A DNA stretch of 64,000 bases from Hyperoplus lanceolatus (taxonomy: Eukaryota > Chordata > Actinopteri > Uranoscopiformes > Ammodytidae): NCBI GenBank assembly GCA_026929865.2, contig CM049398.1, positions 12,936,001 to 13,000,000 on the forward strand, read 5' to 3'. Positions 1 to 64,000 of this stretch are shown here, piece by piece (the stretch's first letter is position 1; each line of letters opens with the position of its first letter). Made by a program: the position numbers and the translations under genes. The notes under the pieces were generated by a model. That model had not been told where the DNA came from, ran no database searches, and was given only the letters and a program-made list of their open reading frames with translations.

Positions 1-447
1 TACCTGTAGAAAGAAAGGTTAAAAAAATATATATATTCACTCAAACTCAGTTTTTGTTGTTGCTGTATTTTAATTTTTGTTGTTGCTGTATTTGAATAGA
101 AACATAATGCTATGTGCCTGTAGAGAATTTCAAAATATATGGTCATCTTCTGTACGTGTAGCATTCCTTTAAAATGATAGAGGTGTGCCCAAGTGCCTTA
201 AATATATATTAATTCAGCAGACAAGCCCTGTACAAAGATGAGTGTTAGTCATCCTTGTGTTGGTAGAATCCAATCACCTCTGTGTGCTCTAGAAAAAAGG
301 GCAGCCATCTTTTTGTGATGGAGAGAGAGAGAGAAGGGGCCATGTCTCCATGACCCCTCCTCGCAAAACTGCTTATTGATTGATTGCCAGTACCAGGGCT
401 AAACTTCCTTTCAAGGACAAGTGGCTTCACACTCCCTTCCAACACAA

Positions 448-598
<151 letters not shown>

Positions 599-3575
599 AA
601 CGTCTCTCCAGCTTTTGCTTTGAACAGTTCTCTCTAAAGTACGCTATGCTTGCCTCTGTGTTTGATGACAAATTCAGTACAGGGGGCTGCTGAGAACACA
701 AAGTCTCCATATACAGAGCGAGATGGCTCGGCAAAGTCAGAGTGTATTCCTGCTAGAGACACATTTAAATGTATTTTTTCATTTGTTTGTGAACTTTAAG
801 TGCAACCGTCAGAGAGTTAAATGCACACGCCCTGAAGTCAGCCTTGTCCATGTGCCTTCCTCAACTTTTGGTGAAGCTTTTTTTAATGGTTTGGCTCAGT
901 TCCAATTCGGGGGAAATTGTAATGCTACAGAGTGAGATCTTTTTGAAAAATATAGGGTGCTTCGAAACTTTGTCGCAATAGTTTGGGGAACAGTTTGGGG
1001 TTTGGACATGACACCTCCCCTGTGCACAAAGCCAATTTACCCTAACCTCAACCCTATCCAGCAGCTTTGAAATGAACTTGAGAGCCAGCCGCAAACCAAC
1101 CATCACCCAACATCAATGGCTTACTTCAGAAAATTCTCTCGTGGTTGGCACATTTTCGGGGGGTTTGGAATCTTGCAATATCCCTCACAGAAGAGTGAAG
1201 GTAGTTATTGCAGCATGTTAACATCCATGGGTTTGGGGATGAGAAGTCCAAGAATCATGTTTCATGGTTGATTGTCCTTTTCTTGCTGCAGTAAAGTGAA
1301 CAACAAGCAAATTGCCTGCCTCCGTCTACAAGTGTTCTGCTGTCATAGGAGCTGACGAATGGGCCCTTGTGTTCACCAGGGACTCCACTCAGGAACATGA
1401 AAACTGTGCAAATCGATGATTCCCGGAAGCAACAATGTTGAACCATTAAGTTAGCCGACAGACTTTAAAACTGCAAAAATGTGACAAAGAAAAAATAACA
1501 ACACACTGCCAAACATTATATTAATATTTGTATTATCAAGCAGTTTTTATTAAAGTGTAGGCAATGGTCAAAACCACTTTCACAGAAAGACCTTGACTCC
1601 TGTGTACTGTACGTGTTGCTACGACTTATTCTTTGCTTTTCTCTCCCTCTCTCACCCCTCTCGTTTGATTCAATTTATTTTTCTATGTTTCTTTTTTGGT
1701 ATCTATTATAAACACAGGGGAATGTTGTCACTTGCATGTAAACATCCGGTCCGTGTGACTGAGCCTGCACATGTTACCAACCAAAATCCCCGATATCTGC
1801 CATAAGCCATATCCATATCACATGCTTGAGGGCACGTTTAGATTGTACACAAGGCAAATGTGCAAAAAACCACCCATCGCTCTGGGGTATATAAATACAT
1901 ACTATTGTTATGAGTTCATGGGCGGGGGGCTGCAGGGTTCGGCCATAGGCAGAGGGGATGAATGGGGCGGTGCAGGGGAGTGGACAGACCAAGCCACCAA
2001 GCAGCTTTTATGGGCTTTGCTGGCCCGCCCCGTGTGTTATTTATTGCAGCGCTGGCTAGGATCTCAGCGTGGTGTCTGCAAAGTGGGTCAGCATATTATA
2101 ACGCCCTCCTTCCTTCCTTCAGTCACTTTCTTAGGCTGCTCATCATGCAGCCCTCTCACTAACACTGAGTCTGTCTGACATATGTTTCACCACGTATCTA
2201 CCATCTTGTCTCTGTTTGTTTGCTCTCTTCCTTGTCTCATCTCTTACCATTTAGCCTCTTCTGTTACTCAACACTTGGCTCTCTTTCTTTACGTCAACCT
2301 GATTTTTATCCCTCCGATCTCTCTGTCCCCTGATCATTGATGCTTCTCTGTAGTTTACCCCCACATATAGCCCGTTAAATAAAAACGAGGGCGAGAGAGA
2401 GAGAGTCAGAGAGAGATAGAGAGGGAAAAGGGTGAAGGTAGCCAGTAAACAGCGGGAGTGGACTGCTGCTGCTCAGACACCCAACGAGCTTCATTAGCAG
2501 CCCTCCACTGTGTGTTTCAAGTGTCACATTAAAAATAATAAATGCACAGCGCTGCTCACAGGAGGCGGGTACAAAAATGCACAGCCTCCGAGAAGGCACA
2601 CACAGCTGCAATACAAACAAAGTTCTTCGCTCAAATGGCTTTTTCAACAAACAAATACAAGATCACAGACTCACAATAGAATCCCCTTGCTGTAAGTAAG
2701 TATGCTCTAACATGCTCTGAAATCTCCCTCATGACTTGTGTGTTGAATCCTCTTCAAAGCACATGATGATGAGCAGGCCACAAGGCTATACAGATGTATC
2801 CTTCTGCTGAGTCTGCTGAGTCATCAAGGTTTCTCTTAAATGGGTTGCTTGGGTTTGGTTTTGGATCCTCCAGGCTTGAGAGCAGGCCAAGTTCCCACAA
2901 CTCTGAAGAGCAGCGCTGATGATTTGCAATCCCCTCCCCGTCTGGCCTAAAGCCTTCATCAGCATCTCGATCCCAGAAGCCCTCGGGGCATGGGCGGGGC
3001 ATAAACCTATTCCCACAGCCTGTGTTTGGCGGGGATGAATACACGCTTGAATATAAAAGAATTGAGCGCCTGTGTATGACTCGCACCTGATAATGGAAGG
3101 AATTATTGGAATATATGCCAGCGCCTCTTTCCTCTAATCTTTCTTTCCTACATTCATCCTCATTTGATGAGAACAGGTTCAAGCTTTGCAGTCATTTCTA
3201 TAGTTTGCAAACACAGATGATCTTTCCTCCTGCCTCCTGCCTCCACCAACAACAAAAACAATCCGATCAATCCCGGTGCTACTAAACAAGCTGCACTTTA
3301 AACAGTGTTTCTCCATCTTTCATGTCTCTGGACTGACTTGAAAAAATAAAAAATCCTTGAATCTAGGCCACGAAAAAAAAGCCTGAATGTTTTATATTCT
3401 GCTTTTTTTTAAACACACATGCATGCACACACACCCAGCAGTGAGGATACGATAAAGAAAATTTAAGACACCCCAGCAACTCTTGCAGCTGTTAGTTTTT
3501 CAGATCCTCCTTCCCCCCCCCAACTTTCCTCCTTCCGCCCTTCTTCCGGACCCTTCAGAACAATACAGCTGGTCG

Positions 3576-3578
<3 letters not shown>
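599..3578. other. unannotated intron DNA
   Basis: No exon, RNA gene or repeat that I can name. There is mixed A/T-rich and C/T-rich sequence, with a short GA-rich tract at 2390-2430. Open frames here are short and show no protein-like composition. Confidence 0.5.

Positions 3579-3618
<40 letters not shown>
3579..3618. repeat. (AG)n microsatellite
   Basis: Twenty uninterrupted AG units. Confidence 0.97.
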
Positions 3619-3619
<1 letters not shown>

Positions 3620-6376
3620 AGCTTTGGATGGGATTTCAACCAATTAAAGGGGAGCCGTCCTACACTTTGAAGAACTGCCGCTGCACACAAGACAAAGCGC
3701 TATGTTTGTAATCTAGCCCAGTGTCTCCTCGCTGGCCAGTGTTCATCAATCCTGGCTGCAGCGGGTGGCAAAGGGGCAGAGGGAGAGAAGGCAGCGGCGC
3801 TTTGCACCTTGGGTCACTTCATCATCACCCTGCACCAGCCTATACCACTGCCTCTCTCGCCCTATTGCCTCGTCCATACGCCGCAATACATGTCAGCAGT
3901 GCCCATCCCACTCTACGCTCCATGCCCGAATAAAGAATCAACCCCCCCGCCTCCCCGCCTAGGGACTTGATGCATGTTTTTGTCCTTCTCTGTTCTGTCC
4001 ACTCTCCTGTTACCTCAGAGAGCGGCAAGGTTACACTGTGTTGCATAATGGCCGTCAGTCACGGAGACTCACTCATTCTGATGTGAGACCACACAGTGCT
4101 TATATGGTGACAGGTGTTACAGGCATCGGGACCCAGACTGCCAATGAAAATGGCCCATTCAATGCAACCAAATGATTTTGAACAGTAACACACAATAAAT
4201 AAATAAATAAAAACGCTATATTCTGTCCTGTGGTATAAACATGTCAAAATTTGCCTTGACACTAGCCAGTCCTGTGTACCCCCTGGTGTGGGAATAACAG
4301 CCATTGAAACAGCAGACCTGCATGACTGTGATACAACAAATGAAGACCACCACAATGGTGATAATAGACTATATTTCCAGAAAAGAGCAGACATGTGTCC
4401 CATTGGACCACAGCTCTTCTCCTCCACTCCTGTCCTCACGGACATTTACTTATTACATGCCTGTGTCCCTTCCTAATATCTGTCAAATAAATTCCTTTTC
4501 CATCTGTCATTTTTTCATATCTTTACTTCTCCTTTTTGTTTCTTCTTCCCTTTTTTTCCTTCACTGCAGATCACACCTATAGAAAGACACAGTTATTTTT
4601 GGACTTTACCCATTGTCCACATTTCACTTTCTATTGCAGCATTACTTGTGCCTGTAAGACCTGAAACTTTTTTCTAGATTCAACTCAGTTTCTGGGGAAT
4701 CCTTACTTGTGCTAAAAAAAATCTACATTCATTGTTTAGTGACAATCGGTTAAATTTGGTCAACCGTCAATCATCCAAAAAGCTAAACTTTTAACCAGTT
4801 TAGACAAAACTGTCTACAAAAAACACACTATTTAACACTTTTTATTTTCTTAAGCTTTTCGACTAAGTAATAACCTTATTATTCATTATCAGTTGTGAGA
4901 TAGCCATATCACCCATACATACTAGATACTACTGCACTTAAAGCAAGCAAACATCAACAAACACAGTCATGCTTGGTTTGGTGCTGCTGATGCAGGTCTG
5001 CAAAGCCCACTGAGACATTGCATGTGACATTGGCCTGCCGTATACCACCACACTTGACTTGACTTATTCTCCAGGTGCTGCTCCTCTCGCCTGTTCTCCA
5101 CATCAGCTGAGTAACCAACATTGATTTTTTTTCTCTTGCGTTCATTCATATGGATGTCTGTGTGTATGATCACATTTGCCTTGTCTGTCCTTTTCTAAGA
5201 GCCCCTCAACAATGTGAGCTTGCTTAGGCAAATGCACCCTTGTTGGCCAATCGACTTAATGTCATTATGTTGCGTATGTTACTTTGTGTGTTATGTAAAC
5301 CCTGCTGTCAGGCCTGGACAGCCTTTGTTAACAGTGACTGCAACTGAGAGAGACAGAAGGGACAACGCAAGTGAACAGGGGCACTGACATCTCTCTTATT
5401 ATCATCTCCAGGGACTGTATATACAGCCATCTTGGACCAGGCAGACTACAGTGTGGACACATGGCACACGGATCGCTGTCGGGGGATAAAAAAAGAAGCT
5501 TTGGAGTCATGCAGGAGCTGTGTTGTCTTTGTCGGTACCATGGACAGCTCCGCAGTAGATGCGCGACCCTGTCCTTGCATGTTGCTGGATAGGAATGGCA
5601 AGGCTTCAGTCTTTATTTCAGTGAGTCAGTGTAATAAAAAATAAAAGAAAAGGGTACGACAGAAATATATGTGTATGGAATCCTAAACCAGCTGTGGCCT
5701 GAATGTGTCAGGTTCAAACGCTACTTTGTGTATTGACTAAGGAAAAAGAGCATAAGCAGGAAAAGCACATAGAGGCTTTATGGGGGCGCCCTCAGCCTTA
5801 ATGGAGACTGAGAGGCATCTGTGTACACCGTGTCCTTTCCGATGTTTCTCGAGCATTTTCTCTTCCTATCTCCACTTGTTTTTTCTCCTCCATCCCTCAG
5901 TTGCCTACACACACATATTTCAGTGCCATTTGAAAATGTCAGCTGGAGCAAGCTCAGAGAATTACGCCTGGGGGCATAAATATTGACATGACACCTATAT
6001 TGCAGCTCACTTTTCAACCACTGTCACGTTTTTAATAATTGCATTCTTATATTCAGTTGAATCATGCGTCCAACTGTGAACAGATGAAGTCATATCGGTT
6101 CACTTCTCGCCAAACGTGAACAAATGAAGGCCATTGTCCAGCTGCATGTCACTACATTTTGTGAAATGTATTTTCCATTTTTTTAAACAGAGGCCTGTGC
6201 TGTTGAAACAAGGGCTTGTTCAATGTTCCACCACTGCATTTCCCTCTGTTCTCTTACTTTACCCCCCCCCCCCGTGCCTCCTCTCTCAATCTCCTACCCT
6301 CCACAGCCTTAGCCCACCTCTCAAAAGCGCATGAACACGCAAACACATGCCCCTTACAGATACCATCACCATGACT

Positions 6377-6389
6377 GCACACGCACACA

Positions 6390-6440
<51 letters not shown>

Positions 6441-6449
6441 GCACACACA
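6377..6449. repeat. (CA)n microsatellite
   Basis: CA array with a few G and T interruptions near its ends. Confidence 0.96.
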
Positions 6450-7572
6450 TTCTACACAGTGTTTCGATTAATGATGTTAAGAAAATGCATATTTTGAATA
6501 GGCCGAACTGCAGCCAGCGTCTTCATGTAGCATTATTCTCCTCTCATTACTATCTCCATTCCTCTTACTGTGTGAATGAAAGTAAAGAGGAATACAGACT
6601 GTGCTTTGTTTGGTGCCCTTCATGAGGCTTGAGGAAATAAATGAAACATAAACATGTCTCTCTGGGTATTTTTTTCTCATGCAATTCTGACATCAAGTAC
6701 AAAGCCCTGTGGAAAAGGGGAGGAGAGGAAATTTTGCTCCTCGACATGATTGTGGCAGTTGAACTGTGGATTGCTGCTTGCCTTCTGTCGCACAAAAAGT
6801 CGCTGTTTGAAGATCATGTATGGCTCTACAATGCTCTGTCCAATAGAGTCTGTCTGCCTGTGTATACAAACACACAGGGATGAATGACAAGTACCACTGA
6901 GCTTAACACTATCAAAGACAAAAGGCAGACGCTACTTGCACACCAGGTAGAAAACAGGCCATTGTTGGCTGGGAGACATTTCATAAGTGCAAGCTGTTGA
7001 ATTAACAATAGAAAAAAGAAACAGAATTATTACGGAATACAAAATACAGAGTGACTGACAAATGTTATGTGCCTCAGCTGTGGTCGATTGCCATTAAATC
7101 TGCAGTGGTCAGAGGAAATGAGTGTTTGGTCTGATTACAGCTGGTGGGGTTGAACAAATACTGTTAAAGGAACAGAGGGACTAGGATAAATTATTTAAAA
7201 AAGCAAAAACGGGAACATTATTTAGTGCTCAAAGACGACTTGGCTGCCTGCTTCTGACAGCACTCTCTTTGATACATACAAAGCAGAAGTTAATGTGAAT
7301 ATCATATTGAGCTACTGCTGTGCTATTCTTTGAAAAACATATTGGACCTGCATTTAATTTAAGCTCTGAAGCTCGGCATTGCGTTTCTCCTGGATTGGAG
7401 TTCCAAGTTCAGAATGAAAGGAAGATGAGTGTTTGGGAGCAGTATAGTACGGACCAAAGAGCTCCCAAACAATAACGGCTGATTGAATAATGTTGATTTT
7501 TTTTGTTACGTATAACAATGCTTCCATTGATAAACCTTAAAAAATGAATAGATGCCTTTTTTTCTTTTGCTT

Positions 7573-7599
7573 TTATTATTATTATTATTATTATTATTA

Positions 7600-7669
<70 letters not shown>

Positions 7670-7682
7670 GTTGTTGTTGTTG
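7573..7682. repeat. (ATT)n microsatellite grading into (TTG)n
   Basis: About 30 ATT units with one broken unit near 7600, then five TTG units. Confidence 0.97.
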
Positions 7683-8323
7683 TTTTTATATACTGTATAT
7701 TCCAGCTGCTCAACTTTTGTGTGTTATTTGGTGAAATGTGCCAATGTGATTGAAAGCAACTAAAAAAGTTTTTAAAAAACTAGCACACTGCTCAGCATAG
7801 TGCTGCATTATTCAACATTGTACGCTATATTCAAATTATGAGGGAATGTTAGGACTGCACAATCACTGGTAATGTGAGAACAGCCTCAAACAGATTTTGA
7901 TTATTTGAATTGAAAAAAAAACTGCTACGCCTTGAACAAATTCCCTTAAAAATATGAATAAAAACGTATTTAACTGTATAAATCAGTAAGTCTTCCCCAA
8001 CTTATATTAATAAAAATACTATTTTAATCATTCCATCACAGGATCCGACCAACACAAAAAAAAGGAGGCCTGTGATGTGAAGATGTTGTGGCCTGCAGCT
8101 GCAGCTGTGTCTGGGAAGCACAGAGTGTTTAATCACAGCATGCTCCAAACAAATGGCAGCCATGGGTCAGACAGTTTACCTACCAGACGAAACAGTTTAA
8201 ACATAAGATGACAATATCACTACTGTACTGCCAAAGGGAAATTGGTATAATTGTGTAATACAAAAACATGATCACTATCAAAGCCTTTAACTGTTAAGCC
8301 TCTATAGCAACCCTTGATATCAT

Positions 8324-8325
<2 letters not shown>

Positions 8326-8370
<45 letters not shown>
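8326..8370. repeat. (AT)n microsatellite
   Basis: AT array with one G interruption near its right end. Confidence 0.95.
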
Positions 8371-8371
<1 letters not shown>

Positions 8372-10995
8372 AGCATTGTGTAAAATGCCATAATATACAC
8401 ATCATAGAACAAAAAATAGTAATTAAAAGAAAATTAAATGAGACATATGGCATCCACGTTGTATCCAGCGTCTAAGCTTAAGCAGGTGTGACTGCACTCT
8501 GCCCAATATTGTATATCATGTAATCAGGACTATACACATGAGCAGGTGCTGCTGATGGGGGCTGGTGCACCTAAGGTCTGATAGAGAGAGGATTAAAAGT
8601 GGGATATATGCATGTGTCTGTATTAATGAACTACGGTGCATCCTCCCCATGAGATTGCTGCAGAGGGAAAAGTGAAGGAGGAGAAGGCTGGGGCTGGCAG
8701 ATGTGCTGTGCAGCGGGAACACAGGTGCGGTCCGGTCTAATGAGTGGAGAGAGGCCATGTGGACTAAACTCCCTCATCTGTTGACATCACACCTATGATG
8801 AGTCCATTTTGGGGTCAGTTCCGCTCCGTTTACTCCCCCTCCAGGACAAACCATATTCCAAAGCCAGGCCATATGGAGTGCAAGGTGGGATAGTGCGGTT
8901 GCCCATTGGCTCTAACCTGTTGGGCAGAGCTAACCTGTGCTTATTGAGGTATTTGCGCTGATATAGTGTTAGGAGAGTAATGCAGAGGGGTGGGGGGATC
9001 GGTTGTTGCTGAATTCAGCTATCATCTTCTCAAAATGAGCTGCAGCAGCGTTTATCATAACAGAAGGGGCAAACCATTACACATCCAAGCGCGGGGTCAA
9101 GAAGGTCAAGTTCAAAATTCATGGGTTTAGATGTTACTGCAGGAAAAACTGTGAGACTCATTTTAGATAGGTTTCTGTCTTTGGAAAATCAAGCACAAAA
9201 AATATATTGCAGACATTGTGGGATGTTTAAATCATAACCAATGATGGGAACTTGTTTGTACCCAGCTAGAGGCTAGAGGGACTGTTTCCTGAGGCTTAAC
9301 TCAGCCCTTCAAATAGCTGTCTAAAGATAACCTAAGGCCTCACTATGGAAACTACAAGACAGGGTTCTGACTGCCTGTGATTGATAAATCACTTCGCACA
9401 AATATAGTGTATTTCTCCATTGGATGTGAACAGTGGTAGATCCCAAAGAGGTCAGACCAAAGTGAAAGTGTACTACATGAATGGGGCTGCTCAGGCTGCC
9501 TGGTGTGCCTCCTGCTGCCACACACTTCAGTGCTAGCCTCTCAGTAGGCTCAGAAAGTAATTACAGGATTCAGAGTGGTAATGGAAAACATGTGTCTCCC
9601 ACTAAGCCATGCCGACTTAGGTTTGAAATTCCTTGTATTTCCCATTACATCAAAAACAAGGATTTTGTTGGTGCCACTGACTGAGGCAGAGCTAAAGGCA
9701 CACCATGGCAACAGGATCTGACCTGGAGCTATCACTGCATCTATTGTTATGCTGTGTATGCGATTTGTTTTGCTCTGTTCTGATTTACTGAACAAATATA
9801 TTAGCTGAGAGACACCGGCGTTCCATCATTGTTCTGCTTTGGGTCACCGGGACAAATGCAGGACCGGCAGTGATGGGCTTTTGGAAGCAGATGAAACCCG
9901 CATTTGCCATTTTTTTATTTTTTTGAAGTCACTCTTTTCTGATGTGGCTGGTACGGATGGGTTCCACTGCAAATAGAGACTTAGCCAGGGCAGGGCACAT
10001 GTGGGAGATCATACGTGGACATGGACAGATGAAAGGTTTTGGTACCCAGCTTGTGACAACAGAGCTGTACTTTGATGGTGGCTCCCCTATGTTCAGCACC
10101 TGCCCCATTTTGCTAAAGCTCCTGGCTTTTTTTGGAAGAGAGAGAATCACCATCTCTCTCTCTCTCTCTGGCCGAAATGTCAGCAGCAGCCCTGTTATTT
10201 GCTCCAGCTAAGAATGAAATCACTTGTACTAGCCTATGTACAGTGAACCTTCTGAAACAAAGCATCACTGTTCATTGCCATCAGCAATTACAGATATCTG
10301 AAATCTGAGATAATAACACTTGGATAGAGCTGGAAAAAAGCCTGCACAGTGCTGATTACAATGACAGTAAAATTAGACAATGAATAGTTCTTGGTTGTGA
10401 CAGTAATTTATCAAAATCATGTTTTGTGTCTGTGTATATTTCTGTGTATCAGCATAACAGACTGTGGACCAAATATTGTTTGCTATGAATTGATTTCCAT
10501 TTTTCAGACCATTTCAAATAGTGTTCTCTCACAACCAAAAAACAATGCTACGTTTCATTTTTTGTTCTGGAAAGGAGGACTTGGTTACATTGAACATTGG
10601 GAAACACTATCTTTTTGTTCTTCTTTTTTTTTTGAAGCACTGCCTGCCTGGTCTAAATAAGCTCTTGCCCCTTCTATGTAAGCCGAGACTCTCTCTGAGT
10701 CCTTTTGAGAGGTTGAATTTAGTTAGTGTCCATGGATCCAGAGATGTCGATAAGATGCATGATCACATGGAAGAAGTGGACATGCCCTTGTTGGGAATGG
10801 GGGGAGTTGCGTGTGAGGAGAAAACTGCAGGTCACTGAGGCCATGGAGAGAAATAAAAGCTGCCCTGTGGTTTGCATCCTCCCTCTCTGCGTCTGACCTC
10901 TGAGAAGCTAACACAGTATCCACCACAGATGGCCTGTGTGTGCCTCGCTGCTCATTGCTCACCCAGGTAGCATCGCTGTCACCTTGTTACCCCCA
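8371..10995. other. unannotated intron DNA
   Basis: Single-copy-looking sequence without a recognisable gene. A short TC run lies at 10153-10170. Confidence 0.5.

Positions 10996-13879
<2,884 letters not shown>

Positions 13880-13943
<64 letters not shown>
13880..13943. repeat. (CA)n microsatellite
   Basis: Pure CA array. Confidence 0.97.
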
Positions 13944-13945
<2 letters not shown>

Positions 13946-14663
13946 TCCTGCTCCCTACACTCTGCAATCATCGGAACTGCTTAACACATGCCTTGTCTGA
14001 GGGGGATACAGGTACTTTTTGGTTGGTATTAACGTAATTCAGACTGAATGTAAAGCTAATTTAACCTGGGAAGTGTGAATTAGGGTGAAAATGAATAATT
14101 ATCCTGAGGCATAAAGAGTGCAATGCATACACCTATGGAAACTAGAAGATTGAGAGGGGGATCGTAAAGAAAATAACAGAACTGGAGTTCTGAGATCGGT
14201 CAGAGGCTGAGCTGTAAGAGCAAACACAGCACTATAGCACAAAACAATTTCTCTACATTGTCTGTTTGGGGTGAATGAACACAAACATGAATTGCACAAA
14301 CAGGAAGTGAAAATGAAATGCTTTGCTGTCTGCCTGAACAAAGGTTTCCACACATGCATCGCTCACAATTACCGGACTTGCATAATACGCTGACGATATC
14401 TAGCATGTAGGTCAATGCACTGGGGTCTGCCAACCACTGCTGCTGTCTACCTGCTTTCCCAGTACAGATGAAAACAGACTCCGCCATTCAATTACACTCT
14501 GTCAGTTAAGAGGCAATGGCGCAAGGGTAAAGAAGCAAAGGGCTGAGGATGAGCCTCGTGTCTTCAATCTCTGCCTGACTCCAGCTGATTGTCCTATATT
14601 CCAGCAGCAGCCGCGTGAATGTCAGAGAGGAGAGGAGATTAGCCCGGTGTCAACCCTTATGTA

Positions 14664-14943
14664 CACTCAACAAAAATATAAACGCAACACTTTTGTTTTT
14701 GCTCCCATTTTTTATGAGATGGACTTAAAGATCTAAAATTCATTCCAGATACACAATATTACCATTTCTCTCAAACATTGTTCATAAATCTGTCTAAATG
14801 TGTGATAGTGAGCACTTCTGCTTTGCTGAGATAATCCATCCCACCTCACAGGTGTGCCACATCAAGATGCTGATCTGACATCATGATTAGTGCACAGGTG
14901 TGCCTTAGACTGTCCACAATAAAAGGCCACTCTGAAATGTGCA
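14664..14943 (+). repeat. Tc1 left inverted terminal repeat
   Basis: This arm pairs with 16015-16294 in inverted orientation over 280 bases. It is much longer than the 20-50 bp arms of many mariner elements and resembles the long arms of fish Tc1 families, which carry inner and outer transposase-binding sites. Confidence 0.92.
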
Positions 14944-14982
14944 TTTTTTTGCTTTATTGGGGGTCTGGGGACTCAGAACCAG

Positions 14983-15996
14983 TCAGTATCTGGTGTGACC
15001 ACCATTTGCCTCATGCAGTGCAACACATCTTCTTCGCATAGAGTTTATCAGATTGTCAATTGTGGCCTGTGGAATGTTGGTCCACTCCTCTTCAATGGCT
15101 GTGCGAAGTTGCTGGATATTAGTGGGAAGTGTTGCACACTGTCGTATACGCCGGTCAAGCACATCCCAAACATGCTCAATGGGTGACATGTCCGGTGAGT
15201 ATGCTGGCCATGCAAGAACTGGGACATTTTCAGCTTCCAAGAATTGTGTACAGATCCTTGCAACATGGGGCCGTGCATTATCTTGCTGAAACGTGAGGTG
15301 ATGTTCATGGATGTATGGCACAACAATGGGCCTCAGGATCTCATCACGGTATCTCTGTGCATTCAAAATGCCATCAATAAAATGCACCTGTGTTCTTCGT
15401 CCATAACAGATGCCTGCCCATACCATAACCCCACCACCACCATGGGCCACTCGATCCACAACATTGACATCAGCAAAGCGCTCACCCACACGACGCCACA
15501 CACGCTGTCTGCCATCTGCCCTGAACAATGTAAACCGAGATTCATCTGTGAAGAGAACACCTCTCCAACGTGCCAGACGCCATCGAATGTGAGCATTTGC
15601 CCACTCAAGTCTTTTACGGCGACGAGCTGGAGTCAGGTCAAGACCCCGATGAGGACGACGAGCATGCAGTTGAGCTTCTCTGAGACGGTTTCTGACAGTT
15701 TGTGCAGAAATTGTTTGGTTATGCAAACCAATTGTTTCAGCAGCTGTCTCAGTGGCTGGTCTCAAATGATCTTGGAGGTGAACCTGCTGGATGTGGAGGT
15801 CCTGGGCTGGTGTGGTTACACGTGGTCTGCGGTTGTGAGGCTGGTTGGATGTACTGCTATATTCTCTGAAACGCCTTTGGAGACGGCTTATGGTGGAGAA
15901 ATGAACATTCAATGCACGAGCAACAGATCTGGTTGACATTCCTGCTGTCAGCATGCCAATTGCACGCTCCCTCAATGCTTATGGCATCTGTGGCAT
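14983..15996 (-). pseudogene. Tc1-like transposase, full length but with an early stop codon
   Basis: The ancestral ATG is at 15996. The frame reads Met-Pro-Gln-Met-Pro, then TAA (15981-15979), then stays open for 330 codons to TGA at 14983. The frame shows a first helix-turn-helix near the N-terminus (STRSVARALNVHFSTISRL), an RRPR linker and a second helix-turn-helix. It then shows the full DD34E triad, numbered from the first codon after the stop-proximal Ala: Asp144 (FTDESRF), Asp232 (QQDNARPH) and Glu267 (SPDMSPIEHVW), with 34 residues between the last two. It ends GGHTRY. The next ATG (15954) would lose only the first 13 or so residues, so residual activity cannot be ruled out. The catalytic core looks undamaged. 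Confidence 0.9.
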
Positions 15997-16014
15997 TTTG
16001 CTGTGAGACAAAAC

Positions 16015-16294
16015 TGCACATTTCAGAGTGGCCTTTTATTGTGGACAGTCTAAGGCACACCTGTGCACTAATCATGATGTCAGATCAGCATCTTGATGTG
16101 GCACACCTGTGAGGTGGGATGGATTATCTCAGCAAAGCAGAAGTGCTCACTATCACACATTTAGACAGATTTGTGAACAATGTTTGAGAGAAATGGTAAT
16201 ATTGTGTATCTGGAATGAATTTTAGATCTTTAAGTCCATCTCATGAAAAATGGGAGCAAAAACAAAAGTGTTGCGTTTATAGTTTTGTTGAGTG
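16015..16294 (-). repeat. Tc1 right inverted terminal repeat
   Basis: This is the inverted copy of 14664-14943. By-eye differences are a C for an A near the tip, a T/C change in the T-run and one T/C change mid-arm. The inner end lies about 19 bases upstream of the transposase ATG at 15996. Confidence 0.92.
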
Positions 16295-19200
16295 TAGGTT
16301 AATGCAAGAGCTGGCTAAACATTTGTAACCCAAAAGGAGATTAATTACTGTCGGACTGTGTGCGCATCGACTGACGTATTTCATTCACTTTGCTGGCTTT
16401 TTTTTGTCGTGTTTGTTCTTGTCTCATGGGTTGTAAATCTACCTTTATTAGGAATCATCTCTTCCTCTTCTTCCTCTATCTTGGCCTCTGTGTTGTGCCC
16501 CCTTCCCGTTAAATCAACATCCACTGCATCAATTTGGCAGGCCAATTTGTTTTTAGTATTCCTGTTTTGCTTTTATTTAGTATTTACCTGCCCCCCCCCC
16601 CCATTCCGTAGTGTATGTAAGGTGAGGTCAGTGATCAATTTCACTGATTCAATGGTTAATTTTTTCAGGTGCAGATAGTATGGCCTTTTAAAACGTGCTT
16701 CCAAGCACATATTTTGAAAGTTCATTGTCCTGCCCAACTCCCATTCCCAACTGTTGACCAGTGGAAGACAATGCTACAACAAACTGAGCAGCAAGCAAAG
16801 TGAGACATTTTAACATGACAGGCTAAAAGTATTCAGTAATTTGCGTGTAAACACCTTGCATCTTTTTCATTTAATGTCTTGTCGAAGGAGCTAGTCCACT
16901 GTTCCTGTAAGCTATTGAAGAGATTCACCAGCCTCCATATTTCAATGAGAAAGTGGAATGAGAGCATTAAGGGACTGGTTAAAGGCTGTGGCAGAGTTTT
17001 GTAAGGGGAGACCTTCTACCAATATAGCAAATTACTGCTGCGCCATAATAAAGGGCACTCAAGATTTGTAATACTGCTTCAAATGTCAGAGGTTTTGGAG
17101 CAAATTGACACTGGATTTTTACTCGGGTAAAGATTATAATATATTTCACTTTCCATGTAAAACATGATTTAGAGAGCAAGTGTGTGAGGAGTAGTTTGGG
17201 TTGATTTTGATGAAAAAAGAACTAGAGTGTTGGGAACACAGCATATTATATGAATATGTCACAATAGGGAAACAGCAAACAATGAAGCAGTGTGATCTCA
17301 GTCTAAGGGACAACATAGCACACAAAAACACAAAGACATTATGCATATGATATAAGCCCATGTTTCCTTTGGCTTCCACATTGATCCTAGGACCCAAAGC
17401 CCTTCAAGGTCATGTCAGAGACGAAGAGTGAAAGCATGACAGCAGGAATATATCTTCTGCTGCAACTATCTGAGAGCAAATAACACATTCCAGCTCCCCA
17501 ACATGAGCTGTAGCTAGTATCAAGGGAAATCAAGTGCAGGGGTGAATTACAGCGTGCAATATTTTCCTCATGGTGCAATGCATGGTTCTAACGCTATACG
17601 CAAAGATCTTGGTAGTAAAGCCATTTGTGCACTGTCACAAGCTGATGTTCTCAGTATTGTTTTATTCAGTGCGGGATATCTTCAATTGATCCAACTGACA
17701 TGGCTGAGACATGTCCCTCTGTTATGGGATAAAAGGTGGAAGATGGAGGAAGCTAATGCGTCCAGAGGCTTGCATGGGGGACAACTTTGAGAGAAAAGGC
17801 TCTTGTGAGGTGCAATAAGTCGTCCCTGTGGTGACCCACTCTGAGAAGAACAACACAGCTGAATAGCCACAGATGAGCCCACACATAGCCTGGGCTTTTT
17901 AACAGAGAAAAAATGGGACAACAACCTCTCCCACCTCCCTCCTTCTCTCGTATACCCACAGGCTCTATCTGTGCAGCTTATCCTGCTGCGATCCATCCTG
18001 CATTTAGCAGGTAATTGGTTAAGCTACTACTGTAGCTAGAGTAAGCATCATATCAGGTCTACAATCATCACTTCAATCCACACATCCATCGTGATTTTCT
18101 GGCCTTAACGTTTCCCAGGAGTCAGCCCACGCCCGGCTCATAGAACATTTCTCATTTAAGTCTGTCAAAGTGGTTCAATCTAGAGTCAGATGTGGTCGAT
18201 GTTTGAAGGCCACATGTGGTTATAATTAAGGCACTGTGGGAACCGTGCCCCTGATGGGAACCAAAGTCTCTAAGGTCGGACTAGAATCATCACGTGTGGC
18301 CTGCCTGCCTTCCTCTTAACCAAAGACAAATCTGAGCTTCCAGCCAGGTGACTTTATTATCAGCGGACTAATTGGAAAAACATGCTTTTCATTGACTTGG
18401 TAATGACTCTGAATGGTTTTATTGCTTGTCAAGCAACGGGCTATTTTCAATTACCTGCTGACCCACGTCCATGAAATTGAGCAATGGAGGAGTTTAGAAA
18501 AAGCCTGCTGATGTGCTTGAATCTGTTCATTTGGAAAATAAACCTCAAGTGAAAATGCAAAGCCTGACAACTCCCAGGTATAGCTAACAATGATGGCAAC
18601 AGGTTTGAGTCAACCTGGTTTTGGGCACATCTTCAAACTGGACACGATAAAGAACATATTGCCAAAACAACTGTGGTTACCACATTAAAAAACAACGGAT
18701 ACAGTAAAAACTGATTAAAATATATTTTTATTTGAATACACCACATGGCATGTTGCCACTCACTCCTGCTTCCATTTCAGAAAATCGTTTAAATTTAGTT
18801 TGATTTTTGGATCAATTATGTAATCTTGTCTCCTCCTATAGGATATATTTGCATATGGGTTGATGGAAACGTGCTTATTTACTTTTCATTTAGCAAAAGC
18901 ATTAATTCTCCTTGTGCAACATTTGAATGGACACATAACTTTAGTTTTGACTTCCTTGGGAAACCATCACTGTAGATGGCACAGTGCCATGAAGACACTC
19001 ATTTAGTTTGGTTTAAAAACATGACAGTTAGAGTTTCAGGATGACTTTGGGGACTCTTGCTGGCCTTTCTTGACCTGCCTCAGCTCCCACCGGAATGAAC
19101 TGTACTTGCCTTCTTGCTTGCCAGTACATCTCTGAAAAAGGATTAGCTCTCCTGCTGCTGTTTTCTATATGTCACCGTTTAACTCTGCTTCTTTTTTTGT

Positions 19201-19485
19201 CTCCACTTTGCAGCGTTGTTTTTCCAGCTCTGTGTCTTTTGAGGCGCTCAGCTATTCCTCCTCGCCTCATGGTTCCAGCTCTCTGCGCTTCTCCTCCATC
19301 CTTACTTCATCAACCCCTCGTTCATTTCTCTCTTTGCTCCAGTCCCTCCATCTACTTCACTTCCACCCTCATATGCTGTCGCTTTTTCTATCCCCGCTCA
19401 CTCCCCAATTTACACCCTCCAGAGGCTGAACTCTCTATTAATAGTATAGCAGCGTAAGGAGGTGGAAAAAAGAAAGAGAGAAGAT

Positions 19486-19489
<4 letters not shown>

Positions 19490-19515
<26 letters not shown>
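19490..19515. repeat. (GA)n microsatellite
   Basis: Short GA array; a CA array follows 80 bases later. Confidence 0.93.
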
Positions 19516-19524
<9 letters not shown>

Positions 19525-19593
19525 TAATATCTTGCACCATTTCTAAAAGGCCCACACATGGATGCCTGTTGCAGAGCAGCAAGCCCTCCATAG

Positions 19594-19595
<2 letters not shown>

Positions 19596-19629
<34 letters not shown>
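19596..19629. repeat. (CA)n microsatellite
   Basis: Seventeen CA units. Confidence 0.95.
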
Positions 19630-19630
<1 letters not shown>

Positions 19631-21866
19631 ACAAAGATTCCGTTATTACAAAGAGCTAAGCCTCAGCCCACACCTCAACCCCAACAGCAGTCTGTACCAT
19701 AGCATTCCATATCACTGTATTTTAACAAATCTGTGTGGGTTTAACAATGTTTACAATGGGGTTTTAAAAAATGCAGGCAGTCCCCCCTGGACATTGTGTT
19801 TCACTGACAACAGCAGCTCACATTGTCTCTACTTAAAAATTCAAGCTACAAGCTAAAGGTTTGTCTGCTTTTTTCAGTTATAAAATTCTCATAAAGAGCA
19901 TTGGGAGACAGAATAATTGTGAAGCATTCCAACATTATCACCCTTCAAGACAAGACGAAACCGGCCTAATACTCTAAACTAAGAACTAATTGGCACCAAA
20001 GCATATATTATTTTCTGAAGACTTTTGTTTCCGCAGACTATTAACTTCATTAGGACTTTATCTCATGGAAGCAGATGGTCTTTTTATCCCTAGCTAGCAT
20101 GTGCTGACAATGCAGAAGCCATTTGGAGAGCATGGGTAAAGAGCATAAGAATGGCCATAAAGGAGCTGACGGGAGAGACAATGTCTTGAGGTCAGCTCAG
20201 CTGGGGAACACACTCATTCAGTCATTTGGACACAGATCAAGAATGGCGAGTGCCTGCATGACTTGCCTTGAAATTAATTGGTTTCCTTTTACTATTTTCA
20301 TTCATAACGCAAATAAGTGGCTGGTTCAGCAGTGTTAATGTTAGGGGGAAAGGAAGTTTGACTGGGGCGACGTGGCTGGAAGAGAGCAATGATGAATCCA
20401 GCTAAAAAGGGTGTATCACTGAAACAACTGGAGATATATGCGAATGAGATTGAAATCGAAGTATGGTACAGCTCAAGGCATCAGTGAATGCCATATCTAT
20501 CATGATATGATAGCAGGGAAATGATCCTGTAAACTGATTCAATGTCTGTCATTTGTGATACACAGAAAGTTTTAGTTTATTGTGTATTTGTGTGCCCGTG
20601 TATCTGTTTGTGACTTTCTTATGTATGTAGCTGGTATAGCTAACAGTTTTGGCCTTAGCAAAACCCATGGCTACACAACAATTCAAACTCTACTGCCATT
20701 AATCAGAGTCACACATACTTGTTTAAGTGTTATTAATGACTTTCTAGACGGCTGCAGAATTTAGCTCCATCTGTTGCTCTTTTGTTTAGGGACAGCACCG
20801 TCTGTCTGTTACTGTCATAGCTCTTCATTGTGTGTTAATTGTTTTTACCTAGCTCAAAAAAAACTAAAGACTGACATGTTTTGTTTATCTTAAATGGGGC
20901 TTGGAAACAATGCAAATTGTTTACTGCCACCCATTTTCCCAAACGTACCACGTGTTTAGAAACCAATATCCTTCATTCTCTCATGTGAGTTTGATTAGTT
21001 AAAAGTTAATGAACAGCTGCATACCTTTTCCTTTTAAGATACCGTATGTATTTTTAATTTGTGGCCCTAGTTAAGAGCTTTTTTTTCAATTTTTAAAATT
21101 GCTTCGGTGTCACATTGATGGATCCTGTCATTTACATATTTCAGAGAATGCCAAAAAGCATCGCATTCATGAGCTATGTTGATAAATAAAAATCAAACCC
21201 CGAAGAAATAATGAAAGCAAACTTGGACGTTTTGAAAAGGATATTGTGAACTTCACTGAATTAAGAAGGTTGAATGCAGTGAAAATGGACACATTTCTAA
21301 TTACAGACATATTTAAAGGCACCAAACAGTCCAGTGGCTCCCTGGAAAGAAGGAAAGCAAAGAAAAAGCATGATTTAGAGGGATGGCAAACAATCTGAGA
21401 TAATAGCATTAATGACTGAATAATTTTTTGGTATGAGGTCTTCATAAATGTAGGCTTCTTTTTTTAGCATATGTTGAAGAACAGCTGGTGGGTAAGCACA
21501 TTACAAATCGTTTAGTAGACCATAGCAAAAAGAGATGTGTAGAATAATGAGTGTGTAAGAATGTCATGCTGGGCTCAAGTACAGCAATGCCAGTAAGCTT
21601 TTATGTGGACTGCACCTGGCTGATTACCTGTGTTTTGCAGGGAAATTACTGTGCAAAGGCCAAGCCATTACAAACCCTTTTAGCAGTCTGATGTACCCAT
21701 GTGTCATCATAGCGTCTGATTCTGAAATGGGTTGGGAATTATATGTTGGAAATATGGAATATGTGGTTGCTGGGACACTTAAACAGCCCGTTTGAAAAGG
21801 TCAGAAGAGATAACAAATAGAGCAACATAAATGAAAAAGGGCATGTGATATGGAACACTTAATAAT

Positions 21867-21868
<2 letters not shown>

Positions 21869-21933
<65 letters not shown>

Positions 21934-21936
21934 TAA
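21869..21936. repeat. (AT)n microsatellite
   Basis: AT array of about 68 bases with one C interruption near its right end. Confidence 0.95.
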
Positions 21937-23176
21937 CTACTGCTATGCCATGCTTTTGTTTCATCTACAAACCCACCATACACTTTGAGTTATGTGTTCA
22001 TCAGCTGGGTATCATACACTCATGTCCTTGTTTGCTGCAGTTCTAGTTTTTTGTTGTTGCTGTTGCTACACCACCACTGCCATTTCTTATGAATGTCAGA
22101 CATGATTGATTTTCTTTCCTTTCGACAATCTGCGCCCTGACACCCCACCACTCGTAATGGCTCACAACCTAACCCTGTGTATTTTTCAAAACCTATTTGT
22201 CAGCCCGTAGTGTCACAAGGGGCCATGCTTTTCCCACAATAGGCGAAAACTGTTAGGCTTTATTTCCTTTCTGTGCAACTATGTCCAGTCTCCTGCCTTG
22301 ACAACTCACATTGACGCACCATGTAGATGCACAGACTAACACATGATCTCACACACGTACACACACACACACTCCAGGAGGGGAGAATATATGGAGGTGC
22401 AATGTATCACCCCCGCTGGCATGGCCTTTTCACACAAGCTGTTGTGGGTCTCTTATCGCCCACACTTCTTTCATGTGCTGTGGCAATATTTCTACACTGA
22501 ATGGCTTGGATGTAACTACACATCAGCAGAAAGGTTATGGTCTCTATAGGAGTGTATAGGTAAACAGCATCTGGCCTTGCTCTGGCATCATCTCCCTACC
22601 ATATCTTTGTTTCTGTGCTGTTGTGTTGCAAAGTAGAGGGGACTGTACGCGGGGATGGGAGGAGAGAATGCAGGGATTAAAAGGGGAAGGGGGCAGTGTT
22701 TGATGTGTATGAGCATTGAGTACACAAGAATGCCTGATTAAACAAGAGAACAACAGCACTTTGTGGCATCGTGTTTCGGCTCCTCCTCATTACCCTCTTA
22801 TTCAGCATCAATAACAGATTGCGCTGTCACACGGTCCGCAGTGTAGCAAGTAACTCATTATAAAAAAGCATTCACTACATCCCAGAATAAACAACCTTCA
22901 GAAAATAAATTAGTATGGAGCGAGCTACAGGTATACTGTCAAAGTGTGTGTACAGCACAGTATGTGTGGTCGGACTGAAATTAGTCCCCTATTTGTTTAA
23001 TGCAGACAGGGGCGAGACGTATTCTTGAGTTGTTGTTGACCCTGTTTGGTTAAGTGTGATTGAACTTTGACCTGTAAACATGTATGGTTCTCCAGTGTCC
23101 AGCCTATTATAAAGAGGGGAGAGACTGACCTCTAATTGAGGAAATGTTAATTGTCTATATTCTTGTTTATACTGTA

Positions 23177-23785
23177 AAGGCCAGGACACACCGGTCCGAC
23201 TACCGACCGTCGCCCGAAAATGGAGTCTGCCGTTGCAGGCAGCTCCAGTCTGCCCGTCGCGGCCAAAAAAGTGCCAAGAACACACCGAGCCGACTACTGA
23301 CTTTCCGTATGCTCTGCACTTGCGCGGGATGCAATGTCTCCAATAACAGCAGGCGGCGCTAATCTGTATTGTGGCCCAAAACAATACGGAAGCCGGAAAT
23401 TATGGGACAGCTTTATATCTATGGACCATAAAGAGCACCATTTTTAGCAGAGAGTGTCGAGCATGGTGTCGAGCAGTCAAGAAGGGTTGATGCATGTGAG
23501 TACTCGCTGAATGAAACAAACAAACACATTAAAACAATGGCTAGCGATGCGATACTGTTGTCAGCCGTTTGTGCTACCCGCCTCACTTCCGGGCTTCACT
23601 GATTCGCTGGCCCTCCACCAATCAAATTTCTCCGACTGAAAGACTGCCCGACGCCGAAAAGAAGCCCGACAACATCTACGACGGCCGACGTCACCGAACA
23701 CACCAAACAGATTCGTGTTCCCGCCCCCTCCAGACTCTCCGACCATGTCCGATGGCCGATTATTGGGCCGGTGTGTCCTGGCCTT
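23177..23785 (+). mobile_element. 609-bp non-autonomous TA-target element, family 1 (intact copy)
   Basis: The ends are inverted: AAGGCCAGGACACACCGG at the left and its complement at the right. Each is flanked by TA (23175-23176 and 23786-23787). Repeated CGAC/GTCG motifs fill the sub-terminal parts. No transposase is present. The right part (23412-23785) matches 50408-50767, which proves dispersal. The superfamily is uncertain; the TA duplication suggests the Tc1/mariner group. Confidence 0.82.
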
Positions 23786-24149
23786 TAGACGTCGATGCAA
23801 AATAATACAAGCAGCTGAGCAGGGGGGATGCTGCTTGGCTGTAGTTGACTTAATGAAGTTATATTACTGGTAATAATAACAGAAATTAGGAATAATATGC
23901 TGTTGAATCACTCTTTCCACTTGCAATATAGGTCCAAAGCATGCACAACCCATTAGATAGTATTTGAATTCATATCAACTTAACAAATAAAAAACTATAT
24001 TCAACCCACCATTGATTGTTCTTGTTGTGCTATACGTACATAGCCATTGTCTCTTTGTGTGATCATGTATGGCATTCATCTTTATCCTCTTTTTACGCTG
24101 GCCCTGACATTGAACATAAAAGTAAGACTATAGAGACAAATTTTCATTT

Positions 24150-24800
24150 TTACATTTAACTTTTATTTATCCTCGAGAGACCAATTGAGGGGTGACCCTC
24201 ATTTCCAATGACGTCGAGTCAAAACAAATTCAAAACAACAATACAAACAAAACATTCAATGCAAATACATCAAATACACAACAAGTGAAGAGAAGAGAAA
24301 ACAAAACGATTGAAACATTTACAGAGTGGGGAAGAGTGGCAGCAACCAAAAGGCATAAAGTACAATATAGCCTAATTAAAACAGTTACAGGTAGAGTTTG
24401 GCAGATCCAAGATAGTCTGTTTAAATTGGCCTGACAGACAACCAGACACAGGGCTTTTAACATAGCCATGTTTCATATCCATTATTTTCCTAGTGATTGA
24501 ATGTACAATCACAGTGGGAGAGGAACACTTGAGCAACCCCTGGAGTGAGTCAAACTCTCCTTTAGCAGCCCATTCAATACCCTTCATTGGTTAGTTTGTA
24601 AAAAAATATTTCAAAAAATGTGCACTTTTGATTAGAAGTTCATAAAACAAGGATAGTTTTAAATGTATAGTTATTTGAAAGTGCCCACAGAGTCAGTGTT
24701 TATGGATTTCGGCAGGGAGAGAGTTCCAGAGGGTGGGGGGCTGTGACACTGAAGGCTCTGTTGCCAAAGGATTGCGCTTTGTGAATTATCTTCTTAAATG
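24150..24800 (-). repeat. probable old dispersed repeat
   Basis: The start (TTTATCCTCGAGAGACCAAT, then GGTGACCCTCATTTCCAATG) and the block at 24710-24770 (GGGAGAGAGTTCCAGAGGGT) look like dispersed fish repeat sequence I have seen in other contexts. No long intact frame supports a retrotransposon protein, and the boundaries are guesses. Confidence 0.35.
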
Positions 24801-25532
24801 CATACTTTAGCTTCCTTGTTGTTGTATAAACAGAATTTTAGCAGATAAGAGAGACAATGCCCATTTGCTTCAGGGCAATCTCTGAATTTATAGTGGCTGT
24901 TAAAGTATTTATCAATGGATAATGCTGTTTGCTTGCACAGGCTTTGACCTAGTACAATTACAAGCACCACAACACTGTTAAGCTGTTGATCTTTGAAACT
25001 CCACAAGGAGTTGTTTTCTTTGTAACTGGGCGTGGAGGAGGAAGGGGTTGTTGGCAAATATATTGCTGGACCTAGGAGGCATTGTCCGAGCAGACAGGGG
25101 CTTTGATATTGTTGACACAATTGGCCTTTTACTAGACTCCCATGAAATATTGGCCTTCATGAGAAGGAAATAGCTGCCAAAGATGTGGAGGACACAGAAG
25201 GCTTTACTAATCTTGATTATTTGTCGGAAGGGGTAGTGAGCTTTTCAGGGGTAAGCATTCAGTTTTTGCGTGTTTTCCTGGTGACGATGGACACATTGGA
25301 CAAAAATATAGTAAGTAATTAATAGTAAGTCTGGTGTTTCATCTGAGAAAACGTTTTTGTTATGATTGTCGTGTCATCAGTATTCTCTGGATTAAGTTTA
25401 AAAAGATTTAGATTTAGAGCAAGCTGTGTTCAATATAAATGGAATATTTTGCAATATGAATTGTATTTTGCGCCAAAATAAAATAAAATACATGATTTCA
25501 ATAATCAATAATGACATTTCATCAAGCAGACA

Positions 25533-26055
25533 TTAAAGGTCACATATTATGCTAAATGCACTTTTTAAATGTGTTCTAACATATCCATGGGTCCACGGTG
25601 TGCCTAGAGACTGCCAAAATATTTTAAAAAATAACAATCTCTCTTGTTCTCACTCTCCCCCTTTCTGAAACCCCCACCCCTCCCCCCCAATATACTCCAG
25701 TCAGAATTTTCCCCTTTTCTGACCTCACAAACTGGAAAGCCAGAAGCTTCCACTGTGCAGCCCACACCCCTATTTCTTATTGGTCCACGGCCCTGACAGA
25801 CAGAGGGCGAGGCGTATCTGGCTTCGCTTCCGGACAGGGGGCGGGGGCAGCTCAAAGATTGTATATTTACGAGGAGAGCTGCAGCTCTTTTTAAAAAATA
25901 GGCCATTGTGAGATTAGCTGAACATCAGCATAGTACAATAAATTATCTGAAAGTTTTTTTCAGCAAACAATTAAAGAAAAACGTATTAGGGACCACTAAG
26001 ACCATATAATATGGTGTATAATAGTACCGAAAAGTGTATAATATGGGAGCTTTAA
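25533..26055 (+). mobile_element. 523-bp TTAA-target MITE, copy 1
   Basis: The ends are TTAAAGGTCACATATTATGC and the complement of TTAAAGCTCCCATATTATAC. TTAA tetranucleotides sit at both ends (25533-25536 and 26052-26055), the signature of piggyBac- or Kolobok-type insertion. Two more copies in this window (27692-28214 inverted, and 53091-53613) have the same length and ends. There is no transposase, so it depends on another element. The roughly 100-codon open frame inside is shared by all copies and is discussed under findings. Confidence 0.9.
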
Positions 26056-27691
26056 CCAGAGTGTAGGATGGGGATCTGAAGCTACAACCTCAGGTGGTTG
26101 CTGCTGCACTGGCCAGACCTGAACCATCCCCTTCACAGTATTTCACTTTTCAAACATATAACTGGATACTGCACTTGATGGTTGTTGTCATGGTAATGGA
26201 CCAGTCCTCAATTCATCAAACAGCTTCTTTGGTTCCTGTATTGTCTTCCAATGTCACATCTTCGGTTTTGATGGGACACTTGATCTCACATATCACAATA
26301 CAGGCCCCAGACAACTGTCCAGTCGAGGCTGGGGAAGTGTTATATTAGATTCTCACACATCCTACATTACCATCAACATTTTTTTCGTAGCACATATTTC
26401 CTGCTTTTTCCCATTTTGCTGCCATATCTGACATTAAGATGACAGCTGCTAAACATGTCACAAGGTCCCTAAGCGGTGCATCATTACGGGCTAGATCAAA
26501 CTTAGTTCAGAGTTCAGGCAGAATATTAAGGGCTGTAATTAAACTATGTTTTGTTGGAGGATGACACCAAGAAGCTGATTCAACATTGGCCCCCAGTGAG
26601 ACATGAAAAGCGCAAAAGGTTTACGCTACGGAGCAGTTAAGATAGAGTATAAAATCCCCACCCAGTGCTGCATTGAAGATGATGGTTATGCTTGGTTTCA
26701 CTCTCCAGAGAAACTCTTCCCATCATCTTGTTTTTGCAACACCTCTCTTTATCTGTTTAGCCAAGAGGCACATTTTAAAAATAGAAGCCAATGCCACTTT
26801 CAAATTTTATTTTATTTTTTTCACCCTGATAATGTCATGTCACCTCACTGGACTTCATTCCAACACCTTTTAAACGCTTGTGCACAAACCAGGGAATAGG
26901 TAGGTTTATATGATTTTGTCAGGGATCAGACAATGTAAAGTTGTGAATTGGAACTGAAAGGGTGTTTGGGCCTTTGTTTACCTGTCTTTGTGAGGACCAC
27001 ATTGAGAAGACTCATGTGCTCTCTGTGTTTGCATGTGTGTGAATGAATCCATTAATCAGTGGGTGAGGGATATATGTATTTCACAAAGCTATATTTGGGG
27101 CCTAAAGCTGGTCCTAGAGTGTTTACTATTTTACATCACCGTTAATACTTATGTCAAACTTGTTGAGGTTGCTGCTAAAACTTAAAAATGAAGCCCCCTT
27201 TCTGACAGCACAATCTAAAAATTGTCTTGACTTTTGTAACTTTTTGGAGACAGACAGTCCAACCGTTTTCACATTGTATGCAGCGAATATGCAGAGATGT
27301 AAGGTAGTGTGTCTGTGTGTGTACTTTTCTCTGAAGCTGTATTTTATCATTCATCACATGACTGCCCCCAGTATTCTTTTCAGGTACAACTGAGTACAAC
27401 ATCATGCCTTCCAGGCATTACCCATTTGTATGATTCAACATGTCAAGACTACAAAGAACACAGAACACAGAGAGATTTTTGAGAGTGATCGAAGGGAGGA
27501 AATGATGATGAAAGCAGGCTATCGAGCCCACCTTTGAGTGTGGCCATTTATTAAAGTTATATCACTATCAGCATGCTTTAACTGGAATACTGGCTGCCGG
27601 ATGATTGGACAAAATCTGACCTCTCCCCATGCTTGTGTGGAGGTGAAGTATAATATTAGAATCAGACAATAACTCATATTACCTGGTTTGT

Positions 27692-28214
27692 TTAAAGCTC
27701 CCATATTATACACTTTTCGGTACTATACACTATATTATATGGTCTTAGTGGTCCCTAATACGTTTTTCTTTAATTGTTTGCTGAAAAAAACTTTCAGATA
27801 ATTTATTGTACTATGCTGATGTTCAGCTAATCTCACAATGGCCTATTTTTTAAAAAGAGCTGCAGCTCCCCTCGTAAATATACAATCTTTGAGCTGCCCC
27901 CGCCCCCTGTCCGGAAGCGAAGCCAGATACGCCTCGCCCTCTGTCTATCAGGGCCGTGGACCAATAAGAAATAGGGGTGTGGGCTGCACAGTGGAAGCTT
28001 CTGGCTTTCCAGTTTGTGAGGTCAGAAAAGGGGAAAATTCTGACTGGAGTATATTGGGGGGGGGGGGGGGGGGGGGTTTCAGAAAGGGGGAGAGTGAGAA
28101 CAGGAGAGATTGTTATTTTTTTTTAAATTTTGGCAGTCTCTAGGCACACCGTGGACCTATGGATATGTTAGTACACATTTAAAAAGTGCATTTAGCATAA
28201 TATGTGACCTTTAA
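27692..28214 (-). mobile_element. 523-bp TTAA-target MITE, copy 2 (inverted)
   Basis: This copy lies in the opposite orientation to copy 1, which is 1.64 kb away. It is flanked by TTAA at 27692-27695 and 28211-28214. An uninterrupted run of 21 G residues (28056-28076) replaces the interrupted C/G-rich tract of the other copies. Confidence 0.9.
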
Positions 28215-29274
28215 AGCACTGAGGCCTGTAAATATAGCTAGATTATTCAGGTAAATTTGAAAGTAAGCTGTCTGGTTGTGAATGTAAGTGAATACAACAC
28301 CCTCCCAGTAAATCAAACGCAAATGTGTATGAGTGTGTTTGAGTGGGGTGGGTTGGTAGACTCTTCAAGAAACCACTTTTTTCTCTAATTTCCAACAGCA
28401 TCCCTGACGCAAGATCATGAAGTGGTCTATGATAAATATAGCCACAAAGTATAACCAAATAGTATCAGCGTGGTGGCTGTGAATCAAAACAAAATGTGCC
28501 ACTGTAATTGGCCATGTACTGAATGAATACTTCCTACATCTCTGACCACCGGCATGCCATTAAGTATACATTAAGGAAGTCTTTCAGATTGCCAGTTAAT
28601 AGTATATCCATTTCCCCACCATCTCTCTCACATGTCCTCTAGCCTAGGGAACCTGGCAGAAAAGACTTGACTGGCAACAACTCAAGGCTCTATTGACTGG
28701 AAGATACCTTCTATCACAAAATACTTATGTACATGATGAATATTGGAGCACATTAAATCAATATGCAATAAGGTTGAGGAAGTTCCCAACATACATGACA
28801 CGTGTTTCCCCACCGCTTCCTGAAAATACCTGATTAGCTGACATTGCTTTTACTATCCAAAGGACATGTTTATATATGCCAGTAGTTCTACGCAAGTGAA
28901 ATAATGTATTCTGCAGTTGGCCTGCCCTATTAAACTTGTCTCTTCCAAGACATCAAAGAGTGTCAATTTTAAACGGTTATTATCCTCATATTAGGCTAGG
29001 GTTTATGACACTCACAACAGAGTGCTTTATGATGGTGTCATTTCATTCGTTTTGTAGGGAAGCTTACATTTGCATGCGAGTAATAAGTCAAAACAAGTAA
29101 CGGCACGGACACAAGTCAAAGCATGGGGACCTAATTTATTTTTCTAGACAAGTTCTGCCATTTGAAGTTGAGCTCCATGTACACACACAACTGTGAATTC
29201 AAACACACAAATGAGTGCTTGTGTATTCGCTCTGTTTGAAAAACAGACAGAGGCAAACATTATTGGACAAAGAC

Positions 29275-29331
<57 letters not shown>

Positions 29332-30979
29332 CAACAGCAGATAAAATGGACAAGGTGAAGGAAAGCGAGTGCAAAGAATCCCAATACTATACTGTAGGTT
29401 CTTTCCTTTCAGACACATGACATTTAGTCGGTCATCAAAGCTGCCAAAACAAGTGTTTACTCCTCTCTGCAACGCACAGTAGGTGATGGCATGGGAGACA
29501 AACAAGCTTCTAGAAAAGGCTGGGGAGATATGTGTAGAGGAGTTGAGCCCCGAGTGGTTATCCATAAGGCGGATGAGAGAGGCTTGAATGATAACCGAAC
29601 AGAGATAAAAAGAAAGATCAACCGGTATTTAAAATCGTCTAACAGTGTGAGTGGAATGATAAAGCAACTTTGTATTGAAACTGAGGGTCAGTCTCTCAGC
29701 TTCTGCCATTGACTTTCTAAGCCTACATCATCCGAACACCACATCCGTCTGAAATCACCTTCATGGCATCCCCCACATGCTAGGCTCAGTACAGTATAGT
29801 CCTCTCTAAACCGGGGCTGATCACATACTGCCTCACTGTGGACTCATCTAGGCCTGGAGGCATGCCCTAGGATGGAGAGGGCCCTGGATTTTTATTGCAA
29901 AGCTCTGGTTTAAAGCTGGTCCTCTGAAGATCTTGCTCAGTATTCTCTGCTTCTGTTGGTGGTTTTGATGAGGTGCTGCACGCATACAGCTTGTACTTTA
30001 ATTTAACAGTCCGTTGGCAGCCAGCTAGGATAGATGCTATCTACTGTACAGTAATATTGCTTTGAAAGACTATACAGCAAATGGGACGCCTGTTGAATCA
30101 GAATAGCGAAGCCACGGGCTATCCCTAGAGCAAGGCGGAGAAGTGTTTAAGGACAAGAAACAGTTCAAAACTGTCCTCTATTAAATCTTATTGCCAAAGC
30201 CCCTATGCCACCATTATGAGAAATAGTAAAAGGTGGACAAGAGGTACTGCAAGGAGCCTGAGTCTTTAAATGTTCATTCAAAAGCATTATCTTTATGTGG
30301 CCATTTCCTCACTGAAGCTGCTGTAGCAACCTGTAACCCTCTATTCACTTACAATCCTTGTCTGGAACAAGCTCCCCTGCTCCCTCATTACCATACATTG
30401 ATCGTGAATAAAGGACTCCACTTGACTCTGAGTCGCTGTGGGCTCTGCACAGTCCCAAGCCATCCACCTACCGCCTCATTAAACTACTATGCATAACCCC
30501 TGTGGTCTTTTAATACTAAATTCAACCCTTTTGTGATTTTTCTGTAAAATAGCTCACATTACAGAACATTTGTGCAAGTCGATACAAAAAAAGTAAATGT
30601 GACTTTAAAATGCTAGAGGTGGATGTAAAGCCATCGTTTCTTTTGACTTAGGGCTGCGTGTCTATCCATTTTATAATGTATTTTATTGAGAGTAAAGAAA
30701 GTTCAGGGGGGCATCATGATTTCAGTACTTAAACCAGAAGCACCAGACACTGCAACAACTAACTCAGACACTTGTTGGCTTGAATGAAGACTATTGTCAT
30801 CCCCTGTACAGCTAATAAATAAATAAATGATTAAATAAATGTGTGTGAAGATATACATGTCCGCTGGAAATAACTGAATAAAAACAACTGCAACCAAAGT
30901 AGCTCAGCTGTAGCTGGGAGTCGACTCGAACTACAGAAAAAAACTTCTTCAGCCATCCGTATCTATCCATCTCTCTCCT
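28215..30979. other. unannotated intron DNA
   Basis: Nothing recognised except the CA array at 29278-29330. Confidence 0.5.
29278..29330. repeat. (CA)n microsatellite
   Basis: Pure CA array. Confidence 0.97.
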
Positions 30980-31758
30980 GAGAGCCGGCCTGAGGCATTA
31001 GCGAACTAAGCGGTTGCTTGGGGCCCCCTCCAAAAAAATTTAAAAAAATAATATTTTTTTTAGTTTGTGGGTTTGATATTGACATCATATTATGCAAATG
31101 TAAGTTATCATATAAAAAAGGAATACAATGTTTTGGTCTAGATAGTTAATAGCATAATAATTGAATAAGTTTATCTGGGAGGTAATCCGAAATTAACTAA
31201 TCACGTCACGTTCACATCCATGCACGGTGTATTAAGTTTATTCAAAAACATTTAGAAATGGGGCTGCCCTCAGTTACCCATGCACTGTGTATAGTCTATA
31301 GCCTATTTCAGCCTCGTCTGTGACAAAAAAAAAGATAGCTGGACAACAGAGTTCTTCTGCTTCGTTCCTCTCACTGCATTTAAATGCATTCATTATATTA
31401 CAGAGAAATATGTCCAGTAAAAGATAAAGAGCTCCAAGCCCAACCCAGAGGACCCTCCATAATATTTTATTTTATATTAATATTTTTATGGAAAATCCAT
31501 GTGCCTTTCTTCAATAGCTTCTAATTTATCCGACCCAGTGTCTCCAAATTATTTGTTCACACAAAATTTCTCAGATTTAGCCCCTTAATTTTTCTCACCA
31601 GATTCATGCATTTCACTTTAAAAATGTAAAAAGAAATCTCCCGGGGAGGCTTACCCCCGGACCCTCCTAGGACACACATTGGAGGCAGCGATACGATTGG
31701 AGAGGGGCCCCCTAATCATATTCCGCTTAGGGCCCCATGAAGGCTTGGGCCAGCTCTG
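30980..31758. mobile_element. hAT-like non-autonomous element, 779 bp
   Basis: Imperfect inverted ends (GAGAGCCGGCCTGAGGC at the left, complement of CAGAGCTGGCCCAAGCC at the right) are followed inside by matching GGGGCCCCC blocks. The 8 bases TCTCTCCT occur directly outside both ends (30972-30979 and 31759-31766). An 8-bp duplication is typical of hAT elements, but the flank is C/T-rich, so chance plays some part. The interior is A/T-rich and shows no transposase. Confidence 0.72.
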
Positions 31759-32030
31759 TCTCTCCTCTCCATCACTCCATCTCTTCCTCTATTGCGCTCT
31801 CTGTGGATCACTCTCATGTTTTCAGCGCTGGCCTATTAGAGTGTACATCCAACCAGTGCCAAATTTAAATGCCTACAACCCAGTATTTGTGGACTCGCAT
31901 TAGGATCCCTCTTATTTTACTGAATAGTTTGATCCATATCTGACAGCACATTACATTAATATTCTCCCACAGATCATGGACAAAAGAGCCTCTACAGACA
32001 CATGTGCAGTACTGACTGATGTGTCATCTG

Positions 32031-32032
<2 letters not shown>

Positions 32033-32098
<66 letters not shown>
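32033..32098. repeat. (AG)n microsatellite
   Basis: About 32 AG units. Confidence 0.97.
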
Positions 32099-32101
<3 letters not shown>

Positions 32102-34219
32102 AGGCGGGATACTCAAATGTATTGTAATGCCGCATGAATTTTTCATCTGCCAGCAGCTGTTTTCATAACCTTTTTCTCAGGGCAGCCACTGTTGTTGCTG
32201 CAGTGGTGGAGAGTCACTGCCACGTCAAGCTTGGCAGTCATGGGAATCTGAAGGAGCGCAGAAAAACACAAGAGGTGGGGCCCTACACCATGGTGGCAGG
32301 TCAGCTGCGTGGGGACAAATGTGTTGGTCTCTTGGGTCCTGGTTATGTTTGAGAAGACAACAGGAATGTGTGTGTTGCAGTGAATGGATGCCCCTGGCAG
32401 GTTTCCCCCCTTCAAGGGAGTCAGGCAAGAGACAGGATGCTTATCCCTAGAGAAACTGCCCAACCCTCTGTGCCAATTTGGGTCCTGCTGCTGGTGCATG
32501 ATGGGTAAGAAAAATATCCCTCCCTCCCTTCTCTATCCCCTGCGAAAAGCACCCTGACCTGAATACAGATTGAGACGAATAATACTCGCTCTGTAGACGA
32601 GGGCAGACACGACTTTTTGAGTATTCAACATCCCAAATCCCCCCTTCTTACCTCTTCAAGGTGAGATTTGTGGGCGTGAGGATTGCAGCATCACACTGTG
32701 TACCAAGCTTGGGAGAAAAGACAGCGTGAACACGGCGAGAAGCGAGAAAAACAAGCAAATGTGACTGCGCAGTAGAGAGCTGCAGCCCCAGATTCACAAT
32801 CATACTGGGAATCACAACACTTTTTAATAATTCAGGATGAATAGAAGGAGAAAAAAAGTCTGCAGCAAGCAAGGAAGCCAAGGAAATGACAGGGAGGAGA
32901 AGGATCCAACAACACTCCCCGTGCACAATGTCCCAGAGACAAGTCTGAATGACGGCTATTGGGTTACACTATACATCACTGTACAGAAAGCTCTTTAAGC
33001 AAAGAGAAATGCTACTTGTTATTTATGACCTTGGCTCACTCACACGTTCTCTTGCAGCAGTCTCTCCTCGCCATGCTGTCTTCATTACATTTGCAGATAT
33101 GCTTAAGAAGGAGGAAATTCTTAAATTAACTTGCCAAGTTGAAAATGTACAACCAATTTCAAATTGTAAGCATGTAATTGAAAAAAAAAAGCTTAATACC
33201 GGTGGAAGTCTATACTCTGCCGGCACCCAATGACTAAATAAGTTTATACAATTGGCTCGCTTCAATTTTTCAATCTGTGGCAGCCGAACAGTTTTTCAGA
33301 CAATACTTTCCTTTTTACTAGAAACTTTAATTAAATTTGTCTCAAATAAATCAGTCCATTCGGTTCCCCTAATTCTGCCCATTCAGGCCCAGACCACATC
33401 TCATTATACGTTCCACTATTTTTAATCTGTTAGCACAGGCAACAAGGTGGTCTGCAAAAAAAGAAACATTTGGCAATTAGTCAGAGCCCTTTTGATATTG
33501 CCATTATTGCTAACAATTCCAATTTACATTAATAATTCATTTTGTTGTTGCACACACAGTTGGGCTTGAGAGGGAGGATGTGAAGTGGCGCACTTCAGAG
33601 ACCTTGTAGTTTGTTTTGACGCTGTGCCTCCTATAGCATGTATGTCATCCGGTTTTGTCTCATGTCTTTCTTTCTTGTTGATAATGTTCATCATATGATA
33701 TGTGTAGAACAAAGACCATCTGTAATGTATCGTCTCGCCTCAAATAGGATCACAATATATTTAATATGTAGAAATCAAATTGTTGGTTGTGTGTAGAAAT
33801 GCCCCCTGTCTGCCCCGCAGAATGTTTTTCTTATGTCTGTAACCCAGGTGCTGCCTGGGAAAATATTTGTCTGTGACCTTTGTTGCCGGTTTAGTCTGTC
33901 CTTATAAATCTGCATTCAGATTCAAACAGTGCCAGTCATCTCACGGTCTCAGCAAGAGGCGGCGGGATGGCCCAGACAAAACAAACACCTTGGCAAATTG
34001 TTCATAGTTCTATCTCACTTCAACGATGCCTTGTTTATCATTGTGACTGGAGATAAGCCATAGCTCTGTAAGTGTTTACTGGGCCGAAGGGGTTGAGGAT
34101 GCTGAGCTGTGCAGGGCACAGGACCGGTGCTGAGAGGTCACACCCTTTTTGTTCAGACAAACTCTTCAGGGAACACTGCTTTGTTTGCACAGTGTCTAAA
34201 CACAAATGCTTACACGCCA

Positions 34220-34246
34220 ACACACACACACACACACACACACACA
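34220..34246. repeat. (CA)n microsatellite
   Basis: Short pure CA array. Confidence 0.93.
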
Positions 34247-34283
34247 TGCACACCGCTTGGACATGTCTTATTAATCATAAGCC

Positions 34284-34539
34284 GGTAACACTTTACAATG
34301 AGGTTACATTAATTAACTGTTAGTTAATGCTTAGTAAATGCATAATAAACATGAACTAAACATTAACTAACTGGTATGCTCGGTTTACCCTTACCATTAG
34401 TTAACAAAGCATTAACTAACCGTTAATAACTAAACATTAACACTTACTCAATGCGTAATAGGCAATAACTACGCATAAACTAACAATTGATAGCATTAAC
34501 TTACGGTTGATTAATGTACCCTTATTGTAAAGTGTTACC
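34284..34539. mobile_element. 256-bp MITE with TTAGTTAATG-type sub-terminal repeats
   Basis: The ends GGTAACACTTTACAAT and ATTGTAAAGTGTTACC are inverted repeats. Inside, variants of CATTAACTAA and TTAGTTAATG recur about ten times on both strands. This type of element is common in fish genomes. Flanks CATAAGCC and CATGAGAG could be a decayed 8-bp duplication, but this is weak. A GA microsatellite follows immediately. Confidence 0.78.
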
Positions 34540-34540
34540 C

Positions 34541-34542
<2 letters not shown>

Positions 34543-34590
<48 letters not shown>
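34543..34590. repeat. (GA)n microsatellite next to a MITE
   Basis: It starts three bases after the right end of the 34284-34539 element. Confidence 0.97.
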
Positions 34591-34594
<4 letters not shown>

Positions 34595-35616
34595 ATAAGC
34601 GAGGCAGCAAACCTGGCTGTGAGTCAGCATGAGCTGATCAGATGTTCACAAACTTGTAGCTTCTCCAGACAGGAGATTAATTTGCACAAATAGGGATGGA
34701 GGAAGTTCATCGCATACCAAAGTCTGCAAACACGGATATGATCCTAAAACTCAATATTTTAATGAGATTCTCTGGAAAAAGCTTTGAAATTAGTCTGATT
34801 AATCAAGGCTTGTTTGTTTTGTTTTCTAATCAGCAAGATTTAGTTCTATTGTTTAAACATATTTTATCATTTGAATTATTGGATATCAGCGACGGTGAAA
34901 ATTGCTCTGGAAAGAAGCCCAAACATTTTTACTTTCTTGTTTGGCTGCTTTAAATTAAACTGCCTTCCACTGCCCTTACGATATGTATATATGCAATACA
35001 TAAGCTTCATCTCTATACTGTAGCTTTCACTCTACATAATCTGTAACACACAGACCTCCTTTCCTACTTTTGTTCGGTTTTCCAAGCTGTCTCATGAAGG
35101 CCTCTCTATATATTTTGACAATGTCTCTCATTCCTTGTCAACTTCTACATATTTATTCTGGCACTGATGTATTTGTGAAGGCACGGAGCTCCACTGCACC
35201 TTGCAGGCTGGATCACACAATAGTCATGGATCCATTTTGACAGAGGTTTTCTGCAAACATGCAAATTGTCTGGTGTGACACAAACTGCAGAGACATGGCA
35301 GAACGCCGAGGGGGGGACTTCTTAATTCGCCGCCACATCTTATCTCAGCACATTTCCCATTTAAACAATTTATTTTGCAAATGTGCAACACAATATAGAT
35401 CCCAATTGTTATCCTAGGACTACAACAACCAGCAAACCAACTGTGCGGACAGTCCATGAGTCAGGAAGTTTAGCGGTTGAAACTCATTATGTGATACCAC
35501 AGTTTGGTGCCAACAGATTCAAAACAGAACTGTATAGTGCTTTATAGTAACTGTTTTGTTTTTTCACATACGTTATCATAATATCGCATTCTTCAGGAGG
35601 ACCATGAGTGGGCCAC

Positions 35617-35650
35617 GATGAGTAGATGAGTAGATGAGTAGATGAGTAGT
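35617..35650. repeat. (GATGAGTA)n minisatellite
   Basis: Four tandem 8-base units, the first slightly altered. Confidence 0.9.
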
Positions 35651-35789
35651 GCATGGAGAGCAGGAGCTGAAGCATTTTAGTTCTATAGAAGTGCTTCCAC
35701 CGCACCTGCTAGGTGGGAGGCAGAAAGCTGAAGAGGGCTCATACATACAACCAGTGTAACAACAATAGTGTGAATCTCCAACAGAGAGA

Positions 35790-35834
35790 GACAGTGAGTG
35801 AGTGAGTGAGTGTGTGTGTGTGTGTGTGTGTGTG
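35790..35834. repeat. (GTGA)n followed by (TG)n
   Basis: Compound microsatellite, then two copies of a 10-base CCCATGTGTG unit. Confidence 0.93.
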
Positions 35835-36517
35835 CCCATGTGTGCCCATGTGTGTACACCTGCAGCCACATCGCCCCAGCTGCTCCCACACAGTGCCAGG
35901 AAGTATTCCGATCAGCGGGATAATGGTGCCTTGAAAGCACGGTTTCATAAGCCGAGCTACTCCGTGCAGAGATGAGAAGCTGACTAAATGTATGCATTCT
36001 AACACACAATTGCAAACCAGTGCAATGTGTGTGAGACGGGCCTGCTGTGAAGGGCCATGACATGGACTGTGGGAGTGTCTTTTCCTCACTGACACATCAT
36101 GTACTGCGTGGAGACTTTGGAACAGTGATTATGTTTTAACATCATAAATAATGTGTGAAATCTAGATATAAACACAGCCCACTGGAACACTCACCTTCTA
36201 AGGAAGGGGAGGGTGCACTGATAGCGTTTCAACTCCTCCATATCAACTGATCATTTTATTTTTTTCTTTATTTTCTGCCTCTCTTTCCTCTCTCTTGTTC
36301 TTCCAATCTTTTGATATCTGTCTGAAAAGAAACATTCTATTTTACTCCTCAACTTGACATATTGCTACTGAAAACAACCCCTTTTAAAGCTGGAACACAA
36401 GTGCTTCAAGCGCCATCTTTTACTTTCTTCAAAGAAATGAAGGAGGAATGCGTAGCTTATAATTGAGAACACAACTAGAAAAAAGACCATTTCAGGAAGG
36501 TGTGTGAATAGAGGTGA

Positions 36518-36519
36518 AG

Positions 36520-36550
<31 letters not shown>

Positions 36551-36780
36551 ATTCAATTTATTTCAGACATATCAACATTTACAAAACAAAATGGGTTTAT
36601 TTCCTGGTTCAACAGAGCTTGAACATGTAGGCCTATCATTACATGCTCCCAAATAAATTCTGTGTGTTCCTTGAAAAAGTACCGTAGCCTCTTCCACACT
36701 GGTCCATGGAAGTGGGCATTAGTTTTGAGGGTCAATGGGCTTATCATGTCAGCCCATGACACCTTCTCAGACACACATAC
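36518..36780 (-). repeat. possible 3' end of a retroposon with a (TGAT)n tail
   Basis: A (TTGA)n run (36520-36552) precedes sequence that, read on the minus strand, would end in a tetranucleotide tail as LINE 3' ends do. The family is not identified. Confidence 0.3.
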
Positions 36781-38502
36781 TGTATATTCCCCTCATCACA
36801 GCCTGGCTCGCTTCATCTGCCTTCCCCCTCCCTCCCCATCCTCTTTTTTTGCTCTCCCTTCACCCCGTCTCTTGTTTCAACAACTCTTTGTACTTCTTTT
36901 TTTCCCCACTGTTGACAATGTCATTGAATCTATTAACTTCACTTTGACCAGTAAGGCATCGACAGAAGCTCTCCCTCTGCGATCTAATCTTTAAATGTTG
37001 TTTAGAAAGAGATCCAGTTTAATACCACTGACGTGCATGCAGACATGTAGCGTATACCTGTGTTGCATACTTTGTGGTCTTTCAAAGAGAACGTGTTAGA
37101 TTCCCCCAGGAGGGAGTGAAACAAATATGTAAAGGTAGGTATGTTAGCAGAGTAAACAACTGTTTTAGTTTGTTCTCACAATGTAGGGATGCTTTGTTCG
37201 TGTTAAAAGTGAAATTGTCCGACGGGTTGACTGACTGATCGGTAGCTACAGGAGGGCTCTGTCTGAAAAGTGGCTCCAGAGGATGTTATGCTAACTCACG
37301 GTGACTGTTAAGCTCCCCATCCATCAGTGGAGAGAGCAGCCGCGACACAAAAAACCTGCTACTTCCATTAGAGCCCTGACAGAGCATAACGCCTATCCTT
37401 GCGCTCTCTCCCTCTATTTTTGCCCTCTATTTCTCCATTATAATAATGAATTATTCTACCTCCTTCTGCTCTTATGAAGTGAGCAACTATAGGACTTTTT
37501 GTTACCTTATCCCTCGGTGCCTTTTTGTTTTCCCTTGATGCCCTCGTCTTTGCGGGATGAGAGGGGACACAAGTTGGCAATGGTGTGAATTAGCACACAG
37601 ACACATAGGGATGAAAGACCGACTCTTATTATGGCCTGAACGCATGAGCGCACTTCTGGGAAAAGAGACGTGTAAATGGGCTCCACACACCAAGTGCTGT
37701 CTTTTTCTGGGCTCCTGTTTTGCTCTTTTAAATAATTGACAAGGCTGTGCTTGTGAGGACAGGGACAAATCTGCTGAGTTAATGTCCCAGCCAGAAGAGT
37801 TTTAGCGCCAAAGGCTATCAATCCCCCCCAACATAGAATTGTTACTGCCATGGCAGTTCATAAATCTTATGTAATACCAGCTCAGATATACAACAAGTCA
37901 GTATAACGGCAACATGTTCCGTTTATTGTTTCGCTGTCGAGCTGGCAGCGGATGACATCTCCTATATTTACCATCTAGATTACATTCGTTCTTCAAACAA
38001 CACTTTAACGTCAGAGCGGTCTCTGCATTGGGGCTTGGGACATATTAGTGTGATTGCTGAGGGCAAACCGTAGACTGCTACTGGTCATCTGGGGAATAAA
38101 GAGACTTGTAGTTTAAGTAAGAGTTGGAGCTGTCAGGGGTGCACACATGTCTGAGGCAGTGGTATTATCCTGGGGCGTTGGGGCAGAGCCGTGGCAGTGT
38201 TCACTGTCAGACTGTAGGGTCTCTGTGTTTTCCCTGGCCTCCCGTGGGACTTAAGGGGTGTGTGTGATTGAGGCCTGGACTGCAGCTTCCACACAGCATA
38301 CATGGTGGTGACTATCTATTAGCCTGACTTTTTTTTTTCTCGTCTATTTTCCCTTGTTTCTCTTTACTGCAGGCGAGGCAGAATGCAGCTTTCTCCACGG
38401 TCCCTTGCCAACCACAGCAGATGGGTAGAAACCTCTCTTCAGAATAAAAACAGCTCTGAGCTTTCCCCTACCTTTTAACTATTAAGACCCCACCCAAAAA
38501 AA

Positions 38503-38584
<82 letters not shown>

Positions 38585-40186
38585 TTAAACCATTAAACCT
38601 CCTCCTGCAAGGCCAAAGGGAGAATCTATATCTGACAACCTTGCCTAACTCGGTAAGACCACACTGTTGTGACATCTGTCCCTTTGTTGTTCCAAAATGA
38701 CAGCCAGAAGCAAGACTACAAAATGTTCCGGGAGCAGTTTGCTTTCCCGGGAGTTTCATCTTAAACTGAAAGGCACCTGGATTTTAACCTAAGCAATTTG
38801 CAAATGAAAGCTCTTCATAACTAAAGCCCTGCAGGAGCGGGGTGATTGGAATGCATAACGATCAGTGTCACGACTCGACGCGCTACAGAGTTCACTCTTC
38901 CATCCTAAAGCAAGGTCTCCCTCGGCCACACCTCTTGCCAAAAAACATAAGAGAAGGCAACGCAACATCAGTTATGCAGGCCAGGGATGTGATGCAGCAC
39001 AACACCAACATACTTCAAACAGCTCTTTCCGCATACACCATGTGTCAAAATCCACCTCAGCGTGACATTTGGGGGCTCTGTACTCTTCAGTAAGTACTGG
39101 AATAATTAACACCCTTATCTCTGGCACACAAAACAGCACCTTGCCCCTCTATTGTGAGTTTGATGCCAAGTGTTTATGACGCAAGCCTCCAACAGCTCCA
39201 GTGCTTTCTATGAGGGAGGGCCAAAGCTGAGGAGAAATGCTTGTTAGTGGAGGAAAACAGACAAATGTCAAGGACTCCACTCTCATTCAGTTCAGCGGAA
39301 TACATAAGGACAGACTGTGAGAGAGGTCCTTTTCTGCGCCATAAATAGATTTCCATTTCATAGAAGTAGGTGGCGAACACAGCGGGGTATTTTTGACTCT
39401 GATTAAGGCAGATGTGGAAAATATAGAGGGTAAATTGAAACTGGTTATTACTATCCATTCTCATCCCCGTTGTATGAGTCTTAATAAGGTCGAAACACGG
39501 TTCCGCTGCTGTAAATGGCTGAATTTAGGGCCGTTCTAAGACAATTGCGTGGGAATTTGCATATAAAAAGATGTGTGATTGATGAAAAGACCTTGGCCTA
39601 TTTTCTGTAACTACCACACCTCAATATGTATCTCAGTCACTCCTTTTATATAATACTCATCCATTCCTCTCTTCAACTCTCCATTGGATTGAAGAGTAAA
39701 TCCTCAGATTCTGCCTCAAGTCATTATATGTGACAGCATCTGGTACCAGCCTGTGTCTCTTGAAATATTTAATACATTTCAAAAATATTTTTTTTAAGGA
39801 ATGATTGAAAATGGAGCCATCCTTAAAATAACCCAAGAACCCAAGCCCAACAAAATTTAAATGGCACCCCACAATTGGCCACTGTGAAGAAGTTAGAGTA
39901 GGACTGAGTTTTAAGTGGTCCTGCAGCTGCATTATCACAGGCCGTTGGTGTGCATTAACATCGCAGGGCACAATTAATCCCAACAGGCTGCAGCAATTAC
40001 CTGAGCCCTGACTGTTCCCTAAAAGTCGGTGTGAGAAGTGACAGACGTGCAAGCACTGATAACATTTGCCAGAACACAGACACGGCCGATATTACAAGCA
40101 CTAAGCTTAGATGTGACTCTGACAGTAGCCTGTCTCATTAAAGCCAGGGGTGAGATAGGCTGGCTCTCGAGGAGCAGTAGGTGTTA
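36781..40186. other. unannotated intron DNA
   Basis: No gene is recognised. A C/T-rich tract lies at 36815-36905 and a CA array at 38503-38580. The stretch 39420-40050 looks unique and balanced in composition. Confidence 0.5.
38503..38580. repeat. (CA)n microsatellite
   Basis: Pure CA array of 39 units. Confidence 0.97.
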
Positions 40187-40520
40187 GACCCCGTTTCCAC
40201 TTGGCATTAACATCTGACTTTTGTAATCGGATCACATGCATACAGCTCTAACTGCAGGTGAAAACACTCTCAAGACGCATTGAGATCGGATCACAAAAAC
40301 CACATTCGGAGGTGGTTTACGTCCGTTGTGTCGCTTGTATCCGCATTCATTTTGTAGTGGGAACACCTATGTGGTGTTTGGTTACATTAGGGACCTTCTA
40401 CTCAACTGCTGCCCCCTGCCTGAGCGGAAATACGTTGAAAATGCATCACTGGCGTTCATGCAGCTTTTATAGAAGCCTCATGAACGTTAGTTGCATCCGC
40501 CAGTATTGCAAATGACAAGC
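40187..40520 (+). repeat. probable MITE fragment with a GACCCCGTTTCCAC start
   Basis: GACCCCGTTTCCACTTGGCA followed by repeated ATCGGATCACA motifs resembles the left end of dispersed fish elements that I recall with a CCCGTTTCCAC(C/T)TGG start. No matching right end is visible, so the boundary given is approximate. Confidence 0.4.
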
Positions 40521-43475
40521 TTTCTGTCCTCTGTTTTCATTTCACTGCGTACATCTGCAAATACGGAAATCGCTGCTATTGACTGGAGAGCTCCAAGGCA
40601 ACAACTTCCTGTTCTTATCTGCTTAAGAATAAAAGTCAACTCGCGTTTGGGTAGTAACAGGCTTTTAATGTGAAGGCGCACAGGAAATATTCTGTTCGCA
40701 TATGCAGTATCTTAACTGCATACAGAAAGCCGTGTAGGCTACTGGTGGTGGTGACAAGAGTGTAGCAGACGTTAGAAAAGCCGCCCGGCAAACACACATC
40801 TTTCATCAACCAAAGAGGCGTAATAACTTACTCGCCTAAGAGTTTTTACTTTTAAATAGGCCTACTATCTATGATATTTCCCGCATTTGGCGAGTGTTAC
40901 CCACTGAGTGTTTTAATTTCACACAGCAGCCGGTGCAGAAACTTCTCATTTGGAAGCATCTTCAAAAACCCTGCATACTCCGGAGACGGAATTAGCCATT
41001 GTTTTCCATGAAACATCTTGAAGTAAATGAGTTCTGATTGTGACATTAATGGAGTGCCAGATTAATCCGAGGCATAATATACAAGATGAATCCATGCCAG
41101 GAGTCAGATCGGTTCAGAATGAATGTCATGCGGGAGACTATGCATGCCAGTGAGTTTGCACATCCCCCAATACATGCCTATGTGCACGTGAGCTCTCGTA
41201 CGTGAATGACTAATCTGTTCCTTTCGGTATACTAGATGATAAGGAGCCCAAATGTACACGACACAGTGTTTCCCTTCTCCCCTTTCCTTCACCTCTGCTC
41301 TATCCTGCAATGATACGTCACTCTGTCTTGAGGACCTGCTAACTTTCAATGCCAAAAGGGCAGATGGCCAGGTGCTGGTGTTAGCTGAATTGCTGTCCTC
41401 AGCACACAAAGGCAATGTCGCCTGGGGATGATGGCACAGGAAGGAGGAGAGCTGTCAGAGTAACAGGAGAGAGCACCTGGGAATACTGTCAACAGTCTCC
41501 TGGACTGTCTCCCCCCCCCCCCTGCCCCCACCTCCCGCCTGTCTCCTCAGATCTATGGCTTTCTCATTGACAGTGACCTTTAAACTCCAATTAGCTACTT
41601 AATCAAAAATTAATTATTAATATTAGCAAACCAACAGGGCTTAGGTTGTTTGTCTATTTCACCTCATTATCCATCCACTAATCACCATCCTTGCATCTCA
41701 TTTCCACAACAAAGGCTGAGGAGATGGCCTTTGCACAAGATTTTTTTTAAAGAGATGGACAAATTTGTCCTTGCATCTCCTGTTAATGTTCACCTCTGAT
41801 TCCTCTTCCAAATTAGAATGTCATGTGGATTGAATCATCCAGACTGGATTAACAAAAGATCTCATCAACTGCATAAAAGCAGCGCATTCCACTTCTGAAC
41901 TCAGAGCCCTCATGCCCTAATTCAGTGTGAAATGGTTGAAAGGAAGTGTGAAAATGGCTCCCGAAAAAAACAACAGTTCATGAAAAAATAAATGACAAGC
42001 ACCAGTCTGTGCTGTCTTGTCCGCACATACAAACACACCCGCACACTTGATAATTATTTTCTATAGTCATCTTCTGCTAGGTGTGGTGAAAGTGCCAGAG
42101 GCCTCCATGGAAACACCAACCCGAGCATTGGCCACTAAATAAATGGCTTTCGGATTTTGGCTAAATGAGATGTTTGGAATGCACTAACGGGGCCAGAGGT
42201 GCATTGTGTGGCAGTATATTAAATGTGACTCGGCTATCCGATAATTGGTAATGTTCCCCTGTCAATTACTGTGTTTTCTGGGCTGGATCTGCTGACTACC
42301 GACGGTCAGTTTGTTGACATTTTCTGCTTGCCTTATCCTGTTATCTCAGACGTTATGCTTGTGTATTACATTGTGGTGCACCTATACTTGATGTCTTGAT
42401 TGCCTGATTCTACAATTATGAACACAAAATTAGAGTAGAATATTTGCAAACATTTACAAAATGTCTGCCTCTTCTCAGACTTGCTCTCTGTTTTTACGGG
42501 CAGCTTAAAAAAGATTCAGGGGGATCAGTTTGAGGTTTGTAATTTTGCGCCTCTCCACTTCTCTTTAGGCCTTCTCTACTGCAAACCCTCCAGTCGACAG
42601 TCCACTCTGCCTGTCACCCATCACAGTAAACACAAGCCGGGCGGAAAAAAGTACAACAATGCAAAGTCGTGATAGCAGAAGGCTGACACTGAGAGGATTA
42701 GGGAGATAATAATATTAGCGAGGAATCTTTTTCTATCTTTATATACAACTCTTGCATGGCCCTTGATGATGGCAGAATGGTTGCATGATATATTACCGTT
42801 ACAGCTGGGTATTTATTGCTCTCTCATGTTGTCAAATTCATGGGGTCATTTCAAATCACTCGTGTGGTGTTAGCTTCAGGGCACTGCCTGTCTCCCTAGG
42901 AAAAGCCTTTGTTTGTTTCTTTTAGTGACATAGAGAGACCATTGTTATTTCATTCAAACCCAATGGTCTTCAATACTGTAGTCTTTTGCTTTCAAATCAT
43001 CAGCATTGCACTTGATGTCTATGTCATCCTCTGGTAGAACACATCTCTCATAGAGAATAGAGGAGCCCCTTGACGTCTGTTGTCGTTATATGTTGTGGAG
43101 AGCAGAATTGGAGCCGGAATGGCTGAATAGACATAGAAACACATCCACAAGATACAGCCCAACACAAGCAAGCAGGGCCTGAAGGCTGAAGAGATCAATG
43201 GATATGGACGATAAAGGAACAGACTGTGGTGAGTTTTTTTGTATTGTTTTAGATGACATGTTTATGACAGAATGTTGAAAATGTTAATTAATTAGGATCT
43301 ATGCACAAACATAAAGCACACATGATATGTAATGTTCTTACAGCCCTCTTTGTTCTCTGTGAGCTTCATTCCATTACAAATGTTAAATGCAGAGAATGCA
43401 AATGCATTTCCTAATTAGTCTTATCTTGTAAGTCAGACACTTACAAAAAAGCAAAACATACCGTAAATGTGCAAG

Positions 43476-43556
43476 TGTGCGTGTGTGTGCGATCGTGTGT
43501 GTGTGTGTGTGAGTGTGTGTGCGCGTGTGCACGTTTGTGTGTCTGTGTGTGTGTGC
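43476..43556. repeat. interrupted (TG)n microsatellite
   Basis: TG array with several GCG and GA interruptions. Confidence 0.93.
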
Positions 43557-45854
43557 ACGCAAGACGCAACCCACACCCCTCTGCTTTTATGAGTCCAATT
43601 TTAAGTGAAGAACTTGGATTCATGGTTGATAATGGATTATCTTAAAATTCAGGTATATGGGTTGATGTAAGGCATGTAGTGCTGATGCTCAAAAGCTTGT
43701 GGTTTTGCATGTATTAGGCTCTAAGTACAGAAATGATGTAAATGATACATTACAGCCATAGCATACCAGTTTTCCAGAGCATGACATCCCACGCAGCCAT
43801 CAGTTTCACTTTATGTCAGCATAGAAGATCTACAGTGACTCTTAACCTACTGAAGAAAGTTAATTACAACGTGCATGAGTTGCATTTAAAACATTGCTTT
43901 GGATCTCTGAATTATCATAGCATGTACACTTTGCCATGTCCATAAAGAACAATTGCTTGCAATAGCATTACCATGCAACAATGACGCAAGGGATTAAAAA
44001 AATATAGGTAAATTCATGTTGTGTGTCATATTCTCAAGCGTCTTTCCAGACCTTGCAAATTGATTTTCATGCTGTTGTGAAAAGCCATGGGAGTGAGAAA
44101 ATCTATGACATTCAGGCCAGCAATGCATTTGTCGTAAAAGGGCTTTAATGTGCAAAATCATTACAGTAGATGGAATAAATGTAATCGGAAGGGCATCCGC
44201 AGCAGGATAGAAGCACAAGGGAGTGTACGTGTGTGTATCTTTGTGTGCTGGGGGTCACACATCCATTTTAACAAGTATGTGAGTTGTAAACCTGCTGTGC
44301 CTGTCTGCATTGATCATATGTTATGTGTCTAACAATACAATCCAAAAGGTGGCATGGAGCAGCCTTCTCCAATAATTGTACCGTAAATATACCATATAGC
44401 AACAATTACAGCACGTCACAGAATGGTATATGCAGTGGACATCCTGTCCTTTCTATCTCAGAGCTGTTCTGACGGACCATCCCTTGTGTCCACTCTATGG
44501 CTGACTGGTTTTGAGGAACAGAGAGATTCTGAAAGCCAGACGAAAAAATTTAAAGAAAAGCTAAGACAGAGATGGAGTGACACTTTTGCTAAGTATGTCA
44601 ACATGAATGTGCACATGTACCCAAACGCAGCTTCACTTCTCACAGAACACACATAGTTTTTGTACAAACCGTAGAAAAAGACATATATACACAACAGCAG
44701 AATCACAGACACCGTTCTGACTGTTCAAACAAAGATATGAGGGCCGTGTTGTCTCACCTGCAGCTGAATACACACCAGAACTAATGTTCTACATGTCTAG
44801 ACATATTTGCGGATGGTATGGACATGACCATACCTTGTCGCATCCATCAATGCAATCTCATGGCCCACAGATGAAGAGATCAGCAGCTGGAGACTGTCAA
44901 GAGACAAAGTGTAAACCATAAAAGGCCGTCATAAAATCTACATGTCCACTCCATTAACATTGTAATTTGGCACAGCTAGCCATAATGTGATGTCAACCTG
45001 ATAGGTGCTGCCAGTGTGTCAGCTATGACACTCTCCTGCTATGTGATAGCAAATGGTGGATCAGTCACAGATAATACTATGCCTGCTGCATCAGCCAGGC
45101 TCCCAAGAATGTGTTATTTTAGGTGCAAAAAAATTCAAATTCACCACAGAACTTGTGCGCTGGTCCTGCCAACGTGTCGCCGACGCATCTCTGACTCACC
45201 ATATAAACTCAGACATGCTGGCAAAAGTGAGCACTTTTGGTAGATTGGTGAAGTCTGTACTTTGAAGTCATTTGTCTCAAATTAAGCGATTTTGTCCGGA
45301 ACAGTGCAGCGGTACGACAGCTGACTCACACACAAAAACCTTGGACAGAGCTGGGATTGAGCATGCTTGTTAAAAAAAAAATCCTCACCTGCCAACCATG
45401 TCAGGTTTCAGACCTTCGTTTAACCCTTGACACAGTAAATTAGAATTTAATGTGTGCATTGGTAAATCAACTTCTTGATGATCTCTTCATGATATTGATA
45501 CATTATTAACAGTAATAGCCTACAGACATGTCCATTAGTTTGACACAAAACAGATGCAAACAAAGTTTTCTCATTAGACAATAAAAGGGCCTTTTCATAC
45601 ATGCCGTGACTCATGCCAGTTAATCCGAAAAAACACAATAAAACTCCTCATAAATGATGGGAATGTCAGTTCAGTTGTGAGAAGCTGTCAGAAGGATGCA
45701 GCTTCAGACAACATACCTTCCCCTCAAAGTCTGATATAGCCATAAGCACTCATCACCAAGGCTTGTTTTATCTCCACTGTTGGAACAGCAATAATCGATC
45801 TGATGGCAGCAAGAAAAACATGTTGTTTTTCTCTGCCCCTGAGACACCCAGTAG

Positions 45855-45857
<3 letters not shown>

Positions 45858-45902
<45 letters not shown>
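45858..45902. repeat. (CA)n microsatellite
   Basis: Pure CA array. Confidence 0.97.
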
Positions 45903-45904
<2 letters not shown>

Positions 45905-46026
45905 GAGCAGAGCAGATGGGTTTTCACAAGACACACTAAGTAAATATGAATAAAACACAAGCAGGGAGTTTTGTTTGTTGACATACGCCATCCGCATCCA
46001 ACCTCACAGTTTTGTTTGTACACATA

Positions 46027-46051
46027 CCACCACCACCACCACCACCACCAG
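46027..46051. repeat. (CCA)n microsatellite
   Basis: Eight CCA units. Confidence 0.93.
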
Positions 46052-46177
46052 GCATGTTCCTGTGTTTCCGTGTGTGAAGTTTAAGTATCTCTTCAGCTAC
46101 TGTTGCCTAATGTAAAATGTATAAATGCCACAACAAAAAGGCAGGTTGATTTTGATGTGCAGTGGCTTGGTCTAAAC

Positions 46178-46250
46178 CAGTGGTTCCCAAAGTGGGGTCT
46201 TGGGACCTCCAGGGGTCCCAGAGTGGTCTCCAGGGGCCCCGGCAAACTGG
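46178..46250 (+). mobile_element. hAT-like terminal fragment
   Basis: CAGTGGTTCCCAAAGTGGGG followed by GGGACC-TCCAGGGGTCCC is the usual left end of a widespread vertebrate hAT family. The other end is missing. Confidence 0.5.
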
Positions 46251-47028
46251 GAACAGATTAATTTCACTATTATTCCACTCCCTCGATAATAGCACAATGG
46301 TAGAGCGTGTGTGTGTATTACTGTAATCTGTTCTCATTAGAGGTTTTACTCTCCCTACTGTTGTCAGACATCCAGTGCAGACTGGTATGCAGCTCTATGG
46401 CCAATTAAAGCCTAGAATGAAAGAACCTGTTCCTGGGGACCAAAGATTATGTTTAGCCCAGTCTGTGGTCAAATTAACAGTCCTATCTCTCAGACGGTCT
46501 TGATATTACAATTGCGAGGAGCTCCCTCTTTTTATATGAGGTGGCCAAAGGTCTTGAGTGTTCATATGGTGTGTAGCCAGAGGAGAATAACCTCATGAAC
46601 TGCGGTTTGATCCATCACATCTAGATGTTCTGACACACACAGCAAATAATAACGGCTCCAGCGGTGAGCGGAGCTGAGCGATAGCCTTGTGACCCGGGTA
46701 CAACTCATAAACTGCAGTGCGGCATCAGCCGTATTAATATCACATAGTCATCCCCATCATGTCTCCATACACGACTGAATATTTCATTCTCAGAGACCTT
46801 CGGAGCGTATTGCAAATTAAGGACGCGCTTCAAATGGCGCATCGCCTGTAATAACACATATGCGGGGCAACGTGCATCATGAACGTATCACATTTAGATA
46901 TGTATCTTCATAACCGTAGAAAGTACAAGCGTTCGAGACTTCGCATTGTGAGCTGCAAATATGAATTAAAAAAGAAGGGATGTCGAAATCCCACCATTTT
47001 TCGGAGGCGAAAGTTGAGACTTACTCAC

Positions 47029-47041
47029 CCCTTTTGAACAT
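47029..47041 (-). CDS. rtn4rl1: rtn4rl1 coding exon 1 (Nogo receptor-like 1, N-terminal 4 codons plus 1 base)
   Basis: On the minus strand an ATG at 47041 opens Met-Phe-Lys-Arg plus a G, followed at once by GTGAGTAAG, a consensus splice donor. A TAG lies in frame 12 bases upstream (47053-47051), which fixes this ATG as the first in its frame. Nogo receptor genes have two coding exons, and the first encodes only a few residues; human RTN4RL1 begins Met-Leu-Arg-Lys-Gly. The product is a GPI-anchored, leucine-rich-repeat surface protein of neurons. The position also fits: dph1 starts about 4.6 kb away on the other strand, as I recall for the human pair. Thirteen coding bases prove little alone, so the call rests on the donor, the in-frame stop, CpG-rich surroundings and synteny. 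Confidence 0.62.
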
Positions 47042-47480
47042 TTTGTAGGTCTAGGTTTATTTCGTCTTCTGCCCTCTGAGAATCATCTATTCTTATATTC
47101 CAGACTTCAAACTTGTGCGCCTTTAGTTTTGAAGTTGATCCGGAGCTGCCGTGGCTCGTCGCGTGAATGTCAGCTGTCACTCACTCCTCGGGATTGTCTT
47201 GCGATTCACTGTGTTGTTGAGTTGCACTGCCGTGGATCTGCCAAACATTTATAACAATAATTAATCTCCCTTTTCACAAGGTCAGGCGGACATCAGTCGG
47301 ACCTGGGAAATAGAGCAGCAGCAATCATTGCTAAAACAGACTGAAAACATCCCCTCAGTAACGGTGTGTGCGCGCACAGAGCTCAAGCGCACAGCGGTCC
47401 GATCATCCAAACCTTCTGTGATAGCCAGCGGCTTTTTTTTAGTCACAAATGACTGAAGAGACAAAACAGTTCTAGGAGCA
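47042..47480 (-). promoter_or_regulatory. rtn4rl1: putative rtn4rl1 5' UTR and promoter, CpG-enriched
   Basis: The bases just upstream of the rtn4rl1 start codon are richer in CpG than the rest of the window, with clusters at 47140-47215 and 47345-47405. CpGs also continue downstream, around 46670-46960. This is the usual look of a vertebrate first exon and promoter. The transcription start cannot be fixed from sequence alone. If the TATA-like site at 47247-47253 is used, the 5' UTR would be about 180 bases. Confidence 0.45.
47247..47253 (-). promoter_or_regulatory. TATA-like box, candidate for rtn4rl1
   Basis: The minus strand reads TATAAAT here, about 206 bases upstream of the rtn4rl1 ATG. 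A start site 25-30 bases downstream would fall near 47220. Such AT-rich heptamers are common by chance, so this is only a candidate. Confidence 0.25.
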
Positions 47481-47662
47481 AGTCGACGGTGAACACAAGC
47501 AGTCTCCCCACCCCAAAAAAAGAAACAGATAATTAGAGATGCAAGTGTCCGATCTGAAATGTTCCTCTCTGTGCTTCAGAGCCGTTCAAACCGCATCACA
47601 TTGGTTAAAATCTCTAATTAACAGAAGTTATTTGGATTTACATTCCGCCTCTGATGTCGGAC

Positions 47663-47670
47663 TATAAAAG
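47663..47670 (+). promoter_or_regulatory. TATA-like box on the plus strand in the intergenic region
   Basis: The plus strand reads TATAAAAG, a strong TATA match, about 620 bases from the rtn4rl1 ATG and pointing away from it. It could serve an upstream divergent transcript or an unrecognised plus-strand exon. No coding sequence follows that I can recognise. Confidence 0.2.
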
Positions 47671-48051
47671 CAGACTCCTCCAATCCTCCTAAATACTGTA
47701 GTAAACTGTGGTAGCCTTCTGTTTCCTTTACATCTCCACTTTTAGCAGCTCTCCTCCCCACTCATTTCTGTGATCTTGTCTGGGAATAGCTCTCTGCTTT
47801 CCACCTATGGATCAGTGTTCGTTGACGCGCTCAAGGAGGGAGAAACTATGTAGTGCCTCAGCCCCTCCACCGGGCAGCATCATCCTTCTCACTGTCTGCC
47901 TCTGCTCCAGCCTGACACACGCTGCTCCCTGACACACACAAGTCCTATTAGATGTGAAATGACATGAGAGAGGACATCATTTAGCCCTACATGTAACAAC
48001 AACAATATGGCTATATATTAACCATTTGAAGAAACTCCATGGGAGATTTGT

Positions 48052-48057
<6 letters not shown>

Positions 48058-48112
<55 letters not shown>

Positions 48113-48121
48113 ACTCACTCA
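48058..48121. repeat. (TC)n then (ACTC)n microsatellite
   Basis: About 25 TC units followed by four ACTC-like units, 310 bases before the transposon nest. Confidence 0.96.
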
Positions 48122-49174
48122 CACTCACTTATGTTATGAAAGACTATCTATCTATCTAATTTATTTATTTTTATTATTTAATTAATTAATTCGATCCTAA
48201 AGTTGAATGCAGTGCAACTGCCCTGCTGAATTAGTTGTAGCCTAAAGATGCCCTTGCCTGATAGATTTTAATTGATTGTTTGTAATATTTGAATTAGCCT
48301 ATTTCATTAGAATTGTATCCTATTGAAAATGTAGGCTATAAAGTTTGCTCACAGTCTTTATTAATACCACATCTTATTTATTTTATTATTCAACTTTAAT
48401 TTTGTTGTAGCCTATCTATTTCAGTTTAATATAGGGGAGAACGGGGGAATGTGAGCCATCGGCTAATGTGAGACACCCCCTGTATCTAGGCTATGGAACA
48501 CATTTTTGGTCATTTGAGATATATGTTTTCAAGCCCCTCTAATTTCCCCATGGCCCTGAAAGAGAGGACCTCATGGTGATGTTGTAAGCATGTTTTTTTC
48601 TCAAAAATTTATTTTTTCATGTAAAAGTTTCTTGCTGTCAACTTTTGTTGTGCCAAAGCAAATTGGTTCAGGTAGAAAAACTTCTATCATACATGTTGAT
48701 GAACTACCAACATATGAAACCATGTGATGATGATGACTGAAGATTAGGCTGATTTGCTGAGGTAGTTTTTTCTCAAATTGTGGCAGTGGGGTAAAGTGAG
48801 ACAGTGTCTGTGCCCTAATCTATTATATTTGAGGTAGCAAGGAGACTAATTTGAATAAGATAAAAGACAATGTGGGCTGGAAATGGGGGTTGATGGTTGA
48901 AGGGGTGTCAGCAAGGGCATGGTTTGGCACGTATGTATGTGGGGGACAGGAGAGTGACCTTTAACACCAATAGACTCTAAGTAATGTGTCTTTATTCAAT
49001 GAATGATCCCAATAAAACAAATGCAGAAAAATATTAATCAAAGACTCGAAAGATGGAAAATAGACAGCTGGGTCTAGTCCTGTGTTCTGAGTCCCACGTT
49101 GTTCTAGCTGGTTCTGATTGTTCTTTGCTCTGACCCCCAGACACTACATAGCTGGCTCTAAAGGCCAGGACACA

Positions 49175-50405
49175 TCTGAGGCATCGGGTAATGTGAGCCA
49201 CCCCCTGTATCTAGGCAACGGAAAACATTTGTGGTCATGTGAGATATATGTTTTCAAGCCCCTCTCATTTCCCCATGGCCCTGAAAGAGAGGACCTCATG
49301 GTGCTGTGGTAAGCATGTTTTTTTCACCAAAATAGGTATTTTGCATGTAAAAGTAAATTTTCTTGCTGTTAACTTAATCAACTGTTGTGCCCAAGCAAAT
49401 GTATTCACGTAGAAAAACTTCTATCATACGTGTTGATGAACTACCAACATATGAAACCATGTGATGCTGATAACTGAAGATTAGCCTGAAATGCTAAGAG
49501 AGGTAGTTTTTTCTCAAATTGTGGTGGTGGGGGAAAGTGAGCCAAATGCTGTGGGGGAAAGTGAGCCACTGTCTCACTTTCACCCACCATGAGGCACAAG
49601 TTAAGTTTAGTCTTAAACATATTTTAATGTAATATTACATGACATGTGTTTTATTTTAATGTCATACACATTGTAGAAAAGCCATCATGCCAAGGAAATA
49701 CACCAGGAAGACGACCTGGGGCAACTACACGGAAAGAGCACCTTCTCATCTTTCCCTGTATCCTTCAGGGCTGGAATGTAGAGTAGGCCTAGTTGTAGAG
49801 TATGACAGGCTGATGTTATAATCCAGTTGGGTCTTCTCCTGTGTTCTGAGTCCCAGGCTGTTCTCGCTGGTTCTGATTTTCCTATGCTAGCTGACATTAG
49901 CTGGCTCTAAGGGTCCTGTGTTCTGACCCCCAGACTGTGTTATAATCTAACTGGTTCTATCTTTCATTTGAATCTTATTAAAACCTTTTGAATTATAATA
50001 TGTTGTATTTGATTTTGTTCAGAGTTACTTTCAAGTGTTTAGAAAATTTGCTTTGCTTAATTGACCAAACCCCATCATTCTTTTACTAGTCCGACATTAG
50101 TTCTGGAATGTGTGGCTAGCTTTCAGGATTCTTACTGTTACAATATGTGTTGTTGTGGTAGTTTCAGAGTGGAAAAAGTAAGTGGATCAGTTTACCCCAC
50201 AGCTGGGGTAAAGTGAGCCACATGACAACTTTTTTTAAAACAATCATATTTTCATTGCCCTTTGTCTTGAAAAAATTCTGCTATTGCCCATTTCTAGGAA
50301 ACATCCTGAATGAATGGGAAATGTGTAAATTTAAGTGATAAATCATTTTAGCTCCCTTAGAGGGGAGCAAATGTAAAAAGTGGCTCAGATTACCCCGTTC
50401 TCCCC
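49175..50405. mobile_element. pogo-like element A, inner copy, 5' end missing
   Basis: It aligns with the outer copy from just inside its left end and ends at 50405 with the complement of GGGGAGAACGGGGTAATCTG, then TA. The first 20 or so bases are missing. It contains an uninterrupted version (49893-49925) of the exact spot where the family 1 element entered the outer copy. It also holds the transposase start fragment at 49687. Confidence 0.8.
49687..49737 (+). pseudogene. start of a pogo/Tigger-like transposase, truncated
   Basis: An ATG opens MPRKYTRKTTWGNYTE. Many fish pogo/Tigger- or jerky-like proteins start with a similar MPR-basic-Trp-Gly stretch before their psq-type helix-turn-helix. 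Here the likeness ends after about 17 codons, and the frame stops 45 codons from the ATG. It fits the TA target duplication of the host element. This assignment is from memory of the family. Confidence 0.45.
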
Positions 50406-51071
50406 TATTTATATTTATGGACCATAAAGAGCACCATTTTTAGCAGAGAGTGTCGAGCATGGTGTCAAGCAGTCAACAAGAGTTGATGCATGTGAGTACT
50501 CGCTGAACGGAACAAACAAACACATTAAAAAAATAGCTGTTTGTGCTACCCGCCTCACTTCTGGGCTTCACTGATTCGCTAGCCCTCCACAAATCAAATT
50601 GCTCCGACTGAAAGACTGCCCGCCGCCGATTGAACATGTTCAATTGGCTAAAAAGAAGCCTGACGACATTTACGACGACCGATTTCACGGCACACACCAA
50701 ACAGATTTGTGTCCCCGCCCCCTCCAGACTCTACGACGGCGATTATCGGGCCGGTGTGTCCGGGCCTTAAGGGTCCTGTGTTCTGACCCCCAGACTGTGT
50801 TTTAATCTAATGGTTCTATCTGTCATTTGAATGCTAATTATTGAATATGAATTATATGGTGTGTTTGATCAGAGTTACTTTCAAGTGTTTCGAAAATGTT
50901 TTTATTTATTGAACAAACCCCATGATTCTGTTACTCGTCCGACATTAGTTCTGGAATATTTGGTTTTCAAGATAGCTGTCAGGATTGTAACTGATACAAC
51001 ATTAGTTGTTATGGTATAGTTTCAGAGTGGAAAAAGTAAGTGGATCAGTTTACCCCTTGATTTCTCTGGTC

Positions 51072-51109
51072 TGTCTCAGTTTACCCCACAGCTGGGGTAA
51101 ACTGAGACA
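51072..51109. repeat. perfect hairpin with 17-bp arms made of the terminal motif
   Basis: TGTCTCAGTTTACCCCA (51072-51088) pairs perfectly with TGGGGTAAACTGAGACA (51093-51109) around a CAGC loop. The arm resembles the element's own end (GGGGTAATGTGAGACA). The inner copy has a shorter version at 50191-50212 with 9-bp perfect arms and the same loop. Confidence 0.9.
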
Positions 51110-51296
51110 CAAGACAACTTTTTTTTAAACAATCATATTTTCACTGCCCTTTGTCATGAATAAATTCTGCTAATGCCCTTTTCTAGGAAACATTCTGAAT
51201 TAATGGGAAATGTGTAAATTTGACTGATAAATCATTTTAGCTCCCTTAGAGGGAAGCAAACGTAAAAAGTGTCTCACATTACCCCGTTCTCCCCTA

Positions 51297-51620
51297 TACC
51301 TAAACCTATTTCTAATTTATCTACATAGGCCTACAATATTTTATGAAATAATGTTGTTAAATTTGTTTTACATCTTATATATAAAAAAACACTGATTCTG
51401 TTTGATAATTGACCCAATGTAGATCATTGGTTTGACTCTAACCCGTAGTGTCTTGGTGTGGTCCTGATTGTCCCATAGGCTGTAAGTTCGGTCATCATGT
51501 CCCGTTCAGTGCATCAACTTCATCGGTGCTCGACTTCTACGCCCTGACACTTCTTCACTCGATTAGTTTAGCCTTCCTGTTTCCCACATGTGTCGTGTTT
51601 GGAGAAAAAAAACACACAAC
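51297..51620 (+). promoter_or_regulatory. dph1: dph1 5' UTR and proximal promoter
   Basis: Only 326 bases separate the last base of the transposon nest (51294) from the dph1 start codon, so the core promoter must lie here or within the nest. I see no TATA box. The start codon sits inside AACATGGCGGC, which resembles the YY1 site (AANATGGCGGC) found over the start codons of many TATA-less housekeeping genes. That fits a ubiquitous tRNA- and translation-related enzyme gene. The boundary of the 5' UTR is not visible. Confidence 0.5.
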
Positions 51621-51672
51621 ATGGCGGCGCCTTTAAGTGAAGTCCAGATTGTTCCTGTCAAAAAGCCTACAG
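51621..51672 (+). CDS. dph1: dph1 coding exon 1 (diphthamide biosynthesis subunit 1)
   Basis: The ATG opens MAAPLSEVQIVPVKKPT plus one base and is followed by a GTGCGT donor at 51673. The exon ends in phase 1, which matches exon 2 at 54119. The N-terminus of DPH1 is poorly conserved between species, so this exon is assigned by splice phase, the Kozak-like AACATGGCG start and its place upstream of the clearly recognisable exon 2. DPH1 and DPH2 form the radical-SAM iron-sulfur enzyme. It moves the 3-amino-3-carboxypropyl group of S-adenosylmethionine onto a histidine of elongation factor 2, the first step of diphthamide synthesis in the cytosol. Confidence 0.78.
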
Positions 51673-54118
51673 GTGCGTTTTACATCTGTTATGCAATATT
51701 TAACACGGTAGACAGAGAAATACACACGTTTTATTAGTAGGCTACTGACAGAATCCCTGTGAGTTTTTTTCAGCACAGCGGTCTGACTGATGCAAACAGG
51801 AAATGTATTAACGTCATCTGCTCTGCACCGTGTTATTCCCAGTCCATGGTTATTCCAGCTGTTAAAATTGATTTACAAAGACTATTAGATTTTTCTGCTA
51901 CATATTTCTCATCCGATCAGCGTTAGTGTTGTGGCGATGACTCACAATCACTCGATGGCGAGCACGAGATCGATTTTGTCCCACACAGTCACAGGATGAC
52001 ATATCCCTCGTGCCATCAATGGGTTTATGAAAGGTGGTTATTAACACCGTTCCTATTATCATTCCATCATGCGTTTTGATTCAACACAGCAGAGGATCAA
52101 TGTCTTGGCAGAGAAGAATAACAAATGATTTATTACCACGTGAAAAACGTGACATTTCCTTTGTTTACATGATCTCAGTAATACAATGTATTGAACACAA
52201 CAATGGCAGTGTTTTATTTATTTACTTATTTTGCTATATTATATGGATGGATAGTATGTTCTAAAAAACTAAAACAACTTGTCACCTAGATAATTTATCA
52301 TATCAAAGGAAGTGTTATGAGCTGCAATGTTATGTTACAATGTTGTTTGTCAGTGTTCCCTTTTAGCTTGATTTCACATGATTGCAACATATTGCAAACC
52401 CTATTAATCAGCTTTTGATTAAGGCTTTTGAAAGGAATACAAACACAATATGACAAATATATCACAAAAACACGTGTGTGTGTGGGGGGGGACATCACTC
52501 TATTCTGTATATGTGGTAAAACAATGATAAAGCATGACTGGGACATGCGCTCACTGCAGAGACTAGGGTTCTCTTGGTTGGCTCCCATTTTTAAAAGACA
52601 AACAAGGGACAAGGGGCCCTTTGGCCGTCTGTCTGACATTTCCATTCAATCCATTTCTCTCTTACATATTCATATCAAAAAGACTTACGCGCTGCCAGAC
52701 AACTGAGATGATACGGTTCTATTATTTTAATGCATAGGTGAATATTTGAGATGATGATGTTTGTGTTCAGGGTTGGGACAAATTTTGGAGTTTTAAGAAT
52801 ATTTGAATAATTATCCGGATAATATGGTAGTTTACAGTTATTTTGTCCATGATAATATAGGGCCACATGTTAGAAGGGCCGTCAAAAGATCTTCTAGGAA
52901 AGGACTATACTGTTTGTTTTGTTTTCTAATCAAGTTTATGCAAGTAAGAAAAAACAAGACAGGAGTTATCCTTAAGATTTTTTGTTTAGTCATCAGAATG
53001 ACAGAGGGAGCAGCAAATTTGATGAAATACATTTTCATTTAATTTAGATTTCCAATATATAATTAACTTAGACTGTACCGGGAAAAAAGCTTAAAGGTCA
53101 CATATTATGCTAAATGCACTTTTTAAATGTGTTCTAACATATCCATGGGTCCACGGTGTGCCTAGAGACTGCCAAAATATTTATAAAAATAACAATCTCT
53201 CCTTTTCTGACTCTCCCCCTTTCTGAAACCCCCACCCCTCCCCCCCAATATACTCCAGTCAGAATTCTCCTCGTTTCTGACCTCACAAACTGGAAAGCCA
53301 GAAGCTTCCACTGTGCAGGCCACACCCCTATTTCTTATTGGTCCACGGCCCCGACAGACAGAGGGCGAGGCGTATCTGGCTTTGCCTCCGGACAGGGGGC
53401 GGGGGCAGCTCAAAGATTGTATATTTACGAGGGGAGCTGCAGCTCTTTTTAAAAAATAGGCCATTGTGAGATTAGCTGAACATCAGCATAGTACAATAAA
53501 TTATCTGAAAGTTTTTTTCATCAAACAATTGAAGAAAAACGTATTAGGGACCACTAAGACCATATAATATGGTGCATAATAGTACCGAAAAGTGTATAAT
53601 ATGGGAGCTTTAAGTCAGTTGTTTATAGTTTCATGGGTGTCTTGTGCAAATATTTATATGGAGAGCAGTGAATTCAATGAATTTATAATAATTGCTGTGT
53701 GTTTAAAAAGGCTTAACATTTACATTTTCAGAGAATACATATTCTTACAAATGAAACACTGCATCACTTTGAATGCCAACATTATTAATCAAGTCAAATC
53801 GATCAAAGTGTTGCAGAATAAAGTGGCCCTACAGAAGATTCTATAAAATGATTTAGAAAAGATGTTGCATCTCTGTGAGTCTATACAGTAGCTTAATTTG
53901 GTGCAGAGTGACCTGTACTGATTGTTCTTGCAGAAAAACTTCACTGATGAACATACAATATTAATCTGACTGTGACCTTTTACGCGATGGTCTCATGTGA
54001 GAGACCAGAATGTCTGTAGAATCGATGTAGAGTTTGGTCCGTTAGATATGTCAGCATTGCTTCAACCTGTGTTCAGCAAATTGCCAACAGCTCGGTCCTT
54101 TCTTGCTTTTCTCTTCAG
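51673..54118 (+). other. dph1: dph1 intron 1
   Basis: This intron is bounded by GT at 51673-51674 and by a pyrimidine-rich tract ending in AG at 54117-54118. It is 2,446 bases long. It contains one 523-bp TTAA element (53091-53613). The rest (51673-53090 and 53614-54118) shows no gene or repeat I recognise. Confidence 0.75.
53091..53613 (+). mobile_element. 523-bp TTAA-target MITE, copy 3
   Basis: This copy lies in dph1 intron 1, in the same orientation as copy 1. TTAA at 53091-53094 and 53610-53613 bounds it. Its sequence is nearly the same as copy 1, with scattered substitutions. Confidence 0.9.
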
Positions 54119-54268
54119 TCCGAGGTCCGCGGCGGGTAGCCAATCAGATTCCCGATGCAATCCTGCAAGACCTTGAGCTGAAAGAGGCAATCAAAGCCCT
54201 GCCTGCAAATTACAACTTTGAAATCCACAAGACGGTCTGGCGAGTGAGACAAGCAAATTCTAAGAGAG
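54119..54268 (+). CDS. dph1: dph1 coding exon 2
   Basis: These 150 bases complete a Val codon begun in exon 1 and then encode 49 residues: [11 protein letters not shown], then an acidic helix, then [10 protein letters not shown], then [14 protein letters not shown]. This matches the conserved start of eukaryotic DPH1, where human has RVANQIP, LPSNYNFEIPKTIWR and a following basic stretch. The acceptor is TTTTCTCTTCAG and the donor is GTGAGC at 54269, in phase 1. In the human protein the next residues are VALQMPEGL. I searched the remaining sequence by eye for that exon and did not find it, so the rest of the gene, including its iron-sulfur cysteines, lies to the right. Confidence 0.93.
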
Positions 54269-56341
54269 GTGAGCTTGTGTCTGTTCTTTCCTAATGCACT
54301 TGATTCAATTAGCACATGATTGGGGATCTGTATTTCCTATTTTAACAGAGAGATTCACTGTGGAGGAGTGGGGGGGGGGCAATGCCAGGTTTCAAGTGAT
54401 GAAGAGTGGCTGTGGAATAAGCTTTCGTGCAATGGTAAAATAGGGTCTGGGTGTGGTACTAATTTAACAGATCGGTGGTTTAGCATGGACATTGACATTA
54501 TGTAAAAGCCGAATGAATCATGTATTGCACAATATCGCGGCAAGGCTCACAAGTACTGTCTAAGAATGGTTAAGTATTAAGTGCTTGTGCTAGAGGTTTT
54601 TAAATTGCATAACAATCCTTCTGCATAACATTGGCTGAATTGGAGCAGAGGCTGTATGATTTTATTTAACTTTAAAAAAAGTAAAGGATCTTTTACAGAG
54701 CCTGTGTTTACATATGAGGAATAGTTCCATTTTATATTCATATTAAAACGCTTTAACTAGTTCAGGGTGGAGCTCAAATTAAGCGTTTTGTCCCCAAACC
54801 TGACACAGTGACAGCCATGCCCTTTGAAGTCTCAATTAAAAGATGGTTATCTTATGTCTATTAATATCAGTGTCACTACGAGATAAAACTAAGATTAGCT
54901 AAAGGTTTATGACACCAAAGCACTTAACTGTGTTTTGTTACTCACGCCTCATTAACAATCACTTTGTTCAGAGGGATTAGCAGCCAATGTAAAAACAAAC
55001 GGGATTCACAGCATTATGAATTGAATACAGCAGGACAATGTGTGCAAGCATTCATCCACATGCCATCAGGGAATTCATCTGTGCTTTGACCTTCTTCGGC
55101 AACTTCATTGTACATTTGGTAACTTGCGAGGTTTACACAGGTTTATCCAGTCTAAGAACAAATCCAAAACAATGGCAGTTTTCAAAAGGCCCATGTAGGT
55201 CATCCCGCAATGAACATGCAATAACAAATCTCACATCCCTGGACAAATACAGTATTGCCGCAATACTCTATTTCAGATGTAATGTTTGTGTTCCTCTGTA
55301 AAGGTGGGATTCAGAGAAAGAGGCACATTCGTAAACAAGCTTATTGTCCTTGAACACCACCGTATATTTAGTCAATTATTTGAACGGTAGGGGTTAGTAA
55401 GGGGCCGTTGCAATCTAGAATTTCACCTCTGGATGTCGCTTAATAGTGATATCTTACACACTTTTCCTTTTTTATAAAAAAAATAAAAAAATAATATAAT
55501 CAAACAGAGTAATCCCACGTGGGCAAAACAACTAATTTGTGTAGCAAGACCTGCAGTGGGATTGTTGCCTCAGGGCTAACTGTGTGTGAGAACAGTGGGA
55601 GGCTTCACTGGCAGACATTTTTGTATGAAAGTAAAGCTTTCCTTCATATAGTGCTTTTTAAAGCACACAGTTAGAAAGTGCCTCATAAATGCAAACACAA
55701 AAACTATATATGAATATTAATGAATAGGAAGATAAAGTAAAATATATTTAAAAACACAGTGCAAGGAGAGACTAATGGAGTTTAAATGAGTTACAATTAA
55801 ATACAAAACTCACAGAGAGACGGATGGAGGAAAAATGAATTCCAAGGCACAAGGAGAGACAGACCAGACAGAGAAAACTAACAGAACTAAAATATATAGA
55901 CAGAGTTTGTTTTACTGTATGGTAATATGACATTGTCTACTAGCCCTTATAGGGGAAGGTGGGGTGATTTGTGCATTTTGGAAGATGCAAAACCCCTTGT
56001 TTCTAGAAAACCGTGGAAGAAATTGGAAATGTGACCACATATTTAAGAAGAGCCATCCATTTGACTCATCCTGTAAAGAAGGGAGACACAAGGAATAAGA
56101 TATAAGCACATTTAAGCTCAAAAAACTGTGTTTTGCCTTTCAAAGTAAAATTTCCATGATCAAGGTTTTTTGATTATTGTGTCTGAACAATTATAGACAC
56201 GTTTGAAAACATTTGACACATGTTTAGTGCTTTGGTATGCTACACTTTGAGTCTATATAGTTAGCACAATGTCAACCCTAAATTGCTGCATCATGCCTAT
56301 TATCCAAAATTCTGGGGATGGGGTGATTTGTGCGCAAGGGC

Positions 56342-56660
56342 CTGGGTGAGTTATAAGTAAGTAAGTAAGTAAAATGTATTTATAAAAGCACATTTATGAC
56401 AGTTTGCACTGTCCAAAGTGCTGTACATAGTGCATTCAGTAGGTAAACAATGAAGGTACAATAACAATAACCAAAATAAAAGACGTAAAGCCCATACATC
56501 CACATAAACACAGATAGTAGTGCAGAGGTAAGATAGTTAATGGGGAGGAAACACCAGGGTGTACATATGGGTTTTGAGCCTTGATTTAAAGGCAGAAATG
56601 TAGGGGGAATCACATTTGTCAGGTGGCAGTTGGTTCCACAAGCACGGAGCAACTAGTGCA
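56342..56660 (-). repeat. retroposon-like fragment inserted in element B
   Basis: It begins with a short tetranucleotide run, (TAAG)n at 56354-56370, which read on the minus strand would be the 3' tail of a LINE or SINE. It ends in a block (CAGGTGGCAGTTGGTTCCAC) of a kind found in dispersed fish repeats. The family cannot be named from sequence alone. Confidence 0.4.
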
Positions 56661-56690
56661 AAGTACATTTCTGAGAGTTGTGCCAGTGGC

Positions 56691-56841
56691 ATGGCTGTAT
56701 ACGCTGGTCACCAAAAGAAAGTGATTGTCTACAGTAGCTCAGAAGAGAGTGACATCTCAATTCCACTTAACAACACCACTGATGAGAGTTCAGATGGCCA
56801 GAAAGATGATGATGGTGACTTTGTCATTGTGAGCTTTGCAG
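56691..56841 (+). pseudogene. C-terminal exon of a pogo/jerky-like transposase, fragment
   Basis: This open stretch encodes MAVYAGHQKKVIVYSSSEES, then an acidic Asp/Ser-rich linker, then DDDGDFVIVSFAG. It ends at a GTAAAA donor in phase 1. A serine/acid-rich linker followed by GDFV-(L/I)-V-x-F is what I recall from the C-terminal tails of fish pogo-like and jerky-like proteins. No catalytic domain is present. The upstream ATG at 56616 lies in the inserted repeat and is not relevant. Confidence 0.5.
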
Positions 56842-57720
56842 GTAAAACCATTACATCTGCTAGGCCTTGTTTAAGAAAATTGTCCTTCAATCTTTGTCAA
56901 CTATTTACTTTATTTACTTTAAATAAACCTTAAATAAGTAATTGTCTAATGGATTTGTCTGGCATTACAGTTTATGAGATATATAGCAATGGCACAATTC
57001 ACCCCATGGTATTCTCTCCAACCGCACAACTTACACCACACCGGGGGCAAGTTGTGCATCAAGACAACTTTTTTTCCGAAAGCTATATTTCTTAAACAGT
57101 TTATTCCAGATCCAAAGTTTTTATTGCCAGGGATGCACAACATCCTGAAATATATGTACATATTTGAGTTGGAGACATAACTGTCAAGGCCTCACTTTAA
57201 AATCACTTTGAGTAAAAAGTTGCACAAATCACCCCACCTTCCCCTACCATTGGTTATAATAAAAGAAAACAATAAAATAAACATTGATTTTTTTTTGGGA
57301 TCGCAATTGAAATGTTTTAAACACTAGATTGACATTGCTACTGCTCATATTTGTCTTCCACCTGTACACTACAATTGTCTAAGTGATGGGTGACAACATC
57401 TGCGGCCAAGCTAATATCGAGCTCTAGCACTATGTGTTGAGGAAATCAAGGGAGTATCTTTCAAAATTACATCGTTTTAAATATTAAATCTCCCCTTTAT
57501 GTTTTACCTAATTGGGGATAAAAACACAAAACTTAACTTTTTTAGGTTAAAGCCACTACGAGTAACATGGCACGTTGGCGGCCCCTTTGGACAAAAGCGG
57601 TAGTATTTTTACGACGCAAGCTGTCGTGAAGCTGTTTTCTAGCTCGTGCCGGACGTGCGAGATTCAAATGATCAGGAAGCAATATAGTGCATGTCCGTGT
57701 GTTGAAAGTGTGAGGGCACC

Positions 57721-57844
57721 GGACTCTTTTTGGCTCCGTGAGAGTGGTTAGTGACACAGCATCAACTAATGCCAGTCAGTGCTACACACACCTGATTGCA
57801 ATGAGTTGATGCAGTGTCACCTCTCACGGAACTGAAAGACTCCG
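57721..57844. repeat. long imperfect hairpin inside the second TTAA-target element
   Basis: The left arm 57721-57767 and right arm 57804-57844 pair over about 40 bases. The solid blocks are TCCGTGAGAG, GTGACAC and GCATCAACT, with a 6-base bulge and a few mismatches. The loop is about 36 bases. Confidence 0.8.
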
Positions 57845-58048
57845 TGTCCTCACAGAAAGCGAATGAACGAGAGATGGCAGTTAGTATGGATCACGATGAG
57901 GTAATGTGTTTATGTTGTTGTAAATAATGACTATTTCAGATGAATAATGGTCATCTGATGATGCTGGTGAGGCAAAGTAAGCTTTGTTTTAGTAGGCTAC
58001 CGCTCATTCATTTAGGAGTCTAGTTCGCTCCAGTGAAATTGTGTATAC

Positions 58049-58061
58049 GTTGCTTGGCAAC
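58049..58061. promoter_or_regulatory. RFX-type X-box within a transposon
   Basis: GTTGCTTGGCAAC has two RFX half-sites in inverted orientation with a one-base spacer, an allowed X-box arrangement. Its occupancy is unknown. Confidence 0.35.
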
Positions 58062-60925
58062 GCCCTCCCGCCCGCCTTTCTCTCCCTTTTAGCTTTTCTT
58101 CATTGCATTTTCTTTTTTTCTTTGATGGTTCAGCCCCGTTATCAGTCATTATGACGACAAACAACTGTCTCAAACAAGGCTCCCGCTCCCCTTCCCTCAC
58201 CTGGAGGGATAGGCTTCTCAAATCGCGTTGTTGCACCACACTGAAATCTGCAACCAATACGGATATGAGAACATAGAGCATGCACGCGTAAACCGAAAAT
58301 CGGACTGGGTGTGCGACCAGACCAAACGCAGTAATAAAAACTATATAAAAACGTCTTTCTTTGCACTGATGGTCTCGTTTGCTGTTAAAGGTCATTTATG
58401 ATTATGTGAGGAAACATGAGGCTGTTTAAAAGATATTTAAATGTTACTCGGAGCTGCTTTAAATATAGCATTTGATTTAAGTTAAGATTCAAAACATTTT
58501 GAACCCATCCTTCAGTTCCCCCCCCCCTCACCCCCATATGCATTGCTACATATTTCTTCATGTTTGGTGTCCACTGTGAAACCAGTCTCAGGGTTGTGTT
58601 ACAATGGTGGCCTTAAGCGTCAGAATAAAAAAAAAGCCTTTCACTAACGTAAACGTCAAAGTGTGTAGTCATCCAGTCATTTCCGCCTTAGGTGGGAATA
58701 TGTAGATGGAATGTCAAGAGGATTGAATCCTATTGTGGAGATGTCGCTGTGGGGGAGTGTGTGCTTTCAAAAGCTTATTGTCTTTTTTTTTTGTTGCTGG
58801 GTGGCGTTTTATTTATTTATTAATTTTTATTTTTTCATCAAAGCTCCTCATCTCTCTCTGAACTCAGAGAGGATAACTCACCTTATCACCCCTGTCTCTC
58901 TCTGTTCCACTTTGTGTCCATCTGTTTTGGTTGAGTCTCAAGCAAACTGCTTTTAACAGTGCATTTCTACATGCAGTAGAAATGTATTCTCGCAGCCCGA
59001 CCTTTTTTTTAATTTTCTCAGTTTATAAATAGTCAAAAGCTTTGTGTTGTTTTGCCTAATTTCCCTCATTTGAATCTTACTGTGTTGTTTTCATGAATTC
59101 TGTTAAGCAGCCCCTTCTTACACAAGCATCTTAGATGTTTAGAGAACTGTTGTCTGCCGTCTTGATAAGGGTCACACATTTAGTTTGGAAAAAGTGAACA
59201 GAAATTCAATTAGGTGATAACTAGCTGACTTGAGTCTATGTGTTTTGTCTATAGCGAAGCAATTGTTTGAGTGATGTCTGGAATAGGAGCTCAGACCAAC
59301 AAAAACAAGCCAGATGGAGGTACTGTAGGCTAGCCATTCACAAATAAGATTAAAGCTGTGTAGTTTTTCATAATTTTGTGTACTGATTGTTTGGTAGGAA
59401 CAAGTGTATTTGCACTTCCCAGTCCGGGTTTGGATTTATCACAAACATGTTTCCAGGTAATGACATTTGTCCATACTACTTTAGTTTAAAGTCATTTATC
59501 CATACAATGAAGCAAATACTGGCAAGTTGACCTGTTCTAGCCTTGGTTAAGTGAGCATTACATTGAAACTAAAGTCAGACTTGTGCTGTATTTCTTTACG
59601 CAGATATTGATATTTTTCAGGAGTTAAAATAATACAACATTGAATTTTTTATTTGTTTATATTAAATTAAAGCACATACCATTTTGTCTCTTTTAATTAA
59701 GAGTCTTTAATTAGTTTTGTAAAAATATTCCTTTCCAGGTTATAATATGTTGCACTTGGTTTAACTTGAAAACACCAAATTAAGAGGAAACAGGTCATTT
59801 CACCATACAGTGTAACTGCAGTAAAGGCATTTTCCTCTATTTGAGATCATGCACTCTGTGACTGTGAACAACTTGAAAAAAAAACCTAGACAAGACATCA
59901 AGGTAAGGCCAGAGAAGCAAAACACAGCACAGGCTTGTGTCTTCGGGGAGCTTGAATTCATTTGGGGGTTGTGAAATGCCCGGGGGAGTTGTACTGTTTT
60001 CCATTGTCTTTTTCACAACTAACCTAAAGACGATCAAAAGATTAGTACAGTTGACATTTTCTTTTCAGATGTTCCCTTGACCTTAAAGACATCAGGCAAC
60101 ATTTAGAGCATCTTCTTCCTCCTTTGAGCTTCAGCCTTTTTTTTCGTTTGGACAGTTAGTTTTATGAGGAAGAAACTTGCAATTACAGTAATTAAAAAAA
60201 AAAGCAATTTTTTTTTAAAAAAAGCACATTTTAAAGCAAACTTCAGTACATTTGAGTGCTGTTATGTTTGTGCTAAACAACTTTTTTTCATCAATTATAC
60301 AGTTGTAAAATTATATAGGATTTAAATCGGATTAATATTTTTTATAATTAAATTTTTTTTTAAATTATTTTGAAGTATTATGGTCTCTCAATAATAAATA
60401 AACAATAGCAGCATGCAGGTATTGACTCCAACACAGAGTGCACCATTGACATCTTAAAGGATGCTGAATGTGTTTTGGAAAACAGCAGGTGGTGAGCAGC
60501 TTTCCAAACCGGGGAAAGTGTCTATAAAGAGAACAGCTGAGAATTTGTTTTATCTTCGCGGAAACATTTCAAAGCCTAAAGACCACCTCAGCCAAATTCT
60601 ATTTTTTTTTATTATTATTTTGTCATCCCCAAATACAAAACGATTCCCCAGTAAGCTGCCTTAGAAGGCCTTTTCTTCTCTGTCTGAACAGCGTGTTCCT
60701 TTATGGAAAACATGACAGCAGGGAGAGTGCTGGCTGTCAGTGTAAAGTTCAAGTAGATCATAGTCAGAAGTGTCCACAGCATTGTTGTGATTGCTGAGTA
60801 TCATCTATTAATAAGTATCCTTATTAATAGATGAAACACATATTCACAAACAATAGCATGTTTTGCATCTAAATTCAAAGTCTATTTGTGTAAAAGTAAT
60901 AAGTAATTAAATATGTAACGTTACT

Positions 60926-61044
60926 ATATAGAAATTGCATTCTTTGCACTGGTGGTCTTGTTTGCTTTTAGACGTCATTCATGATCATCAGAGAACAATT
61001 TGACTGTTTTAGAAATCTTTAAAAGTTCTTTGTAGCACCTTTAA
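60926..61044 (+). mobile_element. fragment of the second TTAA-target family
   Basis: This stretch resembles 58345-58462 throughout: an ACTATATA block, then TTTGCACTG-TGGTC, then TTCATGAT, then the TTTAA end at 61044. Only the right end is present, so it is truncated. Confidence 0.6.
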
Positions 61045-61826
61045 ATATATAACATAAGGTTTGACTAAATATATGGTGTAAACTACAATAAGATTCAATG
61101 GCATCACAAACTGCATTCTCCTGTATGACCAGAAATGTTATCATCACCCCTTTTAAACATTTCAAACAATAACCAAATAGTATAACATAAATTGGTCTTT
61201 CCAGCACTTTCCTACTGTTTATGATTGTTTACATAATCCCTCGTGTCGCTTTCTTGTTACCTGCACTGCCCCTATTGGACAACAATTATACACTCTAATA
61301 CAACCTATCATGTATCTCTCTAATAATGTTGTCATTTAAGGTATATCAATTAGATATTTGGTAATTGTAGTAATTTTTGTATGAAGTTATCGGCGAATAT
61401 GAAGTAATTGAAATGGATCTTTCGTTTTCTTTTTTTTTTACTGTATGTTGAGAAAGCTACATGTATGACACAGAGGTCCTCATTGAGTGACACAAGATTA
61501 AGAAAATCTTCCTCACTTGTTTCTTAGAGTTGTTGTTGATGACATCCAACGCCAACACCTCCAGCATCTGATTCACCTTTGGCTGTGTTGGCAGCTGAAG
61601 GAGAAAGCTCTTTGCTTTTGTCAGCCGTGGCAGAGGTGTGCTCCGAAACCTTTCTCCGTTAATAAACTTGGCCTTTTCTAGCTATTGACCTGTCTCTCAC
61701 TGTCGGCATGAGCGCCTGGTGATCCCTTAACCTTTCATCAGTAAGAAATGCTCTCGCTCCTCCTCCTCCTCCTCTTTGCAACTCCTCCATCTATCACTCC
61801 ATCTCACGACCATCCTATACAACATG

Positions 61827-61935
61827 TAGGCCTGTCACGATAACACATTTTGGTGGGCGATTAGTTGCCCCAAAAATGATTGTGATAAGCGATAATATTA
61901 CCGTTTTGAGACCATTTTCAACTAATATAATGATA
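61827..61935 (+). mobile_element. end of a CTGTCACGATAA-type DNA element, partial
   Basis: TAGGCCTGTCACGATAACA followed by GCGATAATATTACCG resembles the start of a dispersed fish element family that I recall with CTGTCACGAT ends. The matching opposite end is not found before 62486, so it is truncated. The following 250 bases are open on both strands but match nothing I know. Confidence 0.4.
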
Positions 61936-62485
61936 CTGGCATAATAATGGAAGTACACCCTTTCAAAGATCAATACCAGGGCATCTTTAAATTGTATGTG
62001 TCCACCAAGACGTTGATGGGTTTGTTGAAGCTAGGTGTGACAGAGTTTGACTTACAGAATGTGTCACGGTGGATGGCAACAAAGCCTTTTTCCTCCAGGT
62101 TGTCGCTCCATGTGTCTGACTTGGTGTTTGTGATCATCTCAGGTCTACATGAACGATTTATTGTTTCAAAGAGTAATGGTAAAATGGCATAAAAATCCAA
62201 CTGTTAATGGAACTTACTTAAACACAAACAGTGGTGTCTGATCCCAAACAGCAAATCAATTTACAGCAGAACCCCTTGTATTTCACATAATTACAATTCA
62301 AATAAGCTAAAAAAAAAATAAAAAAAAAGATCCCTATCTGAAGTCTAAATTCAATCAAACAATATGGAAAACGTAAATTTAATGCATTAGTTATTATATC
62401 TCAACAAATTCTCAAATGTGGAGTATTCCTGCATTACTGAAAATTGAGTCTTTGGTTTAGGAGTGTTGTTTATATCAAACAAGAT

Positions 62486-63110
62486 TAGGGATGGGGCCGA
62501 TCCGATCCAGTATCGGTATCGGGTCCGATATGGCCGAAATCTGCGTATCAGATATCGGACTGTCAGCTTTTTACTATGAAAGAGCAAACAAGCCTGTGCA
62601 AGCCTTTGCGAGCATGCACCGACGTTCGGTGGAGGGAGAGAGAACACCACTTTCTAGTTAGACATACAGTACATCAGTTTGTTGGCCAATGAGCTAACCA
62701 AAGCTAACCCAAGTCAAGGAAGTGGAGAGGTTTCTGCACTGTGACACATTCTACTATGTAAAATACAGCCAGAGAGAGGAAGACTGTGCAGACAAACACA
62801 CCAACACATATTCTAGTGGGGCAGAAGTGATCATTGAGAAGGATTATTTTTTTGTGACTCTATAATTGATATTTTCATTAAAATATTGCATAGTCTGCCT
62901 TTAAGATAAACCTATATGCATTTGTGTATATATCTTGCTCTTTTAAATTAGAATTGCTTAAGCATTCCTAACCTTATACTTAAAATCACCACCAAAAAAT
63001 AAAAAATAAAATTAGGATATCGTATCGGACAGTATCGGTATCGGCCGATATCCAAAACCCAGATATCGGAATCGGATCGGAACTAAAAATAGTGGATCGG
63101 TGCATCCCTA
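62486..63110. mobile_element. hAT-type non-autonomous element, 625 bp
   Basis: The ends TAGGGATGGGGCCGATCC and the complement of TAGGGATGCACCGATCC are inverted repeats. The perfect 8-bp duplication AACAAGAT lies just outside both (62478-62485 and 63111-63118). Sub-terminal TATCGGTATCGG and CCGATATC motifs recur at both ends. This is the typical structure of a very common fish hAT family. The centre has no transposase. Confidence 0.92.
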
Positions 63111-63224
63111 AACAAGATATTTACATGTCACATGGAGCACATTTTCACTATTTTCTGACATTTATAGACCAAGTTAGTTTCTGTCTCATTTGTATGGATA
63201 GTCAAATAATCATTAATTAAAGTC

Positions 63225-63680
63225 TTAAGGCGAGACACGGCAGGCAAAAACATCGTTTTTCAAGCACTGGTCAATTTTGAGATTTGTGTCTATTTAGCTT
63301 CCATAACATGTCTTCTTTCATACTAGTATGGATAAAAGGTCCAAAATATACGTTTTAGGTGTTTATTTTACTAAACTTTGACTGCTTGCGTCTGTATTTT
63401 GCTCCTAAATTCGTCAAAAGTGAGCATTCTAACGTAACATACAGCACCGCGACCGCTGTATGAATCATAATAACCATGGCACTGTTGGAAAGCTCTGAAT
63501 CTCAAGTGCAACATTATCGGACCCAAATATGGTCATTTCCTTTGTATCAGTAACCAATCATGAAAGTGTGAGGAGGGATTCAGTGCTAGGACCGCGACCT
63601 CATTGGCTAATGCACATTTCTGACGATGTGATTCGCTAAAAGGCATCACGTGATGCTAGCCGCGGGTAGCTCGAAAATCA
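63225..63680 (+). repeat. probable dispersed repeat, right end not identified
   Basis: The block from TTAAGGCGAGACACGG through the GACCGCGACCTCATTGG and CACGTGATGCTAG stretches is more CpG-rich than its neighbourhood and looks like a dispersed fish repeat. No inverted end was found before the window stops, so this is weak. Confidence 0.3.
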
Positions 63681-64000
63681 CAAATTAAAATGGGGAAAAA
63701 CGTCGAAAATATGCCAAACCAACACAAAAAAAATACTTAATCAATTGGCTACAGACATTACATGATCGCCATTTGAAACCTCCTACAATTATCTTTATTT
63801 ATAGAAATGTGTAGAACTTATGTCAAATAATCTACTAAGGAAAGGAACATTTCAGATTGATCAGGTTCACACAAATAAAAAACTCTATTGTATAACATAC
63901 TATTGCAAGAGAAGTACCGCAGATACTCCCAACCCAATGAGGACTAGAATCACTGTTATTGCAAAGCGAAAAAGCAATGTAATGCTTCATTTTAGTATGT

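Follow-up and report, generated by a model that had tools for sequence, protein, structure and literature searches.

One TAA inside element A, a high-copy element of the Hyperoplus lanceolatus genome, is a recurrent, predictable Harbinger-type target, and the transposon nest at 48434-51294 of the window (the whole stretch of 64,000 nucleotides analysed here) holds one insertion at this very site. We put at roughly 85% the probability of the following history. An older copy of A would have entered first. F1, a second element, would then have inserted into it at the TAA within the core CCCTTAGAG (minus-strand reading), a strong target at which F1 and several other TAA-duplicating elements with terminal inverted repeats (TIRs) would have inserted independently in many copies of A. 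A young A of a second subfamily would later have jumped into a native TA of the nested F1, and a deletion of roughly 255 bases would finally have taken away both the left end of this inner A and the greater part of the left half of F1.

Layout of the nest

BLAST of 47900-51900 against the window, combined with pairwise alignment, gave for 48434-51294 the order outer A / F1 / inner A / F1 / outer A. The features are as follows.

23178-23784, plus strand: other F1 copy of the window, 607 bases; flanks TAA and TTA
48434-49158, plus strand: outer A, left part; begins with the TIR GGGGAGAACGGGG / GGGGAG, after the target TA at 48432-48433
49159-49161, plus strand: left TAA target duplication made by F1; the break is GGCTC-TAA
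49162-49174, plus strand: left terminal remnant of F1, 13 bases (AGGCCAGGACACA), identical to 23178-23190
49175-50405, plus strand: inner A, of a different, younger subfamily; 15 left bases gone, right end CTCCCC intact
49687-49746, plus strand: short piece resembling a transposase start (MPRKYTRKTTWGNYTERAPS), inside inner A
49908-49910, plus strand: the same TAA, unbroken, in inner A (empty-site control)
50357-50359, plus strand: TTA in inner A, second predicted Harbinger-type site, core CCCTTAGAG; the prediction was made on outer A
50406-50407, plus strand: TA target of inner A within F1; a native TA in F1 relatives
50406-50767, plus strand: F1, right part, 362 bases, ends GGCCT; E 4.4e-105 to 23412-23788
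50768-50770, plus strand: right TAA target duplication made by F1
50771-51294, plus strand: outer A, right part; CTCCCC end, then TA at 51295-51296
51246-51248, plus strand: TTA in outer A, second predicted Harbinger-type site, core CCCTTAGAG; top score of 51 TTA/TAA sites

The sequence-only reading had proposed the same order of pieces, and the alignments bear it out. Inner and outer A are collinear both in their left arms (E 1.5e-123) and in their right arms (E 3.2e-151), and the right part of F1 matches the copy at 23 kb (E value as listed). For the three pairs of pieces the alignment scores were 494, 606 and 416, with maxima of 29, 42 and 26 after shuffling; swapped A arms scored 30 and 21 only.

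Inner A reads GGCTCTAAGGGTCC straight through the TAA at 49908-49910 and is a true empty site for the F1 insertion. That the inner copy preserves the state before insertion had been claimed from the letters, and other copies agree: besides the nest, 19 of the 20 fetched outer-type copies are unbroken at this TAA, as are 10 of the 10 inner-type copies. The break site itself had also been located correctly; its inner counterpart GCTGGCTCTA lies at 49900-49909, not at 49901-49910.

Entry of inner A into F1

The motif AAATAYG-TA-TTTATATKTATGG is unbroken in 12 of the 12 nest-like F1 copies. Since these relatives read AAATAYG-TA-TTTATAT, the right junction of the nest, CTCCCC-TA-TTTATAT, represents insertion at a native TA. 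The left junction is damaged. Inner-type relatives begin with GGGGAGAACGGGGGAATCTGAGG (ends of 10 relatives), while the nest inner A reads AGGACACATCTGAGG; about 15 bases of inner A are gone there, at a place where relatives read GGGGAGAACGGGGGA-ATCTGAGG. On the F1 side 222-241 bases are gone, as measured in 8 of the 12 nest-like copies, those with both ends placed by script. An insertion of inner A into F1 with losses had been read from the sequence alone, and the insertion stands; the losses had been set at about 220 bases of F1 and 20 of A, figures which these counts replace.

One base is common to both sides at the left joint of A and F1. Both losses, that of the left end of inner A and that of about 240 F1 bases, would be best explained by a single later deletion across the joint, and the left target duplication of inner A was presumably removed along with it.

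Element A and its two subfamilies

The TIR arms of outer A (48430-48458 and 51270-51298) span 29 bases and are 93% complementary. By eye, TA stands on both sides in 11 of the 11 outer-type copies with both ends visible and at both ends in 8 of 10 inner-type copies, with no longer shared repeat seen in either type. Pogo elements are marked by a TA duplication, a TIR of up to 40 bp and a transposase with a psq/CENP-B type DNA-binding part and a DDD domain; the first two of these marks are found in A. The short basic start of inner A, MPRKYTRKTT, presumably resembles a start of pogo/psq type; the piece that carries it (49687-49746) is present with few changes in 10 of the 10 fetched inner-type relatives. 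A Pfam search of 49687-49773 gave no match for this stretch, which offers a 20-residue start only. Judging by its ends and targets, A is probably a non-autonomous TA-target element of the pogo/Tc1-mariner group. A scan of viral contigs returned 0 matches for the A TIR and 0 for that of F1, and no paper was found in a literature search by the A TIR letters GGGGAGAACGGGG.

Outer and inner A are different subfamilies. They are about 91% alike over aligned bases; in their middles (48804-49062 and 49545-49821) the likeness does not exceed that of shuffled sequence, the alignment score of 20 being reached by 111 of 500 shuffles. In the 806.7 Mb assembly containing the window, outer-type A has at least 39 long matches besides the window (best identity 92% among the matches listed) and inner-type A at least 39 other long matches, at 94-98% identity.

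Substitutions between outer and inner A comprise 20 transitions and 65 transversions (48449-48803 against 49173-49544, 49063-49160 against 49822-49909, and 50768-51297 against 49908-50408). Outer A against its own relatives has a weaker excess of transversions (541:735 transitions to transversions, from pairs that are not independent), and for the F1 pair the ratio is 16:10. The subterminal GTGAGAC of outer A (48473, 48801, 51107 and 51272) is GTGAGCC at the matching places of inner A, as if the two subfamilies carried different predicted binding motifs.

Several other repeats lie in the window. A Tc1-like element at 14662-16296 has 287-base inverted repeats 98.6% alike and a stop-to-stop frame at 14983-15978 on the minus strand (331 aa, DDE_3 E 4.5e-16); among six reading frames of the window submitted to Pfam, only this one gave a match. 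A repeat of 523-529 bases is present in three copies (25533-26055, 27689-28214 and 53091-53613), 95-97% alike and one of them inverted. A further repeat is seen at 55950-56189, 240 bases that match the flank of a different copy of A (L005) at 99.6%.

F1 as a predicted PIF/Harbinger-type MITE

We scanned 42 F1 loci, which gave 30 distinct copies with both ends recognised. Identical 3-base flanks were observed in 22 of them (21 TTA or TAA, one CAA); the 8 with non-identical flanks include the copy at 23 kb of the window (TAA/TTA). Because of these TAA/TTA flanks the window alone suggested TA as the duplicated target, and the sequence-only reading had named TA. This has to be given up: with TA, a T would have to be missing from the nest; with TAA, the nest flanks (TAA/TAA) are explained as they stand, in agreement with the 21 copies flanked by TTA or TAA.

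In 11 complete F1 inserts 18-20 of the 22 terminal bases match between the inverted repeats; in the nest copy, which is damaged, the figure is 15 of 22. F1 thus combines a TTA/TAA duplication, short TIRs (14-25 bp in PIF/Harbinger elements) and an extended target preference; by these features it may be classed as a PIF/Harbinger-type MITE. An autonomous partner of such a MITE would carry a DDE transposase and a second protein. The copy at 23 kb has at least 39 genome matches (best 90% among the matches listed), and the right part of the nested F1 also has at least 39 (best 93% among those listed). A literature search by the F1 TIR letters, in four spellings, found no paper.

Order and age of the three pieces

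Differences private to each piece, relative to the majority of its close relatives, number 36/1231 in outer A (20 relatives for the left part, 15 for the right), 16/1228 in inner A (10 relatives) and 10/353 in the nested F1 (12 nest-like relatives). By this divergence inner A is younger than outer A (p=0.007) and marginally younger than F1 (p=0.057); outer A against F1 gave p=1.0. Set against 30 F1 copies drawn more widely, the nested F1 shows 19/351 differences, more than outer A; such counts vary with the choice of relatives and serve as a relative guide, not as dates.

Nesting alone does not prove the order: F1 could already have held inner A on entering outer A, in which case the composite moved once and the last two steps are reversed. 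Both F1 ends are present and nesting permits such a move, which we nevertheless consider unlikely: among the 40 matches listed per junction, only the window itself spans each junction of inner A with F1; inner A has fewer private differences than either neighbour, at the significance levels just given; and, had the deletion come first, F1 would probably have been unable to move with a left remnant of 13 bases. The activity order A, then F1, then A, which had been deduced from the nesting, is therefore better founded on nesting, junction uniqueness and divergence taken together.

Recurrent insertions at one TAA

Genome-wide, the right halves of A number about 1,650; in 1558 the C preceding the hotspot TAA is intact and in 91 it is not. 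We classified 78 of these 91 changed sites, namely 76 fetched sites (T and A types), the outer-type copy L012 and the nest, with the 13 G types left out. Base changes, defined as at most two differences in the nine bases AGCTGGCTC adjoining TAA, account for 36 sites; 23 are insertions with both junctions; in 17, foreign sequence runs right up to the TAA and no left junction could be recognised; and two (L106 and L135) are unclear. The script had called 31 insertions, eight of which, with end matches of 5-8/22, were moved out of the both-junction group by hand.

The 23 insertions have TAA on both sides in 22 cases and CAA/TAA in one. They fall into six TIR types: F1 (12), M3 (five, TIR AGCCCAGTTC), M2 (three, TIR TAGGCCTTTCACACC) and M4, M5 and M6 (one each). 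L012, the single one of the 20 fetched outer-type copies not intact at the hotspot, holds a different element at exactly this TAA. Three of the 17 foreign-sequence sites end like F1 (L107, L115 and L125), and several share ends mutually. L161 and L162 have their end in common. Nine further matches, among those listed, run from outer A into an F1 end; four are copies already fetched and five are additional.

Some sites deserve mention on their own account. Breaks or rearrangements at other places in A affect nine of the 20 outer-type copies, and L012 alone of the 20 is hit at the hotspot, which speaks against treating the hotspot as the only such place. Three of these nine (L011, L016 and L018) break within ten bases of each other, at joined positions 1165-1175, maybe another preferred place. 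In L115 the last ten F1 bases stand at the hotspot, and A is broken at its position 225. This copy was considered as a candidate second nest; its sequence suggests instead an A that holds F1 at the hotspot and has suffered a deletion, as if the deletion had run from A into F1. In L106, an inner-type A, the hotspot reads GGCTCTATAAGGG, with two extra bases that could be a footprint or a simple indel.

Target sequence and control site

A TAA in the right arm of A served as a control; it was the only control TAA counted, and it scores below the hotspot. It has 24 places that are not G and 1481 that are intact. Among the 20 of these 24 places that were read, 0 insertions were seen (19 base changes, one internal deletion). 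The difference in insertions between hotspot and control has a Fisher p from 3.5e-7, if the remaining four places are non-insertions, to 6.6e-4, if all four are insertions.

A target matrix was built from 21 F1 targets, none of them showing A motifs. It ranks the hotspot second and a further site, site two, first among the 51 TTA/TAA sites in A, with the same result in 21 of 21 jackknives, and it places the hotspot at the 99.88 percentile of the 2570 TTA/TAA sites in the window. At half-width 5 the hotspot ranks 3/51, at half-width 3 it ties with site two, and the control TAA ranks 13 to 30. The strongest matrix position outside TTA is weak, at 0.62 bits.

Hotspot and site two share the 9-base core CCCTTAGAG. 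The plant PIF target consensus is CWCTTAGWG; the core fits it at 8 of 9 positions and the control TAA at 7 of 9, so that the consensus alone fails to separate hotspot from control. The letters CWCTTAGWG had 0 occurrences in the papers listed by a literature search. At site two we counted 43 places that are not C, seven of which keep CTCC in front, leaving 36 breaks; these are counts only, and some of the breaks may be truncations or further base changes.

Recurrence might instead reflect accessible chromatin, or selection that removes insertions at other places in A, and owe nothing to the target sequence. Such causes are improbable: hits fall at one exact TAA, with 0 insertions in the 20 of 24 control places read in the same element, and the hotspot is predicted from F1 targets that lie outside A. 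Preference for the target sequence itself is the likely cause.

Independence of the insertions

A single A carrying F1 or M2 could also have been amplified as a composite, with no repeated hits. The three M2 inserts give some ground for this: they are 95-97% alike and all in the same orientation, and because of this likeness some of them could come from one composite. For F1 and M3 amplification is largely contradicted. The F1 inserts lie in both orientations (seven in one and five in the other), and no pair of them reaches 95% in its best local match; pairs of M3 inserts are 70-85% alike; the hotspot insertions have A hosts of both subfamilies; and six TIR types meet at one site. As an account of the recurrence as a whole, composite amplification is very improbable.

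That inner A arose from outer A by tandem duplication or gene conversion, as their common family, equal orientation and adjacency might suggest, is scarcely credible and, for tandem duplication, ruled out by the two copies belonging to different subfamilies with dispersed relatives: their middles are not homologous, inner A reaches 98% likeness to dispersed copies, as opposed to about 91% to outer A, and its right end falls exactly at the TA present in 12 of 12 nest-like F1 copies.

Independent insertion at the hotspot allows a broader proposal, to which we give an even chance: A would be a dispersed landing pad whose two CCCTTAGAG sites are preferred by PIF/Harbinger-type MITEs of many families. 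On this view every burst of A would have scattered targets through the genome, to be filled later by Harbinger insertions. A nest normally gives an order of events only; this one leads to a repeated natural experiment, in which six TIR types meet at one position in a set of about 1,650 A right halves and other TTA/TAA sites serve as built-in controls, so that a Harbinger-type target sequence becomes measurable from the genome alone. It also raises the question of whether the several families depend on a common machinery or only agree in their choice of target; the transposases responsible would be those of the classes to which F1 and A are assigned by their ends and targets.

Likeness to known systems

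In the portions of the literature consulted, PIF/Harbinger elements are described with TWA duplications (PMC4482050), TIRs of 14-25 bp (PMC4565680) and a target preference extending beyond three bases, to 9 bp in plants and 15 bp in vertebrates (PMC2836001); mPing is likewise said there to prefer TTA/TAA (PMC4561436). As far as these excerpts go, F1 resembles PIF/Harbinger (Tourist-like) MITEs in its TTA/TAA duplications, short TIRs and extended target preference. The excerpts on pogo elements give mostly TA duplications and TIRs under 40 bp (PMC7386202, PMC9976928). Element A is like the fish pogo/Tc1-mariner elements so described (Passer, Tigger kin) in its TA duplication and short TIRs, and unlike them in that no catalytic domain was seen in it.

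The hotspot is named in none of the titles and abstract openings listed by the literature searches, and we do not claim it as unpublished. The wider idea is old. Jiang and Wessler, in 2001, reportedly used nested MITEs to read insertion preference, and Walker, in 1997, is said to have dealt with PIF at the maize r locus. Judged by their titles, both works share with ours nested or repeated hits at a preferred target; here, in contrast, six TIR types of one genome converge on a single site of a dispersed element. Transposition-in-transposition (TinT) chronologies, in their published outline, also draw relative order from nesting, TinT by a genome-wide matrix and our analysis from a single nest followed base by base with its empty sites. 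The nest itself is ordinary and target preference was already known; the value of the nest lies in the natural Harbinger target assay to which it leads.
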